Positions 1 to 64,000 of a DNA stretch of 64,000 bases are shown piece after piece; the stretch's first letter is position 1; every line of letters begins with the position of its first letter. The DNA lies in the NCBI GenBank assembly GCA_002794785.1, contig NBBA01000003.1, positions 682,001-746,000 on the forward strand, written 5' to 3'. Made by a program: the position numbers and the translations under genes. This DNA is from Coniferiporia sulphurascens (Eukaryota > Basidiomycota > Agaricomycetes > Hymenochaetales > Hymenochaetaceae). The notes below the pieces were generated by a model. The model searched no databases and was not told the DNA's origin. It worked only from the letters and a program-made list of their open reading frames with translations.

Positions 1-1
1 G

Positions 2-364
2 ACTGTTCTTATCGATCGTGCTACACTGTCGCCGAGGCCTTCCTCAGGACCGACATTTGAGCAGAATATGGCGTTTGTGGCCCTTTGCGCGCCGACATCC
101 GCTACGGGATGCACGAACTCCCCGACGTACTCGATATCCCGACTTAGTCCCAGGCGCAGTACGGAATCGTCGCCTGTGTCTATTGCTGGCAGCCAGTTTG
201 TTGGCGAAGGCTCGGCCGATCGTCTTCTCAAATCACCCTTTTTGAAGAAGAGAGTGGTAGAGTACGATGAATCTGGGGCTGTGAAGAGTAGGGTTTTGCA
301 GGGTGATTCTCCACGTCCGCGAACGCGACCACGGGTAGACTCTGAAGGCGGAGATACTGGCTAA
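2..364 (+). CDS. C-terminal part of an unidentified protein (cut by window edge)
   Basis: The frame is open from base 2 to a TGA ending at 364, about 120 codons, so this looks like the last exon of a gene entering from the left. The segment is rich in Ser, Pro, Arg and Thr, with no predicted membrane helix and no motif I recognise. The final 30 residues are basic and Pro-rich, typical of a disordered C-terminus. There is an ATG at 68, but the frame is open upstream of it, so I do not take it as the start. About 1.5 kb of apparently non-coding DNA follows. It could instead be a chance open frame; the missing 5' part decides. Confidence 0.4.
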   Translation, partial: TVLIDRATLSPRPSSGPTFEQNMAFVALCAPTSATGCTNSPTYSISRLSPRRSTESSPVSIAGSQFVGEGSADRLLKSPFLKKRVVEYDESGAVKSRVLQGDSPRPRTRPRVDSEGGDTG

Positions 365-1877
365 GCCAACTCGATGGGATAATTTTTTCTCTCAAGATAA
401 TACACGCATAGCATGATGATCGATAATATCAAAAGCACAGTATGTCCATGAAAATGCGTGCTCTTTTGCAATTAAGCTTGTCTTCGAGCGCTGCCTGTGG
501 CTAGGCTTCGCTCCCAGTCGCTTTAATCACGGAAGGTCCCGAGAAATATCCATAAGGTTGGGATATCTAAATATTCTATTTTACGTTAATGTGTTAACAG
601 TTTGGAAATATCTAGACTGGTGTTCAACTAAGTTATGATATAGCCTAGAAGTTCAATCGGCGCTTACCGCCAGGAGAGATTCTCTAGACCCAAAATGGAC
701 AGCCGGATTTCCGTCTGCAAGTCAGCCTCCTAGGAAGCTCGACCCGACCCATGCGGAGCATGTTTTTATGATACTTCTCCGGTTCTTGTCACTAGTCTCT
801 CAGGTAGTCGCCAAATGACACAGTTAACCGCCTGACTTGGCACTATCTATCATAGGACTCTCAAAGTTCGTCCTAAGCATGTGCATGAAGCTTCTATTTC
901 AGCTTAGACTCCGTCGATACGCCCAAGTTGCACAAGTATATACACCACAAAGCGTTCTGCCACTTCAAAGCAAATATTTTTATTCATTTTACATTCCAAC
1001 ATACATTCCTTACAGATCTTGTTTGGCGTGGTGCCGGTTGATCAACAAAAAGGCCCACCACTCTACAAAGTGTTAACGTCGTATTCCCCCGGTTTGGTTT
1101 GGTTTGGTTTGGCTTGGAGCACTCTTTCCGGCATGTGCTCGACTCGCTAGAATTGGGTGAAGATGAGTGAGACCTAGAGGTGGAGGTGGTTACGGATGAA
1201 AATGATGACAATGACGGAGATTAAGCTCTTGACGCAGATCCAGAGCTGTCTGGAGCCAGTGCTCCGGGGGGTAGCTACTTTGGGCTTTCCCCCTACTATT
1301 TATTTGAGCTCGGGTTTGTAAAAACAAAGCCCTTTGGATCCACTCTGAAATTCGTAGGGATCTGTAAGTGCATTATTGGTCGCTCAGTAATGTCCGAATC
1401 TCACTTTATCAAGCCTGCTGTCTGAAGCCGTTTAGCTGCGACAGCTAAAATTTGATACCTTCGAGTACAAAATGGAATGTCATTATAAGTCACTACGTCG
1501 CGTGAGCGCTGTCGTACGGACCTGGGTGGAAACATTTTCTCTTCCGCAATTGCGGTGCCGTTCGATTTATCCGATATAATATTACCACTTTCCTCACGAA
1601 TGAGACCCGTATTATTTATGTTCAATAACACCGAGTTGAGGTAGTCAGTAACGACGACAAACTCGCAGGCAGCTTCCGTGGAGTACCTGATAGTAGTAAA
1701 ACAGTAAGTCAGTCGGTGATAAGTGGTGAACCTCCAATTCACTTACAATCGCAATTGTGGCGAGAAGCTAATAATGTTCTTGGCACCTTTCTGAATCCGT
1801 TTGTCTCTGTTCAGGCTGAGTTTGTTAGGATCATCAAAAAAGGACTCTCGGACAACAACATTCGTTTTCTACGTGTA
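365..1877. other. Intergenic stretch, no gene recognised
   Basis: No open frame here reads like a conserved protein. The only structure seen is four copies of the pentamer GGTTT at 1090-1110, followed by a variant copy. It is not a canonical fungal telomere repeat. Short frames on both strands lack splice partners. Confidence 0.5.
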
Positions 1878-2688
1878 TTAATTAAAGTGAATTGTCTGTG
1901 GCGAATGAATGCAAACATGACCTACCTTTTCTTCAATAATACACAGGACCATACTTGGGTACTCACCGCTAGACGATTTCAACCTTTGTCTGAGGGCTTC
2001 CGCAAAGTCCTCAGCTTTTACCCACCGAACCACCTTCTTGGGGAGTTTAAGCACATTAGCCGCTGAATGCGGGCTATCCAGATTATCCAAGGTCAGATAA
2101 TGATCGCATCTTGTTCCATCTAGATGCGTTTGGTACGCGACTATTAAACATTGGAGAAAAAGGCGATACATTCTGGTTGGACACACCATTTACCGCTTTA
2201 TGTTGCTGGCGTATATTAAATATATATCCTGCCTTCGCCATGTCCGGGACTTCGAGCACCCCTTTAAATATACGTCTTAGTGTATACATAACGGGGACTA
2301 AAACATTTGCATAGTAGGTCTCGCTAAAAGAATTTAAAATGTCAGCTTGAGCTATGTTTTTAAAAGAAGTTTAGAACACTCACGCAACAGCTTGTTCGTT
2401 GAAAAGTGTGTTTGTGCATTGCCCATCCGAAAATATTTTTGATTGTTTCGTTAGTTCTTTCTTGAGCGCCATGATGAAACCTGGATCCTTTTCTACGACC
2501 GAGCCTTTTGACGGAATGAAGCGAGTCCCGTTACAAGCTGTTGTCGCGGTCACTCCGGCCTTATGAGTGTCTTCGATATTGGGGGCCTGTTTTGTTGGGC
2601 CCTCAATGTAGCGACAGTCAATTAAGGTTTCATTGATATACTCCAGCCAGTCCACTTTTTTTGCTGTTTCGGGGGAGATAGGTGCCAT
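1878..2688 (-). CDS. Hypothetical protein, multi-exon, possibly decayed
   Basis: An ATG at 2688 opens about 100 clean codons starting MAPISPETAKKVDWLEY. A GTGAGT donor lies near 2384. A plausible acceptor near 2312 joins in frame to a second block (ETYYANVLVPVMYTLRRIF and on), which stops at a GTAAAT donor near 2188. A third block (reading AYQTHLDG and VVRWVKAEDFAEALRQRL) lies at about 1960-2135 and is also protein-like. The second and third blocks cannot be joined in frame with the visible splice sites; the offset is one base. No domain is recognised. It is either a real gene with a splice site I missed or a gene losing its frame. Confidence 0.35.
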
Positions 2689-3392
2689 TGGTGTGTTGTA
2701 TTATCTTGAGAGTGTTGTGTGCTTGTAGTGTGTTTATGGAAGAAATTGGTATGGGAGACACCAGTCTGCAAGCCTTCTTATACCGCAGATCAGAGTCATT
2801 TAGTAACATTGAAGAGCCGCTGGCATATAATTTTCTAAGTGAGTTTGCAACGAACGGAATTTTTTCAACCACTTAGAGTAAGTGTGATGGTGTACGGGAA
2901 AATATGCATGTTCGCCACAAACGCAAAGCTACTACTGGCAATGACGGCCGAGCCATTTGGAATACGGGCTTGCCTGAGTTTATACAAAAATAATCAGATC
3001 CAGTTCCATCGTGAACCATCATAGAGTCCCCTTTGTCGTACACCTTGGTGATTCGTCAAGAGCAGAATTGACCGACGTGGCGTGTCAATGACCCAGACTC
3101 AATAAGAACAATATCTTGCTATGAATGGAGTTGCACATATGCTGTTCAGACAGAAATAGGTTTTTGCTGGAGCAAAATAAGTATGGCGCAAACGTATCAC
3201 TGGAATTTGTGAACAAACCTTTTGATCTACAAACATATTTGAGCTGCGAATCTTGTCCGGAACCAACCGCAACTTTCCTCTGCCAGTGACTGGATGCAGA
3301 TTTGAGTTGCATATCTTCGTGGCTGGATGGGGATTTTATTTATTTTTCTACGGACGGCCCCATATACCTTATTGATACAGCCGCGAGTATAC

Positions 3393-3710
3393 TCAGAGTA
3401 TTGCTGGCCCTCTTTTCTGACGAGTTTTGTGGTAAGTTAGTTGGTGGTGCGATTCGGAGGATTGCAGTGACGCGCCACGAGCAACTTCTAGGATAGGAAA
3501 TACGTACTGTAGTACGTAATTGTCAACACTTTGCTCGTCCCCAATGAGCCAAGTTTGCACAGCTCCTTCAATCCCCTCATTAGCCGGATAAAGATCAATA
3601 ATAACCCATTGGCCGACTCTTTGATACCCAGAGCCCAAGTCATCGTCTTGCCGTGCCATGTCCGCGTCGAGTACATCAAGCTCAGGAAGCCCTACGGATT
3701 CGTCCTTCAA
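3393..3710 (-). CDS. Hypothetical short protein, divergent from the kinase-like gene
   Basis: An ATG at 3710 opens about 70 residues of acidic, soluble-looking sequence (MKDESVGLPELDVLDAD; later DLGSGYQRVGQWVIIDLYP), followed by a possible donor near 3504 and a further short block. The start lies only about 10 bases from the likely start (3721) of the plus-strand kinase-like gene, so the two would be transcribed divergently from almost the same point. I recognise no domain, and the frame may be chance. Confidence 0.22.
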   Translation of the reverse strand: MKDESVGLPELDVLDADMARQDDDLGSGYQRVGQWVIIDLYPANEGIEGAVQTWLIGDEQSVDNYVLQYVFPILEVARGASLQSSESHHQLTYHKTRQKRGPAIL

Positions 3711-3720
3711 TTTCTGGAAG

Positions 3721-4684
3721 ATGGACGAATTTATCGCAAAAATGCTTCGTCTAAGAGCTAAAGTAGAACAGGCCCCGCTTGTACCAGGACTATCCTTCAG
3801 CTTTACACCTATCTCCCCTTCGCCAGTAACCTCTCAAGGCTCACGCGCGCTTCCGTGGTTCGTGAGACAGAGAGATGACGGTGCAAAAATCACTTGCCAG
3901 TGTGTACTCGAGAGGCCTTTGCAAGATGGCGTTGGGAAACTATCGCAGGTCTGGTTGGCCAAAGTGAAGCCGCCTCTTGGAAAAGCGAATCAATCTGCCA
4001 CAGTTGTGATGAAGTTCGTACAACCTTCACTTCTGCCTCTTCCTGAAGACGGCTGTTTTCGTACTGCAAAGGAGCTCGCCACGACTGAGCACAACGCGTA
4101 TACAACACTGAGACCACTCCAAGGTCGTTCTATACCGCACTATTATGGCTTTGAAGAGGCGAGTCTCCATTGAATACAATCACGTCCCATTAACACCATC
4201 AAATAGGTTATTACTCCCTCAGGGGAACACGCTTGGTTACTAGTCTTAGAATATATTGAAGGTACCGCATTGTGGGAGATCTATACCGTTAAGCCGAGTC
4301 TCAAGACATCATGTACTTTGGTGTGTTTTCTCGTATCCATCGATAGTTTCTGTCTCTGGGCTTACCGACGGCTAGTACGTGAATGCAATGAATGCGCTGG
4401 TTAACATCCACGAAGCTGGTATTATCCACGGCGACATCGCGGGCCGGAATATTATAGTTCTTCGAGACAAAGTGGAAGTAGTCTGGATAGACTTCGCATG
4501 TGCTTCCATGACTTCAGAAGGGAACGCGACCTCCCGGAAAGGGAATGAGTTGTGGGAATTGACCGATGAAGTACAACGCTGCTTTAGAAAACGAAGTACA
4601 GAAATGCAAGAGGCTTTCGAAAGTGGAAAGGAACCCATTCCTCAGGAGTTTCGTCACCTGTTACCTCTTCTGGAGTACGATTAG
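3721..4684 (+). CDS. Small protein-kinase-like protein
   Basis: Three exons: 3721-4158, 4207-4320, 4376-4684, about 286 residues. An in-frame ATG at 3658 would add 21. Kinase features are in the C-terminal half: HGDIAGRNIIV matches the catalytic loop (Asp and Asn kept), and VVWIDFACA takes the place of the DFG segment, with Ala for Gly. Upstream, TVVMKFVQP probably holds the ATP-binding Lys, and LLVLEYIEGTALWEI is a hinge-like stretch. This is the shape of the divergent kinase-like proteins that are abundant in basidiomycetes; the substrate is unknown. The first intron has a GC donor (GCGAGT), forced because reading on meets a stop after four codons, whereas joining at 4207 keeps the frame. 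The atypical DFA leaves activity uncertain. Confidence 0.7.
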
Positions 4685-7600
4685 AGCGTCACGACCAGCT
4701 AGATGTAACGTATTTGAACGTGGTATGAGAACAAAGAATATATCCTATCCTCGCCGGGTGACTACTAGCTATCTTTAGGCTGCCTCATTCACGCTTCGCA
4801 TTGTTAAGGGGTTCTGAAGTACGTTCGGAGGTTGCCATTGGAACAGAGCCGTTTGTCACGCCTAGCGACGTGTAAACATCTGGAAATTCAAATATCATTC
4901 ATTGTCTGCGCAGCGGCGCCGGGCCAGGCCTGAAATAGAATATGAACTCTGCCTTCGCTTCGTCTTCAAAATCCCGAATGCAGGATGATCCTGAGTCTCG
5001 ATTAGTAACGGAGATCAGGAGAAGGAGCGATATGAATTTGAAACTAAGGAATTCGAACACTTCGCTTTGAGAATCCTACACCGCGCGAGAACTGAAGTCA
5101 TAGTGATACATCTAGCGCCGAAATCTAGTCCACCTAGAAAGAAAGGGTAGCTCATAGCTGATTAGCTTTGGGTACGTCCCTAGTCTGGGCCGCCATTTAT
5201 TCCATGACCAGGATTAGATTCGTAGGCTTCGTGTGGAGTTGTGCCGCATTCAGGCATTCCGCTGCCTCTGCTAGACAAGTCACTCAAACCTGTACCTTTG
5301 GTGTTCTTTTGGTTTACAAACGCAAAAGCACAGACTCTGTATGGTCCCCAATTAAAGCGCATTTTCGGGTTCGCGATCTCCGCAATGTTCTTCTGGAGGG
5401 GAAGCACGCAAAGTTGTGGAATTTGCTGCGACGCTAGATGTGCGGATCGCTAAATTTGCCGACCCACAGAGTTTGGGGTGTTAGGGCAATTTTGGAGACG
5501 CGTCTGTCAAGATAGTGACCAAAGCCACCGGCGCATTCATTGGATTTGGGTTGGTCTGGTCTTCGTCAGAGACAGTATCTTTCGTCGGCCGAGACACACT
5601 AGAGCTTAGTACGAAGCGCTTTTTTTGTACTAAGCTCTAGCGCGGTACAGCGCGCGCAACCCGGCTAGCATCTAGTCTCAGAGCATCTGTTTAAACATAC
5701 AGCCGACCTCATCATAGGGGAAGAACGACAGGCGGACTTAAGCGGGTGGTCCGGGCTTCCAGCCGTACCGGGAGGAAGTCTAGCTAAATGCTCGCTCCCG
5801 CCCTATTCCCTCCGTTCGCGCGGTCATTCGCGTCTCCATTCATTCCCAACGCAAAGATGCACATTGAAACCTGCGGGGTAAAAGTAGTTTGTTTTACGTA
5901 GCGCCAGCGCAGATGCGTCGGCAATCTTGGGCGCTGTGCACGCAGTCCTCAGATACACATACAGAGCCGGTGTCAGTTGGGTGATCGAGTGAGGGCAAGC
6001 CATCGACTGTAGGACTCCAAACAAGATGAGTTCTGGCGCCCCGTTGTGGTACCGAGATCGCCGAAGCCCGTCCATAAGCCAGACAAAACAGATCGAACAG
6101 ATGTGTACAACACCAATCGAAGAAAAAATAGGTGATTTTGAGCGAAACTAGAGAAGACTGGCGCCTGCGGAAAAGGAAACCGGACTACCTTGGCGTGAGC
6201 GTGTGACTTGCCTCCCAAATCAGACCATTGCAAAGCTCGGCTTCTCCCGTTCGATGGACCGCTGCCATAAGTCCTCGTCCGGTAGAGACCGGCCAGTAGT
6301 AAAAAAAAGAGTCAACCTTGCTACTATGTACATGTGAGTATGCTCTATATTGCAGACGGAGACTTCGCGCTGAAGGGGGAGGAGGGGAGGCAGGAAATAC
6401 ATGTAAGTACTGTACATATAATATACAGTATACACTGACTTCTGACTAACCCCCGCTTCTAAGCTCGCGGGGAAGGATATTTTTTATTTATTGACATGCT
6501 TAACGGTCGGTCTTCAGCGTCGGAATCTCAGACGGTGTTCATCAGCCACTGTTCGAGCCTTGGTAAGCCCGAGTGCTTCGAATCTCGATCCGCTTGGCCT
6601 ATGTAGTATGTATTTTCATAACCGAAAATTAATAAGTACAAATCTTGTTCCCCCCTGCAAGAGTCTACATACCCATTCACATAGTACATAGCAAGTGGGA
6701 AATAAACACAAACATAAAATAAGAAAAGTTAGCAACCACAGCCACACCCAATCAGGGAATAGATTTTTCCTATCCAGACCTACGGGGGTAGTGAGGGGAA
6801 TAGAACTCGATTCGAGTCAAACTTGTCTTTGAGTGGCCAGAGCCGTAAATTAAAGCTACAGCTTCACCATCTACTTTGCAGACCCGCTGCCTTTAAATCA
6901 TTTTAAACCAATTTCTGGGGGACGCGTACAAGCGCAAACTTTTTTTTTTTGACTAAGTTGACTAAGTAAGGTGCAAGGGGGGAGAGAATATGTAGTTGTA
7001 CTGTATACCCTAACTCTGGGGACTCGGACCGCCGACTGAGTCTCTGGGCCGCGTGGTCCAAAATCGTTTGGACCGAGTATTCAGCTTTCTTTTGGGATCT
7101 AGTGTACTTACTCGCGAGCAACATTGATCTCAGTCAAATACGTACCCATTCCATTTCTATTTTCATTTCCATCTCACTCTCCATCTCCGCCTTTATCTTC
7201 GTTTCCATTTCACGTCATGCTACATCACAACACAAGCATTCCTCTCCCTTCCCCTTCCCCTTTGACCGAGAAAACACAAGCGCGCGGCTGCCCACTTCCG
7301 ACAAACGTGGCACCCCACCCGGCGGTCGGCAGTCGGCAGCTCCTCGGAAATATTGACGACACCGTATGGTGCTCGGACCTTCGGCGGCAGGCTGCAGTGC
7401 TCTGAAGGAGGACTTCTGAATTTACAACAGAACGCGAGTATGCGATGGATGAGACAGCCTGTAATAGGTCCACGTCGTCCTGACTCCTGATAGATAACGA
7501 AACGGCATCTCGCTGCCGCCGGCTCGTCATGAAGAAAGTTAGGAAAGTGAAAAAAATGGGGAAGGCGTGTGTATGATGGGGATGGGGGTGGCCAGGTACG

Positions 7601-10229
7601 ATAATCCATACTCGCGACATGAGGAGGGGGGGGGGGAGGAGCGGCCGTCAGTATAGTCACAGATTTGATTTCTCAGATTCACAGCCAATCACGGCAATTA
7701 GATAGGCCCACTGTTCTGTCCTTTTTTCCAGCTCATCGTCAGCGCCAGCCGGCCAGCAGAAATGCCGACGGCTAACGCGCAAGGGACGAGGGCTAGTGGA
7801 GAACGAAAGGACAGAAAGACAAGAAGCAAGAGAGGGCGGTGGACGATGGTAGTTACTGGAAGTATGCGCCGCAGCCGGCATCAGCTGGCCATATGGACGG
7901 ACGATGACACTCGAGGGTTCACGTAAGTTAGGAAGTATACGTGCGTGGGCCTGGTTTGTTATCTCGGGTTGCGCGTTAGTCCGCTAGTTGGTTGGTAGGT
8001 TGGCTGGCAGGGGGCAGCGTATGCATGTGCGCATCGGTACCGGTGGGCGACAAGAGGCAGACGGCAGGAAGCCTGTACAAGGAGAGAGAATGACGTAGCA
8101 ACCCCAACACGTCCCCTCTTTATTATTATTTTCCCTCTTCGTCTTTGTCTTCGTTTCGCTCGTAATTCTGAGTTCTTAAGGATCTGCATTCGTACTCCGC
8201 TGACAGTAAGTCGACTTGTGTGGCGTCGACGTCACGACCGGAATCACGATTGTCATCACGGCCGACCAGGGCGTCAAGGGTCCGAGGGGTAGAGGGTCCG
8301 CGACGATAAAACCGAAAAATACAGCTTGGGGGGAGGATCGGGGTTGCCATTTCCGGGGCCGTGCATCTGATTTCCAGTAAAATACTCCCATTCCGGTCTG
8401 AGGTCCTACTTGGATTGAAACAGAGGAGCTTCCTGTAAGTAAAGCCCAAGGGGAGCGTACTGATGTGCCGTGCCTAAGTATGCTCGGGGCGACCGAGACC
8501 AGAGCGGTTAATTAATCTGAATCTGTATTCAGAACTTGTGCTTGGGGGGCTTGGCCAGCGCAGTGCAACCAACGAAGATAACAAGTACAGTAAGTACGAG
8601 GGACCGGCGGGTGCCTTGCGCAACTCCGGGCCCGGACGCCCTGCCGTGCTTCGCGCTTCGAAACTTCGTGTGTACGTGGTGCTGCGTATGTACTGTACGT
8701 ACGTACGGTGCCGTACAACCTCTTGAAGGGGGAGAGGGCCGGGAGAATATTTTTCGCGTTGGTGCATGCATCCACGCGGGCGAGGGCCGACAGAACAAGA
8801 TGAAACGAAATGTTCCCGATCCTCTCGGCGTAATTCTGGGTCCTGCCAGTCAAAAGCAAGACCGAGTGCATTCGTGGCGGCGTCGGTCGGGGAAGACGGA
8901 AACCGCTCTTGTCAGCGCCGGAGGTGTACATGTGTGCGTGAGTCAGCCACGCGCCACGCGGGCTAGGGACGAGGGCGAAAAGATATGTTCTATGTTCTCG
9001 GTGTAATGGAAGCGGCCTTTGTCACGTACGTGGCACAGACAGGACCACGGACTTGAGTCGGGAGAGCGGGGTTCTCGGCGGCGTACATGTACGTATCCAT
9101 GTGCAGACAAGGGCGGAAAGGAAGAGAGGGGAAGGAGGGAATGTCAAGTCGTTCGATATGAATATTCGGGTATGTGACGTCTGCGAGAGTATCAGACATG
9201 AACGAAGCGCGTGGAATAAGGTAAAAAAAGAAATGTTCTCGGTGTATTTTGAGAGCCGGAAGCGGGAGCAGCGTGGTGCCACGACGGAGACGAGAGTCGG
9301 GAGCGTGTGGATCTTACGGAAGAGAGCAGTTGGACGTGCCAGTACCGCGTGCCGCGTGCGTGTGGGTTCGAGCATCAGAGTCCAGAGCTGGGTGACGACC
9401 AGCCTGTGAAGATCAAGGAAAAGACGGGAGTTGGAGGAGACAAAAAGGTACGAACGAGGAGGAGACAACGCGCACAGGGCAGGACTGGACAGGGTCTGCG
9501 ATCAGTGTGGCGCATGCATAAGGGACAGGACGAACGTGCGCGGAGTGATGGGCCCGGGACGGGTCGCGGCTGATGACGGTGATGGGATGCCGATGACGGT
9601 AAAAGGAGCCGGGACGCTCGGGCGGAGGCCGCGAGGAACGGGCTGCGCTGGCCGACTGGACATGGACGTGGCGGGTGCACGCATGGTGTCGATAGCGGCT
9701 CCTGGTGGCGCGAGGATCGTGTCGACGGCGACGGACCGGGAGACGGCGGCGGCCGATGCGCAGTGACCTTGTGGAGTACATTTATTATTTATTTTTACTT
9801 TTTTCGTGAGAGGTGCGACAGTTAAGCTTCCGCGTCGATCTCCCGACAAGGTTACCTAAGCGAGAGACCAGAGAATATACTGGGATTAGGGAAAATACAA
9901 TACACAAAGTTAACGCCGAACCGAACGCGACGAACGCAAACGTGCCAGTACGCCCGTCCCGTTTAGGAAGGTATACCATGTGCTGCCTCTCGTCCGATCC
10001 CGCGTCCTCACCTCGCCCTTCCTCTCGCTCTCTCTCCCCCTCTCTCTGCCGACAGTGCGCAGGAGGCGTGCTTTGTGAATTAGCAATATAGAAATAATAA
10101 TAAAAGCGTTAGCGAAATAAACACAGGGAGAGAAGGGGGCGAACGCGGACTGGGAAAGGCTGTAAGGCTGACGTGAGAGTGCGTCCATGTGGAACTGGCC
10201 AAGGCTGGGTCTCTTCCGCGTTCAGATAG
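4685..10229. other. Long gene-poor stretch (about 5.5 kb)
   Basis: No exon chain or conserved protein could be built on either strand. Frames of 100-156 codons between 7.2 and 9.8 kb are low-complexity (Arg, Ser and Pro rich) and overlap each other on both strands, which points to GC-rich non-coding DNA. Features seen: a perfect inverted repeat at 5599-5640, an 11-nt T run near 6940 followed by two 9-bp copies of TGACTAAGT, a G run near 7626, and GTAC-repeat clusters near 8660-8710. The distal part probably holds the promoter of the kinase gene starting at 10779. Confidence 0.5.
5599..5640. repeat. Perfect 14-bp inverted repeat (hairpin) with 14-nt loop
   Basis: The arms CTAGAGCTTAGTAC (5599-5612) and GTACTAAGCTCTAG (5627-5640) are exact reverse complements, separated by a 14-nt loop ending in seven T. 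The stem would be stable in RNA or extruded DNA. No gene is next to it. It could be a remnant of a miniature transposon end or a structured RNA; neither is shown. Confidence 0.75.
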
Positions 10230-10600
10230 CGCGTGGTCCATCTTCCCCTCCCCTCCCCGTCCTCCTTTTCCTTTCCTTTCCTTCCCTCTCCTCCTCCCTC
10301 CCTCCCTCCTCCCCATCATCTGCAGCAGTTCAAAGTGCTAGCACTCACCCGTTCCCCGCACTCCCCCCCTCTCGTCGTGCTATCTCCTCAGTCCGCGTCT
10401 GCCCTCTCCCTGGCGGGCGCATCACTCACGACAATTCCTGCCCCGCCACTGTCTCCCTCTCTCCCCTCTTCCCACCCTTCTCCCGTCTCTTTTCTCTTTC
10501 TCAGTCTCTTTTCACATCTATATCTCTCGGTTCTCTCTCCTGGCGTCTACTACGGCTCTGCTAGTCTCTCGCATCCTGCTCCTGTCTGCCTCTGACTCAT
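10230..10600 (+). promoter_or_regulatory. Pyrimidine-rich promoter/5' leader tract
   Basis: About 370 bases of mostly C and T on the plus strand (many CCCTCC, TTTCC and CTCTCT runs) end roughly 180 bases before the kinase ATG at 10779. Such tracts are usual just upstream of transcription or translation starts of strongly expressed fungal genes. No TATA box is obvious. Open frames here only reflect the composition. Confidence 0.5.
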
Positions 10601-10778
10601 CCTGGTCCCCCATCGCCAGCCCGTGCTTCAACTTGCATCTTCTGCATTCGGAATCGCAAACCAAACTTCAGGCCACGTTTATCACTTCATCTTACACAGT
10701 TATCTCCCGCGGCGGCGAGCATATTCCTTGCTCCTCGTCTGCACCAGCCTGGTACTGTCGCACCTGCTGCTCTGTTAG

Positions 10779-13700
10779 ATGTTCTCGACGGCCCGTCGCA
10801 ACGGTTTACCGCTCTCGTCGCCGTCGTCCAACCAATCGTCCCCGCAAATCCAGAAGCACAACAAGAAGCACAAGAACCTCGCTCACAGCGTCCCCCACTC
10901 CCCTAGCCATGTCCACCCTTCAGACAGACCAGCCACCGCCTCGGGCCCGCTTATGGGTTTTAGCGGCGCGACGGCGGCGGGGGCGCCCATAGTGCCTCCG
11001 CCCCGCCCTCTGACGGCAGACACGGCAATACGTCTCCCACCGTCCGTTCCGCTCCCGTTCCCAACTCCCGCGCCCTCACCCGGCAAGTCACGGCCGTACA
11101 TCTCCGTGCCCTCCCACCACTTCGCATCGTCCTCTCCGTCTCCGCTATCCTCAGGCCTGCCTTCGCCAACGTTGCCACCTCTCCGTCTGACTTTCCCGTC
11201 TGTAGCAGCGCTTCCACAGCCGTCCCAGCCGATTGCGATCGCACTGGCCACCCCGCCCACACAGGCGCGCTCGCCCGTCATCAACATTGGCTCCGCGTCG
11301 CCCGCTGCGCAGCATCTCAGGGATGACTTCGACTACCGTGTTCGCAGCACGCCGCACCACCACCCTGGACGCCCAGTGCAGCACATCCGCAAGCTGTCCA
11401 CAAACTCGGTCTTCTCGTCCTCCAGTTCGGCTGATTCGCCTCAATCCCCATCTTCCCCGGCCTCGCCTCTTTCAAGCCGATCGCGCGGCAGCTCATCCGC
11501 GCACGAAGACGTGCTCGCGCCTGGAGACCGCGTCGGTGCGGGCCTACAGCTCCAAGGCGAAATCCTACGGCGTGTTGACCTCGGGCGGCCCGCCGCGGCA
11601 CCTGGCCTGACACAGTCAGATTCGACTTCGAGTACGCAATGGGTACGTGATTTGGATGGCCTGCTCGGATTGCCGAGTGACGAGGACGAGGATCAGGGTG
11701 GGAAGAAAGAGCCGGCGGGGGAGTTTGAGGTCGTGCGACGTCTTGGCGCGGGCAGCTACGCTATCGTGTACCTTGTGCGCGAGGTGCTCGACCGTCCCGA
11801 GCCTGGTATTCTTGACGCGCTAGACGGAGGAAGCAGCGGCGACCGCTCACCTGCCATAGGCAACGGCGACTGCAATGTGGACGACTTTGATCTCGATGAG
11901 TTTGAGAGTGGGATGTGGGACGACGATGACTGCTTTGGCGCAGGGTCTGATGGCGCATTTTATGCGAACGATGTGGACGAGACTGATCTTGATCTGAATG
12001 AGAGCCGATGGCGAGAAGGCGCTGTACGTGGGCGGAGTGGACGGAGAAATAGAAAGGAGCGTCATGCGAACAAGGTGCATTACGGACGCGAGTATGCGGT
12101 GAAGGTGCTCAGCAAGGCGGGTATGGACGAAGAGGCCCTTGAGGCGCAACTGGTCGAGGTGCGTTTGGTCTTTCTCTTTGAGAAAAAACTCGAATATATA
12201 TATTTAAATTATTTTTGACGCTTGTCTAGGCTAACATACACCAGTCGCTACCTGCACACCCGAACATTGTCACTTTACATCGCACGCTCGAGACATCGTC
12301 GTTCCTTCTGCTTGTGCTCGAGTATGTTCCCGGAGAGGACTTGTTTTACTTCCTCGAGCAGGCTCGCGATCACTACGAGCCGGAGCCGCCTATGAGTGGG
12401 AACGTGAGCAGACGACATCTGCCGAACAAGAGCACGACGGACGTGTCCGTGCTGTCTGTGGGCACGGTCAACACGACGCGGACGCCGCCGACGCCAAGTC
12501 TGCTGTCGACGCTCAATGAGAAGCAGCTCCTTGGCAAGCGGAGGTTGAAGCTGATTGCGAGCATGTTTGCACAGGTGAGTAATCTGTTATCCTTTTCTTA
12601 GTGAACAGTGTGGCTGACCGATTCATTAATGTAGATGTGCGATGCCGTCGCCGTGTGCCATGATGTCGGTGTGTATCACAGGGACATTAAGCCGGAGAAT
12701 TTTATCGTTACGGATGGATGGGAGGACGAGCGGCGTGTTGTGATCGTGAAGCTTACGGACTTTGGATTGAGCACGAGCGATTCAGCAAGTAGTGATATGG
12801 ACTGCGGCAGTGCGCCGTATATGAGCTACGAGTGCCGCAACAACTGTGCACCTACGTATGCACCGCGAGCGGCAGATGTATGGAGTCTAGGCATTGTGCT
12901 CATTAATATGTGCGTCAAGTTCAATCTGTTCTATTCCCGTTAATCCGTAAAGGATAATCTGCAGTGGGTGGCTATATGCTGACGATGCTTCTACATGAAG
13001 GTTGTACCACATCAACCCGTGGACGGACACGACGCAGGGTGTATGCCCATCGTTCTCCTCGTTTCTGGCTGCGCCGGAGTACTTCTTCATGCAGCGCTTC
13101 GCGGGCATGGTCCCATCTGTCGCCTCTTTCTTTGCACACCGCGTCTTCTGTGTCCTTCCCCCTGACGACTCGATGGATGAAGCCGGCCGCCGTGTATCTG
13201 CGCGCGAGTTCGGTCAATGGGTCAAGGAACTCCCACGTATTATGGCGAGCGATGGTCCGGTCGGCGTTCCGCTTGCTCTTGCGGACGCAGAGAAAGCGCT
13301 GGTCGCGGCGAGGGAGGAGTCACTGCCTGTATCACCCATTTCTCCGCTCTCACCCAACACACCGTCATCATCGCTCCTTGCGCAGTCGCTTGCACAGGTC
13401 CTCGCACAACAAGAGGCGGCGGCGGCGGCCGGTGTGGCAGGACAGTCATCCCCCGCGTGGCGCCATCGTCGTGGGCTTTCGAACGCGAGCATCGGTTACT
13501 CGCTCTCTTCTGTGCCGCAATCGCGTCGCCCTGCATCGCGCCAGGCGTCATTCTCGGTTGCGGATGGACCGGGCGTCGCCTTGCGGCTGCATGCCCCCGG
13601 ACTTACGTCTGCGGGCCCCGCAAGTGCAGCTGGCTCACGTGCTGCGACGCCTCTTCTGCGTGGCCGTGGGTTACCACGCCTCAATAGTGCTGGCTCAGTG

Positions 13701-15910
13701 TCGCGTGTGCCGAGTAGCTGTGAACCGGTCGCAATGGAACTTCCGACAGTGTTTGATGAAGGGGAGGGTGATGTTTCGAGTTGTTCAATTTCTGGTGTTG
13801 GTGCGCCTGCGCTTGGTCTGCGGCTTGAGCCTATCGAGCAAATGTCGTTGGATGAGCGTGATCAGGAGGATGAGCGTACTGAGGATCTTGAACACGATCA
13901 TGAGCGGGAGACAGAGCGCGATGATTCGGTATCGCGCGAGCAGTCGATGGCGCGCCGGCGCAAACGTGGTGCACGCCGCGGGAAGGGCCAGATTATCCAG
14001 TTCCAACAGCAGGAGATCGCTCGGCTGCAACAGGAACACGAGGAGATGGCGCGTCAATTGCACCAGCTTCAGCAAACCATCAAACGTGTGCAGAGTCCGC
14101 CGCCTTTGGGACCGCTCCCGTCCATTCCGAGTCTCGTAAATGTCTCGCTACCTGCCGTGCAAATCCCGGCGGCGACCGCGTCGGCCGATACGCTCGATAC
14201 GCTAGCAAGTGCGTCGGAGGCACTGGCGCGGGAGCTGAGCCGGACGAGTCGCGGCGGCGCGGGTCAGAATATTCGCGGGCCGCCGGTGGTACCGGTCGCC
14301 GTGCAATCACAATCGCATCCCCACGGCTACATCCATGTGCTCGACGCGCCGCATGCGCACACGCAGATACAGCAGACGGTTCCCATGCGCGCTATTTCTG
14401 CATCTGCTGCTGCCGCGAGGGACGGTTCTCCTGCGCGTGCGCGCGCGGCTGCTGGGAACGCGGCGCTCGCCCTGGCTGCAGCTGGTGGCCCCACACCCGG
14501 TGCGCTCTTCCCCGTTTCGTATGCGTCGAGTACGAGTACGCACCGCAGAGCCGCGCCTGCGCCCGTATCTGCGTCCGCGTACGCGTCGTCAATCGTCTCA
14601 TCACCTACACGCGCTTCGGGCAGCGACGTCTCAAGCTCAGGTTCTCTCGCGCCCGTGGCGTCTATTCCCACGCCGGGTATTGTGAAGAAGACCTCGAAGT
14701 GGAAGCTCAGCTTTGGGAAGAGCTCGAGTGCGAGCCAGAGCCGGTCGCCGATCCCCCAGGTGCCGACTCCAGCGCAGGCGCAAGTTCCGACGGAGGTGAT
14801 TGATATCAGTAGGGAGAACGCCGTGAGAGACGTGTCGAGGGGTGACGTCCAACAGCATCAGCATCAGCAACAGGAGCTCGGTCGGACTGGGTTATCTGGT
14901 ATGTGTAGCTTCGTCGTTATCGTGCTAGTTCGGACTTTTTCTTTCTTGAAGCTGATCGTAGTTGGTTTTATAGGGTCCGCCGAATTGGTATCGTCTTCTG
15001 TGCAGTCTCCTGGGTCTGCTGCCCTGCAGGTTCCGTCTCAACCGTCGACGTCCGAGACGTGGTCACGGGGTCGCAAGTCTGCTGCTGGTCCTGCGTCGAG
15101 GGGTCCGTATATGGCGGGTACTGCAAGCGGAAACGGGAATAGTGTTATTAATGGTACTGGCAATGGTAATGGTAACGGCAGCGGTCCATCTGACCGCCGG
15201 TCACACGCCGAGCGGAACGTGTCGCCGAATAGCATACGCACAGGTCGTGGCGGGCCCGCGTCCGGCGCGGGCTCAGCGGTGTCGTTGTCGCATTCGAGTG
15301 TGTCGAGCAACTGGCGCAACTCTACGTTGACGAGTAGCTCTGCGGCGAGCGCGTTCACGCGCTATAGCAATGGAAGTGTTAGGAGTGTATCATCGGTTGG
15401 GACGAGCGTGTCGGGGGGTAGTGGTGGGAGCTGGCGCTCGTCATCTGCGGCACCGCCTCCAAACGTCAAAAGTGAGTCGGCCGTTGGGTTTCCATTTGCG
15501 AGCATCATACTTACCTTGTCCTTTCTCTCCTTTTTCCTTTCTTAGTTATGACGGGGGTACCGTGGGCACTGGACGAGCTGCCGAGGCAGCTGCAGCCAAA
15601 CTTCTCAGGCGAGATCCCGAACATGCCACCGTCGATGCGCAAGCCCCCGCGCGCGCGCAAACCGAAGGACCTGCCGACGATCAACGAGCGTCCGAACAAC
15701 ACGCCAAAGTCACCACTGTCGCAGCGCTTTGACGCTGGGCGAAGCTCGACGGAGCTGCCCCGCGAGGGCCGGACTAGTCGCGATGGCGATGACGCGCTCA
15801 GCGCGAGTACGAGTGGGCGCGATGGCGAGCGCGAGGATGGTACGCCGCGTAAGGTGCAGAAGGGCCAGATCAATGCTCTGGCGAAGATGCTGTCGGCGCT
15901 TCGCCGGTAA
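10779..15910 (+). CDS. Ran1/Ksp1-type serine/threonine protein kinase
   Basis: Six exons: 10779-12158, 12230-12574, 12635-12909, 13001-14898, 14974-15471, 15546-15910; 1586 residues. Kinase domain about 316-690: glycine loop LGAGSY (322-327), ATP Lys in YAVKVL (K442), catalytic loop HRDIKPENF (D592), KLTDFGLST (D617), then a CGSAPYMSYEC segment in place of APE. That segment and the PWTDTT region after DVWSLGIVLIN are typical of the Ran1/Pat1, Ksp1 and Vhs1/Sks1 group, which regulate meiosis entry, filamentation or glucose responses. About 110 residues, largely acidic, separate the glycine loop from the ATP Lys. The long Ser/Ala/Pro-rich tail holds a Gln-rich coiled coil near 900-940 and is otherwise likely disordered. 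The kinase class is secure; the exact orthologue is not. Confidence 0.88.
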
Positions 15911-17120
15911 TCCACTGCGCGGCGGAGCTGAAACAGCACAGACCCGGACGGAAGGCGAAGGATAGTACACGGAGATAACGAGGCAGAGAACAAGACGGGA
16001 CAAGGCAAGACGAGCAGGAAAACAGGCGGTGCTGAACGGCTAAGAAACGATCGAGAAAAAAATGACGTGTATGCTTTCTCAAGAGGGGCCTGCTGAAGCT
16101 GGCCTTGCTTGGCCTGAAGGAGAGGGACAGAGGAGTTTAAAAGTGGAGGTGCAAGAGGTTAAACTATTTCTTTTTATTTATCCTCGTTGCACGACGGCGC
16201 GGGGCGCTCGCTTCCTGGTCTGTCTGTGCGTCGCGGAATGTAAGGATGTGTGTGCGTGTTGCTTCGTGCTTCGTTCGTGCTTCTTGTCGGGTTGATGGTC
16301 CTCGAGAAATGGGAAAAATGCGGAAAGACTGGCTTTCATCCACCCCGCAACTCTCTCCTTCCCACATTCTCGGTACCAACTATCGTCCCTTGCCCTACCC
16401 ACCCTTCGCCACTATTTTTTCTCTCTCTATTATCTGCATTCCTGCCGCATCTACACATAAAGCTCACATTCCTTCGGACTCTTACGCTTCTTTTTTGTCT
16501 TTTCCTCCTTCTCTCTTTCATCTCATTTCATTTTCTTCCCTATCCTCTCCAGTTTTTCTGAGCTGCTTCGCTTCATTCACCCCTGCCTCTGCCTACTCTA
16601 CATCAAGGTCACTCTCCTGTTCTGAGAAGTCCAACCGGTCATTGAGCCTGTACCTTTTCCCCCTTCCCTCTCCCCGTTCTTCCATCCTCCGGTCTATCCT
16701 GATTTTCTTTGACCCTTATCCACTGCAAACCTGCCTACAACTCATGTATATGCGTTTTAATCCGCCTTGCACTCCCTTCACCACCCACCCATCCGCCGTT
16801 CACCTTTCTATTCCATTTCACCCCACCACATTTCACGTGCTCCTCGCCTTTTCCCCCCTCCTCGCATTCCATCCCATTATTCGTATCACGTCGTCAACCT
16901 CCCAGCCCCAAGTCACAAATCACACGAGTTCGCAAGTCAAGAAAGAGAAGTATCACCTGTTCCCTGTCGCACACTAAAGTAAACGCAAACGCCCAAGCCT
17001 GTTACACCAATTACTAAGTATCATTGTAGGATCTGCACGTCTTTTCTTTTCTTTCCATATTTCTGCCCCCTTTTCTATTTCAACCCATTCCGTTTCTCCC
17101 CGTTTCTGTCCCTGTTTCTG
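15911..17120 (+). other. 3' flank of the kinase gene; pyrimidine-rich, no gene recognised
   Basis: Follows the kinase stop. From about 16320 to 17110 the plus strand is strongly C/T rich. A 243-codon frame (16246-16977) is composed mainly of Ser, Pro, Phe and Leu, as expected from such composition, and has no domain. The stretch may be the 3' UTR of the kinase transcript or the leader of an unrecognised transcript. Confidence 0.4.
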
Positions 17121-20100
17121 TTTCTTAGTTATTTGGCCATGGTGGCATGGGCCGCGGACGCGGATGTGTGCTTTGCCCTTTAGTAGCTATAGAGCTGATT
17201 GATTGGATGAAAAACAATTTGTGTGCAAGTTTTTTTGCGTGTGTTGCGGCATCGGTGTGTACATGCATGTGTGACGCGTGTGTGCGTGTGTATGTGTCGT
17301 GTTCATGCCTGGTGTGTTCGTCGGTGGCTTTTGTGCGTCGGCTCAACCTTTTGTGCGTAATTGGACACGCACATGGTCGTTATATTTACTTGAGAGTACT
17401 GGCGCCAGCTATATCGCTTAGGATGCGCGTTCTGTCAGACACAAGGCTTACGCCCTTTCCAGAACAGGCAGCTTTATGCCCAAATTGGGAATTTCGTCTC
17501 TTGACCCCAAGTACGAACTGGCTTTGAGTGCAGTATTTGTCTTTTTTCTTCTTATGTGTAATTTGGAGGTACGTAGTTTTGGTATTATCTACAAAAGCGC
17601 GAATTGGAACATAAATAATGAGGTGCCAGACCTATTTAACTCGTGTCGCAAATTTTGTGTCTCCGTGAAGTTTGTTCTCGGTCGGAATATTCGGGCGTAA
17701 ACTTATTTTCTAATAACGCGCAACCTGACTCGAGTTGGTTACGAATTTGAATGAGGCCTAGTAAGTGATTGGGACCCTTCGTTTTGGCCTTAGTGCTTGC
17801 GACGAGTCGTTTATTTATCGCAGAAGGGCCGTACAGACTAAAAAGAATATATGTGACATTTTTAGGACTTAGATTCTTCAAAGACCTAATTGCCTTCGGC
17901 ACAGATCCAAGTTTCCCACAGTGCGACTCCGTCTTCCCCTGTGTTCTTCTCGGCAGGGAAGACCTGAATCGATACCAGTCTGATCGGAACTCAAGAAACC
18001 TGTTCAGTTGACTGTAGGGGAATCTCTACGCTAAACGCGGAACCGAGAGGAGGGACACCACCGGTTCTCGCCAGCAGTACCTCCCTCGTTTTTTCAGACC
18101 CCTGACGGGCCCGATGTTCTTGTTTGTCTGCCTCATGCCGAGGCAGCGACTCGGACGCGTCACGCCGCTTCCGTCAGTCTCCTCGCAGGGCCGGCTTGGA
18201 GGGCCTGCTAGGGAGATTGCGTACCCCCCGGCCCCGGGTCCGTGTCCGCTCGGATATACTGTATCTCTGATTTCGGTGTACTTCCGGTTTTGATCGAGCC
18301 TACGGTAGAAAAATTTAGTGTTTAGTGAACTTATGGTTGCCAATAATTTGTTCTCAGATCCTACCCAGCCACCCTCCGATCGACCGTGCCCAGCCGATCA
18401 TGTCTGTTGGCCGCTTTACACCGTAAGTACTAGTGTTTTCCTTTTTTGATTCTAAAAAACAAGAGGCGAAGATGGAGCCTTTTTCTTCTTTCGGAATTGG
18501 GGAAGAGGGGAAATCATGCTGTCGGCGACAGACAGCCTGCCGAAGAATTTAGTTTTGTCTGCGGCGTTTCATTGTGTCTTGCGCTCGGCATTCCGAGTCA
18601 GCATCTGGGAAGTAGCATACACGTTAGCTGAGCTAGGAACGTGATTGGTTCATCATTCAACCTGATATAAATGCCAATTACAACTCACAAGGCGATGAGT
18701 ATAGCTGCTTAACCCTCACGGAAAGTATCGTTACGTCTCATTAGGTGTTTCGCCGCCCTGACGTTTACATTGCAAGGTTTGCGAAATAATGGAGAGTGTA
18801 AAACGTGACAGTCGTCGCGACAAGGGTCAACAGGATGAAATGCCAAGGGAATCGGCCTTTGTCCGTTGCTCCACGTTGATCTGCTCGATTATCTGCGGAA
18901 GAATATCGGTCCAGTATCCCCGGGGTGACCGTCTAAGCCGGATCACGGAGACACCTCCGCTGACTGTAGGGACCGTCGCGCGATCGGTGCGTTAGTAACG
19001 GGGTCGGTTGTGCGCGCTGGGGATCGCCGACATAGTGGTAGTGCAATACCGGACTCGGCTGCTTCGGGTCTCTAATCGCTGATAATTTGCCTGATTTTCG
19101 TACGCCTCCATTTGATCGGCTCGGGCTTCATTCCTTCAAGTTAGTTCAGGCCACCATAGCGCGGACCCCCCGCTGATCGCCTCGTGTCTCACCCCGATGA
19201 TTGGCGCTCCCGATTCGGAAAACCTGTAGATGCGATACTTAATGGCTCCAAGTAAACATCATCACTTTTACAAACATAGCTTCGTCGGTCGCCGTGTCGT
19301 GGATATGGTCGCGGGCATCACTTAAGTAATGTTTACGTTTTCCTCCTCCCTTTTTCTTGGATGAGCAGAAATATTTAGCCCAGGACCAATTGTACGCTCA
19401 TTTTCCTTACCATTTAATGCAACTACTGTAGTACAGTATCTTAGAATGCAAGGCCCCATACACGCCGTCGAGATAAATCACTTGAAACCTCTTCCGGTGT
19501 TTAAGTGAGTAAAGCGTACCTTCACCCTCAAATCATGAAACCAGCCGGACTGCGCGTCAGATTGTCCAATCATTCACCTTTCGCACTTTCCTTTGAGGTT
19601 ATCATTTCCTGTCGCATCCACCGATTTCTGGCTTCATTTGCCCTCGAATGTACAGTTATAGTCCATATTTCCGATCTCCCGACCTCCTTTCTTCGCGCAC
19701 AACAATCGGTTTTGATGAACTCAATCGCACGCCGGCGTACCTATGGATGTCCCTGTGTCGCTGGGGAAAAAAAACTCCGAAACAAATGAATCATACGACG
19801 TGTTGTGGTCTGTGGATGGCGAACAAGTGAAGCCGGGTAAACCACTGGCGCTTGGAAAAGAAATTTACTGCGCGGTCTCAGATCAGGGACAAAGGTACTG
19901 CAGTCAGGATTTGATGATGTGGAGTTATTCCCTGTCGCCTCTATCGCTTCTAAAGTGGCCATGTAGATATCGAGAGAGGTAATGCCGTGTAGCCCTTTCA
20001 TGCTAGTTACCGAAAAATGCTACTCTGCAGAATTTCTGCTGTTCAGCAGTCGCCCAAAGTTCTGTCCCACGTCTTGAAATGTTCATTTACGCCACATATT

Positions 20101-20230
20101 GGAGCTTTTGATTAATATCCTTCGGCATGACCTAAACCGCAGCTGCGCGGCGCCACATACGACAAGTGCACAGACGATAGCAAAAGCGTTGCGGTTTTGC
20201 TCACCTGTTTGCTTTTGGCTGTACATAACG

Positions 20231-20270
20231 GACTCTTTTCTATGCCTTCGGGCTCTTTTCTATGCCTTCG
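20231..20270. repeat. 20-bp direct tandem repeat, two copies
   Basis: Two adjacent copies of GGCTCTTTTCTATGCCTTCG, at 20231-20250 (one mismatch, A for G at its second base) and 20251-20270. Likely a recent local duplication; no coding context. Confidence 0.85.
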
Positions 20271-20768
20271 GGTAGATCCAATTTCGCTGCGTCGGAACGT
20301 CCGTGTGTTTTACTACATTTGAATCACCCACGGCGGAACCTCCGAGATTCCGCGTTTTAACTCACGCGTCTCTACTAATGGATTGCTTCCGAATTGGGGT
20401 AGAGTTTTTCCAATTTAGAGTCGGGTTTATTTAGGTTTTCACTGGTCCTTCTATCCGACTCGGAGAACTTAAAAAGTCATTTATATAACCGTAGATTAGA
20501 ATAGGGCCATTAATTACTGCACAATCAATTGGGATCGCATCACGTACCACACACTCGAGATTGTGCCTGACCAGTATTAACATTGACACCAAATTCCGTC
20601 CGGCGGAACCATTATGCAAGCTCAAAGCCAGGAACACTGCCCAACATGGCGAGTCGAAACGACTCCTTTCAGGGTGAGAATAGTACAGCGCTAGCCCCTC
20701 ACTCCTCCGGGTTAAGCCTGAGGTGACATTATCTTTTCGCGGTTGCAAACGTTAGTGTTGCATTCACA

Positions 20769-21420
20769 GCGCATCTCTGTTCATAGGTGATCTAGGATGG
20801 TAGCAGGTTTGGGCCTGATGCGAGGGTCGGCAGCTTACGAAACTTGAAAAAGCGGTGACCGATTTCTTACGCTGTTGGTAAAAGCGGAGGATTGAGCTTC
20901 TGCCTCTTTATCGCTATTTACTATTCTGCAAGCCCGTGCACAATATATTTCCTTGAGCGTGAGTACGCATGTCCATGGTCGGCGCCGTTCTTCCCTGAAC
21001 TCCCGACATATCATTCACGAGGTCGTTTACGATGAAGACTCGGGTGGGGCCGGGCCATTAGAGGGGTGCATTGGTTATTTGCAGTTGCACACTCCAGTGC
21101 TGCATCTGTAGCGCATCCTTGTTGCTAGGTGATACAGGACAGTAGCAGGTACGAGCTTGATGCGAGGCTCGGTGCTTGGGAAACTCACAGGAATTCTCAA
21201 AGCGGCGGCCGATTTCTACCGGCCGTCAAAAGCGGATATGGAGCCTCTGTTTCTTCGTCTTCGTCTACTATTCTGTTAGCCCGTGCGCGGCATACGCTCC
21301 AGACCGTGGGCACGCGTGCCGATGGTGCGATGGTCAGCGCTATCCTTCCCTGAACTCTTAACAGATGATCAACGAGGTCAAAAGACGGAAATTCGGGTGG
21401 GCCGGGTCCTTAGAGGCGAC
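20769..21420. repeat. Diverged tandem duplication, two units of about 300 bp
   Basis: Unit 1 (20769-21067) and unit 2 (21111-21420) share the same ordered landmarks: GCGCATC at the start, AGGTGAT, GTAGCAGGT, TTGATGCGAGG-like, AAAGCGG, TACTATTCTG, AGCCCGTGC, CTTCCCTGAACTC, AACGAGGTC-like, GGGTGG..CCGGG, and TTAGAGG near the end. Many point changes and small indels separate them, so the duplication is old. No protein frame is conserved between the units. They could be copies of an unidentified repeat or an ancient local duplication. Confidence 0.75.
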
Positions 21421-22116
21421 GGATTCTGACATGATCCCGAATTTTTACGGATCTTCGGAATCGCAGAGAAACGCTTTGATATCAGAGAGCAGAAGCATAA
21501 GACTCACAGCTGCGGGAAGTCCTCGGCAGCTAAACCAGCTTGGTACGATACTTTTGCGTAGTGACTATTACTAGTAGCCAGGCACTGGGTGATACGAACG
21601 CCAGCGCATGCTGACGTTGACCGGCAAGTACGTCGTCTTAACTGCAGATGAGGACAACATGCGTTCTTCTCTAGCATATTTAGGGAGATCCGAAAGCGTG
21701 GGTCTGCAGTTGACATGAAACACGAAGAAGAAAGGTTGAATTCAAAATTCAAAGATGCTTCGCATGCCTTGATGTCTATACCCAGAGATAGAAGCACCGG
21801 CAAACCCATGAATAAAGTTGATACTGATGCTGTGCTGATGCCCTTCCAGTTTCCCGGGAATGTGGGGTCCTGGGGGCGGTGTTTTTAGTTAGATATCAGA
21901 TAGCTAGTTAATTTAGCACACGCGTACGCGCCACTGGCATGAACGGATTCCCAAGGTTAGCTATACAGACGGCGATATTTGACCACATCACCACTGACCA
22001 TATCCCATTTCCGCGTTGTACGTCGCCAAACGGATAGCATTGGGCCTCATCATTCGAGAAGCATCCCGGAATCTCCCTTTTTCTGACAGCCAAGGTTGCT
22101 TCAGGTATTTTTACGT

Positions 22117-22136
22117 CGAGAGAGAGAGAGAGAGAG
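22117..22136. repeat. GA dinucleotide microsatellite
   Basis: A run of about nine GA/AG repeats within gene-poor DNA upstream of the Med1 gene. Confidence 0.8.
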
Positions 22137-22841
22137 TTACGTCCTGTGCGAGAGCAGTTGAGGCACCTCAAAGGTACCCGACCTGAAGGAAACCAGCCTG
22201 GAGGCGGCCCTCCCAGACTTGATATCTTTCCGCATTGTTTGTCTCTAGTAAAGCACTGCTCAGGGTTTTGATGAACCGATGAACTCCAGTGTTGGTAGCT
22301 ATCCTCTTGAATATCAATGCCTGGAGGGGGAAACTCTTTAACCAGACGAAGCGGCTATTCGATGTGTGTAGCGTGTTACCAGTTTCATTCTGAGCGTCCA
22401 GTCGGCGAACGCAAAAGTACTCTTTTCATTGTCAAGTTTTATGAGCATGATCATGTATGAGAAGATGATGCTATGGCTAGGCCCGGGGCGGGTCTATTAA
22501 TTTCGGATAATGGTAGTAAATACTCAAACCCGGGCCAAGCCAGGCCGTGAGACATTGAAAACTCACGAGATTGGGCACCTAAGAGGAACAACCGTTTAAA
22601 AAAAAATTTAAGCCTACATGCCGCTAATTGACGCCGGTTAGCTGTTCCTTGCAAATATGTGCCTTTATCACAGCAGATCGGGATTTAGAGGACTCGCCAG
22701 GTGATAATGCAAACGTCGGAGGGCGTGACAGAGTGTATGTCACAACGTGTGAGGGAGGTCGCGAGAGTCACCGCGGCGCGGCGCATTACTGGGCCACCAG
22801 GAATTCTGCAAGAACGCTCTTGTTATTAGTTCTTGCTGGAA

Positions 22842-25548
22842 ATGAGCGAAACGCCAGCTCAGAGAGATACACAGACCTTGTTATCCTACCTGTTGAAGAC
22901 TGTGCCCTATGATGCATTTCCGTCGGACCCTCAGCCTCAGACTCTACACCCATTCGCCCCTTCTTCCCCTGATGCTCCTCTGACGCTCCTAAGAGACCTT
23001 GCTAATGCATCCGCAGTGCTGAACAGCACTCTCCAGGCTTACTCGAGTCTGCCTGTCTCCGATCACAAGCTGGTCTCTATCCTTCGGCAGAGCACTGCGC
23101 TCATTCACAGCCTCCACGTCGTCAGTAAGCTCGTATCATTCGTTTTAGGTCAAGTGGATCAACATATGCTTATCTTGATATGTGCCACTAGTCCGATCAA
23201 AACACGAGTCGACGTGTTGAAGCTCTAAAGGATCGTTACCGTAACCGTGTCGTCTATGGAGATCCCATTCCTCTCGACAGGTCTGTGGTCCCTGAGTGGT
23301 GCATATCCAGGATTGAAGAATGGGGAAGGAAGACGGGAATGGAAGTCTTCAAGGACGATGAGCAGAATGGGCGTATGACTGTTATTCTAGGCGGAAAAGT
23401 TCTCGTCGTTGAGGTTGATATCGTCATACGGAAAGCTACACCCGGCTCGCCAGATTCTCGCATTTCTGTCTCGAGTGTCAAGACGACCCATGCCTTACCG
23501 ACTGCGAACTCGATCAATGGCCCCGCAGAACGCTCTGCGTCACTAGATGCATTCATCCTTCAAACATGGAACCACTACCTCGCCGAAGTGCAAAGCGAAG
23601 ATCTCGAGAGCTCTACGCGTGCAGCGTATTTGGCCAGAGACATTCAAAGCCACCTGTCCTATCTCATGAAACTTGATGTTCTTGCCCTCCAGGAAGGGGA
23701 CCAGGGCATGCGCTGGTTCAATGATATCGGTCTCATGAGTACGGTGACTGAACAGGTTGCAAAGTCTGAGATTAATTCCATATTGACGTGAGTAGAAATT
23801 GAGTTTCTTACCGGAGAAGCAGCTGAGATTTTTTTAAAACAACAACAACAACAGCTCAAGTCAAGTCTCTACGGTCGATCTTGATATCTTCTTATCCCGT
23901 GCACATGCACTTGCTGTCCCGTACCTTGTCGCTCCATCCATGTCCTTTCTGATATATCTCTCGCCTTTAGCGTATTATTCTATTCTACGTGCAAGCGAAT
24001 CTGACCACTCAAAGCTGAAATCACCCAGTCAAGATGCTGACGCATTTTTAAACCTTAACATTTCTCCGTCCACTCTACGCTCCCAACTCATTCGAAAAGA
24101 TTCACGCCTTTCCGGAATTTCAATTGCCACGCTTACTCTTACGCGTGCCTCCGGCCTGTCTACGACCTTCGAAGGCCGTCCGGAGCGTGGTTCCCACCTC
24201 GGCCGACCATATTTTCGTTTACCAGGCACCTCGCCACTTGCCCTGCTTGATCACACTTTTACTCTGCCTCCCCCTATACCTTCAGCCGGTTTGGATTTAG
24301 GAAGTGCTCAAGACGTATGGATTCTCGATTTCACGGGAGGTGGTAAATCCCTCGGGATCGTAATGACCCACTCTCGCATGCGAGAGATTCAACAAGTTAT
24401 AGATCCAGGGAGCACGATGAATGGCATGGGGCTTGGGATGCAGATGCCACATCTTCCCGGAAGCTGGGTGGGCCAACTCGTAAGTTCTCAGAGTTTATCC
24501 GTTACCCAGAAAGAAAAGAACATCATTTTGGCAGATTAATCCCACCCACCCGCCCTCTGAGCGCTACATTGCTATCTATGTACGCTTCGTGGTCAATGCA
24601 TTTTTTTATTGTTTAATTAACAAGCCTTCGATCCCTGATTCAAACGAAACAAGAAATCGCCGTCTGACATGCACCCGCCGCTCCGACTGCGCCTTACAGC
24701 GCCCACTGAAGCCGGATTTGTCTTGGAAAAGGTGCCTGTAAAATCGCTGAGGGAAGTCTACGGCGTTCTCGAAGTAAGTGTGACTACCCCAGCATAGCCC
24801 AGCGTGGTCTGATTTGGACTCGTGGAACCCTGTGTTTCAACCCTGCTGTTCTAGATCATCAGGGACCAATGTTGGGTGAATGAGACGCTCAAGACTGTCG
24901 ACTGGATTGCGGAGGACTTAATGTCCGAAGATGACGGAGATCACAACGGAAGTGATCAAGAGACCTCGGGTAGCACGGGTGAAGAACTGGACGCACTTTT
25001 GTCAGGTGAGTTTTACGCCGACTCAGGGCACATTAAAAAGCTCATTATTTCGCATTCTCGCGGCCAATTGCCTTTTGTCTTGTCATTTTAATATAGGAAA
25101 CTACAAACCGCGGCGCATACCCGTTAACGTGTTCCTACCGACTCATCCCCCCGTTTTTCCTACAGGTGGAATGGATGTATCTGACGAGCCAGATTCGGAT
25201 GTGGAGGCCGTCCCAGGTCTGGGATCTATTTCGATGTCTGCCAACGTGACAACGCCCGCACCCAGTGTTGCATTGGCGTTCGCAGTGCATATGTCCGATC
25301 AAGCTGGCCAAGGAAGTACGCTCGGACCAAGTCAGGCTGCGCTAGTGTTGCGCCATGATCGCACACGGCGTCGCGGCGTGCGGGTGGACGCGAACGTAAC
25401 TACGAATTTTGGAAATGGTTTAGGAAGCATGGCTGGAACCCGTCCGCCCGCGAAGTTTATTGATGAACTCGAAGAGAGTGTGCGGCGAGGTGGGGCGTTC
25501 GGAGCGGCTGGCAGAGTGTGGAGGTGGGCAGCGGGCGGGGTACCATGA
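22842..25548 (+). CDS. MED1: Mediator complex subunit 1 (Med1)
   Basis: Seven exons: 22842-23120, 23192-23787, 23855-24479, 24535-24579, 24654-24773, 24855-25005, 25097-25548; sum 2268 nt, 755 residues. Med1 belongs to the middle module of Mediator and links regulators to RNA polymerase II in the nucleus. Family likeness is clear in a segment with SASLDAFILQTWNHYLAEVQ, later LDVLALQEGDQGMRWFNDIG, and in the closing strand RRIPVNVFLP, which mark the fungal Med1 domain. The C-terminal 150 residues are Gly/Ala/Arg-rich and probably disordered. The first donor was set to GTCAGT at 23121, because the stronger-looking GTAAGC four bases on breaks the frame. The Met at 22842 is the first in frame. 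The downstream neighbour, RACK1, is convergent. Confidence 0.82.
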
Positions 25549-26331
25549 ACAGTGCCCGCTTTTCAAGAATGACAGGAACTACGGGAGAATTATCCGTAGA
25601 CGATGGTGGAACGGTGATCCATGGATACTCCGTCGTTCGTCGCTCGCCAGGGCGGAGACCCTAATGAGCATTAGCGTAAAAGAAAATTCATGACCATGTC
25701 GATTGATACGGCTAATCCTGTTGTAATATGTCCTGTATTTCCCGTGTTCTGACCGCTCGACTCGTGCTCTTCAAGCATGCTTCGCGACAGTCGGAACAAA
25801 ATAATACGACCCTGGCTTTCACCTCGTCCCGGGACCGTGGCGATGATGGTGATCGTTTTGTAATCCGTAACGCAGTTCTCTTTTTGCACGAGACATCCCT
25901 TCTCCTTGAAAGGTCGGCCGCGGCAACACGTCCGTGTGAGGCCGCCAAGGAGTTTGCTCATTGATTTCAACAATTTTAGCTGATGCCATATTATTACGGA
26001 TGCAGGGATGCAGTACACTGAGACGGCTTGGGGCCTCCTACCGTCTTATCACTGACGATATTAACGTGCCCCCAGCCGATAATTATTAAGTCGACATCGT
26101 GACGGGCGAGTCTACTCCGCCGACGATAAAAACAGTGGACACACTTTGAGTACAACACAGATGAGGTCATTTTTCTCGCATGTGGACACAAATCAAAACA
26201 CACTGGATAACAATAAAGAAAAAGAATGCGAAGGAATAGATTGCACAGGAAGCACATCCGCACCAACATCAAGCGACGCCATAATAGACTCATGCCCATC
26301 TACACTATGCCTACACTGCCCTTTTGTGTTT
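25549..26331. other. Intergenic between convergent Med1 and RACK1 genes
   Basis: Both neighbours end here, so it should hold their 3' UTRs and transcription ends. Short frames on both strands overlap each other and look like chance. Nothing else is seen. Confidence 0.5.
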
Positions 26332-27572
26332 TTAGGAGATGACAGTCCAAACACGGACAAGATCGTCGGTGAAGCCTCCGTATAGGGTCTGGCCATCAGC
26401 TGACCATGCAAGGGAGACACACTCCGGTGCAGAACCGCCCGCGCCAACATCAGTTTCGGGCTTGAGCTCATCGACAATCGACCTGTAAATGTAAATATGA
26501 CTTAGCGAGAAGTAACCGATAAACAAAAGACTACAACGCACTTGCTCTCAAGGTCAAAGATCTTCACGCAGCTCGCGGTCGCAGCGCAGAGCCAGTAGCG
26601 GTTAGGCGAGAAGACAAGTGCGTTGACAATATCGCCAGCCTCAAGAGAGTAGAGGTGCTTGCCATCGTTAAGGTCCCAAAGCATGGTAATACCATCCTTG
26701 CCACCAGATGCGGCGAGGGACCCGTCCGGCGACACGGAAACAGTGTTAATGTAGCCGGTGTGTCCGTAATGGTTCGTGCGCAGCTTGCACTTGGAAAGCT
26801 CCCAGACCTGTGAGTTTGTCCGTTAGAAAAAGGAACCAAAAAAAGTGAATTGAATATGAAGAGGTCAGAGATCTTGGTGGAAAAATAGTCTCATTGGGTT
26901 TGAGCCCTCTGAAGTAGCAAATATATAAAGATGTAGCATCATGCCGTACAACTGCTATACGAAGCATGCTCATAGCAAACTCGAAAACACACCTTTACGA
27001 CCTTATCCCAACCGCACGACACGATCACAGGGTTGAGAGGGTTCGGGCTGAAGCGCACACAAGAAACCCTACATAGGAAAGCCCTTAGGTAAAGCAATTA
27101 CCAACAGAGCCTTAACAACGCACCACTCGGTATGTCCATCATCCTTGATGTCGAATTTGCATTCGCCAAGGGTGTTCCAAAGTTTGATAGTGCGGTCACG
27201 CGAGCCAGAGACAATTTGCCTGTTGTCTGCTGAAAAGCTGACGCTGAGGACATCGGAGGTGTGGCCGACGAAGCGGCGAGTGGTCAACCCGGTGTTGAGG
27301 TCCCAGAGACGAAGGGTGTGGTCCCAGGAAGAGGAGAGGGCGAACTGACCGTCAGAGGAGATGACGATGTCAGAAACAAAGTGGTTGTGGCCCTTTAAGA
27401 CCTTCTTGGGGTAACCGTACGAGTCGTCGCCGCGCGTAAGTTGCCAGACGATAATGGTCTTGTCGCGCGACGCGGTAAGGATCATGTCTGGGTTCTCCGA
27501 CGACGTCGCGATGGCGGTTACCCATCCCTTGTGTCCCGGCAACGAGCCAAGGTAGCGTAGCTGGTCGGCCAT
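26332..27572 (-). CDS. RACK1: RACK1 / Cpc2 / Asc1, WD-repeat ribosomal scaffold
   Basis: Four exons on the minus strand: 27572-27124, 27068-26993, 26807-26542, 26482-26332; 942 nt, 313 residues, the usual RACK1 length. Seven WD repeats fill the protein (for example [64 protein letters not shown]). It starts [20 protein letters not shown] and ends [15 protein letters not shown]1 binds the 40S subunit head and anchors signalling proteins such as protein kinase C; in fungi it also serves as a G-beta-like component of cAMP and amino-acid-starvation responses. The second intron (26808-26992, 185 nt) is much longer than the others and holds a U24-like C/D snoRNA. Confidence 0.97.
26861..26947 (-). 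ncRNA. snR24: Box C/D snoRNA, U24/snR24-like, in RACK1 intron 2
   Basis: Read on the minus strand, the intron contains a C-like box ATGATGC (26936-26942), a block TATTTGCTACTTCAGA, a C'-like AATGAGA, then CACCAAGATCTCTGA ending in a CTGA D box (26865-26868). The ACCAAGATC element next to the D box is, from memory, the conserved guide element of U24, which directs 2'-O-methylation of large-subunit rRNA. In budding yeast snR24 lies in the intron of the RACK1 gene ASC1, so host and position match. The C box differs from the RUGAUGA consensus at its last base. The ends are approximate. Confidence 0.85.
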
Positions 27573-29418
27573 ATTTTATCGTCTGTACAGTGTCGTCGTC
27601 GACGTGAAGCTATCTCGGTTTCCTGGTGCATAATTGCGAGGAAACTCGGACGAATACCGAAGAACTGTACAGTACATACCGACACAATGATTGGTCAGAA
27701 TGCTTAGTCATTTATAATTACAGAGTCCTAACTGGGATCTACTCCTGATTTGGTCTCGGGCAAACTTAGAAATCACTAGCGTTACTCCAAGCTTAGCGTA
27801 AATAATATCTGCAGCAAATATGCGCTCCCTTCAATGTGCTGGGAGTTCATTGCAACAAGTTTGGCCCATGGGGTCTATGCGGTGTCGTTTCCCCATGTTA
27901 GTGTAAATAGGTGAGTATGCTTTCAGGCTCAGTTTGTTCAGGCATGGGAAAATTGTGGGGCGTTGCCCAGCATGTTGATGCTGGGAAAGCGGGATCATCC
28001 AGATCGTATACCGTCTTGTACGTTCACGGACATGTTAAATTAAATATTACATGACCTTGGAAGTGGACGTACCACAAACCGCCGCCCAAACTTCTGATGT
28101 GCCTGCACGATAGTTTCTCGAGGCTCATGATATATGTCCTGCGAAAATCATTTTCAAAAATTCGACAAATTTCTCGGACGAATAGATATTTGTGGTGAAC
28201 ACTTTAGATCTGTGGCCGGAGCAAGGCGGGTATATTTTCTATTTATTGCCATCTGCTATCCAGCGAGGTACTGTAAATGCTATCTGCGATACAAAAGCCA
28301 CTGTTACTATCTACTGCTGCGAACTCCGTGATACGCTGTTGCCATTGTAGTAATGTCTCTTCATTAACCCTATAATTAGAGTATTCGTTGCCTGACTTGT
28401 TAGTTAAAACGCGCTCCCACCTCTTAGCGACGGCGTTCAGGTCACCTACAAAGGATGTCGGTCGCGGAGCTTATTATAAAAGCATGCAACCGCCCTCATC
28501 CCCTTTTTTACGAAAATCTGCAGTACCCTATGATATCAAAGCCCGGGAGTTTTTTTAACGGATAGGTCGGAATTTCTCGGAAGCTCAGGTACGTATATTC
28601 AATGGGTCTGTTGCCACTATGGCGTACCTCGACGTTTTCCAGTCAGGAGAGCGGAATAAAATAAGACCTTTCCGAGAGTCCTTGCAAAACCATTAGACTG
28701 CAGAGAAGAGTTTAGCACGATAGCAAGAGGTCTACCAGTACGAGCAACTCAAAATCAAGTTTTCGCAAAAGGGAGCTTGAAGCGCTCGGAGACTCCAAGC
28801 TCAGGCTGACATGGAACTTGCATCAATGCCGCCACAGCTCGACTCAATTGTTCCAGAACGTCGCAGTAAGCGAGGAGAATGCGACTCTGCCACCTTGATA
28901 CCAGCGCCGGGGGTGGCGCTTATCTCCAGGGCAAATGCAATCAATATCGTGCTTAATTAATTTCTCCAAAGCGTCCGACCTTTGATCAGAGAAAACGGCG
29001 GACAAACGTTAGTGCGTCTTGCGAAGAAGTAGTAAGTAGCATAGTTTTGGCAGAGAGAATATGCAAGGCTAAATAACGACAAATGTCTTAGTTTTCGTCG
29101 GTAGGAGGTTTATACTACCAGCTCGTGAGGATCTGCTGGAAACCCGCAATATGTGTTAGAGTTACATAATTACGTCATCAAGGTTACCAAAGCAAGTACA
29201 CTCCTTCCACTTCCGAAGCACCCCATACGTGTCCAAGGTGCACCAGCGTAAATCACCCATTTCACTTTTTACGCATAATGAGGCAAATAATGCTAACTGG
29301 AGCTTGTTCAATTCGCATAGTGAAACCCCTAGGGATTACTGTATCCAAGAGGCATGCTTAGCCAGTAGCTGAGTACTCAGCGAGGCCTCTCATACTCAGT
29401 CGACACGAGGCGATCACG
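27573..29418. other. Intergenic, divergent promoters of RACK1 and the transporter
   Basis: About 1.85 kb between two genes transcribed away from each other. AT content is moderate and no conserved protein, RNA or clear repeat was seen. It should contain both promoters. Confidence 0.5.
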
Positions 29419-31499
29419 ATGGCGTCGTCTGCTGCGGACTACAGCAGGGTCGAGACAGAATCAGAATCTCGCATGGAAGGAGACAATGACGGATTGGCAC
29501 TGAACGATTATGTGAAAGGGGCTGTGTTCTCAAAGGGAGAGCGTAAAAGGCTTTGGTGGAGGAACGCAGTAATCAACTTACTTTTCATAGCGGCATGGTG
29601 CGTCCCCTGTCGCGAACATCGAAACGCTCTCGTTTGATTATTAATATTGTTCGCGAAGGTTCATCGTTGCTATAGTTCTGTCTGTATACAACAAATGGAT
29701 GTTCTCTCCAGACCGTTATGGGTTCTCTTGGCCGTTGTTCGTCACAATGCTGCACATGTTTATTCAATTTGTGTTCGCGGCACTTGTAAGAAATATATGG
29801 CCCCGCAATTTCCGACCCCTTTACAACCCTAGCAGGGGGGATTATGGGTAAAGTACCATATATCTGGGAGAATGCTATAGATCGTTGATGTAGAGTGTTC
29901 TGATCTTAGACAGAAAGTCATTCCTACTGCGGTCGCAACAGGCTTAGACATAGGCCTGTCAAATTTCTCCCTTAAAATCATTACTTTATCATTCTACAGT
30001 GAGTCAGTCACAATTATCACCCAAGCACACAACTGACGTTCAATGAAGCTATGTGTAAATCGTCCTCCCTCATATTCGTCCTTTTCTTTGCCTTTTTGTT
30101 TCGTCTAGAGAAATTCTCTTTCCGCCTTGTTGGAGTCATATCTCTCATCTTTATTGGTGTCTTCATGATGGTCTCAAAGGGTACTCAGTTTTCCTTGACG
30201 GGGTTCGTTTTGGTCACTAGTGCAAGCGCCCTCGGTGGTTTACGATGGAGTCTGACGCATCTCTTACTCAAAAACAAAGAGATGGGCATGGACAACCCGG
30301 CGGCAACGATATTTTGGCTTGCGCCAGTGATGGGCGTTTCACTGGCTATCGTCAGCTTTATTATCGAAGATTGGACATCCATTTTTGCAAGCAAATTCTT
30401 TGATAGCATGCAGCATGTCTTGAGTACAATGCTGTTCTTGGGGATTCCCGGTACCATGGCTTTTGTCATGGTCCTTACCGAATATTAGTAAGTACTTCGT
30501 GTCGTCGGACTTGTTGCTTATTTGATGGCCGTTGCTAAAGGATTTCAATAGCATCATCCAGCGAGCGGGTGTTGTACCTATGTCCATAGCTGGTATTGCG
30601 AAGGAAGTCACACAGATCTCGGTATCAGCATGGCTATTTGGGGATGAACTTACGCCACTTAACATCGCTGGTGTTGCCGTAACGGTCTGCGGTGAGCCCC
30701 GGAATGCCCATCTCCCTTCTTCCTGGCCGGTTAATAACGGAGTTTAGGTATAATGCTGTACACATATCATAAATACCACAAATCTGTCGACCTGGATACG
30801 TTTTCCGATGGTGCCACACACGCCCGACTAGATTACGTCAACGATGGCTTATCTTTAGAACTTGACGAGCATGAACCTCTCAGGCTTTCGCAGATGGACG
30901 ACACCTTTGAGGAGGTATGTGAGCTATTTTGCCGTGCGATGAACCTTCTATCTCTGTTATATGGCGAGCTCTTAAAGACAGCCCTCGCAAAAGGGGACAG
31001 GGGTTGTCACCGATACCATGGCTGTGTTGAATGTCGTTTCGCGGCTTGACCCGGCCTTCATTCCAATCATTTGTACCTGCATTGATTGAACTGTTGGCGG
31101 GGTCTAAGGCCTGGCGGTGCCGACAAGGGCCGGCCCTTCTCTCCAGCTTCGTCGGAGGTCGTAAAACGTGTTCGAGCGGGTTTTCGGACCGTGTGGCGAG
31201 CCTTATTACATTTTCGGCTTTTCCTCAACTTTTGTCTTCGCAAACGCTAACGCAGACTTCATTTCCGTTCATGTTGGCTTATTTCGTTACTTGAACACGT
31301 CGGTTGTTGATCGCTATCAAAGGAGGACGACGCAGTCACTCCGAATAACAGTGGCCCTCCTAGGGTGCTGTTCGATGTTGGAGATGACGATGATGGTGAG
31401 AGAAATGTGGCGTCGACGGGGCGCCTCTCGGCTGTGGGGGGTCCTTTATCACCAAAGGACGAATTTAGAAGCGCGGGAAATGTGGGCGGCAGGCGATGA
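29419..31499 (+). CDS. SLC35C2-like nucleotide-sugar / triose-phosphate-type transporter
   Basis: Seven exons: 29419-29597, 29659-29847, 29910-29998, 30049-30487, 30552-30691, 30748-30914, 31323-31499; 1380 nt, 459 residues. A drug/metabolite-transporter protein with about ten helices. Family signs are VYNKWMF in helix 1, SLIFVLFFAFLFRLE, FSLTGFVLVTSASALGGLRWSLTHLLL, and the closing AGIAKEVTQISVSAWLFGDELTPLNIAG. The GGLRWSLTQ-type stretch is typical of the SLC35C2/TPT branch, expected in Golgi or ER membranes. The exact substrate cannot be read from sequence. The acidic, likely cytosolic tail is less certain: its last exon is reached through a 408-nt intron, far longer than the other five (50-64 nt), so a small exon could be missing. 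Confidence 0.85.
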
Positions 31500-32282
31500 C
31501 GGCGACGGAAGGGCTGTAATCGTCTGACTTAGGATATTTTAGACAGGAAATTCTTAATTCGGGGAGTTCCGGTGATTTTAAGAAAGGGATCTATTAGCCG
31601 CGGGCCGTAATATTGTAACGAACCCGGACAGCCACCAACAGGGTCAAGGACGGACGACCAACTAGTGCCGCACGAAGTTGCCCCGGAAGCCATCCTAAAA
31701 GCCAACTCTGTAACGAGGTCGAAACGGGACGTTCCTTGCTTGTATGTGTCTGATGGACGGATCACTGGCTCCGGCTTGGTCTATACTAACGCCCTAAACG
31801 GCCCATCGTCTGTCGGTCAGCATTCTCCCTTCAGAAATCTGTTTCCGGAAGTAAACTATAGCCTACCCTTCGTTCCGGTACCTTTTGCAGGAGTTTTCCC
31901 GCGCTGACTATGCACTTACGTTGGCACTAAAAAAAGGACACTGGAGGAGGATTTCTGAATGACTACCGACCGCAGGTGGGCGCTGGCCGCCCATGCCCCA
32001 TCCTCAGCCGCGATTCCCCCGTGTTCCGTTGCAACGCGTGGCGGCAGACACACAGTGCACCGCTTCAGCCATCATCAACAATCGCAAAGGGGACCCTGAA
32101 TCACTACAAACATTAGGAAAATGTCTACAAACTATCGAATCTCGATCAGGTCCAAGCTTGGACCCTTATTGATCAAATTTTACGTGACCGAGGCAGGCAT
32201 AGCCGGTCATCCAAGATTATAAGCACTACGGACGCGTCCGAACACACCGTATTGAACCCCTCTTTTCTCCCTTGTGTTCACT
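31500..32282. other. Intergenic between transporter and Zn2Cys6 regulator
   Basis: About 780 bases, presumably the transporter 3' end and the regulator promoter. Short frames on both strands lack any recognisable domain. Confidence 0.45.
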
Positions 32283-35202
32283 ATGGACGGCATACGTTTC
32301 ATTTTGGAAGACCCCCAAGCTGCCAACTTCAGGAAAAAGAAACGTTCTCGTCTAGTCACTGCATGCGACATCTGGTATGCACTCTCTCTACTAATTCGAT
32401 ACATACCGCGCCGTTGCTAATGACCCGCTCGCTCCCTTGAACGTCTCAGTCGCGCAAAAAAGATAAAATGTCATCAGTCCTCGGGTTCCGCAAAATGCGA
32501 GGCATGCAGGTTGTCGAAAAGCGCTTGCCGCTTTCGTGATCGTGAACGCTACCACGCTCAACGCTCGGGAAGCATCTCTGCCTCCAGCTCCACCTTTAAT
32601 CCTTCCGACAGCGAAGATTCTCGCTCCTTCACGGAGTCGCCGAACATGATAACACGGCGCACCACTCTCCCCATCTTTGGCCACTATCGTACACAACATT
32701 CCCGCTCATCATCGCTGCCTCCGGCAATCCCGCGCCTTCCAGACACTGTGGGACAGCGCCCCGATAGTCCCAACAATAAAAGTGGCCCACATCGTGTGAG
32801 GACGTCTAGATCCAAGTACGCCACATCCCCTCCATTCCTGATCCGCATTGTTATTGATAACTCCTTTCTTGTATCTTTGTGCAGAAGAATCATCGGACCT
32901 GTGGCGTCAGCAGATTACAAGCACTCTTATGATAGCCTCCACTCCGGTCTTTCTACTCCGGCACTGCCCGGCATTTCCCCCCTTTCTGGATTTCAGGACT
33001 TGGCCATTGATGACTATAGTCAGGGTCTGCAGAACTACTCCGACTCATCCCGTCCTAGCTTCCCCTCTCCTAAGTGCATGGATCATGCTGTCGAACTCTT
33101 TTTTGAGCATTTTGGATCTCGTTTCCCTTTCTTGCATCGCGATGCGCTTCGCCACACCATGATTGAGCAGGCGCTCCCCGCTCCATTCGCAAACTGTATT
33201 TCGGCGCTATCACTGAGGTTAATATATATAACCTTATCCAAACGATACCGCTAATTCGAGAAAAACATCATTTTTGATAAACAGGTTCTCACAGTCCGCA
33301 GAGATCTTAAGGGGCCCTCCTATACGTGCTGGAGATTACTACCTCGAGATGGCAAAAGTAAGGACTGCATTTTGGTATTGATCTGCGTCGACATTGATCA
33401 TTTTGTGATGCAGGATCTCATTGTTCCTCTCATTTACAATCCTTCAGTTGAGGTCCTACACTCTTTGCTGCTGTTGTCTTGGTGCGAGTACGGCAGTGGA
33501 AGAGAGAGTGGTCTCAATCTCTATAGTGCTGTGAGTTTGCCGCCGTATAACATTTTATTTCTCATTTATTCATTTTCTCAGTTGGCTATGCAAATGGCAA
33601 CTAATCTAGGCCTCGGTAACGAGGAAACGATTCAGTCTCTTCCCACCGAGCATGAACGGATGGATCTCCGCCAGACTTGGTGGAGTGTTGTGATGTTGGA
33701 TTTAATTTCATCGTGGGGTATGTTGAATTTCGATAAGGAGCGATATCTCGCTCATGGAACGGTTAATTACCTTAGTGACTGGAAATCCGTCAAGTTTAAA
33801 CCTCCAAGGATGCACAACTGCTTTACCGCAATCTTCCTTCCTGTCCTCTAACCCGTCTTCACCTGCTACATTACTGTACTTCACCATACACGAACTTCTC
33901 AGCCTTCGGGATAATATGCTTCAAATCATAAATTTTGGTTGCAATATCAATCAGGACGTAGAATTACAGTTCGTATTCATTTATTCGAGTGATATATTGT
34001 TACTTACCCCAGATTTTTTAGGGACATCCGCTCGCGGCTATTATCTATCAAGCTTTCCCTCCCTTCTCACCTCGAATTTAACGTTGTCAATCTGCGTCGT
34101 GCGGCTCAAGACCACCAGGATACTGTCTTCGTCTTCCTCCATCTAATACTCAACTCTCTCATTGCAATGATCCATTGTCCCTCATTATTCCGCTCATATT
34201 CGGACACACCATGCATATCCGATGTCGTGTCCTCGGTAAGTTCTGATTTCAAGTGAGCGGGCCGTTTCCCTGATGCTACAGATATTTTATTCCAGTCGGC
34301 ACGTACAATTCTTGACGTTATTGTAATGATGGAACGGGCGGATTCGCATGTGATCACCGCGACCCCATTCCTGGATTTCCCTTTGGCACTTGCCGCGCGT
34401 GTATTCGCCTTGGAGATTGGAGCCGAAGAAGAACATTCGACGTCGCGGGAGCGCATGCCGTTTGCCACCCGCAAGAATTTCGCTGAAGTGAGCTACGAAG
34501 TGTGTAACAACATCTTGGCGCGCTTGGAAAAGTAAGCAACGTTTTATGAATTGAAAACTACTTCCGTTTTCTAATTTCCGTCATCCAGGCACTGGGACAA
34601 TGTTCATAACACCCAAATCGCCATTCAGTCCGGAACAGTCTGGACTTACGTATGTCCCGTACAGCAAAGTCCAGTGGCGCTCCCTTCCGCTCTAGGTGCA
34701 TTCCGTTCACTACTTACGATCTCCCGTGGGAAACCGAATTCTGACTCTATTTTCCTGCTTACAAGATTTGCACGGTGTCGACTTTTACGCCCATGTCCCT
34801 CACGTACATGTCGACAGGCCCAACGAACAGCATGAACTCGCACTGACGTATTCAGACAGCGATCTGTCTCGCGAGCCGTCCCCGCTCTTTTTCGATTTCC
34901 CGGGAATGTTGAACACGACCACCGGCCAGCGCATGGTGGATCGGGAACATTTACAACGTCCTTCATCCGATCCGACACCAACGACTATGTTACCCCCAAT
35001 TTCGCTCGCCTCCGGCGGAATCGTTGCTTACGAGGACCTTTCGAAATACATGGCCCCATTCACGGATAGTAGTAGCCGCTCTGCCCCAAGCCAGGACATG
35101 GAATACTTCATGCAGGAGAATGAATGCCTTCCATTATCGATATATAACGGGGAAAACCGTGAACTCGGAGTTTCCCAGGCCTTTTCGAACCACTCATGGT
35201 GA
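32283..35202 (+). CDS. Fungal Zn2Cys6 transcription factor (Fungal_trans domain)
   Basis: Ten exons: 32283-32374, 32450-33217, 33285-33357, 33414-33530, 33582-33717, 33776-33968, 34022-34235, 34296-34531, 34589-34649, 34696-35202; 2397 nt, 798 residues. Six cysteines at 28, 31, 38, 47, 50 and 57 give the binuclear zinc cluster C-x2-C-x6-C-x8-C-x2-C-x6-C, preceded by KKKRSR; this binds DNA in the nucleus. A Ser-rich linker follows, then the regulatory middle domain (ELFFEHFGSRFPFLHRD, later MDLRQTWWSVVMLDL). The target pathway is not evident. Within exon 2, 32816-32884 has good splice signals and a length divisible by three, so a 775-residue form is possible. The join at 33968/34022 rests on a weak GTTCGT donor chosen to keep frame. 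Confidence 0.88.
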
Positions 35203-36440
35203 GCGAATCTTCCTACGTGTTTGATCGTCATTCCTGATGAGTGTACTGTTTCAGGCTTTTTTCGTAACGGAATTTTAAATTATTGCTTTCGGCTGCATAT
35301 ACCCCCTTCCGACTTCGATTCTTGGTGACTCCCAGCATTGCTGAACTATACCTGTCACCGCCGCCGTTTCCACTTTCAAACTTCTTTTAAACGTCATCCA
35401 GCCTGAGATTCTAGGATTGCTCTGCAACCAAACCCAGCTCCATCCCACTACGCTTACCACATTTTCCCGTCCCCCTGTCTTATTGATTATTTAACAGCCA
35501 CTTTGAGGCTGAAGCAAGGTGTCATAATATCCATGATCCAATAAAATATATAATATGTACTCTGGCTTACAAGTTATGTATATACGAGCACTTGTAAGTA
35601 GTCGTCATGTTTGGTTCCTTTCACTCTCATTCTTTTGCCATCTTTTAATGCTATTCTCCTTTGTACTGGATCTGGAGGGCTCTATACTCGAGAAAGGTAA
35701 TGACGCCGCTTTCTCACTTTCCGGACCAAAAAAAGACAGAATCGAAGCGCTAGCACCGGTACTGCTCGAAAGGGTCATGATCCGCCTCCTGCGGGTCGAG
35801 CCGAGCGCACAAATACAGTTAATTAAATGTACTGGCGCGCTTGCTTCAGACCTTCTAGCTCTAACTTCCCGTGGCTCATAGGCGCCCTTCTTTGGCTGGC
35901 CTCTGCGCAAGGGGTAACGGTCTCACGCTTAACAAAGATAACTAGGGATTATATACCAGGAATGAACGTATTAAAAAGGTGTAAGGACTCAGGAGAGGAA
36001 AAGCAGAAACAAGTACCGTATCAGGCGCCGCACAGCTTCGATTATCTATTAGAATGTTGATCAAGTTGAAATCATGAGGTTTTCAGCGCCTATGTCAATG
36101 TAACTACTGGTATTCGCGACCACCATGACAGCGCCGCCGTCAGATCTGTGCCCTGGTCGGCCATCGAAAAATTGTTCCAGACGCCCCCGGATTCGTAGCT
36201 ATGCTGAAGCCCATCATCTACCGATAAATTCATCATGCCAGACGCTGTCGTATAACTACTGTGGTGATTCCATCTCCCCGCTATTCACTTTCATCAGTGA
36301 GTCCACCGTCCCCTGCGAAGCCTGGATTCCTCATCCACGGCGACAGCCCCAGCATTCGGCAGTACTTTCTTTTGTCGTCTACAGGAGTACTGTCATCATC
36401 GTTGATATCGAGTCCGGAAGGCCCTCATCGGAATCTCGAA
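35203..36440. other. Intergenic between regulator and receptor genes
   Basis: About 1.2 kb. A 108-codon frame at 35555-35881 has a hydrophobic start followed by a charged part, but it has no splice partners or recognised domain. A similar-size frame on the other strand overlaps it, so I do not call a gene. Confidence 0.4.
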
Positions 36441-38403
36441 ATGTCGGCAAGTTCTCTATCAGATGGGTACCCTGCTGGACAGGTTGCCGTTACGCACACA
36501 GTCCTTACGCCCCGTCAAGGACAGAGCCTTGAGGTAACGGAAGAATATATCGTAACGTATTATTCTAGCGCTGACGTCATATTTACAGGTTCTAATCGTT
36601 GTCTCTAGTTTTTCAATGACTTCCGTTATACTTTTACTCATGGTTTTGGCGGTGAGCACATTCAATTAATAAGAAATTGAGATTCCAAAGAGATATCTGA
36701 CTGATTCATTTTATTAGATGTACGCAATTAGGGCAAGCTATTACAGAACGGGAGACATTGTATTCCGCTCACATGTCGCCGCCTATTTTATATCGTTACT
36801 GTTCACGGACTTATTCCAAGGTAAGTTGCTCCTACCGAGGTGGACTTTGCGCAGGATCTCAAATCCTGAGAAGCCATTGGGTCAATCATGAATGCAAGAT
36901 GGATACAGAACATGGCTGTGGATACAGGAGCATTTTGCACAGTTCAGGGTGGGCCTTTGTTTATTTATATTAGATCAATATGACGTTGATGCCATGAGTA
37001 GGTGTGATTAAGCAAGCGGCCGACGTTGGCACAGCGCTATGGTTCGTTTTTAATCACATTCACGAGCGATACTTTGCTTACTTCGTCCTTTTATTTACTT
37101 CTCCTTCTACAAAGGGTACTTGTCAGTACAGCCCCATTCACATATTTCACTCGTACCAAATATATTTAAAAGCCGTTTCGGGGCATAGATCATCGCCGTG
37201 CACACGTTCAGTGTACTGTTCCTCAATGTTAATGTTCATCGCTCCGTTATGTATATCGTTCTTTTTGGAGGATGGTGTTTCATCGGCATTGTGGTGGGAA
37301 TCGGTCCGTCTTTCCTTGCAACCAAGGACAGGGGCCCGTTTTGTGCGTACATGCCTCCTCGAAAATTAAAACCTTCGCTCAGTTTGGAAAATATGTCTAG
37401 TCAGCATCTCAGGATACTGGTGCTGGATTTCTGAATCGTACAAAATCGAAGAGATTGTGTAAGTGTTTGTTGATCTATACTCGAAGTTTGTTATATTTAC
37501 AGTATTATTTTTCACTCTGGATTATCCTAGCCTAGACTATATGCTCGTGAGTATTTCCTTCATGATCTGCTTCTCTCACATGTTAAGATGCTATCACCCA
37601 TTTAGATGTTTGCATCAGCCTTCTTTAGTTTCAGCATGTACATGCTAGTATTCCTCCGTCTACGAGGTAACATAGTACTTTCCCCCGGCAAGCGCATAGG
37701 CTTTCGGAAAGTGTGCAGGGAGACTGCTTGGGCATCGGCTCAAGGTCACGAGGCGTCGGACTCCCAGAGACAGATGACGTCTATAACTAAACACATGCTT
37801 CTGTATCCGGTGAGCTCTCCCGTATACTTTGCGTTCCATATATCGCTTGAACTTCAACAACAACTAGATTGCGTATACGGTTCTGATTGTTCCCATTGCT
37901 ACGGTCAGATTCTCGGGATGGATGGGACATGGAGTTCCTTTTGGAGCCGTAATCTTTAGGTCAGCATACTAGAGTTACGAGATTACTGCTGAAACTGACG
38001 CATTTATTTTTCTTCTTCTAGTGACAGCGTTTTCCTATTGTCTGGTGCGTGCCTCCTTTAAAACTTCATTCTCAAAACTTGCTGAAGACAGACATAACGG
38101 AACAAAGGCCTTGTCAATGCAACGCTGTTTGTAACGACTGGTCGCATCTTGTCATACGCTAAGATACGAGCGCTCTTTGGGAACTCTGAGTCGGATTCCA
38201 TGGTTGGGGCGAGCGCAGAGAAATGCTGGAACGTGGAGACGGCGATGCCTCGGACGTCGGTTAATTCAGACTTCATGGCTCCGAGGTCAGCTTACGATGT
38301 TGAAAAGGATCTCCCCCCAGTCCCCGACCATAATATATTCACGAGGGGTAGTCAATACGAAGTCGTCTTCTTTTCTTTAACCCCTATTAGGTCGTGCCAG
38401 TGA
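36441..38403 (+). CDS. Seven-transmembrane receptor, Git3/CAR-like (basidiomycete type)
   Basis: Exons as read: 36441-36533, 36589-36651, 36718-36820, 36855-36948, 37002-37045, 37189-37342, 37401-37458, 37531-37546, 37606-37809, 37868-37959, 38022-38044, 38108-38403; about 410 residues. Seven hydrophobic segments are visible: VLIVVSSFSMTSVILLLMVL (TM1), VAAYFISLLFTDLF (TM2), VGTALWFIIAVHTFSVLFL (TM3), VMYIVLFGGWCFIGIVVGIG (TM4), YMLMFASAFFSFSMYMLVFL (TM5), IAYTVLIVPIATVRF (TM6) and LSGLVNATLFVTTGRIL (TM7). The loop GPFFSISGYWCWI matches the conserved GYWCWI motif of basidiomycete glucose/cAMP-receptor-like GPCRs, expected to signal via G-alpha and cAMP. Ligand unknown. The join 36948/37002 is off by one base with canonical sites, intron 3 is only 34 nt, and the donor at 37046 (GTTTTT) is poor. 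The gene may be mispredicted or damaged. Confidence 0.75.
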
Positions 38404-38661
38404 AGGGACAGCTCGGTTATGCATGGTTCACGGTGTTTCCGGTAATTCCTGCCATGCAGATCTACCTTGCCCTACGAATGGTCGTCAGTGTTCTTGTATT
38501 TGTTACATATTTTGGGGTCAGGGGATGCGTACACAAATGACTATATTTCCGAAATCAATTGTGTCCTGTCAATTCTATAGTTAAGGCCTCGGAATTACCG
38601 ATGGATGAGTCATCGCGTTTACGGTAGCGCGCGTGTCTGGATTGCTTGAACTGCTGCTGCA

Positions 38662-39852
38662 ATGACCTATCCATCGAGACACGATCCGTCGCCCTCCGCC
38701 TTTTCAACGCCTGCATCTACGGCACTCTTCCGAAGATTAACATGGGAAGGGACCGTTCCGCTCGAGGTTCACGTAGACCCCTCTGAGCTGCCTGCGAACA
38801 GTGACCGCGGCCTGGAGTGCTACTTTATCCAGGCGCCGCGCGTGAGCTACCTCCCGCTGCTCGTGCCGGAAATCAAGCGTTTCTTGACGGACATTGTCTT
38901 TGACGGCACAGCAGGAAAAGCGGTGAAGGAAGAGGACTGGTGGTTCGAGACAGAAGACAAGGTGTTGATGAAGTGGTGAGTGCGTGGCACGCGGACTTCG
39001 TCCTTTTCTTCCCTTCTCATACCAAGCAACGTAATAGGCATTGGTCCATAGGTTTATTATACGACTTCAATATTATCACTTCTACACTGAAAAAACGAAC
39101 AAATCACGACCAGCAACTGACACCTCTCCGGTTGATCTTGCACCTTACGGCGCCTCCGACCGACAAGCTGCTCCTGTCGCCGAGCATCGAAGCCTGCAAG
39201 CAGGCGTTCATGGGACAGCTCAAGGAGGCCGACTTTTTGAGATGGGGAAATACCAAAAGAATGACCGGTCTGCGACAAGCGGAGCAGGATGGGATTTGGG
39301 AGGGTATCAGAGGACGTACGTGTGTTGAGCTAATTGGAGTTTTGCGTTGCTTACGAAGAGCTATATCCCACAGATAGCTTTGATGAATACTGGCGTATTG
39401 CATCGAAGGTAACTCCGACGACTACACCCGCGAGACCAACTTCTCCTCCTCCATCATCAGTGTCGTTGCATAGTCGCCCGCCTTCCACGGACTCTTCCGG
39501 GACCCCAGATAAGGATGGCGCATATAGTGTTCGCAGTGTTCCTATACGGATGTATCTTGCGGATGGACCAGCGCTCCAGGGCCTCGCTCCACCGACACTT
39601 GAGTCAGGTCCGTGAATTTTGTAAGCATTTCTTGCGAGGGAAGTTATTAACTAGGATTTATTAGGATCCTTCAACACGCTAGGTAACTTCCTAAACTCCC
39701 ATCTACCTCTTTTGTTCCCTAGCCAGCAACGACCATTGGCATATACGTTAGTTCAAGGGGTTCTATGCCCATTAGACGCTGAGATAGCATGGCTTGGGGC
39801 GTGTATGGCTGGGGCAGATGGATGGGTGAATGTTATGATAGGCATCATTTAA
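38662..39852 (+). CDS. ATG5: Autophagy protein Atg5
   Basis: Four exons: 38662-38975, 39038-39315, 39374-39607, 39665-39852; 1014 nt, 337 residues. Atg5 is joined to Atg12 and, with Atg16, promotes lipidation of Atg8 at the growing autophagosome. Conserved blocks: FRRLTWEGTVPLEV near the start, PRVSYLPLLVPEIKRFL (first ubiquitin-like fold), HWSIGLLYDF, then QAFMGQLKEADFLRWG, where K167 corresponds to the Atg12-acceptor lysine. Next come DGIWEGI..FDEYWRIASK, VPIRMYLADGPALQ, and a second ubiquitin-like fold ending ADGWVNVMIGI. A Pro/Ser/Thr-rich insert sits before that last fold. The last donor, GTCCGT, is followed by a stop if not spliced. All key parts are present. Confidence 0.95.
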
Positions 39853-39991
39853 CAGTTGGACAAGATACCCTTTCCTCAATTCAAGTTTTAGTACCAGATA
39901 TCAAATGATAGAAGTCCCTTTTATCGCGAAGGTAAATATACCGCAAAGAATCAGTAAAGAAATTCACGACAAAAGAAAGAAAGAAAAATAC

Positions 39992-40073
39992 GACGCCAGC
40001 AGGATTCGAACCTGCGCCCTCGAAGAGGAGCAGCTTTCTAAACTGCCGCAGTAACCACTTTGCTATAGCGCCT
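39992..40073 (-). tRNA. tRNA-Ser(AGA): tRNA-Ser (anticodon AGA), minus-strand copy
   Basis: Reverse complement folds as a class II tRNA: acceptor GGCGCTA/TGGCGTC, short D stem, anticodon stem GCAGT/GCTGC with loop TTAGAAA (anticodon AGA), long variable arm CCTC-TTC-GAGG, T arm GCAGG/CCTGC, and G discriminator as in eukaryotic Ser tRNAs. A box (TAGCAAAGTGG) and B box (GGTTCGAATCC) are intact; a T run follows the 3' end on the minus strand. No intron. About 82 nt; the left-hand end could be off by one base. Partner of the divergent copy at 40556. Confidence 0.95.
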
Positions 40074-40555
40074 TACAAATAGGTCTTACGTACAGCCATA
40101 TAAGTCAAGTGGAGAGACGTTTAGTGCTCAAGCCGCGGGACGGCATTTGACTATTAATTATACTCAAGCGCCTTGCCAAGCTACAATTGGTATAAATAAC
40201 CTCATTTCTTTCACGCGGAACTATACATCAACTATATACTAAGCCCCCTCCCCACCCCTGGACTCTGATCGAAGTGAATGCTCAGGGTTGGCTCGGACTC
40301 CGGAGTAATACCCATCGTCTTGAATGTATACTGAAATTTCAAGACATTGTTGGGTGTTTTCCCAAAGCCCTGTACAATCGCCGCGCGTCATAAAGAGTAT
40401 TGTCACATCGGGAGGAAGTCGGACCACTTGGTGTACGTATGGTGGAGTTACCGCTAGTACTAGTTTACTTCGCATGAATACTTTTTTAAACAGATTCATG
40501 GCCCTCATAGATAGCTAATCTGCTGATAAAGAACTCAAACGGCCCAGAAAGGAGG
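40074..40555. other. Spacer between the two divergent tRNA-Ser genes
   Basis: About 480 bases between the inverted tRNA copies. No gene is supported; an 89-codon minus-strand frame has no recognised domain. The similarity of the copies does not appear to extend into the spacer. Confidence 0.5.
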
Positions 40556-40637
40556 GGCGCTATAGCAAAGTGGTTACTGCGGCAGTTTAGAAAGCTGCTC
40601 CTCTTCGAGGGCGCAGGTTCGAATCCTGCTGGCGTCG
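40556..40637 (+). tRNA. tRNA-Ser(AGA): tRNA-Ser (anticodon AGA), plus-strand copy
   Basis: 82 nt, the same sequence and fold as the minus-strand copy about 480 bases upstream: class II tRNA with long variable arm, loop TTAGAAA and discriminator G. A and B boxes are intact, and a TTTTT pol III terminator lies at 40643-40647. No intron and no encoded CCA, as expected in eukaryotes. Confidence 0.96.
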
Positions 40638-41036
40638 CTAACTTTTTGACCTGCACCACTTCGAATGCTTAATTAATTTACCATATATCCAGTACTTCAA
40701 GCAAGTCCGATGTTGCGTGGAAGACCGTGGAAAACGGGGACTTAAACATGCGCTCGGATGCGCGGCTCTCTGGTGATTGTTTTATCCGTTTCCCAAAGCT
40801 GCGATCGCTGTATTCATATTCCTTGATTAGAATCAGCCGGACGTATCATGTGTTGGGTGTTTTTCCATTTACAAACAGTTGCATTCCGATACGGAGGCCG
40901 TTCACCGAGGACTGGCATAGCTACATAAATGGCATATGCTCTCTTACCCTCCTTCCGTCTCATCCCCACCTCGACAGTCCACAGCGCTCTAGACATCTTT
41001 GCAGGAGAACGCACCTTGAAAGAAAAGGCAGCAGCT
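40638..41036. other. Spacer upstream of the dioxygenase gene
   Basis: About 400 bases, presumably the dioxygenase promoter. An open frame in phase with the dioxygenase start runs upstream of 41037, but the conserved domain begins well after that Met, so I do not extend the gene. Confidence 0.45.
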
Positions 41037-42421
41037 ATGGCAGATACAAGCAATGTGAATAAGGCCGTGAGCAATGGAATCCCTCCTCCGCCGTTCGAGC
41101 TCCCCGTAAGTCAGTCTCTCGGTGTTTAACAGCGCTGCTGACATTTCTTGCAGATACCTGACAGACCAGAAATCATCACTGCGAATATGCACAAATTGAA
41201 CACGCTCGCATCGACGCCGTAGGCACTATTTATTCGAGGGAACTCGATTGGCTTAGTCCTTGATCTGATCCTGGCATTTGTATTAAACCAGCCGACTGCA
41301 ATTCCTTATGAACAACCTAGTCAAACACCTACACGGATTCGTCGAGGAAACAAGGTAAGGACCTGCTTATATGCGTTGTGTGTGTGGACATGTCCGTGAC
41401 GATCGTATTAGCCTCACAACAGAGGAATGGATGACTACTATCCAGTTTCTTACTCGCGTTGGCAAGACCTGCACGGACATCCGACAGGAGTTCATTCTTC
41501 TTTCAGACGTCCTGGGTGTTTCGGCGCTCGTGGACGCGTTGAACAACCCTCCTTCCGGAAACGCCACGGAGAGCAGTGTTCTGGGTCCCTTCTTCACCGA
41601 AGACGCAGCTGATAGTGAGCAACTTGGCTCTGTATATTCGTCACACTAACAGTGTACACTGTTTAGTCGAGAATGGGGAGTCTATCGCGTCTGAAGGCAA
41701 AGGCGAATATATGTTGGTGGAGGGCCGTGTGCTCGATACTAAGGGCTCGCCCATTCCGGACGTCGTGGTCGAAACCTGGGAAACTGACGAGTGAGATTTC
41801 TGTTCGAATGCATATCATCTTTATAATCTGACTATTCGCCCTCTAGAAACGGATTTTACGACACTCAGTACAAAGACCGCAATGGGCCTGATTGCCGAGG
41901 TCGTCTTCGTTCAGACAAAGATGGCAAATTCGTGTATAGGGCCGTCGTACCCGTTGCATACCCGATCCCTGGTGATGTGAGCAGTCAAACCCTCTACTAA
42001 TATCCTTCACTTTCCGGACTGACGGCTTTACTCAAGGGACCTGTCGGCGAATTGCTTAACAATCTGAGGCGACACAATATGCGACCGAACCACTTGCACA
42101 TGATGTTTGAGAAACCGGGATACCACAAGTTAACAACAGCGCTATACCCCGAAGGAGATCCCTACAACTTCAGTGATGCCGTCTTTGGCGTTAAAAGGAG
42201 CCTGGTCGTGGTATGTCCAAACTGTTCACAGACCCCGATTGCCAGCATTCGGATCTGACGGGATGTATGCGCAGAAATTGGACGCTGTAACGTCCGAGTC
42301 CGAAGCGCGGGCCAAGGGCTTCGCAAAGGGCGATACCTTCAAGCTTCTGAAGCATGATTTCGTGTTGGTCACTGAGGAGGAGTCGGAGGCAACTAGGGCG
42401 CAACATGCAAAACGCGCTTGA
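41037..42421 (+). CDS. Intradiol ring-cleavage dioxygenase (catechol/hydroxyquinol 1,2-dioxygenase type)
   Basis: Eight exons: 41037-41105, 41154-41218, 41292-41354, 41412-41614, 41667-41790, 41847-41976, 42037-42210, 42275-42421; 975 nt, 324 residues, within the family range. The enzyme opens catechol or hydroxyquinol between the two hydroxyls using non-haem Fe(III), a late step of aromatic and lignin-derived compound breakdown. The N-terminal helical domain (LTTEEWMTTIQFLTRVGK..DIRQEF) is of the catechol-dioxygenase dimerisation type. All four expected iron ligands are present: Y179 (GFYDTQ), Y213 (VAYPIPGDGP), H237 and H239 (RPNHLHMMF). YPIPGDGP favours the hydroxyquinol branch, by inference. 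No signal peptide, so intracellular. Confidence 0.93.
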
Positions 42422-42831
42422 ACTGATAGGATAGTGGTCGGGGGAAAGAACTACGAATTCAACCATTTGTATAATATGTCTATCGGCCTGGATAAATGTG
42501 CAATATGTCCTTTTGGTCGGCGAGTGTCTCCCAATACGCTGAAGCGGAAGTGAGCCGATACTTAGTGGGGTGACCACTTGCGTGCACCGGCAGCGCATAC
42601 AGGCAGACATATCATCCCACTAGAATCGAGGGTTTTGCACACCTTGGAGAATAAGGATTAACACCATGACCAGCCTAGCAATTAGAAAGTGCTCTTCGTC
42701 GATGAAGTCCGAGGGCGGTAGCCACCGACGCGGTCGCGAGAAACCGACCTTGTTTGGGAAGGACCGTCTTACTTGTAGCCGGAAGCTAAGTGGCTTCCAC
42801 CGTCTTTGACGACGACGACAACGACCGCGAC

Positions 42832-43486
42832 ATGCGCATGGTGCGTGATCCAATCTGTCCAGCATCCGCTCGCGCCGCTAAGTCCAAATAAAACGGCACC
42901 TACAGCTAAAGCAGGAAGAAGAGAGCGAGGATGTCGAGGTGAACTGGGGTACGTCGTCTTAATTCTTGACCAGCCGGTCGATCAGCCGATGGCTCACGGT
43001 TGCGCAGAGGACCAGCAACGCATATGTACTTTCTCCAAGTATAACACGCGTCAGCGCAGCTTTGAGGAACGGCTTGAAGGGCTCAAGGTGTGTACGCTGT
43101 CGCGAGGTGCGAGAAACGTCTGATGATTTGTTCATAATCGCGTATCCGACAAGCAGCAAGAAAAGGAGGCGCTCGATGATCTCTCGATGGAGCTCGAGCT
43201 CGCCGATGAAGATGAGGATATATTGTACGTATCCCGTCCGCAACACCTCTTCCTCACCTCACCGTATCACACACATTCATTTCGATCCTGCAGATACCGT
43301 GTCGGAGAGACTTTTGTGCACATGCCACTCCCACGAGCGCTAAAGCGGCTCAAGCACGATTCCGCTGCGATTGACGCAGAGATTGCCAAACTCGCGGACG
43401 GGGTAGAGGAGTGCGAGAAGAGCATGAAGGAGCTCAAGCTCATCCTGTATGCGAAGTTCGGCTCTGCAATAAACCTCGACGAATGA
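42832..43486 (+). CDS. PFD4: Prefoldin subunit 4
   Basis: Five exons: 42832-42840, 42906-42948, 43008-43087, 43154-43224, 43294-43486; 396 nt, 131 residues, the usual length. Prefoldin is the cytosolic six-subunit chaperone that hands unfolded actin and tubulin to CCT; subunit 4 is a beta-type subunit. The joined protein begins MRMLKQEEESEDVEVNWEDQ and has the two-helix coiled coil (FEERLEGLKQQEKEALDDL and PLPRALKRLKHDSAAID) around a beta hairpin (DILYRVGETFVHM), ending LYAKFGSAINLDE as expected. The first coding exon is only three codons; it is supported by the donor at 42841 and by the MRM-L start of relatives. An alternative acceptor at 43157 would drop one Gln. Confidence 0.93.
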
Positions 43487-44619
43487 GCGCCTTTTGAGCC
43501 TTTGCTCTGCGCGGTCTGATTTGGGTCGGTACGATGAAGAGTCTGGGTTTGAGGGTCAAGGGCCGAGCGCTCCACTAAGGTAATTTGGGACAGCGCAGGG
43601 CGTCGCGATTGATTCCTTGCAGGGTACAAGGCTGGTGATCAATCGCTAGTCGACTGAGAAATTGAACAATTTGTGGAGTGTTTATCAGGTCATGGACTGC
43701 AGAGGCCCTTGGCCAGCCATGTATACTCATATGCTCTATGTCTCCAGCTGGGAAGCATTCGTCCATATGTATGCTGCGTACCCGCAAGGATCGTACAACG
43801 AGAGAGCAGGTGCCTCTGCGCTTGTAAGTCGTTGAGTATCCTTTTCAGATTCTCATGACGGTTGTGGCTTTGGCACTAGGAAACGAGACCGATATAAACG
43901 TTAAGCTGCAGAATCTCATTGGCCTGCACTCTATTTGATTGAGGGAAGCTATCTAGCGCAACTCTAGATTCTTCACAGTAGCCAAAATGACAGTCAACGC
44001 ACAAAATAAGAAATTTAATGGCGACAAGTCTTGGAAGCCAGGACTCTATTAAAATTCCCGATTTATTATGAAGCTAGATGCTCAAATTCCCAGGGCTAAA
44101 TAAATGGACATGAGTATTCGTCTCTATATGTTAAATATATTTTCGTGGTTCTACTAGAAGAGATCGTGGGCAAGTGTAGTAGGTGGACCTAGGAATAGAA
44201 ACGATCACGAGCGAGGTCACTCACAGCTTCACTGAATTGGACGCTGGGAATAATCAATTTACAGAGACGTCTAAAGGCTAAGCAGCGCGTTCTTCCCTTC
44301 GAGTGCGTCGATCCCGCCCACCGTCGGAGGCGGGTTCGGCGTCAGTTCGTCGGCGTCGGTGTCGGTGTCTGCGGACAAGCGGAGGGCGGACGCCCGGTGT
44401 CCCGACAACGCCCGCGCAAGGAAATGGCGGGGCACTCATTGGCTATCCCCGCATCACGTGAATACACGTGGAAGGGTCAGTAATACGGGATAGTCATGGG
44501 AATCTCCTCATAAGACGCCGGACCCGCCTCACTGCGCTTGCGACATTGCTTTTCTTTTTCTTTCTCCCACCTACCAACTCCTTATCGCCTACGAGCCAAG
44601 GCCGTCTCATCAAGCCAAC
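43487..44619. other. Intergenic, prefoldin 3' end to cytochrome c peroxidase promoter
   Basis: About 1.1 kb with no supported gene. The distal 300 bases (from about 44300) become GC-rich with CG-containing TCGGCGTCGG-type repeats, and a pyrimidine-rich leader precedes the ATG at 44620. This is consistent with an active promoter. Confidence 0.5.
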
Positions 44620-46280
44620 ATGTCCTCGTTCTCCGCCCTCCGCGTTTCTACTCGCCGTGCGGCCTTTGCAGCCGCCCCGCGGTCTGCCGTCCGCACGAAC
44701 ATCCGCGCGTCGTTCCGCAAGTACTCGACTGAGTTTACTGAGCCGAAAAAGGCAGGAAACACATGGCTCTACGCCTCGCTCGGTGGTGCTGCGTTCGTCA
44801 GTGCTGGCTACTACTTTTACGCGTCCTCCTCGGAAACCTCCAAGGAGGTAGGCACCGCAGCCAAGTCGGCGGCCCAGTCCGCCAAGGTCCTGGCCAACTT
44901 CGTGCCGACACAGGAAGATTATCAAAAGGTTGCCATCAATACCTGCCTGTCACTCGCTTATCCGCTAATTAAGATTTTGTTTAGGTCTACAACGATATTG
45001 CCAGCATCCTTGAGGAGAACGGTGAATACGACGGTATGGATAAATACATATCTTATTGGATAATACCTTATCAACAAGCCGCCCTTAAGACGGCTCTTAC
45101 GGCCCCGTACTCGTTCGTCTCGCTTGGCACAGCTCTGGCACCTATGATAAGGAGACCAAGACCGGCGGAAGGTTTGTTTATCTTAAAATAGATTCAATGC
45201 ACAGTTTTCACGTTATTCGTTAAGCAACTACGCTACTATGCGCTTCGAGCCGGAGGCCCTTCACGGTGCCAACAACGGCTTGAACGTTGCTCGTGGTCTT
45301 TTGGAAAAGATCAAAGCAAAGTACCCGTGGATTAGCTATGGTGACCTCTGGACTCTGGCCGGTGTTGCCGCTGTTCAGGTAAGCAAACGTTATATATATA
45401 AATGCTAGAATCTTCTTACCGAGATTTGTGCGACGGCATTGGCCGATCTTCCGTGCACAGGAAATGGCTGGCCCAAAGATCCCTTGGAGGGCAGGCCGTA
45501 TTGATGGCTACGCAAAGGATGCTACACCGGATGGTCGTCTTCCGGACGCATCCCAGGGTGCTGATCACATCCGGAACGTAAGTAGATTATACTTCGTACC
45601 TTGATGCGCAGATATTCATTTGGGGTTGCTAGATATTTTACCGCATGGGGTATGTTTCGGCTTGTGTACCGCTTTGCGAAAATTAAACTCCCATCTTTAG
45701 ATTCAATGACCAGGAAATTGTCGCGCTTTCAGGTGCCCACGCTCTAGGACGCTGCCATGTCGACCGGTGCGTTGTTCACAATGTTCACCTCCACCCACTT
45801 TGCATTGACATTTCTGTTTACAGTTCTGGTTTCGATGGACCTTGGACATTCTCGCCCATCACCTTCACAAACGACTTCTACACGCTCCTATTCAACGAAA
45901 AGTGCGCCTCCTTCCTTATCGGATGGTGTTGTTATATTTAACTCAACTAATTGCAGGTGGGTGTGGCGTAAGTGGGGCGGCCCGAAGCAACTGCAGGATA
46001 AGAAGACGCAGACGCTCATGATGCTACCGACGGACTACGTCCTGACGACGGACAAGAGCTTCAAGAAGTACGCGAAGGCATACGCCGCCGACCAGGACCT
46101 CTTCTTCAAAGAGTAAGTTCGCACCCCTGATAATGTTTTAGCTTTCAACAACTTATCAACACCTTTTCCAGTTTCTCGAAGGCTTTCGCAACCCTGCTCG
46201 AGCTCGGGGTGCCGGAGTCTCAGTGGGTCAGCCCTGAGCCGTGGCTCCTGAAGACTGCGGAGGAACAGGCATCCAAGTAG
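44620..46280 (+). CDS. CCP1: Cytochrome c peroxidase, mitochondrial
   Basis: Ten exons: 44620-44928, 44985-45033, 45090-45171, 45225-45378, 45461-45577, 45633-45649, 45701-45766, 45824-45901, 45957-46112, 46172-46280; 1137 nt, 378 residues. It reduces hydrogen peroxide with electrons from cytochrome c in the intermembrane space. An Arg/Ser/Ala-rich targeting sequence is followed by a hydrophobic sorting segment (about 49-67, [19 protein letters not shown]), as in yeast Ccp1, where it is cut during import. Catalytic residues are all present: distal R129, W132, H133 (RLAWHSS), proximal H256 ([10 protein letters not shown]) and W272 (DGPWTFSP), the radical site typical of true Ccp rather than ascorbate peroxidase lineages lacking it. 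Exon 6 is a 17-nt microexon. Confidence 0.96.
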
Positions 46281-48478
46281 ATCACTCTTCATACTCATAC
46301 AGCTTTCGGCGGCCGTACTAGATTTTAGGCTTGCTTTGTTCGATCTGGGCCTTGATAAGTGTTATTCGTGCGACGGTTCGATATAGATCTAGATGATCGG
46401 GCTTCTATCTTCTTTATCTCTATGCTTGAGTACTATATTTTTGGTCAAACTGTTCTGTCCCGTCTCTCTGCTTACGTATGTGATTGTTGTGTTCTCCCTT
46501 GGAAATTCCCTTGTTCGGGCACTAATACTATAGCGGACGGCACTGACCGGCTGATCGTTGTGGCTCAACTGTGGCTGAGACTATGCACCGGTGGGTCTGC
46601 CGCAATTCAGAACACTTGGCTACGCTCGGGAGCCGTGTAGAACGTGCATAAGTATGCTTGCTTGCGTGGTCCGCTGTCGCCGACGGCTGACAAGCTCTCA
46701 CACTAGTGCGATCGTTTAACATAAACGTCCTCCACGAGGCCCGAGGATACTCACGCTGGCCCCACTCACATGTGCGTCCTAATTAATAAAGGAAAGCGGG
46801 TGGGGTGCTGGCGCTATGATAAATTAAATATAAGAACCTCCATACAAAAACATAAAACCGGGTCGTCTTGGTGATATTTCTGGGGTGAAGTTATTTGCGT
46901 TCGGAACTCGGAGCAATTGATGGTTCTACCCACTAGTCCTGTTTATTTATGTATATTATGTTGGGGGTCTTCCTAACCCGCGTGTCGCGGTGTTCCGCCG
47001 GTACCAATAATAATGGTGCCAGTACTCTACTTTTAGTACGAAGTTGAAGTACTGCCCCTTCAGCCTTTCCCGCGAAGGCACCGAGCTTGATGCGTTCTCC
47101 GTACGTATTCACTTCTGGGGCTGATACTTCCAGACAGGCCCCGGAGCCGCGGATTGTCCGAGGGGCTCACGACATAGTACTGTAAACGACTCGGTCACGT
47201 ATTGCGCATGGAAGTGCGTTGTTCACCGTGACCGGTCGGTGCTCCGCGTTTACTCTCGAGTAGTCCGAGTCCGATTTTTGTTCGATTGTATTGCCAGTAG
47301 TACATATACTTATGTCACTTCCGACGGAATCTCCCGGCACCGACTCGGACTCCAAGGTAGGGTTTGGGTTCGGATTTCTAACAGTATTGGGTTCCGGGAA
47401 CGTACGTCTCCCAGAAGGAAATTCTAGCCCCAAATTGAACGACTCGGATGCGACCGTAGTGTTAGTACTGTGACGGACCGGTGGGGCGGCGGCTCGCAGA
47501 GCTTGCTATTCGTGTCTTACAAAGGCAAGAATAGTAGGGCACGCTGCCTTGGCACGAGTCTTCGTAAGTGTGTATGTACAGTATGTAAATATAAATAAGT
47601 ATCGCCGGCCAGCAGCTACCGCGACGCTAGAAACTTTGAACGTGTCCTGACCGTGGGCCGGCGTACTTTTCTATACTTACAGTATCCGGACCAGCACGGC
47701 GGCCCGGGGGCCGGACGATCCTTCCCTAGGTTTTCAATCCCGGCGCGAATTATTCCAAGCTTCAATTCGCTCTGTATTGGAGTACCTTTTTTCGCAATAT
47801 ACATACAGTTCGCCTATTTTATACTGTCGCTGGCGTCGGCGTTGCGGTGTTGTAGGCGGTGGTGTGCTCGCTCTCCAGCCCTAGTTTTATTTCTCACCCT
47901 GAAGGTACTATTTCTCCGAGGACTGCTCGGGTCCAAACTTGAAAAACCACACGGGCTTCAAGTCGATTGCGATCGCGAACGTTCTTACACTAATAGGGTC
48001 TTTGCATGTGTTGTTATCGTCGCACGTTCGCGTTCGTACACGCAGGTGCAGGCACGCCGGGCGTTGAGCTAGCTATAAGTGCTTAGGACGGGCGGTCGAA
48101 AAACAACAGATAGGCCATAGGGAACGCCTAGTAAACGATTGATTGTATGTGAATTGGTTGTCCGTCAGGGAGGGTGGTGATGACGTGAGGTACATGGTGT
48201 GGTCTATATAGCTAGGGAATTGCCCAAGCGCGAGTGCGACGGAACAGATGATGGAGTGGGGGCATCGGTGAGGCGTGAACCAAAATAAGAGGAGTGATAC
48301 ATAGGGACAAACACGAAGGAGTGAGACGGAGACCAACGAAAAAAAAATAGTTTACACGGCAGAGACAAAGAAAAGAAAAAAATCTATGGGGGATGCACGA
48401 ATTATTAAAATAAATTGCAACGACGGACGAGGAAAAAGAAAATAAGTGCAGATGATGAGCAAAAACGAGCCAGTCATG
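46281..48478. other. Intergenic between convergent Ccp1 and arrestin-like genes
   Basis: About 2.2 kb with only short overlapping frames and no domain recognised. It holds the 3' ends of both neighbours. No tRNA, repeat array or transposon end was seen. Confidence 0.5.
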
Positions 48479-51232
48479 TTATCGCACGCGATGCAATTGC
48501 GCCGACGAGCCGTTGGAGCGAGCGCGCGCGAAATGCGATACGAGATCAGTGTCACTGAACGAGCGATGTGCCCCGTTATCGCTGCTTGCGGCCCCTCCTG
48601 ACATGGGAGACACTTCTCCGTGTACCTGTGCCTCTGAATCCTCGTATGTCGGCAATCCACGCAGCGTGTCGAGTGGGGGAACGCGCGAACCGCTGTGAGA
48701 AGCCGTGAAGTAGTCCGGCACTGCACTCGACGACGCGCTCGTGCTCAGCGTGCCGTTAGCAATCGTGGCGACGTCGTAGGGTGATAATGGCGAAGGCATT
48801 GGCATTGTCATCGCGCGTATGTCGCTCGCTGAACCCAAAGAACCCAGTCCCGAAGACAAAGCAGCGTTGCGGTGCGCTTGCATGTTCTGGAAGTGGTGGG
48901 CGAGTGATTGTGAGTGCGCGTGTGCGTGCCATGGTGCAGAGAAGCTTGAGAGGGACGTCATTGGCTTCATCATGACACTAAACAGACCGTGTGGTTGGCG
49001 ACTCGCTGCGTTCGCTGCGTGTATGTGGGTTTCATCCGGGCGCGAGATGCTCGGGCTCGGTGCGCCACTGACGCCACGTTCGGGACTAGGAGCACGAGAA
49101 TTTGCGCGTGAATTCACACGCGAGTTGAGCCGGCTGCGACTCGAGCGACGACTGAGACTGAAGCCCCATCCACCACTACCTTCACGATCGCGGTCGTGCT
49201 GACTGCCCGGTCGGCTGCTTGGCCTACTTGACTCTGGGGAGGCTGACTCGGGGGGCGTCGCACCAGTACTAGCTGGCAAGGAACTGCGTCCTGATGTGTC
49301 CACCCGTGGCACTCCATAAGCAAAGGGAGATGCTCCTGTATCGTGTGTCGGGAGAGAGCTAGGTAACGCAGGACTAGTGTGATCGCCGAGTCCGAGTGTA
49401 ATTTCACTCGCCGGTGTCGTCGTACCAGAGTCGTGACCATCATGAGCGTATGGTCGCCAGGCACGAGCCTCGGGGAGAGATACGTCGATAGCAATACGGT
49501 CGCGCACATGCGATGGATAGCTTGGGAGCTGCGTGTCGTCCTCCGCGGTAGACGAGGCGGTGCCTTCGATCCCGAAGAGAAGGCGACGCGTCTGGAGTGT
49601 TGCGGCGCGTGCCTCGTCAAGTAGCGAGTAATCGAGGATATGTATAGGCAAAGAACAACGCAATTCTGAGGTGTGCCCGTCGAGGTTTCCCAAGAGAACC
49701 GACCACCGCACCCGGTAAGAAACTATGATCGGGTCGAGCGAGTGGGAGGGCGTGAGAGAAGCGGGGAGTGCAAAGTTAATTGACGTGGACACCTCTGAAT
49801 CTCCTTCACTGTCCTGCTCTTCATGTATCACTTCCGATCGCGGGGCTGGGCCACCTGAGGAAGACGAGTCGTGGGAGTGTGCCCTCGAAAGCGCAAGACC
49901 AATACCCTCAATAACAGGCGTAGATGTACCAGAGACAAAAGCCGATGTACCGCTAACCGGATAGCCAGGCGAGGAAGACCCCGAATTTTGTGTCCCAGGT
50001 GCTGGAGTGGCATTCGGTGGCTGCTGTTGCCCGTGCTGCTCTCCAAGCGAACTCTGCAACGCATTGTGAAGACGCTTTCGCTGCTGGTCTTCAACACTAA
50101 CAGCACGACCATTAACAATCTCGTGCTTTCGCGTGACAACATTGCGTGTCTTCTCGAGATGACCGCCACGCGCGAGAGTTCGTGTTGTCTCGCAAAGGTG
50201 CGTCGTGATCGTGAGCACGCGCACACCCTTGGCGAGCGGGGCAAACTTGACCAGAGCAGTCAGCTCGTCGCCGGCAGCCCATGCCTTGTGCGGGATCATG
50301 AGCGCATACATGACCTTCTCCGGCCATGTATTCTCAATTTCGAGCGTTTGCTGGTACTCTAGCGATTCGGGCGCGAAGGCGCGCAGGAGCGTGACGGGGT
50401 GTACGGCAGTGAGATTAGTGGCGAGTCCAGGACGCACGGCAGTTGCGCGCAGTTTGTACGAGATAGACGCGCCGCCGTTAACATAAGTGGCCAAACTGGA
50501 AGGGAGCGAGCCACCCAGACGCAGTTCAAAGGGAAAGAGATGCCGACCAGCCTTGAGAGTATGACTATGCTTCTTCTCCCCCTCAAGGAATGTCCATTCG
50601 TGATTGCAGACGATGTACTGGTTTGGCGAGTTGTTCAGAACATGACTATGTGGGACTGGTTAGGGACGCCTGTCTCCTACTCTACCGGAACAAAGCACTT
50701 ACGGGTCATTGGGGTTCGCTGGCACGCGGGCCTTCCCCCTGAACACAAGAACAATCTGTTTGATTGAAGTCGGCTCCGTGAGGGTAAGAACGACATTGCC
50801 AGTGAGGAGGGTGGGCTCGACATCGACGCCCGTGCCACGGAGGTGCAATACATCGCTCCCGACGACAATGTCAAGGCTCGTATGTGGGCGCTCCTTCGGA
50901 GCCGGGGCGGTACCCGGACCGTCGCCGGAGCGCGTGTGCGGAGAGGTGGTGGTGGAAGTGGACAGTGGCATGTCGTGCTCGCCGGGACCCGAAAGTGAGT
51001 GGAGGGCGGCTTGCAGGGCTGAGACAAGGTGTTCTTCGTGCCCGGCGCTACCATGGGTGGCAGCGGGCGCGCCCACACCTGCAGTCTGCTGCGCCGTCAT
51101 GGCGAGGTTGGTGTCGCGCGAGTGTGGCATGGCAAAGGCCGCTGTGCTGGCGCTATTTCGTCGCACAAAGGAAAAGTGGTCGTTGGCGATGTTGACAACA
51201 GCGGTGCAGACAAGAGCAGCTGTGGTCGTCAA
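48479..51232 (-). CDS. Arrestin-related trafficking adaptor (ART family)
   Basis: Two exons: 51232-50703 and 50645-48479; 2697 nt, 898 residues. It carries an arrestin N domain (about 115-250, with GNVVLTLTEPTSIKQIVLVF and NHEWTFLEGE) and an arrestin C domain (from VMYALMIPHKAWAAGDELTALV), split by a Gln/Ser-rich insert of about 120 residues before PIIVSYRVRWSVLLG. LPxY motifs that could bind WW domains of Rsp5-type ubiquitin ligases are at 550 (LPSY) and 841 (LPTY). Such adaptors bring the ligase to nutrient transporters and trigger their endocytosis. The C-terminal 250 residues are Ser/Pro/Arg-rich and likely phosphorylated. The start at 51232 is the first Met of the open frame; a later Met is possible. 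Confidence 0.87.
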
Positions 51233-51813
51233 AGTACAGAAGTGGGTGACTAGCTCAGGCCTGGTTCATGGCAATGGCTGGATTATACGGCTGGGCTGCT
51301 GCGGGCAACGTCAGAGGAGCGTCGTTGACGATATGGAGGGCGAGGGAGGACCCTCGGAGAGGGAGAGACGGGGCGGTGGAGAGTGCATAAAATTTGTTTA
51401 TCGGGGGTCGTTTTTGAGGACAAGCAGCGGCACCCGGCCTGCCGCTCCCGAATTCCGCATCGATCCCTGTTCGCCACGCAGACACAAAAAATAGATAGAC
51501 ACAGCAAATTTACTAGCGACTCATTCGAACAGCAAAAAGTAAGTATGGGTTCTCTGTCCGTAATTATCTCGCCACCGCCAAACATGCGCTGGCACGCTGC
51601 ACAGAACCCCTTTCGTAACCAATTGCAATCCTGCTGGTGCGCACGGAAGTCCTGACGGCACCTGCTCGGCTTCGCAAACTCTGTACACCTAACCGTCTCC
51701 AACAGCTGATCGAGAACCAACCGACGGCCCCCCGAACTGTTTGTCCCTGCCAACGCGGCAGAACTTCTTTTACAGTATACTCTAAAAGGGACCGCGCCTC
51801 CGTGGCCGGGTAC
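51233..51813. other. Intergenic, promoter of the arrestin-like gene
   Basis: About 580 bases between the S1P-lyase stop and the arrestin-like start, both on the minus strand. It presumably holds the lyase 3' UTR and the promoter of the adaptor. No further gene is supported. Confidence 0.5.
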
Positions 51814-54800
51814 TCACGCCTTGTACAACGCATCCAAGAATGCAGATGCGACCTTCTCAACCATCGCTGGCCCGACCGCGCTCGAATTCCCCAGTCCTGT
51901 GCACCCCAAAAATGTGCCACAAAGCCGCAGTATTGACAGAAGCGTCACCGCACGTATTGACGACGGAATGGACGCGGTTATCGGCGAGTAGGCGATGCCG
52001 AACAAGGCGGGCCCAGACGCAAAGCGGGCGGCGGGAAAGCCACATTGATCCGGGGTCGTAAATACATGTCCAGTTTTAAAAGGTGTGCCGATAGGTGTGT
52101 GTGAGCGGAGAGGGTCGGGCGCCAGGCGATAGCCGGCACGCCGTGGTTCGGCGGGCCGATGCAGCCGCAGAAATCAGATGTAAGGGTGGCAGCAATTCAT
52201 CGAAACCAAAACGGAATGAATAAAGAACCAGCAAGATAAAGAGACCGTTAGATTCCGAATACTTCATAACCGGAGAAAAAGAGAGTAATAGAGGCCCACG
52301 GACCGTAAAGCACGACCATATTGCCTTGTTTGTCTTCCGCAGACGATCGTCCCTTCATTTCGCGAACACAATCCTTAAGGTCGGCAATGAAGTTGTCAAC
52401 AACCGGTACCGTAAGTCGCTGCATTGCCACAAAAGATACCAGTCAGTTGCCTATCCCAGTAAACGGTGAACGCAAGAAGCGAGATGAAGTGAGAGAAGAT
52501 ATTTGGAAGGAACAAGGACGCCTGGGCACGCCCTGATGTGAGGAAACCTCGGTGGAATTATCTCCTTCCACCCTTCTCCTTCTCGGGGAGGCAAATTCTC
52601 GCACCATTTGCAACCGTGGCCATCGGCCAAGCCCCAAGACACAAATAAGAATGAGGGGGGAAGACAGAAGGTCAACCAAAGATGTGCGGGGACATTATAA
52701 CACATAATATAAAAGGAAGGAGGGAACAAAGAAACCCCAGGAACACCATAAGCATTACGCTCACCGTGCACGCAATGTGTAATGCGGCGGGCTTTGACAG
52801 GCCATTGAGGTGCCAACCACGCGCGGACATCGCATCCCCGACTGCGAGCACGTTCACGCGCGGGTCGCGAGCTGCGAAGGCGACGCAGCTAGCCGGTGGC
52901 GAGCCTAGAACATAGAGCTCCGGGATGTCGTCGCGTATTGCCCGTGCGATTGTCTGTGCACATCCCACGATTGCGCGGCACGATGCAAGATATCCGCTAG
53001 GAAATGCAGAGAAAGAAAGAAGGATCCGTTAGCATAGTCGGAGATCAAAGGGGGCCAGGGAAGTCGTATTCACTCTTCGCCCATATACTGCATTGCCGCC
53101 CAGGTACCGGCAATGAGCGCCCCCGGTCTGCGGTGCGTAACGAAAACGAGGATTGTAAGTACAGTAAGCGGCAACAGACTCCAGAATCGGAAATAAAGAG
53201 TGGACTTGTGGAAAACAGACACGGCGGCGAAGGTTTGCTGACAAATCAACGGAAGAGCCGCGGAGTACGCACCGAGATCCAGCTAGGCTAGGACTGCCAT
53301 ATACGCCACCTGTGGTCAAATAACGGAGGCGAGATCAGCACAATCTAGAGATTGCATCACGGATAACGCGTCAGGGCGGGAAAAAAAGAAGGGGCGACGT
53401 GCTTCGATCGCAGAGAAGTACGTAGTTGTCAAAGGGTATCAAGGGCAGTTATGCACAAAACGGGGAGGATAACGGAAGAGAAGAGTAAATCCAGACCTGG
53501 CCACCCAGTGGTAATATAGTACTGGTGCCTCCGCAGTTCGGCGTTCCGGTGCATCACAACCGAAGATCCCTAGAAACGTTCCATTCCATGTACAACATGA
53601 GAACTCGTCCTTCGCATTTTCTCTTCGCATCCACCGCACGACATACCTTCGGTGCAAATCCGTACTGTATCCCAGAATCAATGAGCATATGTTGGTCTTA
53701 ACCCCTTTAAAAAATGGAAATAGTGCGTGCCTTGTGTGTGTCGCAACTAATACTTGTCACGCCTTCCAGTCTGAAGTCGAAGACGTCGCATGGATAACCG
53801 GCCTTTTCGAGAAATGGTACAATAAAGCTTCCTAGACAGCAGTCGACGTGGAGTCCGACATTGTGCTTCTTGGCGAGCGCGGACAGCGCGGTAATGTCAT
53901 CCATGCAACCATCGGGGAAATTGATAGCTGAGCCGACGATCTCGAGGAAATCGGTGTGCGTGAGTGCTAGGGAAAACTAAAAATTGAAAGTAACTCACTA
54001 ATATAGTATTCGCGTTGCTGCAACAATCAATAAGTAGAAGTGAAAATCAGTGCTAAATTTAGAGTAATGCAATGGGAGAGCATTTAGCCCGGCCTACATG
54101 GCGCGCTTCACTCTGGAAATGTTCACCTTCCGTGTCTCGAAGTCGACAGGAATGGTGTGGAGTTTGATTTTGAGGTAAGCCGCAGCTTTGTCAAAGGCTG
54201 CATGTGCAGAAATAGGAACGACCCTAGCGGTGGTAGTTGTAACTTTCTTCCATTTCTTCGTTAATAAATGTATAGAGAACTCACATTTCTGGTTCCTTGA
54301 TGCCTTTGACAGCACGAGCCCAGTCGCGATGTGTCTTAACAGCCATTATTATGGATTCGGTCCCACCGCTCGTCATCGTTCCTGCACCATCGGGGTTGTT
54401 GTACATCCTAAGACACATTGCGACAACCTCTGCCTCCATCTTCCGCACCGCTGGAAATGCATCCGGGTGCAGAGGATTCGACACACAGTACTTGCGAAAA
54501 GCAGCAACAATTACGTTTTCCATATCTTCGCCTCCGTCTGTTACGAGCCCGCATAGGGTTTGGTCATTAAATCTATCGCTCACACTTGATTTCCCCAGGA
54601 AATTTGAGGTAGTACGCACGATATACAGCCCCTGACAAACGCCCGCCCTTCCAGTTCGCATGTTTTCCGAGTTCGTTGTCCATCGTATCCATTTCTTTCA
54701 GGATCCATTCGGGCGTACGACCTTCTAAAGGCAGAGCAAGGTGGCGTACCACGTCGGGGCCCTTGGGTACAAGCGAATTTTCAATTTTCAGCTGTGCCTC

Positions 54801-55104
54801 GCCTAGCTGTGATTCTACTTTGTTCTTTGCAGGCGGAAGGCGTAGCGCGAGCAGAATAACGTGCTAGTTGACGAGATATTTAGCAGAGCACAAGAATATC
54901 AGCTCTTGTGCCCACCTGACAGAGCCATGTCCAAAATTCCGAGAGAGTTTGGACAACACCGCGCGCACGAAGGTGCCGCTGGGCCTTAAGCGAGTGCGTA
55001 AGTAGCACGTAGATGAAAAGGAGCGTCTTCGCGGTGTCAAAAGTGGTATAGCGCCGCGCGCCATCTCGGGCTTTCGAAAGCGCAGCCAACGCTACTATTC
55101 TCAT
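51814..55104 (-). CDS. DPL1: Sphingosine-1-phosphate lyase
   Basis: Thirteen exons (minus): 55104-54916, 54863-54620, 54537-54285, 54223-54098, 54017-53999, 53940-53731, 53664-53647, 53569-53497, 53309-53273, 53127-53074, 52996-52765, 52418-52304, 51896-51814; 1653 nt, 550 residues. It cleaves long-chain base phosphates to a fatty aldehyde and phosphoethanolamine in the ER membrane, the exit step of sphingolipid breakdown. An N-terminal hydrophobic segment ([10 protein letters not shown]) anchors it; the rest is a PLP fold-type I enzyme. Family marks: [29 protein letters not shown], the HVDCCLGSF strand, and [17 protein letters not shown] with PLP-binding K347. The tail [25 protein letters not shown] is typical. 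Exons 5 and 7 are microexons (19 and 18 nt). The intron after K347 has a GC donor. Confidence 0.95.
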
Positions 55105-56655
55105 TTTGCGATGAGGAGAAGGCGAGGTCGGGGGTCAACGCTGCATGAAATCGTACCCCTAGGCCTGCTGCGCCGGACTCTCAGTCCAAATTTAGACGGT
55201 AACCTCCGGTTCGGGGTCTGCGTCATCCCGAGCCCGGTCGTGCCGGGACCGTGCCGAGTCCTACATAGGTTCCGCTCATCATGCCACTCGGGAAACTTTC
55301 AACACTCAGGAAACTCTATATCAGACTGAAAACGGCGTTTTATAAGCCACCTGGCTAGTTATCAAGTGGTGCCAGTATAATCATATGCTCGGTCTCGACA
55401 AACGTAATCTGTTAGGAATACGGTACAGCTTGAAGGCGATTAGTAAGGATAGTAAGCAAGGTAGTTTTCCTTCTCTTAGGACGCATATAGTAGTCCGATA
55501 AATTTCCTTACACCTCGATCCTATATCTTGTGTTGCGGAATGAGGTGAGTAATTTGGTACTTGTTTGTAGTTTTATATCTGACAAGTGAATTTCATTTTC
55601 TCATCAAAATGCATGTATCTTTAAAGTGTTTAGTAGTAGTATTATATAAGATGGTGAAAACTACGACGTGACTTGAAGCATGGACGACGTGGAATATGCG
55701 CCATGTATTTCATAAGTGAAGTAACAAATGGTGTCCGATAGATTTTACTGGTAGTTCCCATTCCTTGCTCAAGGATTACTATGCTTTTCGCTCGTCGCCT
55801 GACACTGTAGATCGAACCTAAACCTAGCTCTGAATAGTACAGGCGCAAGGCCAAGGCCAAGATTTCCGAGGGTACAAGAGTCAGGATGGGCCTTACCTCT
55901 CTTTTCGGTGAACCCGGACGCCTGCACACGAAGCTATTAATATAGTGGATATAATTCCGTGGGCGAATATGTTTACGGTAGTGCACCGCACAGGTCCGAG
56001 TCGAACGCCGACAACGTACATACGTAGAAAATCTGCAGTAGAATCAGAGGCGCAGACCCCTTTAACTGGATATTGGCAAGTGCAAGTACGCAAGGTCATC
56101 TCGGGCTAGGTGCCAGTGGGGGGTCTTGGCACAGAGTCATCTTGCTAAGACTTCCCTTTCGTACTAGGTGAGCCGGGGATTTCCGTGTTAGACGAACATA
56201 CACTTGAGATTCCGCCGTGTATTTTATTTCCAAATTGCATGAGATTAACAAATACTTGCTGAAGACCATTTGCGACATCTTGTCGCTGAATATCTTTACG
56301 ACACACTCCGTTCAGGCACATAGCTGATTCTTCTGTTAAAGACCTTCTGCAAATTCGGTTTTTGTACCCACTGCACGTTCCCATTTATGCCATATATGAA
56401 TACATGCCAGACGCATACGGCATGGTGGGTTTTAGTAGTACAATAAATATTGTAAGACTGCAGTGAGAGCCAGAATGGAAGCCGGGCGCCGATCTGAGAT
56501 GGCTGTGCTGTCCTAAGGAGGATATCATCATCGTGGCCAACGCGTGCCACTCGGCGGCGGTTATTCAGGCTGACGCGCGTTCCCGCTCCTACAGCCTGGC
56601 GAGCAACGACTCGTTCTCCTCGACACTGTTTTTCTTTGTCGCCAACTTGTGTGAC
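55105..56655. other. Intergenic, divergent promoters of S1P lyase and muskelin
   Basis: About 1.55 kb between genes transcribed in opposite directions. Short overlapping frames on the minus strand have no splice partners or domains. A frame from 56533 runs into the muskelin start but has no ATG before 56656. Confidence 0.5.
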
Positions 56656-59600
56656 ATGCCAAAGCCGCCATCTGTACAGATCAAGTACTCGATAGCAGGC
56701 TGTTCGGAGCACAGCGGGCGCTATGTCGCGGAGAACATCAAGTTCGACAGACCGCTCGATCAGTCGAGCCGCTGGAGCTCTGCAAAGGAAGTTGCGGTCA
56801 ACGGGAAGTCCTGGATACTCATAGAGATGGACACCGTCGCAGTACTCGGTGAGTATCTCCTTGAGGAACGTCTGTTGTGTATCTCCTCCGAAGTACCAAG
56901 CAAGGTGTTTCTATGTTCCGGACCGGTTAAAAGCCCGTACTTCGTTTTCATAAACACCATGTTTTCTGTCCTAAACCCCGTAAAATTGTTCTGGCGGCAG
57001 AAAGGTCCCTTGTGCATGACTTTAGGAACAGTGGCGCATAATCTTCAGCGTCAAAGTTGGGCACTTGGATCAAGGGGCTCTGCTCTCGCTCTTCTTCCTC
57101 CATTTTCCGATTTTGACCCTGGTCTTGAGCAAAATTCTGACATTTATCATGACAGAAAGCATCGTTTTTGGAAAGGTGTGATATCTATCGTATTCTCCCA
57201 CACCTGAAGACCAAACGTTTCCACCCCTGTCCTCCGCAGTTTCACAAATGTATGCTTCCTTCCAGGCCCTCTAAATGACATCATTTCTTTCCGTTAATTA
57301 TGTGGTTTATTAGGCCATCCTTGCAACATGAAGGACTTCGAGGTCCATGTCGGCATGTCCCGGGATCATCTAACGGAAGCGCTTCGGTCGACTTTGAAAA
57401 ACGATCCGAAACCTGAGACTTTCCCTCTAACGCATAAGACCAAAGACGGTATCCCGTTCCCTACGCGCTTCGTGAAGATAGTTTCCCTTTCGTGAGGCTC
57501 TATTATTCTGGCATGAAAAAAAAACCGTCCTGACCTTCCCATACAATGAAGTGCCTATGGACATAACTTTAATACATCTATATGGTACGTATCGCTATTA
57601 GGCGTCACGAATGAACAATATGTACGCGAAATAACGGATGGTTTTGTGCAAGTACGTTATTCCTGATTTGCATCCAAAGCAAAGATCCATTGTCTTCTAC
57701 AGAACAGAGAAACTTTGGCCATGCGACAAATTCTGAAACATCTTCGCCAGCGGCGGCATATTTCAACATACCGGCAGCTTCTAGCTCGCACAAGTGTTCA
57801 GCTAGAGCATCCCCTCGTTTCCGATTTCTATGAGACACTTGTCCTCCGGGGTGACTGGGCCGCTGCTGAACGGCAATTACGCAAACTCGCTTCAGCAGGT
57901 CTCTTCTCTTCATACATCCACTCGTGCACTCCGCGCGCGCACTGGCGGCAACTTCGTGGCACCGACGCCAATGGCGACTTCCCTTGCAAGCGGGGCGGGC
58001 ACGCGATGTGCATGGACGTCGAGGGTGGACTCATTTATCTTTTTGGAGGGTATGACGGCCAGAAGAGTCTCGATGACTTTTGGGTATATAACCTGCGAGA
58101 AGGTCGATGGAAGGTGATCAGTCATAGCGTCGTGGAAGAGAAGAACGGACCAGGTCCGCGGGCGTGTCATAAAATGGTTTTTGATCCGAAAAATGGGTGT
58201 ATATATATGCTAGGCAGGCTGGGAGATGGGGACTTACCTACGAGTCGTGATGGCAGTAGCGCCCCTACCCCTGCAAGCAGTACGAGCAACTCGGCTGAAG
58301 GTAACTCTAACCCGTCATCAGGCCTAAGCCAGATGCGGAGCACCAGACGTGATAGGCCACCCACTAACGTCAGTGGGTCGACGACACAAGGATCGCAAAC
58401 GTCAACATCATCTTCGCTGCCCGACCCAAGTAAGCCTCCAGTGCAGGGTTATCACTCTGAATTCTATCGTTATCGGACCCGTGGTATTGACCAAGGACAA
58501 TGGGAGCTTTTGGATTTTGACACAGCAGTAAGGCCTTATTTTACTTTACACACCTCTCCGACTGATTATTGGCACTACTAAGACCGCCAACGGCCCTAAG
58601 CTAGTGTATGATCACCAGCTCGTTCTTGACTCGGAAGCACAGGTGCTGTATGTGCAGGGAGGCAGAGTCGTCGATGGAGATTGGAACACACCCAAATACT
58701 CTGGTCTGTATAGTTACGACCTTCGGACGGGAAAATGGGCGGCGATTCAGTGAGAGAGCTAATTCTAATCTCGGGAGATTGAGTGCTCTGGCTCATAATC
58801 AAATTTTGTTTCTAGAGTCAGCTCTTCGGAAACAGTTTTCCCTCCTCGATTTGGTAAGCTTTCGCCGTTGGTTAAACCTATCTCATTTAGACCTGATCAG
58901 AATAACAACCCGATAGGTCACTCGATGGTATTTGAGCCCTTTAAAAAGAAGCTTTTCATTTTTGCAGGCCAGAAAGACGAATATCTTTCTGACATGTGGG
59001 AATACGACATACCTAGCAAAACAATGAATGAACTGTTCCAAAATGTCACGCCCGTCGGTGGCCCGGAGGCATGCTTTGCACAACGGGCAGTAATTGATCC
59101 CGCACTGAAAGAAATATATGTGTAAGTCATCTTCGCTAGTAACGGTGGCTTCAGCAGACTGATATTACTATTAGGTTCGGCGGTCTTACAAAGGGAAGCA
59201 GCGTTTTCGCTCCTGGTTCGGGTCTACCTGTATCATTGTACAAATATGACACCAAACCGGGAACGTGGAAGCGTGTGCCTACTGCTGAAAGTGTTTCCTC
59301 ATCCCCTTCTCAGTCCGTTAAACCCCATCGAGGCGACATGGATGTCGACGATGGGGGCACCAGCAAAGTCGAAGGAGAGGAAAATGTCGAACCCTTGGCG
59401 CGGTGCGCGTGTCAGGTGGTTTATGATCCCCGCACACAGACATTCTTTCTTCACGGTGGGAATGCGGGACAAATAAATCGTGAGTCGCGTTCGGGTACGG
59501 TGAGCGACGAGCGACTAGATGACTTCTGGAGTATGACGCTTGGAAGGTATAGTTAAACCTAAGCATTTGTCGGAAGCCTCTGATAACGTCATTTTCAGGC

Positions 59601-60222
59601 CTTCTCATGAAGAGGTTGTTCGACGCGCCATTTTTGAAACTCGTAGACAGCAGTGAGTAAACCGTGAACAACATTAACATGAATGTAGGCTGATACACAT
59701 TTTTAAACAAGGTTCCGAGAAATGTGTGAGGAAACTCCGTCCGTCACAGCGCTCGCTTTCCTGCAGAATGAGGTGTCCGAGGTCGTCAATCATGAAGATC
59801 AAGAGGAAGCGGCAGTTTTCCGCTCTCTGCTGTCACATCTGCTTGCTCGACCCCTCGTAGACCCTCTATCGCCTAAAATTCCACCTGCCATAGTTGCTTC
59901 GCGGTTGAGTATGTCACCTTCCTCGAGCAAATCAGGTTCTGGGGAGTGGACAAGTGCACTGCCAGAGGACGAAGACGCGATCATGGTTGATGCCGACGCC
60001 GTAAGCGCCCGTTTGTCGGCTAGTAATGCCGGGCCGTCAAGACCCTCAGTAGAGCAGGCGGAGGACGATCCATACGAACTAGAGCTACGCGGTGGGAAGT
60101 CACTGTCCAAAACGCGCTTCGAGCAGCGTACGGAGGTTTTCGAGAGTCTACTGAAGTTTGTGGAGAAATCGGAAGTGCAGCCATCGGAGAGTTTGCTAGA
60201 TATACTAGGGAGCGAGCCTTGA
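56656..60222 (+). CDS. MKLN1: Muskelin (discoidin-like, kelch-repeat; GID/CTLH complex type)
   Basis: Twelve exons: 56656-56848, 57156-57175, 57240-57249, 57314-57491, 57552-57651, 57703-58527, 58583-58749, 58816-58853, 58917-59121, 59175-59546, 59599-59652, 59712-60222; 2673 nt, 890 residues. N-terminal discoidin-like domain (IKYSIAGCSEHSGRYVAENI; HPCNMKDFEVHVGM; NFNTSIWYVSLLGV), then a helical region like LisH/CTLH (MRQILKHLRQRRHISTYRQL; LEHPLVSDFYE), then kelch repeats (YLFGGYDGQKSLDDFW; FIFAGQKDEYLSDMW; FLHGGNAGQ..LDDFWSM). The C-terminal part keeps the muskelin pattern FRE..PSVTALAFLQNEV and FEQRTEVFESLL. Animal muskelin is part of the CTLH (GID) E3 ligase; the same role is inferred. A Ser/Thr-rich linker interrupts the kelch part. 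Exons 2 and 3 are 20 and 10 nt. Confidence 0.94.
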
Positions 60223-60443
60223 GAAAGGCCTAATTAGGTTTTCTTTATATTTAAAAAAAAAAAAAAGGGATTAAGAGAATTTAGTAAAGAAAGCTGGGAT
60301 GTTTTTAAGTGGATTGATCTTTTGGGTTGCGAGCTTGCGTTGCCTTTGATGAATGCCTATCGTCATCGGATATAAGGGGGTGACCGGGCCTCCGTAAACA
60401 GCCACGCGAAGTGCCGTTGTTCTGTTAAGCGAAGTCTCGCCAA
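60223..60443. other. Muskelin 3' flank
   Basis: AT-rich 3' flank with an A run near 60252-60265, probably part of the muskelin 3' UTR, ending at the left target-site duplication of the inserted element. Confidence 0.45.
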
Positions 60444-60455
60444 GCCATCTTGTAG

Positions 60456-60457
<2 letters not shown>

Positions 60458-60494
<37 letters not shown>
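60458..60494 (-). repeat. Poly(A) tail of the inserted element (37 T on plus strand)
   Basis: An uninterrupted run of 37 T directly after the left target-site duplication; on the minus strand it is a 3' poly(A) tail. Confidence 0.95.
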
Positions 60495-60500
<6 letters not shown>

Positions 60501-60642
60501 GCATTTGTATACCGCTACATTACAGAGTAAAAGACACAGATGTGAGACCATCTGAAGTGTCGTGCCAGAGGAGATTAACAAGGTATAAAGTGTCTGGTTT
60601 TAAGGCTTAGGAAAAGGTATGAGGTTTTGTTGTCGGAGGTAT

Positions 60643-61245
60643 CTAAATGGTTTTGTCAGGGGGGATAAGAATCGGAAGAGCAAATTGTGAAGGGGGAGGT
60701 GGCGGTTTTATGGATTCTATGATGACTAATACTGATTGTGAAAGATGGGAAAAACTACTGGATTTTTTATGTTGTGCATGTGGGCATGGTTTGAATTGTT
60801 TTATGTCCGATATTTGTGACTCTGATAGTGGTGACGTGACAGCGCTTGGAGCGACATGTGTGTGTGAGGCTATGGGCAGGTTGCCATGAGGTGTGAAGGT
60901 GTCAGCGCTTGGAGCAGCAGGTGTGCGTGAGGCTAGGGCCAGGTTGCCATGAGGTGTGGAGTTGACTGCAAATTGTAGGAGGATTGATGTTAAGTCTATG
61001 CATGGGCCATATTGCCTGAGGTGTTCTCGGTAGAGGAAGATATGTCGTGAATTGTGTGGTTGCCCACTAATGCTGATGACCTGTAGTTTGTACTGGCATA
61101 TGGCCCAGTCTAGTATGTGCTGGTTGTCGTTAACGAGGTTGAAGGGTTCATATGTGGTGTCGGTTTCGAAGTTTGGCACCGGGAGGTGAAGGAATAGAAG
61201 GGGGCATGGGGAAATGGGGGAAAGGGGGAGTGGAATGGTGAACAA
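60643..61245 (-). pseudogene. Long open frame inside the inserted element, no start codon
   Basis: Sense-oriented to the poly(A) tail, this frame is open for about 200 codons (further upstream to a stop near 61300) but contains no Met codon at all, so it cannot encode a normal protein as it stands. The translation is not simple low-complexity: blocks such as LVNDNQHILDWAICQYKLQV and HIFLYREHLRQYGPCIDL look protein-like. It contains a 21-residue unit beginning TPHGNL that is repeated once. I do not recognise a family. About 150 bases separate its stop from the tail, like a 3' UTR. Confidence 0.45.
60841..60962. repeat. 63-bp direct tandem repeat, two copies
   Basis: Two units beginning AGCGCTTGGAGC at 60841 and 60904 and both containing GGTTGCCATGAGGTGTG. 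The period is 63 bases, exactly 21 codons, so it keeps the minus-strand frame of the inserted element. Confidence 0.85.
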
Positions 61246-61564
61246 GGCCGTAAAACAGCTCGACGGATGTCTACTGTGAGTGAGGACTGGTGTGGGTGGT
61301 TAACCCAGGGAAATTAGGGGTGGTGCGAGTCGGTTTGCGCTGGGTGAGATGATGGTGGTTAGAGGTCAAGGGGTTGCTGGCCATCTTGTAGTCACCAACT
61401 GGCAACATGATACTTAGCACGATGGGCGGCTGGACACGGCGTCAACACGGACTCCGAACCATGAAGCACCCGACTTTCCGCCTATCCCTCCGTCCGCCCT
61501 TCCTTCAGTCTGTAAATCGACGACATCGACGACTGATCAAAGGAAGTCTGCGGCTCAGCTCTCC

Positions 61565-62926
61565 ATGAAAACTTTCTTCGCGGATTCGCGTGCTTCCCGC
61601 GTTTCACGCGTCCTCCTGCTCTCAGCGACCTTTTTCTTGGGTTTGTCGAGGCTGGTAGAGCCTGTACAGGCGAAGTCGGTCAACGTCACGATAGACGATG
61701 CCAGCGGGCAGGTCCATTTCTCGGATTCAGCTGTAGAAACAAAATACTGGAATCATACGAGCGAGGCAGTCCGATGTTATAACAATACCGAGTCCTTCAC
61801 ATCTGCTGTCGGCGCAGCGGCATCTTTCCAGTTCGATGGTATGTAACTGCAGTCATGCGTATTGTATTTTGTCCACGTTATTTTGACGGGGCGTTACTGA
61901 CTGGTGTTGCCATTTTTCGGATTTTAGGTACGGGGGTCTATGTGCTTGGCAGCGACTCCCGTTTCTCGTGGCCGTTCTTCGTGACGCTCGACGGTTCGCA
62001 GACGGGCCCGTTCGTCGGAAATAATTCGGCAAATAACCTCAACCTCGTGCCCATCTGGAATGTGACGAACTTGACGCAGGAGACGCCCCATTTAATCGTG
62101 ATAACCACTGCGGCGGTGGACAATCCAGTCGACGGTCTGAGTTATAATTTCGTCCTGGACGGATTCATGTATGTGCCAGTGGTTCTGTTTTTCTACGATG
62201 TTGCAATTGATCTCATGGGATTTGTCATATAGAGTTACCCAAGAGGTGGCCGCATCAACGACGACGAGCGCATCGGGAACTTCATCCGCGTCTACGTCCG
62301 CGTCAAACACCCCAAGTCCAACTGCCGTCTCTTCGCATTCGACAGATGTCGGTGCCATTGTTGGAGGAGTGGTTGGAGGTGTAATAGGGATGGCCCTCAT
62401 CGTGCTAGTCATTTTTCTGTGCAATCGACGGAGATCGCACAGGCGAGAGAAAGAGGCTCTCGACATGATGGCGGAATCGGACAAGCCAGGGAGGATCGTA
62501 CCTTTCACGTCTGTCGAGCACGAATTCGACCCGTACGTCGACGATGAGACTCGCCAGCAACAAGTGGTGATGGGCCTAAATTCAGAGATGGATATGTCCA
62601 AAGGCCGCAAGAAGGGTGTGTCCGCTCTTCCGAACGACACGTTCACGCCCAACGCGTCGGGCTCTCACGTAGGTTCTGAGGCGCATGGCCCAGCTAGTGG
62701 ATCGGCGTCGCCTTTGCTTGGTGTCGCCGCACAGCCGCAAGACCCGGCGGTCCTTCAGGAAGTGAACGTGCTCCGCGCAGAGATCGCGCGGATGCACATG
62801 ATCAATGCGGCTGTAGAGTCGCAGAATGGGGATGACTTCCTCAATGCTATCCCCCCTCCGGATTACGAGACATCGAGCGCCATGCAACTCGCCCACGATG
62901 ATGCGATTCGATCTGGTGCGTCTTAG
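61565..62926 (+). CDS. Single-pass membrane protein with signal peptide and PPxY cytosolic tail
   Basis: Three exons: 61565-61838, 61928-62168, 62233-62926; 1209 nt, 402 residues. A basic start followed by a hydrophobic stretch (VLLLSATFFLGLSRLV) is a signal peptide. The ectodomain (about 40-170) has several N-glycosylation sequons (NVT, NHT, NNT, NNS, NLT) and a strand-rich look. A Ser/Thr-rich stalk follows, then one transmembrane helix at about 211-235 (GAIVGGVVGGVIGMALIVLV) with NRRRSHRR as stop-transfer. The cytosolic tail of about 165 residues ends near PPPDYE, a PPxY motif able to bind WW domains. The layout recalls fungal wall-stress sensors and related surface proteins, but no family can be named. 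Its promoter lies just beyond the inserted retroposed element. Confidence 0.8.
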
Positions 62927-64000
62927 GCGGGGGAAGTTGGTTTCCTGCCCCTTCAAGTGATTTTTCCTTTCCCCGCATGTGTAAGGTTATTTTCCTTCGT
63001 GGGCATACCCCCAACCTTCAATATACCGTACTCTCCATTTTTTGTACACATACATTCGATCAAAATGCTATACGCGCCTTCTCCGTCCTCAATTTATTCA
63101 GTTCTTGCATCTGATGAATATCACAGAAACTACTTTACCTTTCATAAACGCGGATCGTGTAAAAAACGATTGTATGCTTTAAATTCTGTAATAGGCCTAC
63201 TGAGTGTATGCGCTTTTTTGTGCGTAACTGATCGCGGTTCAGAATAACACGTCTAAAGATGTCGTCTTCAACAATGGACGATGGACGTCGCGCTTAGGGG
63301 GTGTGCTAAAAGCATAGCTGAACGACATTCCCGATGTGGCTTATGCACCGACAAAATGTCCTTTTCACTTCTCCGCATGCTGTTCGTTCCGAATACTCCT
63401 AAGAAATCTGCCTGTTTCCTACGCGCCTCCTTTGATCCGGCAGATGTATAACACCGGAACAGACCGTGACCATGGCGAGGGCAGTGCAAGGATGCTCCCG
63501 AGTAAAGTACGTTTCATCCCGCTGGTAGTGTACCGGACACACCAATATTCGGGGGTAAGAAGGCCAAGGATACAGGCATGCGTAACTGCTGACAGCCAAA
63601 AGGCTGTGTAAAGTAAGGAGGCGGACGTGGTTGTTTCTATAAAAGGGTGTCATGCAGTGGGACGCCTACGTGGAGGGCTGTGGATGTTCATTTGATGCGG
63701 AGTAAGCTATTGTAGACACCATGTACAAGCATTCGAACTGTTGATGATGAAAACTGGAGGGGGCCCAAGGAACACAGGTACCAACCCCTGGGGCTTGTGT
63801 GTACGTATGTGGTCGCCGCACACGACCTCGCGGCTGGTGGGGCCGATAACCATTCTTTTCCAAGGAACGAATGATAGGTCTAACTTCGGTGCTTCTCGAC
63901 CCAAGGACCGGGGGTCTATCAGAGACGTTCTTCCCTTAATTAAAGGCGCGATTCTACGGAAAACGCATACAGCGCGTTGAGGCACTGTTGAGGATCAAGG
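62927..64000. other. Right-hand end of window, no gene recognised
   Basis: The first 200 bases are probably the 3' UTR of the membrane-protein gene. The rest has short frames on both strands (up to about 96 codons) with no recognisable domain or exon chain. A gene could continue beyond the edge. Confidence 0.4.

Follow-up and report, generated by a model that had tools for sequence, protein, structure and literature searches.

HAL1 (half-L1) elements of mammals are non-autonomous derivatives of a LINE that have one open reading frame (ORF) and keep ORF1 of the LINE. Short non-autonomous elements are found in trypanosomatids, where, according to PMC4748587, RIME and NARTc are truncated, short and non-coding versions of their partner LINEs, and where the Pr77 hallmark, the 5' signature of these elements, is an internal promoter for RNA polymerase II (Pol II). 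PMC6022647 describes a fungal case, the Eg-R1 SINE of barley powdery mildew, which has the ROPIP1 frame of 74 amino acids at its 5' end. The titles and abstract openings that surfaced in our literature search included no element of the kind reported here (a weak negative, with Repbase outside its scope), and the whole word "SINE", checked in the singular, is absent from the Laccaria paper PMC3411680.

The insert described here lies in a 64-kb stretch of Coniferiporia sulphurascens DNA (64,000 nucleotides; the window). It is very probably one copy of a Pol II-type non-autonomous retroposon, mobilised by a LINE, with both ends of LINE type and a foreign, open-frame middle; directly seen are the ends shared with a LINE, the near-fixed termini, the tails, the duplications, the unrelated middle and the open frame. 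Like RIME and NARTc (partners ingi and L1Tc), it is short and non-autonomous and has a 5' signature in common with a LINE; unlike them, it is not LINE-derived and non-coding throughout, since the LINE lacks its middle, which has an open frame, and its promoter is putative. Like Eg-R1 with ROPIP1 in its published description, it is a non-autonomous retroposon of a fungus and contains a reading frame; unlike ROPIP1 as described there, its orphan frame gives no sign of an effector role.

The sequence-only reading had proposed an insertion with an exact 14-bp target-site duplication and a 37-nt poly(A) tail, and a check of the window bore this out. The 922-bp insert (60458 to 61379; all element features are on the minus strand) is bracketed by identical copies of the 14-mer GCCATCTTGTAGTC, at 61380 to 61393 beside the element's 5' end and at 60444 to 60457 beside its 3' end, and these two (starts 60444 and 61380) are the only occurrences of the 14-mer in the window. 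The 37-nt T run of the plus strand at 60458 to 60494 is a poly(A) tail in the minus-strand sense, its last position possibly belonging to the body. The minus strand thus reads duplication, body (886 nt), poly(A), duplication. The only other A or T run of at least 12 nt in the window is one of 14 A at 60253 to 60266, which sits just 3' of the stop codon of the upstream frame. The element is oriented away from a plus-strand frame with its ATG at 61565, and the duplication ends 171 bp upstream of that ATG. Elsewhere in the window, two tRNA-Ser (AGA) genes form an inverted pair, at 39991 to 40072 (minus strand) and 40556 to 40638 (plus strand), with about 0.5 kb between them.

The same reading had suggested searching the genome with the insert body, and we searched the genome from which the window comes (39,347,566 bases in 31 contigs). 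The DNA search with the insert gave at least 64 matches, merged by eye into at least 40 loci (the best 40 of 175 candidates), and the 3' part and the 5' part, each used as a query, likewise gave lower bounds (the best 40 of 124 and 40 of 114 candidates, respectively). The reading frame is present at 60 loci and as one 20-residue fragment (tblastn, 76 of 76 candidates scored, counted by eye). At 57 of these 61 frame loci a single match spans at least 150 of 191 residues, without an internal stop in 52 of the 57. The 47 frame loci that were fetched all proved to be element copies; the remaining 14 each adjoin a head or tail motif among the motif matches listed.

Forty short copies were examined together with their flanks (the window copy and 38 further loci, one of them with two copies). 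They were chosen by match length, so that full-length copies are favoured and truncated ones possibly under-represented. They fall into two subfamilies: in the 34 A copies the first base is at most 12 bases from a common start, in the six B copies at most one base from theirs, and an A-rich tail terminates all 40. Exact duplications of 12 to 16 bp flank 38 of the 40 according to a script requiring an exact match of at least 9 bases; the two that it misses, L040 and L043, have imperfect duplications visible by eye. The first base of the duplication is a purine in 46 of 47 cases, these 38 and nine LINE copies taken together. Copies of the body elsewhere thus stop at the same point with their own, different duplications, so the signature in the window is not a chance arrangement, and the earlier proposals of LINE-type retroposition and of a multi-copy non-LTR family are both upheld. 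The proposed youth holds only in part: among the 44 other copies in the alignment, the one closest to the window copy still has 26 differences in 875 sites, although some copy pairs are almost identical (L032 and L033 differ at 1 of 818 sites), so that the family was recently active. Locus L023 (G000:C10:1243455-1245577) holds one A and one B copy, inserted head to head, with about 0.27 kb between the two start boxes.

A 26-nt start box near the 5' end, CCTTGACCTYTRACCACCAYCATCTC (61346 to 61371), is common to otherwise different heads and was found at 475 places in the genome with at most three mismatches, and a 25-nt tail motif at 110 places under the same threshold; the reversed patterns were found at none. 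Among the roughly 100 places listed for each motif, matches to reverse transcriptase sit in intervals of about 6.6 kb bounded by a head place and a tail place. These delimit a candidate partner, a 6.65-kb LINE with two ORFs whose ORF2 has endonuclease and reverse transcriptase, and all nine of its copies compared have tails of their own and, by the same script, exact duplications of 12 to 16 bp. The first 182 to 195 nt or so of the LINE match the short element at 79% to 82% identity in 9/9 copies (about 187 nt in the window copy, 61193 to 61379, including the start box), and the last 134 to 150 nt or so match at 83% to 89% in 9/9 copies (60494 to 60627, 89% identical to LINE copy L057 in a match that takes in the tail). 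In the nine copies, the matches are confined to these two ends. By its sequence, this LINE is likely to be the partner of the short element; the case for this pairing is the shared ends, and direct parentage is not implied, because the ends have diverged by 11% to 21% from the nine copies. Hitchhikers that have both ends of a LINE indicate what the copying machinery recognises.

In L057, ORF1 extends over 832 codons between stops and has clustered cysteines, with a Pfam zinc knuckle at an E-value of 0.88 only. ORF2 matches the Pfam families RVT_1 (E-value 1.3e-27) and an endonuclease domain (6.8e-17), both above cut-offs, and has a sub-threshold match to RNase H (0.013). The LINE is presumably of the fungal Tad/Deceiver type, and like such LINEs it has two ORFs, an endonuclease, a reverse transcriptase and an RNase H-like match. 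The closest named public proteins are from Coniferiporia weirii (44% to 48% identity). Around other reverse transcriptase matches, the start box was found in none of eight loci (L047 to L054), which are about 3.5 to 3.8 kb long and probably stop short of the 5' ends. One further locus (L081, G000:C9:119637) has a start box that departs from the motif at one position; the sequence after it gave no blastn match to the set of LINEs and hitchhikers, and the locus is possibly another LINE lineage that shares the start box.

Between the LINE-like ends lies a middle of about 0.55 kb with an open frame of about 180 codons. In the window copy, the frame is open from stop to stop over 218 codons (60643 to 61299) and, as throughout subfamily A, contains no in-frame ATG; a GTG at 61177 to 61179 lies within one base of the ATG of LINE ORF1 in a loose alignment. 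The part that begins at this GTG (178 codons and a stop, 60643 to 61179) was used for tests of constraint. It includes a tandem duplication that keeps the frame, about 63 bp or 21 codons long (60836 to 60964), identified by self-match and indel counts and found in some copies only. Eight of the 40 copies were dropped ahead of the tests, leaving 32 with a clean frame, of which L039 was put in no group. The tests are custom shuffles and not a codon model on a tree, and the pairwise tests are not independent of each other.

Pairwise Nei-Gojobori ratios range from 0.12 to 0.72 among 12 copies chosen from the 32. In a shuffle that keeps the types of base change, P was below 0.05 in 10 of 11 pairs, the exception being L012 and L032 (0.23). 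A second shuffle, which also keeps CpG and CpA context, was applied to seven groups, each represented by its majority sequence and together containing 31 of the 32 copies. In the frame itself, B has a synonymous excess against all six A groups (P from 0 to 0.0175); for A2 against B, 26 of 56 changes are synonymous where 14.1 are expected, a value reached in 0 of 2000 shuffles. Between A groups, only 5 of 15 pairs have P below 0.05 (A2-A3b 0.002, A1-A3b 0.0035, A1-A2 0.0185, A2-A3 0.0205 and A4-A3b 0.021), and pairs without an excess include A1-A4 (0.46), A3-A3c (0.78), A1-A3c (0.31), A3b-A3c (0.32) and A4-A3c (0.50). In neither of the other two frames does P drop below 0.15 for any of the 21 pairs. 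Variants shared among 45 copies (n = 176) comprise 72 synonymous, 102 non-synonymous and 2 stop changes, against 47.4, 120.3 and 8.3 expected, and singletons show a similar tendency (19 synonymous, with 12.3 expected). Synonymous changes between copies and their group, followed by the expected number, are 27 and 18.3 in A1, 1 and 1.4 in A2, 1 and 0.9 in A4, 11 and 10.9 in A3, 1 and 0.4 in A3b, 5 and 4.6 in A3c, and 21 and 17.7 in B. Of 17 indels in the ORF, scored against copy L024 with subfamily B excluded, 11 are multiples of three and six are frame-breaking single bases; one of 63 bp is found in seven copies, probably as one event, and the big length changes (63, 33 and 72 bp) all preserve the frame.

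We take this to indicate moderate constraint on the frame in the source lineage, which would still not be proof of translation. The odds that the source lineage, at the least, translates it seem to us about even. The strongest alternative keeps the same LINE hitchhiker and makes the frame a passenger that is never, or no longer, translated and is open because copies descend from a few recent sources. It would accommodate the missing ATG of subfamily A, the ten A-A pairs without a significant excess, the lack of an excess since the group formed in A3 and B, and a fold prediction from 31 natural sequences that gave no confident structure (mean pLDDT 36.1). It would also accommodate L029 and L030, which have a common in-frame TGA at codon 45 and yet lie at different insertion sites, so that, barring two independent origins of the mutation, the frame may be dispensable in cis. 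However, a passenger does not readily explain the synonymous excess of A2 against B or of A2 against A3b, the surplus of synonymous changes and the scarcity of stops among shared variants, or the in-frame length changes, and we consider this alternative a serious one that falls somewhat short of an even chance. If the frame is translated, the element would be a non-autonomous retroposon with its own protein, and the view of such elements as pure RNA parasites becomes testable.

We compared the middle with the LINE and with public sequences. It has no match in DNA comparisons with the nine LINE copies and, against the proteins of two LINE copies, is similar in the leader only. Profile comparison of the frame with LINE ORF1 (five sequences) and ORF2 (four sequences) gave probabilities of 0.2 and 0.3 out of 100. 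Unlike the frame of HAL1, therefore, the orphan frame resembles neither LINE ORF, and its similarity to ORF1 is limited to the leader. An internally deleted LINE of the RIME kind, with its ends kept, its middle gone and nothing foreign gained, would account for both LINE-type ends, but a middle that matches neither the DNA of the nine LINE copies nor the ORF profiles makes it improbable.

The B frame has no match in Pfam, so no endonuclease or reverse transcriptase domain, and 31 frames gave four single-member Pfam matches only (best E-value 0.079). Among 5.8 billion proteins, a single-sequence search found no homologue with an E-value of at most 10 (43 candidates), and neither did a search with the 31-sequence alignment (2774 candidates); this miss is meaningful because the same database contains proteins of such fungi. 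A PDB sequence match to a TGF-beta receptor type 3 chain (E-value 0.029) is weak and was judged to be due to chance. The frame has no relatives elsewhere in its own genome by tblastn, the best non-element matches having E-values of 0.19 and 0.31. This bears on a processed retrocopy of a host mRNA, which the sequence-only reading had offered as an alternative and which would likewise have a poly(A) tail, duplications and an open frame. Every significant genome match, however, is an element copy or adjoins an element end, and LINE-type ends flank the frame on both sides, so we regard a retrocopy as very improbable.

A classical Pol III SINE would also be short and non-autonomous with a LINE-type tail, but we discount it almost entirely: a Pol III A box is absent from the element, the best B box has two mismatches and was equalled in 496 of 1000 base shuffles, a TTTT occurs 124 nt into the sense strand, and a search of small-RNA families gave nothing over threshold (a single match, SCARNA7, on the opposite strand with 13.1 bits against the 65 needed). 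That no known SINE head is visible, as noted earlier from the letters, therefore stands, and the head is the 5' end of a LINE. HDV-like ribozyme families gave no match with an E-value of at most 1. The near-fixed start and the internal start box fit an internal Pol II promoter, as we infer from their arrangement; the start box also served as a search key, which builds in part of its conservation, and it was already common to A and B before the motif search. In the mechanism that we propose for the LINE-mobilised retroposon, Pol II would initiate at the first bases of the LINE-type 5' end, under a putative internal promoter that takes in the start box. The polyadenylated RNA would carry the LINE 3' end and be accepted by the LINE endonuclease-reverse transcriptase, and target-primed reverse transcription would then give an insertion with a 12 to 16-bp duplication. 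Mobilisation by the enzyme of this particular LINE is our inference from the shared ends.

Subfamily B (six loci), which has an in-frame ATG, shares with the 5' part of A only the start box (23 of 26 positions), followed by a different leader of about 235 nt, and then has the body and tail of A. A search with the B leader gave 16 matches at 15 elements (two are pieces of L086): the six B copies and nine others, which divide by body into family D (L066, L078, L084, L085 and L086) and family E (L079, L083, L087 and L088). The bodies of D and E differ from those of A and B, and no long shared frame was seen in them. Over 45 to 76 nt, the LINE 3' end is matched by L066, L078, L083, L084 and L085; L079 and L087 show no more than a 14-nt tail motif and a resemblance to L083, and the sequence examined for L086 and L088, which are broken by another insertion, stops short of their ends. 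Duplications of 13 to 15 bp flank L066, L084, L085 and L087, and the sequences of L078, L079 and L083 were taken without upstream flank.

The ATG of B aligns with an ATG in the leader of family D, with the join immediately 3' of it, so that by alignment the ATG of B is one that arrived with the leader of another short family. Since the B leader is common to D and E elements, the hitchhiker families have traded heads and bodies with each other, a process for which template switching or recombination is the probable route. Several short families that combine one start box and related 3' ends with different bodies amount to a natural experiment that can show which parts are required. A more far-reaching reading, which we put forward tentatively and consider unlikely as a whole, is that the element is a LINE parasite with its own protein: the product of the frame would help its own RNA, in cis or in trans, to seize the LINE particle or would compete with ORF1, and the element would swap 5' leaders with other hitchhiker families, B gaining a start codon in this way. 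The insertions that interrupt the D and E copies are themselves related, each about 0.54 to 0.56 kb long (L086:162-716, L086:1251-1808 and L088:982-1518), and contain parts that match each other in either orientation, which would suit a small DNA transposon.
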